Positions 1 to 22,359 of a stretch of 22,359 nt of DNA are shown in pieces. Within the stretch, counting starts at the first letter, position 1. Each line of letters starts with the position of its first letter. The stretch covers positions 1-22,359 of the IMG/VR virus record IMGVR_UViG_3300010935_000113. One strand, written 5' to 3'. The notes under the pieces were generated by a model. The model was not told the origin of the DNA and ran no database searches. It worked only from the letters and a program-made list of their open reading frames with translations. Made by a program: the position numbers and the translations under genes. This DNA is from a virus.

Positions 1-49
1 CTATGGCTGCGCTGATCAAACTGGCTATAAGCGTAAGGTTCACGGGCAT
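1..49 (-). CDS. Possible spanin (Rz-like) N-terminus, partial
   Basis: An ATG at 49-47 opens a frame that runs off the left edge after 16 codons, reading MPVNLTLIASLISAAI. It overlaps the last 10 bases of the HNH gene. The visible residues are a short polar start followed by a hydrophobic segment, as in inner-membrane spanins (Rz), whose N-terminal membrane helix anchors a periplasmic coiled coil. The position, directly after lysozyme and a holin candidate, suits a spanin. Only the start is visible, so any other small membrane protein is possible; the call is an inference from context. Confidence 0.4.
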   Translation of the reverse strand, partial: MPVNLTLIASLISAAI

Positions 50-402
50 CCTTTGCTCAGAGAGTGACCGCCATAAATGCGGCGCTCGAAATGATCTTTT
101 GAAAACTTGCCTGGCGCGCTTTTGATTTGATCTGGCAGCCACTGCATGTTGTAAACAGCGTCAGCCCCGGAACACGCCAGCGGTATAACGTGGTCAACTG
201 CCCATCCCGGGCACGATCCAATATGGGCGCCTGTTGACGGGCAGGCCCATCGCTTCTTGAAGGCCCTAATAACCGCTGAACTGCGCAGGGTATGGCCTGA
301 TGCGTCACGCGCCACAACGCCAGTGTAGCGGTAGTCCACCTTCGGGTCTAACGTCTGCCCGAAGGCGGGTGAGATCAGTAGGGCAAGGACAAGATACTTC
401 AT
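40..402 (-). CDS. Secreted HNH-type nuclease in the lysis cassette
   Basis: This 120-residue protein starts at 402, where its ATG overlaps the stop of the holin candidate (ATGA). A longer frame begins at 459, but this start puts a clean signal peptide at the N-terminus: MKYLVLALLISPAFG followed by Q. The mature part shows an HNH-like core: R-S-S-A-V-I-R-A-F, then CPSTG and CPGW, then VDHVIPL (DH pair) and NMQWLPDQIKS, ending in KDHFERR. This layout is common in small phage and proteobacterial HNH proteins; the family normally cuts DNA with one divalent metal ion. The signal peptide implies a periplasmic location, which is odd for a packaging-type HNH protein. Role at lysis is unknown. HNH similarity is fairly sure, activity is inferred. 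Confidence 0.75.
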   Translation of the reverse strand: MKYLVLALLISPAFGQTLDPKVDYRYTGVVARDASGHTLRSSAVIRAFKKRWACPSTGAHIGSCPGWAVDHVIPLACSGADAVYNMQWLPDQIKSAPGKFSKDHFERRIYGGHSLSKGCP

Positions 403-599
403 TTTTCGCTCAACGCAGTCGTGGTGATCTCCCGCGCAAACAGCATCACCACCGGCCAAAACGCCACCAGATACGGGCGCATATCCGCGCCGACAAACTG
501 AGTGATAAGCCCGCCGTTGATCTCCAGCACAGACAACACCGCGCCGATCATGGCCAGCCAGTACGTTTTACTCTTGAGTCGTTGAATAATCTTGTCCAT
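399..599 (-). CDS. Holin candidate, small membrane protein
   Basis: The protein has 66 residues, with a basic N-terminus (MDKIIQRLKSK), a hydrophobic stretch at about residues 13-26, a second at about 44-56 (YLVAFWPVVMLFA) and a short polar tail. Size, two membrane segments and a place two genes after lysozyme fit a holin, the protein that makes the membrane hole which lets a signal-less lysozyme reach the wall. Its stop overlaps the start of the secreted nuclease (ATGA), so the two are probably translated together. No family is recognised with certainty; an antiholin or other small membrane protein remains possible. Confidence 0.6.
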   Translation of the reverse strand: MDKIIQRLKSKTYWLAMIGAVLSVLEINGGLITQFVGADMRPYLVAFWPVVMLFAREITTTALSEK

Positions 600-608
600 T
601 CGATTCTC

Positions 609-815
609 CTAAAGTTTTTTGTCTGGCAGGGAAGCGCCACAACGCCGGTCTTCGTGGTCGAAATCTTTACGCGCAATGCGTCTCTCTAGTAGCAACGCAT
701 CAAGATGTTTAATCGCTACTTCTGTGTGCAGGCTAGCAAGTTCAGCACGGCACGCGGCTAGCTGCTCTTGCAATGTGTGCTCTGCACAGCGCTTGGCGGC
801 TTTGGGTGTGATCAT
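609..815 (-). CDS. Small coiled-coil protein of the lysis cassette
   Basis: The protein has 68 residues. Its ATG overlaps the lysozyme stop codon (ATGA at 815-812), which supports both the start and translational coupling. From about residue 10 to 50 it is Ala/Leu/Glu/Arg rich with heptad-like spacing (HTLQEQLAACRAELASLHTE), so a helix or coiled coil is likely. The C-terminus is charged and has a lone Cys. There is no signal peptide or membrane segment, so it is probably cytoplasmic. I do not recognise a family. Position between lysozyme and holin suggests a lysis role, but this is only context. Confidence 0.55.
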   Translation of the reverse strand: MITPKAAKRCAEHTLQEQLAACRAELASLHTEVAIKHLDALLLERRIARKDFDHEDRRCGASLPDKKL

Positions 816-1270
816 GCATACCCCTCATCGCGCACAAACAGCGCACGCTCGAAAGCACGGCGCTTTACTAGCCCCGGCAGTGGTCTCCCACTCCCATAGA
901 CCCAGCGCCCAAACTGATTAGCTGCGCCCACATAGTTGCCAGCGTTGAGCATCCTCAGGAGCGTACTTGTCAGAAGGTTCTTGGCCCCTGCGTTGTACGC
1001 AAAGTCCACCAAGGCATCAAACTGTGACTGGCTTAGCGGCACGGTCACATAGCGATTGACAGCGTGTTCATACTCAATCAGCGTGACCTGAAGGATAGCG
1101 TCTGCCTGATCCTTCGTGATTGGCTTGTCCTGCATTGTCACAGGTGTACCGTCAGTGTAGCGCGTTGAGCCATAGCCAATAGTCGGTACACCTGCGGGGC
1201 AGCGGTAAGGTTTGGCCTCGAACCCCTCTGAACGGCGAATCAATTCAAGGCAGTCGTCAGATGCTTTCAT
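812..1270 (-). CDS. Endolysin, T4-type lysozyme (GH24)
   Basis: The enzyme hydrolyses the MurNAc-GlcNAc bond of peptidoglycan and releases progeny at lysis. The 152 residues match the usual GH24 length. Visible features are the catalytic Glu15 in IRRSEGF, then Cys24 and Thr30 in YRCPAGVPTIGYGST, which gives the E-x8-(D/C)-x5-T spacing with Cys in the second position instead of the Asp of T4 lysozyme. Downstream are LSQSQFDALVDFAYNAG and GLVKRRAFERALF, both typical of the family. The N-terminus is not hydrophobic, so there is no signal-arrest-release helix and export should depend on a holin. A purine-rich AAGGGA site precedes the ATG. Confidence 0.93.
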   Translation of the reverse strand: MKASDDCLELIRRSEGFEAKPYRCPAGVPTIGYGSTRYTDGTPVTMQDKPITKDQADAILQVTLIEYEHAVNRYVTVPLSQSQFDALVDFAYNAGAKNLLTSTLLRMLNAGNYVGAANQFGRWVYGSGRPLPGLVKRRAFERALFVRDEGYA

Positions 1271-1333
1271 TCGGTATTCCCTTCGTTGCGTTTTTGGAGC
1301 GCATTACCCGCGATATACGCCAGTTACCTTGGG

Positions 1334-1660
1334 CTATTTCCCAATGTCTTGCACGAACACCAGCTTGTCTTTGCCCGCGGTGTTGATCAGGCCACGATCG
1401 TCGAGGTACTGCACGTCAAACCAGAAAGTGCCTACGTGGTCGGCCTGCGCCACAGAGGGCAGAAACTCAACCGTGCCCGCCGTGGGCGACAGCACTGTGC
1501 CTGTGAGCGCGAAGATGTTGTCTGTCGCACTGACCGGCTCTTTGCTGGGGTCGGCGGTCAGCACAAAACCCGTGCAGCCTGTCAGATCTAGCGGGCCGGT
1601 GCTGCTGGATAGGGTAACAACGATCGGCTTGGTGTCGCCTCTGTAACGTGTGATGCTCAT
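1334..1660 (-). CDS. Tail-region virion protein, beta-rich
   Basis: The protein has 108 residues. It begins MSITRYRGDTKPIVVTL and continues with LDLTGCTGFVLTADPSKEP, G-T-V-E-F-L-P, then FDVQYLDDRGLINTAGKDKLVFVQDIGK. This reads as one compact beta-sandwich domain, like small phage proteins that sit near tail fibre genes and carry the same RGDT...LTG...QDI layout. A baseplate or fibre-associated role is plausible but not shown. Its ATG overlaps the stop of the preceding gene (ATGA), so it is coupled to the 87-residue protein. A 63-base spacer separates it from lysozyme, marking the end of the virion genes. Confidence 0.7.
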   Translation of the reverse strand: MSITRYRGDTKPIVVTLSSSTGPLDLTGCTGFVLTADPSKEPVSATDNIFALTGTVLSPTAGTVEFLPSVAQADHVGTFWFDVQYLDDRGLINTAGKDKLVFVQDIGK

Positions 1661-1920
1661 GGTGTGCCTCTTAAAGTAATCTGGTCGGTGGTGGTTAGCG
1701 TGATGCTCTCGGTAGCAGCAACGGTCATAGTCGGAAGGTCTGGAAAGACAACGACAACGGGTGAGTCGTTGATGGTCATGGCCGCGCCTGGGTCAGTGCG
1801 CAGGGTAATTGCGTTCACCACGATTGATCCCCCGCCGCCCAGCTTAGGGGCTGCCAGCCGCTGCCAAGCATTGCCGATAGCCAGGCTGGAGGCCGCAACA
1901 AGATTAGTCCATGCGCTCAT
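1657..1920 (-). CDS. Small virion-region protein of unknown function
   Basis: The protein has 87 residues and is joined by ATGA overlaps on both sides, which makes a real gene very likely despite its small size. The N-terminus (WTNLVAASSLAIGNAWQRLAAP) could form an amphipathic helix. After a GGGG linker the rest is Val/Thr-rich with short alternating strands (MTVAATESITLTTTDQITL), suggesting beta structure as in tail-associated proteins. No family is recognised and no catalytic motif is seen. Confidence 0.65.
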   Translation of the reverse strand: MSAWTNLVAASSLAIGNAWQRLAAPKLGGGGSIVVNAITLRTDPGAAMTINDSPVVVVFPDLPTMTVAATESITLTTTDQITLRGTP

Positions 1921-2333
1921 TGAGAGTAAGCCCAGACAGCCGCCGCAATATCCGCAGCAGTAGGGCCAACGCTACCGCTGGTGCTGATACCCTGCGCCTG
2001 CACGGGAACGGTGTAATTGACGTTGACCTGATACACCCCAAGGGTTGAGACCACCGGGATGCCGCCTCCTGTCACAAACAAATTGCCGGTAATAGTCAGG
2101 TTGTGGTTGGCCTCCATCGGGCGCACGCGCCAGCCATTTTCTAGAAAGATGTAGTTGGGAATCAGCAGCCCACCGCCCAACGTGTCACCGCCCACATGGC
2201 TCATGGCGGGCAGGTACTTGGCGTTGTCACCCAGCACCAGCCAATCCTCCCAGCGTGACCAGATGGCCTCAGCGGTCACACTGGCGCTATCCAGGATGAT
2301 CCGCTTGGAGGTGGCGTCAAAAGTAATTGCCAC
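1917..2333 (-). CDS. Tail-associated virion protein, GTG start
   Basis: The protein has 138 residues and starts with GTG at 2333; an AGGGTG ribosome site lies 5 bases before it and no ATG competes. The N-terminus reads MAITFDATSKRIILD, then a helix with AIWSRWEDWLV, then GGGLLIPNYIFLENGWRVRP and NHNLTITGNLFVTGGGIPVV. This layout is found in phage tail-region proteins of unknown function. The first 35 residues resemble segments in the two preceding virion proteins. The stop overlaps the ATG of the 87-residue gene. Structural role is inferred from context and composition. Confidence 0.75.
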   Translation of the reverse strand: MAITFDATSKRIILDSASVTAEAIWSRWEDWLVLGDNAKYLPAMSHVGGDTLGGGLLIPNYIFLENGWRVRPMEANHNLTITGNLFVTGGGIPVVSTLGVYQVNVNYTVPVQAQGISTSGSVGPTAADIAAAVWAYSQ

Positions 2334-2341
2334 AAGTCACC

Positions 2342-3700
2342 CTAAGCATAAGCTCGGTCTTGCTCAGCCACCAGTGACAAGCTGATGCCCTTGGAGCGCG
2401 TCAGCGTACCCGTGGCAACGGCGAACTTGCCGCCGCCCGGGCGAATACCAATCAGCACTACCGCCTTGTCTGTCCCTGCTGTGCCGCCCAGCGTGTCACC
2501 ATCATAGTCGAAGGTGAAAGAAATAGATGCACTGCCTACTGTACCTGTAATTGGGGCCGCTAGAGAATCCACTACGGTGATTGCACCCGCCTCGCCGTAG
2601 TCATTGCCAAGACCCGTCGGGGCCGCAAACATCATGCGATAGCTTGACCCTGCACCCACCAGCGCGGCGTTGAAGTACATCGTGCCTGCTGCCACATAAG
2701 GGTTAGTACGCTTGACATTGAGGTCGTCATAGAACTCCACCCGGTTGCTGTCATTGGCGTTCACGTTGTCGATAAACACCGACTGGTTGGTGACCAAGGT
2801 GTCACCCAGAAACGAGCACAGCGCGGCCTGAATCTTGCCGGTCTTGACGCCTGCCGTTCCACCTGTGTTGATGTCCGTCGGCTGGCGCAGCAAGTACTGA
2901 ACCTTGGTGTAAATCTGCTCCAGCGTGGCGCTATTGCCGTTGATGATGATCTTGAAGTTCCGAGCTACACCGCTGATGGTGCGTGACTGGTCGAGTGTGT
3001 AATAAGCTACGGTAATGCCGTCATACGGAGCCACCGCCATATCAGTGGAGTCGTTGTTGGCAATGATTTTCAGGTCATCCTCGTTCGACAGCAGCATGTT
3101 CACCAGGAACGCGCCCGTTGCCGTCTTACCGGTATCAGCCAGCACCGAGTCCTTGTACTTTTTGCCGTACTCGCGTACATAGGCTTTGAAGTAGCTGCGG
3201 CTGTCAAATGCGCCGTTGGTAGCGTCGCCAAAGACCTGAATGCCCTCGTTGCATTGGTCAGCAAAAGTGAAGTTGCTGGCTGCGCCGTTCAACACTTTCT
3301 GGTAATACTCTTGAGCACCAGCAGATACAGCACCCAAGCCCACGATGCCCGCGTATTCCCGGTTGAGCACCCCGGCGGCGGAGTATTCACGCCAGCCGCC
3401 ATCACGCAGCATTTGCCGTGTGGCGTCGGTGGCAGGCTTCCAGCCGTTGTAGTTGCCACCAGCGTCAACACCAAAGTAGTATTGACCCGACAGTGCATCC
3501 AGTGCGTTCATGGGGAACGGGCTGTCCTGATAGGTGGCGGTAGCCCACAAGTCCGAGAACTTGGAGTACAGCGCCTGAATCGTCACGCCATCTTTGGCGA
3601 TCAAATTACCTGCTACGTTCAGCGTGAAGGTGCGTCCGGGTTCGTCAATGGTCAGTTCGACGCCAACATTGAGTGAGGCACGAGAAGTGATTTTTGCCAT
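2342..3700 (-). CDS. Large virion structural protein after the LamG protein
   Basis: The protein has 452 residues. The N-terminus carries a short strand-strand-helix unit (VELTIDEPGRTFTL then GVTIQALYSKFSDLW). It is followed by a long conserved-looking middle with GGWREY, REYAGIVGLGAVSAGAQ, GIQVFGDATNGAFD, REYGKKYKDSVLADTGKTATGAFLVN (quoted only to AFLVN) and LEQIYTKVQYLLRQPTDIN, and an Ala/Gly/Thr-rich beta-type C-terminus. I recognise this as a recurrent phage structural protein with no assigned function. The start lies 8 bases after the LamG gene stop, with an AAGGAC ribosome site bridging the gap, so both are probably translated together and may form one tail appendage. Confidence 0.8.
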   Translation of the reverse strand: MAKITSRASLNVGVELTIDEPGRTFTLNVAGNLIAKDGVTIQALYSKFSDLWATATYQDSPFPMNALDALSGQYYFGVDAGGNYNGWKPATDATRQMLRDGGWREYSAAGVLNREYAGIVGLGAVSAGAQEYYQKVLNGAASNFTFADQCNEGIQVFGDATNGAFDSRSYFKAYVREYGKKYKDSVLADTGKTATGAFLVNMLLSNEDDLKIIANNDSTDMAVAPYDGITVAYYTLDQSRTISGVARNFKIIINGNSATLEQIYTKVQYLLRQPTDINTGGTAGVKTGKIQAALCSFLGDTLVTNQSVFIDNVNANDSNRVEFYDDLNVKRTNPYVAAGTMYFNAALVGAGSSYRMMFAAPTGLGNDYGEAGAITVVDSLAAPITGTVGSASISFTFDYDGDTLGGTAGTDKAVVLIGIRPGGGKFAVATGTLTRSKGISLSLVAEQDRAYA

Positions 3701-3708
3701 GATAGTCC

Positions 3709-6537
3709 TTATATGTAATTGCGGTCAAAACGTTGACTGACTGGAATTGAGGCGTTCTGTGCCCCCAGGGAATAGTTGTAGATTGAATAAACCTCAAAAC
3801 CGGGTTTGATGACCAGAACATCAACAGGCTGTGCCGTGGTGTAGGTGTAGCTCCAAGAAGTACCAGCAGCGGCATCTACACTGGCCAAGATCGTCCCGGT
3901 TCCTGCGGCCAGCACGACCACATCAGAGCCTGTTTGGAGACCATTGAAAGTGACGGTGGCCCCACTTACCTGGCTCACTGTGATAAGCGGCCCGGTATTG
4001 ACGAAGCTCACACCCGGTGCCAGTTCCACGGTAACGGCCCCACCAGAGGTATTCACCAGCGTTGCTGTGCCTGTAATGTCAGCGCCAGTCATTGAGTAGG
4101 TGCCTACTGCTGTAAATTTCAGCGTAGACGTGCCGATCACAGGGCTGTAGGTGCCCGCTGCATCAAAGCGGATCGTGCCGCCACCGATGCGCTTGGTGCC
4201 GTAGGTCAGATACGCAGCGGGTACCAGCGTCCATGTCGCGGGCAGGTTGACGTTGATGCCGTCAGCAGTCGTCAGGCATTCGTCGTAAACCACATTGGTC
4301 GTTGTTGCGGCCCATGACTGGCTGTAGTCGTAAAGCTCCTGCAAAGTGCGAGCACCTGAGAGTGTGATCGTCTTTGCTGTGCCATCAATTGACACACCTG
4401 AATAAAGCGTTGCCACCGCTTCTGAAGCTACTGTAAAGATGTTAGTGATGAGCGTGACCTGCTCTTTGCTGCGCTCTGTCCAGTTGGCTGCTTTTTGCAG
4501 GAACTGATAACCGTATTTGCGAACCTTGAACGTAAAAGGCGCGTAGAGGTATTCTGTTGATAGCGTGGTGTCCTGTGTGCCCACGGTGTATTTCGCGTAT
4601 AGGATCGGCAGGCCCAGCCCTGAGCCAACAACACCGGTATAGGTTCCTCCCGTTGCGGTAATGGCTCCAGCCCTGACTGGGTACATAGCCGATTTGCCCG
4701 TCAGAATTGCACCATCACCAAGCCTGTCAAACACCCCGGCAACTGCATCCACGGTTGCCAGCGCGGTGTTTTTAATGTCAAGGGTTACGGTGTAGCCACG
4801 ATATGATATGCCCGTGGTGGCATAGCCTCCCACCGTGCTCCAATTGAAAAAATGGTCTTTCCATGAGGCCACCATGATCGTGGTGTCCCACAGGTAAGCA
4901 ACGGCACGCTTGGCCAAATCGTAGGCATAGTTGTTGATCGTCCCGAGCACGGTCGTATCAACCACATCGCCTCCACCAATGCCGTAGGCTTGGTTGTTGT
5001 AGACTTCCCAATCCGTTGCAAAGCGAAACTCCATCACGTTGCCAAAGAAGTTGGCAGGCTGGCCGTACATCAAAAACCCGCCGCTGTGCGTGGTTGTGTT
5101 CACCACGGTGTCCGTTGCACCCATGCAGAAATAAGCGCCGTTGACAAAGCAGTCGATCAACTCGACACCCTGACTTGTCAAAGAGGATGCTATATTTTTG
5201 CGGTTGATGAAAATGATGTGGTTGCTAGCGTTGCCTGTGACACCAATGTCTGTGGCGTACAGCCTGACATGACCGAGCCACTCGTATTCATTACTCGGCG
5301 AAACACCATGAGTTTCGGTGTAATGAATGGAGCCACCGTTGCGGCCTCGCCATTTCCCTGAGAAAGTATACAAAATATGACCGGACTGGAAATAACTGCC
5401 AACGTCTGTTTTGAGTGAACGCAAGTCGGCATTGAAAATAATGCTGGTGCGCTGCATCGACAAAAACCCGCCAGATAAAAGTCGAATCGACTTGCTGGCA
5501 ATGTAAGTGGATAGCCCGGGTTGCGCCAGGTCGACATACGCTGAAAACCCAGCTGCCACAATGTCTGACAGCAGACAGCTGACCACAAACACCGATGTTA
5601 CATCAGGTATTGTTTCCCAATCATCCACCGTCATTTGTGTGGCGGTGTTAGATGTAATCAAGCGACTTTGCCCAATACCAGTGCCAGCCGTAATCCATAC
5701 CACGCGCAGCGCCAGCGCGTTGACTGTGAACGTTTTGCTTGAACAAGTCAGTGTTGTGCTGGTTGCGGATGTCGCTGTGCCACCTTCATACCCTGTGCTG
5801 ATCTGAATTTCGCTGCCGGTGTAGGCGATGCCAAGGGCAAAGGCTTGCGCGGGGTCAGGAAACGCTGCGGTATCAAGCGTGTAGCTTGTTGTGCTTAATG
5901 CCTCTCCCTTGCTGATGCGCAGTTCATCTATATAGCCCGGTAAATAAAGAGGGTAACTCTCGCTATAGCCAAGTTTTCCGATTCTGAGTGGGGTTAATAC
6001 GCTCTGTATGGTTCTTGTGAACGATGTCCCGCCTGCGTTTAGCAGCGTTCCGTCGACAAAAAGATAGATTCTGTTCGCGCTGCGAACGCACCTGATTCTG
6101 TAGTGGGTATTCAGCGCAAAGCTGTAGTTTCCGGTAACTTCTGTACCAGAGCCAGTGTCGTACCCTCCAAACTTCAGTGTAGTCATCGACGAGGCTGTAC
6201 CGACAACTGTCAGGTAAAAACACCGCCCGGTTGTAGCGCTGTCCATACACACCAGCGCACTTTCGTATGCCCCGGAGCTATTCATGGGCCAGCCGGTGAA
6301 AAATACATCACATTCAATAGTAAACGCGCCGGAACCAAAATTAAAGTCAGAATGCGGCGCGTACTCCAGATAGTCACCCGTGCCGTCAAATTTTATTGAC
6401 GCGCCGCCAAACAAACTTTGCGCAGTGCTGATCTGAACATTGCCATACACCGTGCAGGTTTTTGGTATTGCGCTGTTGTCAACAATCGTGGTACTGCCAT
6501 TAGTACCGTCGCCGTGCAGTAAAAGCGAGACCGCCAT
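3709..6537 (-). CDS. Large LamG-domain virion protein, tail fibre or adhesin candidate
   Basis: At 942 residues this is the largest protein in the window. Residues 1 to about 230 look like a concanavalin/LamG sandwich: SLLLHGDGTNGSTTIVDNS, GGASIKFDGTGDYLEY, AFTIECDVFF, then YIDELRISKGEA near the end of the domain. Such domains bind glycans or proteins at the host surface. The middle is Gly/Thr/Ser-rich and probably beta-helical or beta-sandwich. From residue 714 there is a unit (SIDGTAKTITL then LQELYDYSQSW) also seen in the two downstream virion proteins, followed by more beta-rich sequence to the end. A receptor-binding or appendage role is inferred. A GGTGGAG ribosome site precedes the ATG, spanning the end of the 126-residue gene. 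Confidence 0.85.
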   Translation of the reverse strand: MAVSLLLHGDGTNGSTTIVDNSAIPKTCTVYGNVQISTAQSLFGGASIKFDGTGDYLEYAPHSDFNFGSGAFTIECDVFFTGWPMNSSGAYESALVCMDSATTGRCFYLTVVGTASSMTTLKFGGYDTGSGTEVTGNYSFALNTHYRIRCVRSANRIYLFVDGTLLNAGGTSFTRTIQSVLTPLRIGKLGYSESYPLYLPGYIDELRISKGEALSTTSYTLDTAAFPDPAQAFALGIAYTGSEIQISTGYEGGTATSATSTTLTCSSKTFTVNALALRVVWITAGTGIGQSRLITSNTATQMTVDDWETIPDVTSVFVVSCLLSDIVAAGFSAYVDLAQPGLSTYIASKSIRLLSGGFLSMQRTSIIFNADLRSLKTDVGSYFQSGHILYTFSGKWRGRNGGSIHYTETHGVSPSNEYEWLGHVRLYATDIGVTGNASNHIIFINRKNIASSLTSQGVELIDCFVNGAYFCMGATDTVVNTTTHSGGFLMYGQPANFFGNVMEFRFATDWEVYNNQAYGIGGGDVVDTTVLGTINNYAYDLAKRAVAYLWDTTIMVASWKDHFFNWSTVGGYATTGISYRGYTVTLDIKNTALATVDAVAGVFDRLGDGAILTGKSAMYPVRAGAITATGGTYTGVVGSGLGLPILYAKYTVGTQDTTLSTEYLYAPFTFKVRKYGYQFLQKAANWTERSKEQVTLITNIFTVASEAVATLYSGVSIDGTAKTITLSGARTLQELYDYSQSWAATTTNVVYDECLTTADGINVNLPATWTLVPAAYLTYGTKRIGGGTIRFDAAGTYSPVIGTSTLKFTAVGTYSMTGADITGTATLVNTSGGAVTVELAPGVSFVNTGPLITVSQVSGATVTFNGLQTGSDVVVLAAGTGTILASVDAAAGTSWSYTYTTAQPVDVLVIKPGFEVYSIYNYSLGAQNASIPVSQRFDRNYI

Positions 6538-6541
6538 GCGC

Positions 6542-6922
6542 TTACTCCACCGTCACCGCACCGACAATATTGTTGAGCGTGCAGATATGCCCGATGCCGG
6601 TCTGGAAGCCTGCAATGGCTTGCAACAACGTATCAGACTGCGCGGCAAGCTTGTCGGCGGCATAGGCAGTCATCACCTGTTCGACGCCGCCATAGATCGG
6701 TGCCAGATTGGTCACCATCCAAGTGTCGAAATCGTTGGAGTGAATCTCGAAGTCTTTGCCCCACACAACCAAGCCGTCGGGATCGAGGCCGTACTCAGCC
6801 ACTTTCATGTCCACGGTCTTGGCACCATCGGGCTCGCTTTGTGTGAGCACGAAATGCTTGAGGAATAGCTGATCCAGCACGACTGCCGGGATGGTGCTGG
6901 GGGTGGTGATGCGTAAGCTCAT
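6542..6922 (-). CDS. Virion-region protein of unknown function
   Basis: The protein has 126 residues: MSLRITTPSTIPAVVLDQLF, then LDPDGLVVWGKDFEIHSNDFDTWM, and a helical C-terminus (MTAYAADKLAAQSDTLLQAIAGF). It starts on an ATGA overlap with the 47-residue gene and ends 4 bases before the LamG protein, so it belongs to the tail gene run. There is no signal peptide or membrane segment. No family is recognised. A chaperone or linker for the large appendage protein would fit its position, but nothing in the sequence proves it. Confidence 0.7.
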   Translation of the reverse strand: MSLRITTPSTIPAVVLDQLFLKHFVLTQSEPDGAKTVDMKVAEYGLDPDGLVVWGKDFEIHSNDFDTWMVTNLAPIYGGVEQVMTAYAADKLAAQSDTLLQAIAGFQTGIGHICTLNNIVGAVTVE

Positions 6923-7062
6923 TGTATGCCTCTATTGGTGTTGTCCATCTGGCTGCTGGTTGTCGGTTTCGGATCGCTGATGCACCGTAGCGCCTGGTGC
7001 TCGGCAATGCGCTGGTCGACGTGAATTTGAACCTCGTAGATGGTGTGATTTGCATCTGTCAT
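6919..7062 (-). CDS. 47-residue protein between two ATGA junctions
   Basis: This very short gene is supported by its junctions: its ATG at 7062 overlaps the stop of the 150-residue gene, and its TGA at 6919 overlaps the ATG of the 126-residue gene, both as ATGA. It fills the only gap between them exactly. The product starts MTDANHTIYEVQIHVDQRIA and continues EHQALRCISDPKPTTSS, a soluble polar peptide with one Cys and a likely helix in the first half. Function is unknown. A competing longer frame over the same bases has no such junctions and is dominated by His, Arg and Pro. Confidence 0.65.
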   Translation of the reverse strand: MTDANHTIYEVQIHVDQRIAEHQALRCISDPKPTTSSQMDNTNRGIQ

Positions 7063-7511
7063 AGCTTGACCTCCGCAATTTTTGTAGTCACGATTCTGCC
7101 GTCGCAGTCGTGCTCCACATACATCACAATTTGATCTGCCTTGGTGGTAGGCCAGACAAGCCAGTTACCCTGGTCAAAGGGGCCAACAGGGGAGCTTGTA
7201 CTGTTCTGCGGCACACCGTCAACTCGGGTTTCTGTAGCATCACGCAAGATTCCGCTAGCCTTTGAAAAACTATCAAGCTGGACGAATCTACAAGCACGAT
7301 TCTTCTTGCCTGCCAGGTGGATAACAACACCACCGTCACCTTCTCGCCGGACAAGCGTTCCCGTCATTGTGACCACGGGAAAAAAGCTGTCATAAATCCC
7401 GTAGACAAAGTGACTCCCGGTCGTCGATGCTGGCGAAATAAAGATGCCGAAAATCACCGCAAAAAGCAGCGTGAATTTCATGCTCCAGACTTCACGCACG
7501 AGGAATTTCAT
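7059..7511 (-). CDS. Secreted or membrane-anchored protein of unknown function
   Basis: The protein has 150 residues. The ATG at 7511 overlaps the stop of the preceding gene (ATGA). The second Met at residue 11 gives a more classical signal peptide (MKFTLLFAVIFGIFISPAS) but has a ribosome site that is too close, so I keep 7511. After the hydrophobic segment the protein is beta-rich (FFPVVTMTGTLVRREGDGGVVIHL) with CRFVQLD and a Cys in HDCDGR, so a disulphide is possible in the periplasm. No family is recognised. It may act at the cell envelope during infection; lysis or exclusion roles are guesses. Confidence 0.65.
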   Translation of the reverse strand: MKFLVREVWSMKFTLLFAVIFGIFISPASTTGSHFVYGIYDSFFPVVTMTGTLVRREGDGGVVIHLAGKKNRACRFVQLDSFSKASGILRDATETRVDGVPQNSTSSPVGPFDQGNWLVWPTTKADQIVMYVEHDCDGRIVTTKIAEVKL

Positions 7512-7759
7512 TTGATGGCCCCCGATCTAATAAGCCAGCCAATGCCTGCGAGTGTGAGGACGCCCACAAGCCAGGTCATGATGCGCTTACCGATCCACAT
7601 CGACGCTTCGTTGCGGGTATGCCGAGATAACTCAGTAAAGCCGGTTTCCCAGAATTCCCGAATCAGCTCCTTGTCCTGCAGTATAGCCCTGACAGCCCCT
7701 GCAACCTCGTCCTCCAACTCGGGCGGGGCTCTGCGGTTGATGATTTCTGAGTCTGGCAT
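7508..7759 (-). CDS. Small protein with C-terminal membrane helix
   Basis: The protein has 83 residues. It has an acidic, helical cytoplasmic-type first half (APPELEDEVAGAVRAILQDKELIREFWETG is the likely helix; only its ends matter here), then Arg/Lys residues and one hydrophobic helix at about residues 60-76 (MTWLVGVLTLAGIGWLI), with a short basic tail. An AGGAACGAGA ribosome site precedes the ATG. It is coupled to the secreted 150-residue protein by ATGA. A tail-anchored topology could suit an antiholin or holin, but it is far from the lysis cassette, so I leave the function open. Confidence 0.65.
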   Translation of the reverse strand: MPDSEIINRRAPPELEDEVAGAVRAILQDKELIREFWETGFTELSRHTRNEASMWIGKRIMTWLVGVLTLAGIGWLIRSGAIK

Positions 7760-7823
7760 TCTCGTTCCTAGAGGGTTAAATTTTCACGTTATTGATTACG
7801 GCGGTGATATGCGGAAAGCGATG

Positions 7824-8069
7824 TCATAAAGGCTCATCATAAATTTTGGTCTGCCACTCATAGGAGTTTTGGCAGTGGTTTTTTGACCCAAGTAAGTAAG
7901 CACACGCATCAACTATCGGGCGGAAAATACGGCCGATTAGCTTATGGTCAAGCTCCAGACTCCACAATGCGCTGCTGATCATCTCGTAAGACTTGCAATT
8001 GCCGAGCGTGACTGTGGCGAGAAGCATGTGGTCCCATGCCAGCAGCAAAATGAAAATGCGCTGTCTCAT
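7824..8069 (-). CDS. Small membrane or exported protein, unknown function
   Basis: The protein has 81 residues. I place the start at 8069, where an AGGGG ribosome site precedes the ATG; the same frame is open further upstream but that part overlaps the connector gene. The N-terminus MRQRIFILLLAWDHMLLATVTLGNC is hydrophobic, followed by MISSALWSLELD and GRIFRPIVDACAYLL, ending near a Cys and Trp-rich tail. The pattern DH-x-LLA-x-x-TLGN...SALWSLE...FRP-x-VD recurs in short phage proteins of unknown role that I have seen elsewhere. It likely sits in the inner membrane. Confidence 0.65.
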   Translation of the reverse strand: MRQRIFILLLAWDHMLLATVTLGNCKSYEMISSALWSLELDHKLIGRIFRPIVDACAYLLGSKNHCQNSYEWQTKIYDEPL

Positions 8070-8103
8070 ATGAACCCCTTCGCCAGCGGCTTGGGGGCAG
8101 CCA

Positions 8104-8745
8104 TCAGATGCCCCCGTAAATAACTGTGCCCACCGGGTGCATGGCCCGGCTCTGCTCGTCCTTGGCACGGGCGCAGTAGGCGTCGTGCTGCGCACGGTAC
8201 TTGGCCTCGGCCTTGGGGTCGTAGGTCTCGGTATCCTGGATGCCGTAGGCCAGGTGCTTGACCCAGTACGTCAGGTAGCGGTGGTGTTGGGGGGCGATCT
8301 CGAAGTCGTCACCTGCGGCCACGTCGACGGGCAGGCGGAAGGTGCGTAACTCGACGGTGCTTGCCACGTTTGGCTTGGGCCAGGCGCGCAGGGTGTCGGC
8401 CTCCAGCCCGGAGATCAGCGCTGACAGCGGCCCTTGGTGCCCGTCGAACTTCATGCGCTGCTCGATCATTTTTTCGACCGGCACGATCGGCACCGGCACG
8501 CCGGTGACAGAGTCAGTGGCGGCGCGAATTTTAAGGATGCGCGGGTCCAGGGCGTACCACTCGGTGCCGTCGGCCTTGACGAGCACCTTGAAGCTGCGCG
8601 CGTCGGCGATGCCATAAGTGTCACGACAGAACTGCTTCTGGGCTGCGTCGATGGCACCGTAGGCCCAGGCGTCAGACCAGAGGTACGGGGCCTCGAGGTC
8701 AAAGACCTCGGTGCGGAACAGGGCCAGCAGCTCTGTGGTAGTCAT
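8104..8745 (-). CDS. Head-tail connector (adaptor) candidate
   Basis: The protein has 213 residues. It begins with helices in MTTTELLALFRTEVFDL, then LWSDAWAYGAIDAAQKQFCR with TYGIADARSF, WYALDPRILKIRAA, a central part with LRAWPKPN, and a helical C-terminus KHLAYGIQDTETYDPKAEAKYR. This mix of N-terminal helices and the YIDxAQ-like motif is typical of phage adaptor proteins that attach below the portal ring in podoviruses. Its position after portal, scaffold, capsid and decoration genes agrees. Start is 3 bases after the stop of the preceding gene. The call rests on recognised pattern and order rather than on a search. Confidence 0.65.
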   Translation of the reverse strand: MTTTELLALFRTEVFDLEAPYLWSDAWAYGAIDAAQKQFCRDTYGIADARSFKVLVKADGTEWYALDPRILKIRAATDSVTGVPVPIVPVEKMIEQRMKFDGHQGPLSALISGLEADTLRAWPKPNVASTVELRTFRLPVDVAAGDDFEIAPQHHRYLTYWVKHLAYGIQDTETYDPKAEAKYRAQHDAYCARAKDEQSRAMHPVGTVIYGGI

Positions 8746-8748
8746 GGC

Positions 8749-9123
8749 TTAGGCCGCGCGGTCTTGCGTGAACTTGAGCCAGGCAGCGTCGCGCTCCTTG
8801 TTGTTCAAGCCCGACCAGCCCAGCTCCTTGGCCAGCACGGCGTTGTGGGGTATCCCCACGGCGCTGAAGTCGTTGCGGCTGTTGCGCAGCACAATCTTCT
8901 CAAAGGCGGCGAACAGTGCTTGCTCACGATCTTTTGGCACGGTCGGTTCTTTGGGCGAGCCGTCATCGACAGGCTCAGGGATTTCCTCGGTAGGCACGAC
9001 GCCTTGAGCGATCAGCTCGGCGTGCATCTGCGGGGGGCAGTAAGAGGGTTTGCCTTTGACGAAACTGACTGAGCGCCCCGAAGTGGAGACAACAGTCATG
9101 TTGCGCGGTGCAATGTATTCCAT
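8749..9123 (-). CDS. Head-region protein of unknown function
   Basis: The protein has 124 residues. The N-terminal half is beta-like (MEYIAPRNMTVVSTSGRSVS, then FVKGKPSYCPPQMHAELIAQG), as in short phage proteins that sit between capsid and connector genes. A Pro/Glu-rich linker (residues about 44-62) leads to a helical C-terminal part with AVLAKELGWSGLNNKERDAAW. A head completion role would fit the position. The C-terminal part could be a small helix-extension-helix fold, but I cannot show this. An AGGA ribosome site precedes the ATG. Confidence 0.65.
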   Translation of the reverse strand: MEYIAPRNMTVVSTSGRSVSFVKGKPSYCPPQMHAELIAQGVVPTEEIPEPVDDGSPKEPTVPKDREQALFAAFEKIVLRNSRNDFSAVGIPHNAVLAKELGWSGLNNKERDAAWLKFTQDRAA

Positions 9124-9151
9124 GGTGCTTATCCTGTTAAGGTGATGGGAA

Positions 9152-9173
9152 GACGGGGCGCTAAGGCCCCGTC
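9152..9173 (-). terminator. 8-bp hairpin after the decoration gene
   Basis: GACGGGGC (9152-9159) and GCCCCGTC (9166-9173) form a perfect stem with a 6-base loop in the 64-base gap between the decoration gene and the next gene. Only two U residues follow the stem in the minus strand RNA, so it is a weak intrinsic terminator at best. It may reduce read-through or protect the 3' end of the abundant capsid and decoration mRNA. Confidence 0.5.
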
Positions 9174-9187
9174 CGTGGGTTCAGCGC

Positions 9188-9628
9188 TTAGCTGATCTGA
9201 ACTTCGCTGGTGCGGCCCGCAACCGTGTACATGACACGGACTGTGACCTTGCCTGCGGTGGCGGCCGCAACCGTCGGGGCCACCGTCAGCTGAAGGTTCT
9301 CACCATTGCCGATGTAGCCGGTAGGCACCAGGGCGGTACGCCCGGCCAGCTTCCTGTCGGTGGCGCCCAGGTAGCGCGTGGCGCTGCCGGAGTCGCCGAC
9401 ACTGATGTTGTAAGCGGTCGAGCCGACCACAGCGGTGTCGGTCACAACCTCGCCGGAGAGCACGGTGGCACCCGTGGGCAACGGGATGGCCATCACGACT
9501 GCGGGGGTAGCCACAGTCTTGAAGTCCACCGTCACACCAGAGGTGTTAACCATGGTGTCGTCGAAGTTGAAGGTGAATTCAGCAGCCAGGGGCCACTGAG
9601 CAGAGCGGGAAGCGATTTTCTTGGTCAT
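9188..9628 (-). CDS. Capsid decoration or minor head protein candidate
   Basis: The protein has 146 residues, nearly all beta-prone and Ala/Thr/Val/Gly-rich, without Cys. Features are FTFNFDDTMVNTSGVTVDF, VVMAIPLPTGATVLSGEV, YNISVGDSGSATRYLGATD and KVTVRVMYTVAGRT. It follows the capsid gene by 12 bases and is followed by a strong hairpin, so it is made from the same mRNA at high level. Small beta-sandwich proteins at this place usually decorate the capsid or act as head fibres. No named family is recognised. Confidence 0.65.
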   Translation of the reverse strand: MTKKIASRSAQWPLAAEFTFNFDDTMVNTSGVTVDFKTVATPAVVMAIPLPTGATVLSGEVVTDTAVVGSTAYNISVGDSGSATRYLGATDRKLAGRTALVPTGYIGNGENLQLTVAPTVAAATAGKVTVRVMYTVAGRTSEVQIS

Positions 9629-9640
9629 GGTTGGTTCTCC

Positions 9641-10762
9641 TTATTGAGCGACGTAGCAGCTGATGACACCGAAGTCTTCAACCGCATTGCCCTCATAGAT
9701 GTTGCCGAACTTGGGCTTCAAGAAGCCAAGAATCTTGCCGACAGCAATCGCCTGGGAGTTCTTGTAGTCGAAGTTTTCTTCGTTCCACTCCGGTGCGCCC
9801 AGGTCGGCCATGCCGAGTGCTTGCGCGCCGCAGAACAGAATCTGACAGCCGTCGACATTGCCGCCTGCACCGTATTTGCCTGTGGCAACACCAGAGGTGT
9901 TGGGCACATGGCGGAATTCGTGCAGGTAGATGCCGTCAATCTTGACCGAGTCGCCGGTAAACAGCTTGTCGTTGGTACCGGAGTTCTGGCTGTAACGCAA
10001 GTTGGCGTTGTAATCCGGGTCTTGTTTCAGTTTGGCCATGGCCTGCGGGGTCAGGAACGCGTGGAATGTTTCCTGGCCGCCTTCACCGCCGACACCACGG
10101 ATGTAGCGGTCTTTGGCGTAGGCCTTGAGCTGAACAAACATCTTCCAACCCGGGAAGTCGGTGGCGGTCACAGCAGCTGAGGTGTTGGCACCCGTCTGGC
10201 TGGACTTGAGCACCCCAGCGGTAGCGTCCCAGCGCGTCATGCGGCGGGTCGACGGTGCGGTGATGTCAGCAGCGAATTCCAGGTACTGAAGGTCCGAGCC
10301 GATGCGGGTAGCACCGTTGGGCTTGTACTGGTAGCCGATGCCAGCGAGCGTCTGGAACGCCATCTGGTCGATACGGTCTGCCAGCCAGTAGCTCAGCACG
10401 TTCTTGGAGTTGTCGCGGAAGCTGACGATCGACTTTTGGTCGGCCATCTTACCTTCGTGGCGGTTGGCGTGGCGCAGCTGATCGATGCGGATGACCTGCT
10501 CGAAGGTCTGCATGCCTTCCTCGTTACCGAGCAGGGTGCGGTCGCCTGCAACGCCGTCGCCTTGCAAGTCAGCGAGCAGCGTGATGACCGCGCGCGCGCC
10601 TTTTTGGCTGGACTTGAGGTCCGTGACGTGCTGGATCATCGAGTTAGTGCCCGAACCCAGGAACTTGTTGATAAAGCTCTGGTTGCGGGCATTTTTCCAA
10701 AGGTCCATCGACCAGATGGTTTTTTGCTCGTTCGTGAGCAAGCCGAAGTTGGTAAGTGCCAT
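9641..10762 (-). CDS. Major capsid protein, N4 gp56 / DUF4043-type
   Basis: The 373-residue protein forms the capsid shell. The sequence shows the features I associate with this HK97-fold family: N-terminal TNEQKTIWSMDLWKNARNQS and FLGSGTNSMIQHVTDL, then GARAVITLLADLQGDGVAGD, QVIRIDQLRHANRHEGKM, WLADRIDQMAF, and a C-terminal NVDGCQILFCGAQAL with NEENFDYKNS and ILGFLKPKFG. Length is normal for the family. A strong AAAGGAG ribosome site precedes the ATG, as expected for the most abundant virion protein. A 135-base hairpin-rich leader separates it from the scaffold gene. Confidence 0.92.
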   Translation of the reverse strand: MALTNFGLLTNEQKTIWSMDLWKNARNQSFINKFLGSGTNSMIQHVTDLKSSQKGARAVITLLADLQGDGVAGDRTLLGNEEGMQTFEQVIRIDQLRHANRHEGKMADQKSIVSFRDNSKNVLSYWLADRIDQMAFQTLAGIGYQYKPNGATRIGSDLQYLEFAADITAPSTRRMTRWDATAGVLKSSQTGANTSAAVTATDFPGWKMFVQLKAYAKDRYIRGVGGEGGQETFHAFLTPQAMAKLKQDPDYNANLRYSQNSGTNDKLFTGDSVKIDGIYLHEFRHVPNTSGVATGKYGAGGNVDGCQILFCGAQALGMADLGAPEWNEENFDYKNSQAIAVGKILGFLKPKFGNIYEGNAVEDFGVISCYVAQ

Positions 10763-10897
10763 GGGGCACTCCTTTCATTGGTTAACATAAACAAATTGGC
10801 TTTTCAGCCCCTTGTCACGATGTCGTGGTGACCAACGAAAGGTTTGAGAGCGTGTCGTGCTCTCAGACGTGGTTGAATTCTACACCTAACCTAGATA
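10763..10897 (-). promoter_or_regulatory. Capsid mRNA leader with three hairpins
   Basis: This is the longest gap inside the late block. In minus strand order it contains TGAGAGC/GCTCTCA (10865-10845, 7-base loop), CACGA/TCGTG (10827-10816, also drawable as GTCAC/GTGAC at 10832-10814), and GGCT-GAAA-AGCC (10809-10798, a GNRA tetraloop), then the capsid ribosome site. A TAGAAT motif that could be a -10 box lies upstream of the first hairpin, without a convincing -35. RNA processing, stabilisation or local transcription control that raises capsid synthesis over scaffold are the likely uses. Confidence 0.5.
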
Positions 10898-11860
10898 TTA
10901 GATTGTGTCGCCGCGCATTTTTGACATTTCTGCCTCGTGCGTGGCCGCAAAAGCGGCGAACTCCTTCTGGCTCATGTTCATGACTGCCGCAGCGTCGGTA
11001 ACCCCGCCGCCGAGTTTGTCGCTGTCCAAGCCGACCTTACCTAGGCTCGCCGGGGTCTTGCCGACGGCCTTGGCGGCGCTTTCGATCGCCCCCTTGCGCC
11101 GCTCAGCCGCCACATCGCGCTCGGACACGTTAGGTTTGGTGCTGGTGGCAATCTCCTGGCGGCTGGTGCGTGGCTCCACGATCATCTTGACCGCTTTCTG
11201 CAGCGCAGCGGTGGGCGTCAAGCCCTTGAGCTGGTAGGCGTCCTTGAGGTCGACCACCTCAGCCATGATCTCGGTGTCATAGTCATCGTGATCCGGGTTA
11301 AGCGTGGGGAAAGCGGACTCGACCCGCTCCAGGGCGGTGTTGTAGCGTGCGCGCTCAGTGGCGCGGACCTCGGCGGCATGAATCTTCATGTCGCTCTTGG
11401 CCTCGGCCATGTCGCGCTCAGTGGCGCGAATCTTGGACATGACAGCCACTGCCTTGTCGTTTTCACCGTCACTGAGCAGGTCGGCGTACTCTTTCTCGAG
11501 CTTGATGATGCTGTTCTCCGCCGCCGTCAGGTCAGCGTTCATGTCGGCGAGCTGGTTGCCCTGCTGGTATTGGGCCAGCTGACGTTCGAGCGTGGCGCGC
11601 TGCTCGCGCTCTTTCTCCAGAATCTCTTTGTGGCGTGCCAGTGGGATGCGGCTGTCCTTCTTGGGGGCCTCGTCCCCGTCCTTGTCCTTGGCGTCGAGCT
11701 CGGCTGCCAGCTCCTTGACCTTCGGGTCGTCCTTGACGGCGTCGGGCGAGGTCTCGGGCAGGGTCTCGGGGAACAGGTCGTCGCCGCGGTCAATGGCGAC
11801 GCCGGTGCCACCCGCGTCGGATTCGGGGGCGTAGAGGCGAAAGAATTTGTTTTTGATCAT
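10898..11860 (-). CDS. Capsid scaffold protein
   Basis: The protein has 320 residues and assists assembly of the procapsid, then leaves. I choose the ATG at 11860 (MIKNKFFRLYAPESDAGG), 4 bases after the portal stop; the frame stays open upstream but that part overlaps portal and is Pro/Arg-rich. Visible parts are an acidic Asp/Glu-rich N-terminus, a long charged coiled coil at about residues 90-190 (KEILEKEREQRATLERQLAQ and later MAEAKSDMKIHAAEVRATER), and a C-terminus ending in FAATHEAEMSKMRGDTI, a short helix ending in MRGD that is common in scaffolds paired with this capsid type and probably binds the capsid. Confidence 0.85.
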   Translation of the reverse strand: MIKNKFFRLYAPESDAGGTGVAIDRGDDLFPETLPETSPDAVKDDPKVKELAAELDAKDKDGDEAPKKDSRIPLARHKEILEKEREQRATLERQLAQYQQGNQLADMNADLTAAENSIIKLEKEYADLLSDGENDKAVAVMSKIRATERDMAEAKSDMKIHAAEVRATERARYNTALERVESAFPTLNPDHDDYDTEIMAEVVDLKDAYQLKGLTPTAALQKAVKMIVEPRTSRQEIATSTKPNVSERDVAAERRKGAIESAAKAVGKTPASLGKVGLDSDKLGGGVTDAAAVMNMSQKEFAAFAATHEAEMSKMRGDTI

Positions 11861-11864
11861 GGTG

Positions 11865-14141
11865 CTAGGCTTTCGAGGTTGGTAAACGGGAACGGTTCGC
11901 AACTTGGGTCTTGCTGTTGCTCGGGGGTTTTGCAGCGGCCGCGGCAGCATCCTGCACGGCCTTGACGCGCGCGTCCATGCGCTTTTGCGCCATGTCCTGC
12001 TGCTTCATCTGGATGTCGGCGTTCATCTGCTCGCGCTTGAGCTGGTGCTCGCGCTCGGCCAGGTCCATCTTGTGCTGGGCGGTCTGCTCGTCCATGCCCA
12101 TCTTGTGCTCGGCCGCCTGGCCTTTGATCTGAACCTCGGCCATCTTGGCCTGAGCGCCACCGTCGCCCTGCTCGGGCGGGGTGTTGGCCAGCACCTGGGC
12201 CTTGACCGCGGTCTCCTGGGTCTTGGCCTTCTTGAGCTCGGCGTCGGCATGCTTCTGAGCTGCTTCGCCCTCGGACTTGCTGACCTCGGCCTGCTGCCCG
12301 CGCTGCTGCAGCTCTTTGGCGGCGACCGCCTCGGGGCTGGTCTGGTCGCCCTGCATCTGGCGGATGATGTCTTTTTTGTTCATCAGGCGGCTGGCGTCGA
12401 TGATCACGCTGTCGGGTATCTGGATGCCCGCTTCGCGCATGGCCATGACCTGCTCGAACTGGCTGTCTTCCAGGGTCTCGCGCTTGGGGACGCTGGAGAC
12501 CACCACGTCGTACTCGCCCAGCGTCAGGTCGTTGATGATCTCCTGGTAGGGCGTCTCATCGTCCTCGTCGTCCATCTGCTCGCCCTGCCCTTCGGCCTCG
12601 TCGCCCTGGGGCTGCGGGGGCAGGTTCGGGTTGGGCTGGTTGATGCCGAAGGTCTCGGCTTCGCCGGTGGCCTGGTCGTGTGTGATGGTCAACAGGCGCG
12701 GCTCGGTGTAGAACTCCTGCACCAGGTCGAGCACGTTGCGGGCGATGATGAAGTCGGTGCGGATCAGGTTGTCCAGCGGCTTGACCAGGTTGGTTGACCC
12801 TGCCTGGCGCTTGGCCTGGATTGCTTTGGCGGCGACGTCAGCGCGGTCCATGCCCTGCATGCTGTCACTGACGCCGGAGATCGTCTTGATCGACTCCTCA
12901 GCCTTATAGCTGATGCGGTCCAGTCCCTGGGGCACCTGGTTGGCGCTGATCTTCTGCACGTCTTTGTCGGCGTCGCCGTTGACCTCGATCACCAGGCCGG
13001 TGCGCGCACCGTTCTGCTCCAGCTCGGCCACGGTCATGTTGGCCAGCGCGCCAGCCTTGACCTTGTAGCCCGAGTTGGCTGTGGTGTTGACCACGTGCAG
13101 CTCCTGGCTGGTGACTTTGTTGAGCAGCTGCTGCGGGCCGAGCAGGTTCTCCACCAGGCCGATGGTCTTGCCGTAGCGGAAGTGCGGGAAGAACGGCACG
13201 ATGGTGAAGTGTTTGTAGGGGCTCCAGTCGTCGTGCAGCTCGACGTTGTCGGCGATCACCGTCCACCTGATACGCCGCACCAGCTTGTTCGTGACCTGCA
13301 GACCGTATGTCTGAGTGAAGTAGGCGATCTTGTCGCGCCCGAAGTCCTCGGGCACTGGGCGCATGTCACCAGTCTCGGGGTTGACAAAGTGCTTCTGGCG
13401 GTCGAGCACGCGGTACTGGCGCTCAATCACGCGGATGTTGCGCATCACGTTGCTGTGGTCATAGCCAGAGTTGTAGCTGGCAGTGCGCGGGTCGCCGAAG
13501 CGGTCGCGGTTGAACTGGATGCTGTCGTAGCCGTAGGGGTAGCTGGCGTTGTCGCGGTTGCGCAGCAGCTCGGCGTCGTCCCTGTTGTACATGACGGCGA
13601 TGTCGTCGGCGGTAAGCCACTTCGTGACGAACACCTCGCTCCAGCTGTCGGGGTCGTAGGCGTCGGCGTCGCTGTCGATCAGTATGTTCTTGCGGTTGAC
13701 GTTGTCGATCAGCACCTCGCCCTGGGCGGAGTCGTTGAAGCCGAGCCGGATGTCAAGGTAGCCGCGGCCGGAGATGACCCCGTCGGCAAACATGTCCGAG
13801 CGCTTCCAGTCGAGCTGGTTGTTGTCGCTGATCTGTTTGAAGACCTTGGTCAGTACGTCAGCGGTCTCAGCTGGCGCCCCCGAGCGGGGCCGGAAGCTGA
13901 TCTCTGAGCGGTTGTTGATCTGCTCGCCCAGCACATTGCCCACGGTTGAGAGAATCTTGTTGATGGTGAGCACCGGGCGACGCACGGCTTCAAGCTCGTT
14001 ACGGTCGTTGGCCTCCCACTGGTCGCCAGCGAAGTAGCGCTCGCAAGTGTCGGCTTTTTCAACGTACTTTGTGTGACCGTTGTCACGAACGAAGGCGTAC
14101 CTGGCCCAAACTTTATAAGCAAGCTCTGAATTAACTGGCAT
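11865..14141 (-). CDS. Portal protein, P22-like
   Basis: The portal is a 12-subunit ring at one capsid vertex through which DNA enters and leaves. At 758 residues it has the usual length for P22-type portals. Visible features include CERYFAGDQWEANDRNELEA, RRPVLTINKILSTVGNVLGE, a wing region with NRKNILIDSDADAYDPDSW, and LRNIRVIERQYRV-like strands, then FPHFRYGKTIGLVENLLGPQ, GVSDSMQGMD and the stem helix. Residues about 620-745 are a long Ala/Gln/Lys/Glu helix that could form the barrel seen in P22. The ATG overlaps the preceding stop as TAATG, with a GGAGG ribosome site inside the upstream gene. Confidence 0.93.
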   Translation of the reverse strand: MPVNSELAYKVWARYAFVRDNGHTKYVEKADTCERYFAGDQWEANDRNELEAVRRPVLTINKILSTVGNVLGEQINNRSEISFRPRSGAPAETADVLTKVFKQISDNNQLDWKRSDMFADGVISGRGYLDIRLGFNDSAQGEVLIDNVNRKNILIDSDADAYDPDSWSEVFVTKWLTADDIAVMYNRDDAELLRNRDNASYPYGYDSIQFNRDRFGDPRTASYNSGYDHSNVMRNIRVIERQYRVLDRQKHFVNPETGDMRPVPEDFGRDKIAYFTQTYGLQVTNKLVRRIRWTVIADNVELHDDWSPYKHFTIVPFFPHFRYGKTIGLVENLLGPQQLLNKVTSQELHVVNTTANSGYKVKAGALANMTVAELEQNGARTGLVIEVNGDADKDVQKISANQVPQGLDRISYKAEESIKTISGVSDSMQGMDRADVAAKAIQAKRQAGSTNLVKPLDNLIRTDFIIARNVLDLVQEFYTEPRLLTITHDQATGEAETFGINQPNPNLPPQPQGDEAEGQGEQMDDEDDETPYQEIINDLTLGEYDVVVSSVPKRETLEDSQFEQVMAMREAGIQIPDSVIIDASRLMNKKDIIRQMQGDQTSPEAVAAKELQQRGQQAEVSKSEGEAAQKHADAELKKAKTQETAVKAQVLANTPPEQGDGGAQAKMAEVQIKGQAAEHKMGMDEQTAQHKMDLAEREHQLKREQMNADIQMKQQDMAQKRMDARVKAVQDAAAAAAKPPSNSKTQVANRSRLPTSKA

Positions 14142-15343
14142 TAGAAGCCTCCGGACGGCGCAGTTCGCCTTAATGAATTTGGTGAGAACTTCTCGGGAAG
14201 AGTATGGTCGTCATTCACCCAGTGCTGATGGCGGCCTGAGTCACCGGTGCGGGGGCTGAACCACTCAAACCCCCCGTGGTTCGGGTCGATAACGCCGTGG
14301 AGCCCAGACTCGGGATCTACGTACTTCCCGCCAGCCCGGACATGCGCTTCAGCGGCGTCGTTTGTCATGCCGCCGTAAGAGGCGAAGTGTTTATTGGCTA
14401 TCTCGTGAGCATTGTCATAGGAGTGACCAGCACTCCTAGCCTGCTCATAGACTTCTTCTGAAGTCTTCATACCCTTAAAGTCCGGGTGGGCACGATGGGC
14501 GTCCTCCTCAGCTAAGAGCTGGGCGTCCAGACCCCGCTGTTTGTATTCCCTCTCGATATTAAGTGCGTCGAATCTGGGGGATACTGATGTATCCCCATAG
14601 ATGTGTTCCTCATGGAATGGGTGTGGTACGTCAAGTTCCTTCGACCGAGGGTCGTTATACCAATCACGAATTCTTTGTGCGTTCTCCGGGTGCTGCGCCC
14701 ACTCAGCCTTGTCTGCCGCAAATGCCTCACTTAGCTTGGGCTCGTACTCTTCCGCCAACCCACGTAATCCAGTTTCGCGTGCAGTCTTCAGTCTATTTAT
14801 CCCGGCGAAGAACTCCGGATAACCACGTCGGGCCACGGCTCCTGCTGTCGTCTTCAGTGCATCCGCCGCCACGGCCTTCTCTGCTGTCCGCGCTCCGTCG
14901 CCCATGAGTGTCCGCAGCACCGGAGGTACTGCTGAAGCAGCAGCAACTGTGGCTGCAGCGCCGCCTGCCTGCTGCAGAAACTGCCGGCGCCCGGCGCTTC
15001 CGCCTACGTTCAACAGCGCCTCTGTGCCGGATCTAAGACCTCGCGCACCCATCTTCGCCAGCCCACCTACCTCCGCCATGGGTAGGAAAGCTGCGCTTAT
15101 CACACCATCTGCGCGCCCCTGTTTAATCTGTGGGAGTCTCACGCCCTGTGGCGGCATCTGGTACGGCGCGTTGCCATAGCTCCATTCGTTAACCTCTTCT
15201 GGAGCCTGACCGACCACGGCCTGACCCAATCCACCACCGGCCCACTTGGGCAGTGGTACCACGTCCAGCGTGTCCCGCGCCCAACGCAGACCTTTCGATG
15301 CCTGATCGAGGTACGGGTTCTGGGGTGTGGCTTGAATACCCAT
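14141..15343 (-). CDS. Unknown 400-residue protein, internal Tat-like motif, possible ejected protein
   Basis: The gene lies between the ferritin-like protein and portal. The N-terminus (NPYLDQASKGLRWARDTLDV, then EVNEWSYGNAPYQMPPQGV and LPQIKQGRADGV) resembles the start of large phage internal proteins that are ejected into the host. Residues 117-143 read AGRRQFLQQAGGAAATVAAA and on to a Pro-Pro, a twin-arginine-like motif followed by a hydrophobic stretch, but internal. The C-terminal half is His/Glu-rich and charged, with HPFHEEHIYGD, EDAHRAHPDFK and GGFEWFSPRTGDSGRHQHW, which could be a metal-binding or enzymatic domain; I do not recognise it. Stop and portal start overlap (TAATG). Confidence 0.7.
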   Translation of the reverse strand: MGIQATPQNPYLDQASKGLRWARDTLDVVPLPKWAGGGLGQAVVGQAPEEVNEWSYGNAPYQMPPQGVRLPQIKQGRADGVISAAFLPMAEVGGLAKMGARGLRSGTEALLNVGGSAGRRQFLQQAGGAAATVAAASAVPPVLRTLMGDGARTAEKAVAADALKTTAGAVARRGYPEFFAGINRLKTARETGLRGLAEEYEPKLSEAFAADKAEWAQHPENAQRIRDWYNDPRSKELDVPHPFHEEHIYGDTSVSPRFDALNIEREYKQRGLDAQLLAEEDAHRAHPDFKGMKTSEEVYEQARSAGHSYDNAHEIANKHFASYGGMTNDAAEAHVRAGGKYVDPESGLHGVIDPNHGGFEWFSPRTGDSGRHQHWVNDDHTLPEKFSPNSLRRTAPSGGF

Positions 15344-15346
15344 GAC

Positions 15347-15694
15347 TTACTTCAAGTTCCGCAGCTTGTAGAGGGTCTGAGCTGTCAGCTCTTCGAGTTC
15401 AGCCAAGATGTTCTCCAGGGCCTCGCTCTCTTCGCCATGCTCCGCCTGGACCATCTCTAGGTAGTCCTCCAGCACGGTGATGGGGGTGCCAGTTGGCGGG
15501 GCCACTGGCGGGAAGCTCTTGATCTGGGCGGTCATGCCCATATAGGTCTCGGCGTAGCGGTCAATCAGCGGCACGAGGCCGCCATAGAACCCGCCAAGGG
15601 CGATGTGCTGGGCGTAAGAGCTGCTCGACAGGTGCAGCAGGTGCGCTGCGGTGCGCACGGCGAAGGACTGAGCGATGAAGCTGCGGCAGTTCAT
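15347..15694 (-). CDS. Ferritin-like small protein (DUF5856-type candidate)
   Basis: The protein has 115 residues. I use the ATG at 15694, just after the terminase stop (TGA-A-ATG); the frame is open upstream but that part is a shadow of terminase. Residues 14-53 show RTAAHLLHLSSSSYAQHIAL, then FY at 36-37 and LIDRYAETYMG, with His18, His21, His30, Asp45 and Glu49 spaced as in ferritin-like four-helix proteins. The C-terminal half has two acidic helices (VLEDYLEMVQAEHGEESEAL, then NILAELEELTAQTLYKL). I recognise the pattern as the phage DUF5856-type family. Metal binding is inferred and the iron ligands are not complete to my eye. Confidence 0.65.
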   Translation of the reverse strand: MNCRSFIAQSFAVRTAAHLLHLSSSSYAQHIALGGFYGGLVPLIDRYAETYMGMTAQIKSFPPVAPPTGTPITVLEDYLEMVQAEHGEESEALENILAELEELTAQTLYKLRNLK

Positions 15695-15695
15695 T

Positions 15696-17246
15696 TCAAG
15701 CCGCCATGAATGAGGAGCCGCGTGAGCGGCTGGAGAGTTTGTCGCGCCATGATTCGGGCTCCTTATGAGTGATCTTTCTGGGGGCTTGGCGGCCGATGGC
15801 CATCTGCACAGCCCAGCTGAGGGAGTCGACGCAGTCGTCGTGGGCCCCGGCCGGGAAGCGCAGCATCTCCAGCCGCGTGGCGTCGTACCACTCGGCTTTC
15901 TCGTCAAAAGACACCATGCCCTGCTGCATCCGGCCCTGCAGCGGACGAGCCCGAGCGAGCTTGTCACTGATGGGCTTGAGGACCGTGATGGGCGGGTACA
16001 TCTTTCGTTCGAGCATTCGTTTCTTTAGTAGCTGTTCGAGAGCACGGTATATCTGCCCGTCCTCAAATCCAAGTTGTTGGCTCGGATTATGCCACTTCTC
16101 ACTTAGATTCAAGATCGCGTCGCAGATGAAGAACGCGTCCCCGCTCTTAAAGCGCACCTGGTCGGCCATGTGCAGCACGTCATCATCGTCCTGCAGCAGC
16201 ACGGTGCCGACTGTGTAGTCATTCTGTTTTTTCTCGCTGATAGCGAAGTCCCAAGCGATGAACACGTTGCAGCGGCTGATGTGTGGCAACGACGCGCGCT
16301 TGAAGTTCTCCTTGAGGAAGTAGGCCCCGTCATCTGGCACTGGATTCTGCTGGTACAGGGCCGACCAGAACCTGGGGCTGATCGTGCGCTTGATCTGGTT
16401 GAGCTTGGCCAGGTCGTAGCGCGCCGGGTGCAGGGCTTCGCCCTTGAGGCGCAGGAGCTCGCCGTGCTCAGGCACGTGCTCGCGGGCGATCAGGTCGGTA
16501 TCGTAGTCGAGGTACTCGTCGGACTCGGCAATAGCAGGGTACTTGACGACGACGAACTGGTCGGCTTCGGGGTCAGCGGCCATGGCCGCCTGAAGACGCC
16601 CTGCAAGGTCGTCATCGTGCCACCAGGTTTGTACTATCAGCACGCCGCCGCCGGGCGCGAGCCGGGTGTAGGCTGTTGAGTCATACCACTCCTTGAGTTT
16701 GTCACGGTTGTCTGCGCTGTCAGCCTCTTCGGCATTCTTGATCGGGTCGTCAATGGTGAGCACGTGCGCGCCTTTGCCGGTGATGCCGCCGCCCACGCCC
16801 GCTGCCACGTAACCGCCGCTCCTGCCCTGGATGCCCCACTCCTCTGCACCCTGAAAGTCCGGGTTCAGCCGGGTCTCAAACACCGGGGCGTAGGCCGGGT
16901 CGCCGATCACCTCCTTCACCTTGCGGCTGAATGACATGGCCAGGCCCACGTTGTATGAGCAGGCGATCACCTCATGGTCGGGGTAGCGGCCCAGGTGCCA
17001 GGCCGGGAACATCCGGCTACCCAGCTCCGACTTTCCGCTTCGCGGAGGCATCAGGAGCATGAGGCGGGGTGATTTTTTGGCTGCCACGTCGTCGCTGAAC
17101 TTTTCCAGGCGCCTGCAGATGTCCTCATGCACCCAGCCCGGCTCATAGAGGGGGTTGATGCGCATGGTGAAGGGCAGAAGACGTCTGCGGGAGAGCAGAC
17201 GGGAGGCCAGCTCAGCTTGTGCGGGTGTCGGGGTTGGTTTAGTCAT
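15696..17246 (-). CDS. terL: Terminase large subunit
   Basis: This is the ATP-driven motor and nuclease that packages DNA into the procapsid. Length is 516 residues. The ATPase domain has Walker A MPPRSGKS at 66-73, Walker B VLTIDDP at 162-168 and a coupling motif in VLIVQTWWHDDD at 202-213. The C-terminal RNase H-like nuclease shows FIAWDFA with Asp333, then the acidic GFEDGQ around 393-398, and HDDCVDSLSWA with Asp470, Asp471 and Asp474 as metal ligands. TerL starts 8 bases before the end of the small subunit gene (shared ATGACTAA), so both are made together. All key residues are present. Confidence 0.95.
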   Translation of the reverse strand: MTKPTPTPAQAELASRLLSRRRLLPFTMRINPLYEPGWVHEDICRRLEKFSDDVAAKKSPRLMLLMPPRSGKSELGSRMFPAWHLGRYPDHEVIACSYNVGLAMSFSRKVKEVIGDPAYAPVFETRLNPDFQGAEEWGIQGRSGGYVAAGVGGGITGKGAHVLTIDDPIKNAEEADSADNRDKLKEWYDSTAYTRLAPGGGVLIVQTWWHDDDLAGRLQAAMAADPEADQFVVVKYPAIAESDEYLDYDTDLIAREHVPEHGELLRLKGEALHPARYDLAKLNQIKRTISPRFWSALYQQNPVPDDGAYFLKENFKRASLPHISRCNVFIAWDFAISEKKQNDYTVGTVLLQDDDDVLHMADQVRFKSGDAFFICDAILNLSEKWHNPSQQLGFEDGQIYRALEQLLKKRMLERKMYPPITVLKPISDKLARARPLQGRMQQGMVSFDEKAEWYDATRLEMLRFPAGAHDDCVDSLSWAVQMAIGRQAPRKITHKEPESWRDKLSSRSRGSSFMAA

Positions 17247-17871
17247 TTGAAAAGCCCTCGAGCAGAGGCGCTGAGGCGTCCCCGGAGATAAGTTTGAGCA
17301 GCTCGGCGTCGGTCATGCTGTTCATCTGCCCCAAAACGACGTTGCCGGACACATCGACCTTGACCCGGGTCTCCACGGGGGCGTAGTAGCCGCAAATCTT
17401 GCCAATTTCCCTCCAACCGGCGACCATCGTGGCCGGTTCGGCCATCAGTTTTGCCATCTCGATGCTTTCAAGCATGCCGTCCATGACCCGCTTGCGCGTC
17501 ATCTGGTTTTCCTCGATCCATTCGGCCTCGTACTTGTGCTTGAGGGCCAGGATATTGGGCATGCGCACCATTCGGTAGCCTATACCGTCGTCGGAGAAGC
17601 CAGCGCGCAGCGTGGCGTTCGGGATTGTGTCGCCCTGCGCCCAGAACTTGACAAACTGGCGCTGCTTTTCAGTGAGCGGCTTGTCGGGGCTGATCTCGCT
17701 GGCGCTGGCAGCTGAGGATGTGTTCTTGGTAGCGGCGCGCGCGGCTGTGATATTCGGCGCAGCGGCGGCGCCGCGCTTTTTTCGTGCGCGCGTGATGGGC
17801 GTAGGCGCCAGGTTGTGCAGCTTCTGGGCACGTGGGGATGGATTGACTTGGCGCGCTGTCATTTTCGGCAT
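17239..17871 (-). CDS. terS: Terminase small subunit
   Basis: This subunit recognises phage DNA and regulates the large terminase. The protein has 210 residues. The first 62 are basic and Ala/Ser-rich, probably disordered. Then LTEKQRQFVKFWAQGDTIPN and ATLRAGFSDDGIGYRMV (66-102) give the helix-turn-helix pattern usual for terminase small subunits, followed by helices in EAEWIEENQMTRKRVMDGML and a C-terminal SMTDAELLKLISGD. It is the first gene of the late block and reads away from the divergent control region. Start may be residue 1 or residue 4 (17862). Confidence 0.88.
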   Translation of the reverse strand: MPKMTARQVNPSPRAQKLHNLAPTPITRARKKRGAAAAPNITAARAATKNTSSAASASEISPDKPLTEKQRQFVKFWAQGDTIPNATLRAGFSDDGIGYRMVRMPNILALKHKYEAEWIEENQMTRKRVMDGMLESIEMAKLMAEPATMVAGWREIGKICGYYAPVETRVKVDVSGNVVLGQMNSMTDAELLKLISGDASAPLLEGFSND

Positions 17872-17893
17872 TCTAGCTTAGAGGCCGAATTGC

Positions 17894-17922
17894 TTGGAAA
17901 AATTTTATAAAATTTTTATGGA
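17894..17922 (+). promoter_or_regulatory. Possible sigma70-like early promoter
   Basis: TTGGAA (17894-17899) and TATGGA (17917-17922) are spaced by 17 bases, which fits a bacterial sigma70 promoter reading into the early block. It overlaps the AT palindrome almost completely, so a protein bound there would block it. Match to consensus is moderate only. Confidence 0.3.
17898..17917. repeat. Perfect 20-bp AT palindrome
   Basis: The sequence AAAAATTTTA and its reverse complement TAAAATTTTT join with no spacer. All 20 bases are A or T in a GC-rich setting, 27 bases before the terS start. It may be an operator for a dimeric protein, a shared -10 region for divergent promoters, or a DNA unwinding element. 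Confidence 0.6.
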
Positions 17923-18000
17923 ATCGGCCGCGTGAGTCTCCCTCCGGGTCGCGCTGCGCGCGTACCCGGCTTCGGATTCGCGTTCCCTCCCAGCGTTTAA

Positions 18001-18017
18001 GGAGGCTCCAAGCCTCC
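18001..18017 (+). promoter_or_regulatory. 7-bp hairpin with 3-base loop
   Basis: GGAGGCT and AGCCTCC pair perfectly around a CCA loop. It sits directly before the 8-bp repeat array. There is no U tract, so it is not a classical terminator. It may act as RNA leader structure or as a DNA hairpin. Confidence 0.5.
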
Positions 18018-18044
18018 GAACTTCCGAACTTCCAAACTTCCAAC
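18016..18044. repeat. 8-bp direct repeats, three and a half copies
   Basis: CCGAACTT (18016-18023), CCGAACTT (18024-18031), CCAAACTT (18032-18039) and a partial CCAAC follow each other without gaps. The array lies between two hairpins. Short spaced repeats like this can bind a regulator or a replication initiator, but at 8 bp the pitch is less than one helical turn, which argues for a flexible or non-classical binding mode. Confidence 0.55.
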
Positions 18045-18061
18045 GGCCAGCAAGCTGGCCG
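18044..18061 (+). promoter_or_regulatory. Conserved hairpin, copy A
   Basis: CGGCCAGCAAGCTGGCCG folds into a perfect 7-bp stem with a CAAG loop (8 bp if the loop closes to AA). The same element with one base pair swapped occurs at 19320-19337. Both are followed by GTA and then by a GCTTGAGC motif and a ribosome site, so they look like homologous leader modules. Confidence 0.65.
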
Positions 18062-18114
18062 TAATGCAGGTGCTGCTTGAGCAAGTTCGCTCTTTTTTCA
18101 CTCTGGAGTTAATC

Positions 18115-18381
18115 ATGGCTACATCCACATCCACATTTGGGCTAACAATCGGCCGAGCCCTCGGCCGCACCGCGGCTACGGCCGTTCATGCAGGGGCCGT
18201 TGCGGCCACATATACCGGCAACTTCGGCAAGGACGTTGCCACTGGCAGCGTTGAAGCCTATGCCGAGCACTCGCTGCGCCTAGCGGCGCAGCGCGAGGCA
18301 GCCAAGGCTGCCCGCACCTTCGCGCCGATAGCCGCACCGCGGCCTACCCGCTCTATCAAGGTAGCTCGCGCTACTGCGTAA
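18115..18381 (+). CDS. Small early protein, Ala/Thr-rich, unknown function
   Basis: The protein has 88 residues, first of the rightward block. The ATG at 18115 is preceded by GGAG; the frame is open further upstream to 18064 but would run through the leader hairpins. The sequence is rich in Ala, Thr and Arg: GLTIGRALGRTAATAVHAGAV with small-residue spacing that could pack as a helix, then a charged helix LRLAAQREAAKAARTF and a basic Pro-containing tail. Being the first early gene and basic, it may bind nucleic acid or the host machinery, but no family is recognised. Confidence 0.65.
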   Translation: MATSTSTFGLTIGRALGRTAATAVHAGAVAATYTGNFGKDVATGSVEAYAEHSLRLAAQREAAKAARTFAPIAAPRPTRSIKVARATA

Positions 18382-18387
18382 CCCCGC

Positions 18388-18433
18388 CGGCCCCTCGGGG
18401 CCGACTTTGTAAAACCCGCGTGTTTATGCACGC
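18388..18433 (+). promoter_or_regulatory. Tandem hairpin spacer before the second early gene
   Basis: CGGCCC-CTCG-GGGCCG (18388-18403) is a perfect 6-bp stem with a CUCG tetraloop, 6 bases after the preceding stop codon. GCGTGT-TTAT-GCACGC (18418-18433) is a second stem with one G-U pair. A GGAG ribosome site follows at 18441. The first hairpin lacks a direct U tract. The pair may end, stabilise or process the mRNA between cassettes. Confidence 0.55.
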
Positions 18434-18450
18434 ATCGTTTGGAGAATATT

Positions 18451-18711
18451 ATGGCCAAGTCTAAAGCCCTCGTGGCTGCTGAACTCAAAGTTGCTGCGCT
18501 CGAGGCTCGCCTCGTCATTGCCGCGCAGGTGTACCGCGCTCAGAAAGCGCACATTTGCGAGCTTGAATCAAAGCTCAACACGCGCGGCGTGATCGCCACG
18601 CGCCCGGCGGCCGAGCCCGTCGTGTCTCGCTACACCAAGCGTGACGGCTCGGTGTGGGAATGCGTGCGCACAGGCAACCGTGCGGTCTCGCACCAAGTGC
18701 TATCAAACTAG
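18451..18711 (+). CDS. Small early protein with coiled coil, unknown function
   Basis: The protein has 86 residues. The ATG at 18451 has GGAGAA before it; an upstream in-frame ATG at 18439 would place the ribosome site inside the gene. Residues 1-45 form a clear amphipathic helix (MAKSKALVAAELKVAALEAR, then LESKLN), likely a coiled coil. The C-terminal part SRYTKRDGSVWECVRTGNRA looks like a compact beta unit with one Trp and Cys. The stop codon TAG is part of the AGGAG ribosome site of the next gene. Function unknown. Confidence 0.7.
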   Translation: MAKSKALVAAELKVAALEARLVIAAQVYRAQKAHICELESKLNTRGVIATRPAAEPVVSRYTKRDGSVWECVRTGNRAVSHQVLSN

Positions 18712-18722
18712 GAGCAAAGACC

Positions 18723-19034
18723 ATGATCGAAACTGTTTTGGTCTTTGGTCTGGTCAACATCATCTTCGAGATGGTGTTGCTAAGCATGGCGCCCGTGCGC
18801 CTGCGGTTGCGGGTGCTCGGGACCCCATCATTGAGCGCGGCTATGCATCTCGCGATGCTGATAGCCAACCTCTTCGTGCATTGGGGCACTGTTGTAGGGA
18901 CTATGAGCGCGGTTACCGCGTTTATAGGCTCACTGATGGCCCTAAAGGCCGCTACACGCGTCTTTGGCAAGCTGGTTGATGGTAGGTACTACACCATCGG
19001 CTTGGTGCGCTACAGCGCCGAGGAGCTGCGATGA
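18723..19034 (+). CDS. Small integral membrane protein of the early block
   Basis: The protein has 103 residues. The start at 18723 is set by AGGAG right after the preceding stop codon. It has a hydrophobic helix at about residues 4-23 (TVLVFGLVNIIFEMVLLSMA), then a basic stretch RLRLRV, then two more hydrophobic segments in AAMHLAMLIANLFVHWGTVV and SAVTAFIGSLMALKAA. The C-terminus FGKLVDGRYYTIGLVRYSAE is polar. Early phage membrane proteins often block superinfection or alter the envelope; this is a guess here. Its stop overlaps the next start (ATGA). Confidence 0.7.
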   Translation: MIETVLVFGLVNIIFEMVLLSMAPVRLRLRVLGTPSLSAAMHLAMLIANLFVHWGTVVGTMSAVTAFIGSLMALKAATRVFGKLVDGRYYTIGLVRYSAEELR

Positions 19035-19108
19035 GAGCCATCCTCGAAACCCTCATTCTCTGCGCCATCTTCGCCTTTATTGGCGTGCTCTTGGCGCTTG
19101 GCGTCTAA
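19031..19108 (+). CDS. 25-residue single-helix membrane microprotein
   Basis: An ATGA overlap with the stop of the 103-residue membrane protein starts a frame of 25 codons ending at TAA 19106-19108. GAGGAG lies at a good distance before the ATG. The product is MRAILETLILCAIFAFIGVL followed by LALGV, almost entirely one hydrophobic helix. Coupling to a larger membrane protein suggests that the two form a complex. It is too short for most gene callers, and only junction, ribosome site and hydrophobicity support it. Confidence 0.55.
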   Translation: MRAILETLILCAIFAFIGVLLALGV

Positions 19109-19121
19109 CTTGGAGAACAAC

Positions 19122-19313
19122 ATGCTTTACAGCACTCGCGTCCCCGGCAAAACCGTTGCCGAGCTCTGCATCAAAGATGGTGCTAAAGAAATAATCATCA
19201 CATTCGTTGATGGCAGCACCTTTGAAATCAGCATCAACATGGTCAACGAACTCTGGGGAATCTGGCTGCCGCCGGAGCAATCTTCCATCGCTTCGAAGAA
19301 CATGCTTGTGTGA
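19122..19313 (+). CDS. Small early protein, beta-rich, unknown function
   Basis: The protein has 63 residues. The ATG at 19122 follows TTGGAGAACAAC, which matches the ribosome site style of neighbouring genes. The core VAELCIKDGAKEIIITFVDG and STFEISINMV reads as three beta strands with a DG turn, followed by a short WGIWLPP loop and a polar tail. No family is recognised. Gap to the preceding microprotein is 13 bases, so both share an mRNA. Confidence 0.6.
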   Translation: MLYSTRVPGKTVAELCIKDGAKEIIITFVDGSTFEISINMVNELWGIWLPPEQSSIASKNMLV

Positions 19314-19319
19314 ATACCA

Positions 19320-19351
19320 CGCCCAGCAAGCTGGGCGTACCGCTTGAGCGG
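19320..19351 (+). promoter_or_regulatory. Conserved hairpin, copy B, with second hairpin
   Basis: CGCCCAGCAAGCTGGGCG (19320-19337) differs from copy A at two positions that pair with each other, so the stem is kept. It is followed by GTA and by CCGC-TTGA-GCGG (19340-19351) with three U residues after it. The GCTTGAGC core of the second hairpin also follows copy A. A strong AAGGAG ribosome site comes 18 bases later. Confidence 0.65.
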
Positions 19352-19380
19352 TTTGAGCGATTTTGCTTAAGGAGAACCAA

Positions 19381-19590
19381 ATGCCTACATGCACACATTG
19401 CGGACGCCAAACATCGTCCCGTGGCCCCTTCGGGGAAGCCCTGCACCCCGAGTGCTGGGAAGAACAGGACGCAGCCATTGCTCGTGTCGAGCGGCGCCTT
19501 GCTGAAAAGCACGGCTACGACACGAGCTACTACGCCCGATGCGACCAAACCGCAGAGCGTGACCGCGGGGACGCGCCGCCACCCGCCTGA
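19381..19590 (+). CDS. Small zinc-finger-like early protein
   Basis: The protein has 69 residues. The ATG at 19381 follows AAGGAGAACCAA. The N-terminus MPTCTHCGRQ and later LHPECW give a Cys4-x2-Cys7-x14-His22-x2-Cys25 pattern, a likely single zinc site. Residues 26-45 form a charged helix (EEQDAAIARVERRLAEKHG). Small zinc proteins of this kind often bind nucleic acid or a host enzyme. The C-terminus is acidic and Pro-rich. Exact role unknown. Confidence 0.7.
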   Translation: MPTCTHCGRQTSSRGPFGEALHPECWEEQDAAIARVERRLAEKHGYDTSYYARCDQTAERDRGDAPPPA

Positions 19591-19601
19591 ACTCTTCACC
19601 C

Positions 19602-19641
19602 TTGGTTGTCGCAGCAACCAATATGAAGCGCTCCAGCTTCA
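19602..19641 (+). promoter_or_regulatory. Tandem hairpin spacer
   Basis: TTGGTTG (19602-19608) pairs with CAACCAA (19615-19621), and TGAAGC (19624-19629) pairs with GCTTCA (19636-19641). Both stems are perfect with 6-base loops. They lie in the 77-base gap before the 94-residue gene, whose ribosome site (GAAAGG) follows. No long U tract is present, so an RNA leader or processing role is more likely than termination. Confidence 0.5.
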
Positions 19642-19667
19642 ATACAACTTAACTTGAAAGGTACGCC

Positions 19668-19952
19668 ATGTCCCCCACCATCACCAGGCTGCCCTATATG
19701 GGTATGCACAAAGAGCCCGTTAGGCCTGAACACAGACTTAACTCGAGGTCCATCAACTTCTCGTCCTTACATGAGTACGAAACCGAGCGGGTCGCACAGT
19801 GGCTTGGATCAACGGCACTGCGCGACCCATGTCAGGTGCTTATCGCCAAAGTCGAGCACCTCTCTCAAATCCTGGGCTGCTCGGAGGCCGAGGCTGAACG
19901 CGTACTCTTCAAGAGACTAGCACCTCAACACGTACACAAAATCGGGCAATAA
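19668..19952 (+). CDS. Small early protein of unknown function
   Basis: The protein has 94 residues. The ATG at 19668 follows GAAAGG; another overlapping frame starting at 19654 has no comparable site. The N-terminus is polar (MSPTITRLPYMGMHKEPVRP), followed by a helix-rich part: LHEYETERVAQWLGSTALRD, then VLIAKVEHLSQILGCSEAEA and ERVLFKRLAP. The second half could be a small helix-turn-helix, given a helix, the turn LGCS, and a second helix, but no family is clear. The 189-base structured spacer begins directly after the stop. Confidence 0.6.
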   Translation: MSPTITRLPYMGMHKEPVRPEHRLNSRSINFSSLHEYETERVAQWLGSTALRDPCQVLIAKVEHLSQILGCSEAEAERVLFKRLAPQHVHKIGQ

Positions 19953-20078
19953 AACCCCGGCGATTTGCTGCATTGAATGTCAGCGCAATGCAGCAGAACA
20001 CAAGACTGACATCGGCTACCTTGGGGCGTTGCTTGCCGAACGCAGGTCATAACGACCAGCCCCTACCTTCACGAACCA
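19953..20078 (+). ncRNA. Structured RNA with H-type pseudoknot
   Basis: The region has no credible gene. Stem 1 is TGCTGCATTG (19966-19975) with CAATGCAGCA (19986-19995), 10 perfect pairs. The loop segment ATGTCAG (19977-19983) is fully complementary to CTGACAT (20006-20012), 7 pairs. This leaves a 1-base first loop and a 10-base A-rich last loop (GAACACAAGA), the geometry of classical H-type pseudoknots. Downstream, GGGG (20023-20026) can pair with CCCC (20060-20063), enclosing CGTT/AACG (20027-20042) and GGTC/GACC (20045-20057), a possible three-way junction. GGGG can also pair with CCCC at 19955-19958, so alternative folds exist. Function is unknown; it may be a leader switch or a small RNA. 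Confidence 0.55.
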
Positions 20079-20135
20079 CTGGTGAGTTCGCCGACATCTC
20101 GTTAAAAACTCGGCATTCTTAACTACAACTGAAAG
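20079..20135 (+). repeat. 57-nt leader repeat, copy 1
   Basis: This element is 56/57 identical to 20409-20465 and ends just before the start of the 78-residue gene. It contains GGTG-AGTT-CGCC (a small hairpin with one U-G pair), then CCGA (20091-20094) pairing with TCGG (20110-20113) and stacking on GTT/AAC, leaving a 6-base bulge. It ends in ACTGAAAG, the ribosome site. It may be a promoter plus leader used twice. Confidence 0.8.
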
Positions 20136-20141
20136 TACATC

Positions 20142-20378
20142 ATGGCAGCAGAAAATTTCACGATCCCCGAAAATGGTTCGGTATCATGGACATGGGCAGG
20201 AAGAAACTACACTATGTCCTATGACGATTCTAGGCAGCTGGATAGCCTTTATACCGGGGGGCATCCTTCCGGACCGACCCACGAAGAGAAAATAGCCATC
20301 ATGCATAAGTGTCAATGGGACACCTGCATGGATGATGATATAGGCTGGGTACATTGCCGCAGCCCACGAACCCGCTAA
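20142..20378 (+). CDS. Small early protein between two repeat copies
   Basis: The protein has 78 residues. It begins MAAENFTIPENGSVSWTWAG, followed by RNYTMSYDDSRQLDSLY, then EEKIAIMHKCQWDTCMDDDI and GWVHC, with three Cys and an Asp cluster that could bind metal. GAAAG precedes the ATG at 6 bases. The gene lies exactly between two near-identical 57-nt elements, so it could be lost or duplicated by recombination and may be an accessory cassette. No family is recognised. Confidence 0.65.
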   Translation: MAAENFTIPENGSVSWTWAGRNYTMSYDDSRQLDSLYTGGHPSGPTHEEKIAIMHKCQWDTCMDDDIGWVHCRSPRTR

Positions 20379-20380
20379 CC

Positions 20381-20404
20381 AGGCTCGGCATTGTCCGGGC
20401 TTTT
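20381..20404 (+). terminator. Intrinsic terminator candidate after the 78-residue gene
   Basis: GCTCGG (20383-20388) pairs with CCGGGC (20395-20400) with one U-G pair and a CATTGT loop, followed by four U. AG/TT can extend the stem. It lies 5 bases after the stop codon and before repeat copy 2, as if to end one cassette before the next begins. Confidence 0.5.
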
Positions 20405-20408
20405 GCAC

Positions 20409-20465
20409 CTGGTGAGTTCACCGACATCTCGTTAAAAACTCGGCATTCTTAACTACAACTGAAAG
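20409..20465 (+). repeat. 57-nt leader repeat, copy 2
   Basis: This copy differs from copy 1 only at 20420 (A instead of G at 20090). The change turns a U-G pair into U-A in the GGTG-AGTT-CACC hairpin, so the fold is kept. It precedes the 319-residue gene with the same GAAAG ribosome site and the same ATCATGGCA start context. Confidence 0.8.
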
Positions 20466-20472
20466 CACTATC

Positions 20473-21432
20473 ATGGCAACACATACTGTAACCACTTTGT
20501 CCGGCAATACCTTCGACCTGCCAAGGTATATCGGTGAAATCCCTCAAGTCGAGCTGGCTGCGGCGCTCATGCAGTCTTTGGCGAAAGCCGCTGACTTCAC
20601 CATCATCAACGCTGCGAGGGGCTTGTTCAAATCCGTACGCGCTGAAATCTGGGAAAACACCTGTTCACTAGACTCAATGGCTGAACTGAACAGTGCTCTG
20701 AACGAGGCGGCCTTCGCCGAAACTTGTTTCCATGAAGCGGGATCAAATAACTCTGGATTTATTGAGACAATCCAATCCCTCTGGCCTCTGCGCCAAGATT
20801 GGATTGATCAAGCCAAAGAGTTAACGAGCCTCACTAATGATTGGAATGGCAACCCGCGCACGTTCAGTCCGGTTGACATTGAGGAACAAATCACAGCACC
20901 TGTAGTCAATACATCAAAGAAAACGATCGGGCGCATCACACGCCAGGTTGAACGCAAGGCTGTCGACCTCGGCATCGATGAGGAAGACAAGGCACGCGCA
21001 ATTATCAACCGCATCAAGCGTGAGGCCTTCAACAATGCCGATATGGCCAACGCCATGAAGGAGACATCAAGTGGGGTTCTGCACATGCTGTACGCAGCGG
21101 TCAAAGTCAACGCTGACCCGGAAGTAACCGAAACAGTCGGTGAGAATCATAGTAGTGAGGGTGTATGTAATCGCAAGGCTTACAGCGCTGGCAAGCCTGA
21201 CTTCCATCTGCTGCCGTACAGCCTGCGCACCAAGCTAATCAGCGACATCATCCGCACTTGCGAACTGCAAGCCGAGTGGGCATGCAGGAACAATAGATTA
21301 AGCGACGACGAATTCGATACCTTCGATATGTTGTGCAGCAAGACGGTCAAGGTGCTGCGAGGCATCATCAACAGCCCGATGTACAAAACAGCTGCGGCTG
21401 TTGCTGAATCATCTGAAGCAATGACCGGCTAA
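20473..21432 (+). CDS. Early protein of 319 residues, unknown function
   Basis: The sequence is mostly helical. It starts MATHTVTTLSGNTFDLPRYI and continues with ELAAALMQSLAKAADFTIIN and SLWPLRQDWIDQAKELTSLT. The middle has KKTIGRITRQVERKAVDLGI then EEDKARAIINRIKREAFNNA, a basic, charged helical region. Residues about 240-300 read YSLRTKLISDIIRTCELQAE and later FDMLCSKTVKVLRGIINSPM. There is no signal, membrane segment or known catalytic motif. Being next to a primase and the largest early gene here, it may act in DNA replication, for example as an initiator or loader, but that is inference from place only. A strong hairpin follows its stop. Confidence 0.7.
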   Translation: MATHTVTTLSGNTFDLPRYIGEIPQVELAAALMQSLAKAADFTIINAARGLFKSVRAEIWENTCSLDSMAELNSALNEAAFAETCFHEAGSNNSGFIETIQSLWPLRQDWIDQAKELTSLTNDWNGNPRTFSPVDIEEQITAPVVNTSKKTIGRITRQVERKAVDLGIDEEDKARAIINRIKREAFNNADMANAMKETSSGVLHMLYAAVKVNADPEVTETVGENHSSEGVCNRKAYSAGKPDFHLLPYSLRTKLISDIIRTCELQAEWACRNNRLSDDEFDTFDMLCSKTVKVLRGIINSPMYKTAAAVAESSEAMTG

Positions 21433-21439
21433 GCACGCA

Positions 21440-21467
21440 CGCGCTCGCACCTTCGGGTGTGAGCGCG
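21440..21467 (+). terminator. 12-bp hairpin with UUCG tetraloop
   Basis: Bases 21440-21451 pair with 21456-21467 over 12 positions, with a single G-U pair, around a C(UUCG)G tetraloop, one of the most stable RNA loops. It starts 7 bases after the stop of the 319-residue gene. Only two U residues follow at once, so termination may depend on Rho or the hairpin may protect the 3' end. Confidence 0.65.
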
Positions 21468-21739
21468 CTTCAATCTGCGGGAATTTTATGGGCTAACGAA
21501 TAATCGTTAATTTCTGTCTGAAACTCTATATAGGAACTTTTATATACCCTCTCTTATTTACTAAACTCAATTTAAGAAGTGTAAGTGTAAAAAGAGAGAG
21601 AGTTTCATTGGAGAAAGGGATTTACGCCTTACACCCGCTCTGATCAAAAATGATAGCAGAAAGTGTGTGCCGAAAAAGAACACGTCCGCTGTTACATTTT
21701 GAGCCTAGAATTTGCACCTTTCTTCAACTGGATTACGAC
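21468..21739. promoter_or_regulatory. AT-rich region before primase, origin or promoter candidate
   Basis: This 272-base stretch has no convincing gene and is clearly richer in A and T than its surroundings. It contains TAACGA/TCGTTA (21494-21499 with 21504-21509), a TATATA-containing stretch near 21536-21546, CTCTCTT (21549-21555) that is complementary to AAGAGAG (21592-21598), and a tandem AGTGTA (21578-21589). An in-frame ATG at 21650 could extend the primase by 30 residues but has no ribosome site. Promoter, origin or both are possible. Confidence 0.45.
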
Positions 21740-22359
21740 ATGAAGCTGACATTTCTAAACGCCTCGGTGACGCTGACAAAGACCTACACCAAGCTGCCTG
21801 ACGGCACAATCGAGAAAACCTCGTACCCCAACGTCTGGGAAGTCAGCTCTATTATTGAAGACTGCAAAGACCTCGCGGTGTTCGAGCATCTCATCACCAA
21901 GCATGCTGCCTTGGGCAACTGCCTGCTCAAAGGCATGGTCACCCGCAACCTCAACTGCGAATCACGCAAGGACTCAACAGACCGCAACGCAACCACCGAA
22001 TTCCTCTGCCTCGACATCGACGGCGTCGACAGCTCAACCAGTGTTGAAGCCATCCTGTTCGCTATGGGCCTGGCGAATGTGAGCTACGTGCTCCAATGGT
22101 CAGGCTCTATGGGCATCTCGAACACCACACTGCGCTGCCATGTCTTCATCATGTTATCCAAGCCTATCTCTGCACCACTGATCAAACAGTGGCTGATCCA
22201 GAAAAACCACGAAGTTCCTGTCCTGGCTGCCCACCAGACACTGACCAAGACTGGCAACGCTTTGAGCTGGGGGCTTGACATCACCGCATGCCAATCTGAC
22301 AAACTCATCTACATTGCACCCCCGATCCTCAAAGGCATCAAGAACCCACTGGGCAAACT
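21740..22359 (+). CDS. AEP-type DNA primase, N-terminal part
   Basis: The frame is open from the ATG at 21740 to the right edge, 206 codons without a stop, so the gene continues outside. Motifs match the archaeo-eukaryotic primase superfamily: LCLDIDG with Asp92 and Asp94 as metal ligands, the QWSGSMG turn at 119-125, RCHVF with His134, and SWGLDITACQSDKLIYIAPP with Asp180, a region usual in phage primases or primase-helicases. Such enzymes make RNA primers for DNA replication. The ribosome site (CTGGA) is weak. A helicase domain may follow beyond the window. I assign the superfamily with fair confidence and leave the exact family open. Confidence 0.75.
   Translation, partial: MKLTFLNASVTLTKTYTKLPDGTIEKTSYPNVWEVSSIIEDCKDLAVFEHLITKHAALGNCLLKGMVTRNLNCESRKDSTDRNATTEFLCLDIDGVDSSTSVEAILFAMGLANVSYVLQWSGSMGISNTTLRCHVFIMLSKPISAPLIKQWLIQKNHEVPVLAAHQTLTKTGNALSWGLDITACQSDKLIYIAPPILKGIKNPLGK

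Follow-up and report, generated by a model that had tools for sequence, protein, structure and literature searches.

A covarying double-pseudoknot RNA in operon spacers of at least two unrelated groups of phages

Introduction

The autoregulatory pseudoknot of gene 32 in phages T4 and T2 is an H-type fold in the 5′ leader of a phage gene, located 67 nt upstream of the start codon in T4 (PMC3014915). The element reported here likewise contains an H-type pseudoknot in a 5′ leader, but differs in having a second pseudoknot and extra helices, in preceding several different genes and in lacking any known single-strand-binding protein gene; the downstream gene, which in a gene 32-type operator encodes the binding protein and travels with the element, here varies between members. 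A second point of comparison is the put RNA of phage HK022, which the parts of PMC9378689 drawn on here describe as working in cis, in RNA form, from the leaders of operons and as indifferent to the gene that follows. By the same account, put RNA binds the polymerase and by itself suppresses pausing and termination. The leader position of our element and its independence of the next gene would fit a put-like RNA by analogy; however, there is no known sequence relation between the two, and those parts of the source do not describe put as a double pseudoknot (PMC9378689).

GOLLD and ROOL are structured phage RNAs with pseudoknots, often encoded near tRNAs (PMC12286853). Both are far larger than the present element, and their covariance models match none of its members. 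In the pistol ribozyme a hairpin loop pairs downstream, further stems are present and one stem encloses a pseudoknot strand. No such enclosing stem exists here, nor is there an Rfam match. A type III antitoxin RNA (ToxI) is followed by a ToxN-type RNase gene; none was recognised in the window, where the proteins neighbouring the element have no Pfam or PHROGs match at 1e-3. Covariance models of Rfam 15 gave no match to the element in the window or in the eight other members (L037, L318, L072, L364, L449, L380, L377 and L038), nor in four leaders of the 319-aa gene gp319 (L018, L035, L047 and L058; see Table 1). The RNA is uncatalogued in Rfam 15 and, our literature search having been brief, may have been described elsewhere.

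Results and Discussion

The window, i.e. the whole stretch of DNA analysed, comprises 22,359 nucleotides (positions 1 to 22,359) of the virus record IMGVR_UViG_3300010935_000113, whose portal protein shares 42% identity with its counterpart in Pseudomonas phage KPP25. In the window, the terminase genes are encoded on the − strand, while small genes form a block on the + strand. The element does not open the + strand block but comes ~2 kb into it, between a 94-aa gene (19668-19952) and a 78-aa gene, all on the same strand (Table 1). No sigma-70-like promoter or terminator was identified close by downstream of the element on the + strand, which fits the element being part of a longer transcript. 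Elsewhere in spacers, hairpins share a constant GCAAGC top on varying stems (window 18043-18062 and 19319-19338; L001 4323-4342; ACGGCCAGCAAGCTGGCCGT, ACGCCCAGCAAGCTGGGCGT, ACGCCCGGCAAGCCGGGCGT).

Table 1. Positions of the RNA element and neighbouring features within the window.
Feature	Position	Strand	Remarks
CCCC run	19955..19958	+	5′ of S1; might pair instead with 20023-20026 (as a switch or a closing helix P0), suggestive only
S1 5′ strand	19966..19975	+	TGCTGCATTG; pairs kept via double changes
S2 5′ strand, in S1 loop	19977..19983	+	Conserved core 19979-19983 GTCAG
S1 3′ strand	19986..19995	+	CAATGCAGCA; pairs kept via double changes
Loop 3, A-rich	19996..20005	+	GAACACAAGA; AAGA end in window, L072, L318
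S2 3′ strand	20006..20012	+	Core 20006-20010 CTGAC
PK2 linker strand, UCGGC	20012..20016	+	100% of pairs form, with a U-A to C-G double change; base 20012 may belong to either S2 or PK2
Helix A 5′ strand, GGGG	20023..20026	+	On inspection, L318 has GCG/CGC in place of GGG/CCC
Hairpin B 5′ strand, TTGC	20029..20032	+	Register homologous to other members
PK2 loop strand, GCCGA	20035..20039	+	
Hairpin B 3′ strand, GCAG	20042..20045	+	
Hairpin C (GGTC-ATAAC-GACC)	20045..20057	+	Window and L072 only; one double change (G-C to A-U)
Helix A 3′ strand, CCCC	20060..20063	+	
Leader repeat D1	20079..20138	+	Stem GCCGA/TCGGC (20090-20094/20110-20114) and ribosome-binding site
78-aa gene	20142..20378	+	Directly 3′ of element; no known family
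gp319, 319-aa gene	20473..21432	+	KPP25 gp29 fold; homologues directly downstream of RNA in L318, L037, L038

The first pseudoknot can be read directly from the DNA. Stem S1 is a perfect 10-bp pairing, and seven bases of its loop (ATGTCAG) are the exact reverse complement of a downstream segment (CTGACAT) with which they would form S2, leaving loops of 1 nt (19976), 2 nt (19984-19985) and 10 nt (loop 3). These features, like the location between two small genes, had been noted in a preliminary description whose coordinates proved right to the base. It had further held that chance would rarely give this arrangement. In agreement, a stem of at least 10 with a helix of at least 7 in this geometry occurs twice per 7.8 Mb of strand scanned, one occurrence being the window's own, and thus ~0.006 would be expected in the window. 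At a looser setting (stem at least 8, loop helix at least 6) there are ~10 independent places per 2.8 Mb of strand sequence. The plain folding energy is ordinary (z −1.2), which is what one would expect of a method unable to draw pseudoknots.

The element was found in nine phage contigs, the window and eight others, from at least two unrelated groups. Four of the eight are kin of the window's phage, being KPP25-like podoviruses (L072, L318, L037 and L038), and four are distant members without recognisable kinship to it (L364, L449, L377 and L380). A terminase search yielded 80 loci of related phages, L072 among them. The element of L072 was found by plain similarity, being 76% identical to that of the window, and that of L318 with a model which took stem 2 into account and left stem 1 out; L318 carries a third, different stem 1. 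These two are free of selection bias for stem 1, unlike the other members; L037 and L038 came from structure-aware scans that asked for S1 and S2 themselves. Moreover, viral contigs were scanned for the linker-loop motif and 100 motif-bearing loci were ranked with a model built from the five kin members only. This model picked out L380, L364, L377 and L449, and the next score (20 bits) fell in coding DNA.

Neither the nearest relative (L001/L007) nor the leader of KPP25 gp29 carries the element, which is therefore dispensable; the gp29 leader offered a terminator-like hairpin only. KPP25 itself (L347) has a 676-nt unannotated gap at 8220-8895 in which a GCGTGGCACTAAGGCTCCAGC..TGTTACGAAATTTTTT repeat occurs three times. 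Similar pseudoknots in the gp319 leaders of L018, L033, L035 and L047 were not counted as members. On the minus strand of L047, at ~4250, there is a possible divergent member with a loop TGGTTCGT complementary to a downstream ACGAACCA over 8 bp, followed by ACCGGC. Other candidates were rejected: matches of the motif scan in viral and bacterial contigs, screened with a model termed R1, were mostly coding and due to chance; a candidate in L071 lay inside a gene; and whole-genome searches with models R1 and R2, two of which sampled nearly identical genomes, gave weak matches (L317 and L464-L466) that were all within long reading frames. Phage and plasmid records, searched for similarity to the regions from the window, L072, L449 and L364, returned short chance matches only.

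Across the nine members, the five loop-proximal pairs of S1 are formed in 45/45 cases, as are five pairs of S2, with double changes at every pair position of both stems. When strands are swapped between members, only 35% (S1) and 45% (S2) of pairs form. Most stem bases have changed among the nine members while the double-pseudoknot shape is kept. A count over seven members gave 80 of 84 pairs, compared with a shuffled mean of 40.7. Between L072 and the window, 25 pairs can be compared: 17 are the same in both, 5 differ in both bases, 1 differs in a single base and 2 are broken. Here stem 1 is much altered in sequence yet paired, and stem 2 shows a T-A to C-G change alongside the double change in hairpin C. 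Stems in the four distant members were placed by search or by eye, an inserted hairpin in the loop being allowed in L380 and L377. Variation among relatives without compensatory changes would have counted against the fold; the opposite was found. The comparison of the nine sequences is decisive: it bears out the proposed H-type pseudoknot, as part of a leader element or small RNA lying in the spacer of an operon, and shows that the fold is real and conserved by covariation.

We also found a second pseudoknot (PK2), in which the linker following S2 would pair with the loop of the next hairpin. In members the linker reads YCGGC and the loop of hairpin B GCCGR. PK2 is supported because the U-A pair of the window and L072 becomes C-G in L318, L037 and L038; the four distant members add no evidence for it because they were found through the CCGGC/GCCGG motif. 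PK2 and hairpin B together are 94% paired, compared with 83% when shuffled and 26-48% when slid. Hairpin B, placed by homology, has the loop TTGCCGAAC, which pairs back to the linker; this register replaces the one first given, CGTT/AACG (20027-20030/20039-20042). In L318 and L037, helix A contains an AUAAA internal loop. The three-way junction previously drawn at 20023-20063 can form in the window and in L072, where GGTC/GACC becomes GATC/GATC. However, hairpin C is missing from L318 and, by inspection, from the other members, the register of hairpin B differs and its loop is engaged in PK2; the junction is only partly homologous. A switch had also been envisaged, in which the GGGG of helix A pairs instead with the upstream CCCC run. 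This pairing can form, and a CCC run lies at most 20 nt 5′ of the first stem in 6 of the 7 members checked, and most of these runs could base-pair with GGG in helix A; we regard the switch as suggestive only.

Some ~60-100 nt past the pseudoknot domain, L318, L037, L449, L377 and L380 carry a 3′ hairpin of the form [stem]A..GUAA[stem], which is looser in L364. The stretch GCCTyAGAGCGTyAyAGCTTGGGC is common to L318, L037 and L380. The same hairpin form is seen shortly 5′ of many gp319-type genes (L018, L025, L042, L047, L058, L066, L318 and L037) and is a separate conserved leader element of these genes. In the window, its place is occupied by the 60-nt repeat D1, to which it may be equivalent. 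A second copy of D1 (20409-20468) is 97% identical to the first; the copies stand ahead of two consecutive genes, as though the 78-aa gene had arrived with a copied leader. Further sequence features were seen near these genes: upstream of gp319 in L047, L066, L068, L069 and L075 the preceding gene ends in a Shine-Dalgarno-like stretch and ATGTAG, and in L037 and L038 a ribosome-binding site with a reading frame of 4-5 codons lies just 5′ of the RNA.

The element is always co-directional with the next gene and in kin often 30-100 nt ahead of it. That gene is the 78-aa gene in the window, gp319 in L318, L037 and L038, and others in L364, L449, L377 and L380. The analogy first drawn with the gene-specific site of T4 gene 32 finds no support, and since the following gene differs between members a gene-specific switch is unlikely. 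In L364 the element is preceded by a tRNA gene and followed by one other gene, a confirmed small terminase gene and the large terminase. In L449, the small-terminase position downstream is taken by a helix-turn-helix gene, and a large terminase follows; a search of phage records for this small-terminase-like protein found none. By position and sequence character alone, the element is probably upstream of terminase genes in L377 and L380 as well. NinG is encoded two genes upstream of the element in L380, near the place of the lambda late-operon leader. Genes of L449 and L364 taken for late antiterminators match no family, and that label is consequently unproven.

We favour, at even confidence, a structured leader RNA that acts in cis to affect expression of the operon, irrespective of the next gene. 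The RNA would span ~100 nt in the window and ~190-210 nt, including the 3′ hairpin, in other members. Downstream of the S1/S2 pseudoknot, the linker would pair with the loop of hairpin B, and the folded RNA, as part of the operon mRNA, would act on expression of whatever follows. By analogy with HK022 put, the nascent RNA may fold behind RNA polymerase and help it past pauses or terminators. Such antitermination is the most specific and the most likely single action, although it is a guess that commands only a minority of our confidence overall; mRNA processing or protection, or an effect on translation of the next gene, are alternative cis actions. Counted against the cis-leader reading are the position inside the block in the window and the absence from L001/L007 and the KPP25 gp29 leader.

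The main rival, to which we give appreciably less credence, is a free-standing phage RNA (a trans-acting small RNA, a decoy or an ornate-type RNA-only assembly) encoded in operon spacers and processed from the transcript. Conservation and independence of any particular gene are just as compatible with an RNA that is released and acts in trans. The compact two-pseudoknot fold with variable insertions and the lack of a fixed downstream gene would suit such an RNA, as would the tRNA gene in L364, GOLLD and ROOL often being near tRNA islands (PMC12286853). However, there is no promoter- or terminator-like signal round the element in the window, its strand and often close spacing are tied to the next gene, and it is far smaller than GOLLD or ROOL and without an Rfam match.

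An improbable alternative is a translational operator bound by gp319 itself, in the manner of the T4 gene 32 pseudoknot. The gp319 family is conserved (43 related loci) and its genes follow the element immediately in L318, L037 and L038. Against this, the 78-aa gene, flanked by the two D1 copies, separates the element from gp319 in the window, in L072, where the order differs, other sequence or genes likewise intervene, and gp319 is not nearby in L364 and L449, the two distant members tested. Moreover, the predicted structure of gp319, all-helical (pLDDT 83.6) and resembling a KPP25 protein, has no solved relative and no recognised RNA-binding fold, and suggests no function. A role in packaging together with the terminase, like that of phi29 pRNA, seems to us very doubtful for the element: it lies ~0.5-4 kb from terminase genes in both phage groups, but proximity of phage genes is weak evidence and close relatives with a similar terminase have not kept it. 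Lastly, a chance structure in free spacer, to which the many hairpins in spacers of these phages and the ordinary folding energy might point, is refuted by the compensatory changes in the nine members and deserves next to no weight.

Conclusions

The presence of the element in KPP25-like podoviruses and in phages with lambda-like gene order, together with its absence from close relatives, suggests a transferable regulatory or effector RNA. More speculatively, and with the odds in our view against it, this may be a class of phage RNA not described before, built on a double-pseudoknot core and moving between unrelated phages, which would programme RNA polymerase, or some other machine of the host, from operon leaders with no phage protein involved. 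As stems, loops and nine sequences are defined, function is directly testable. With it, phage biology gains a structured RNA that is well supported and uncatalogued. Were the element to prove an antiterminator that needs no protein, it would join HK022 put as one of few such RNAs.
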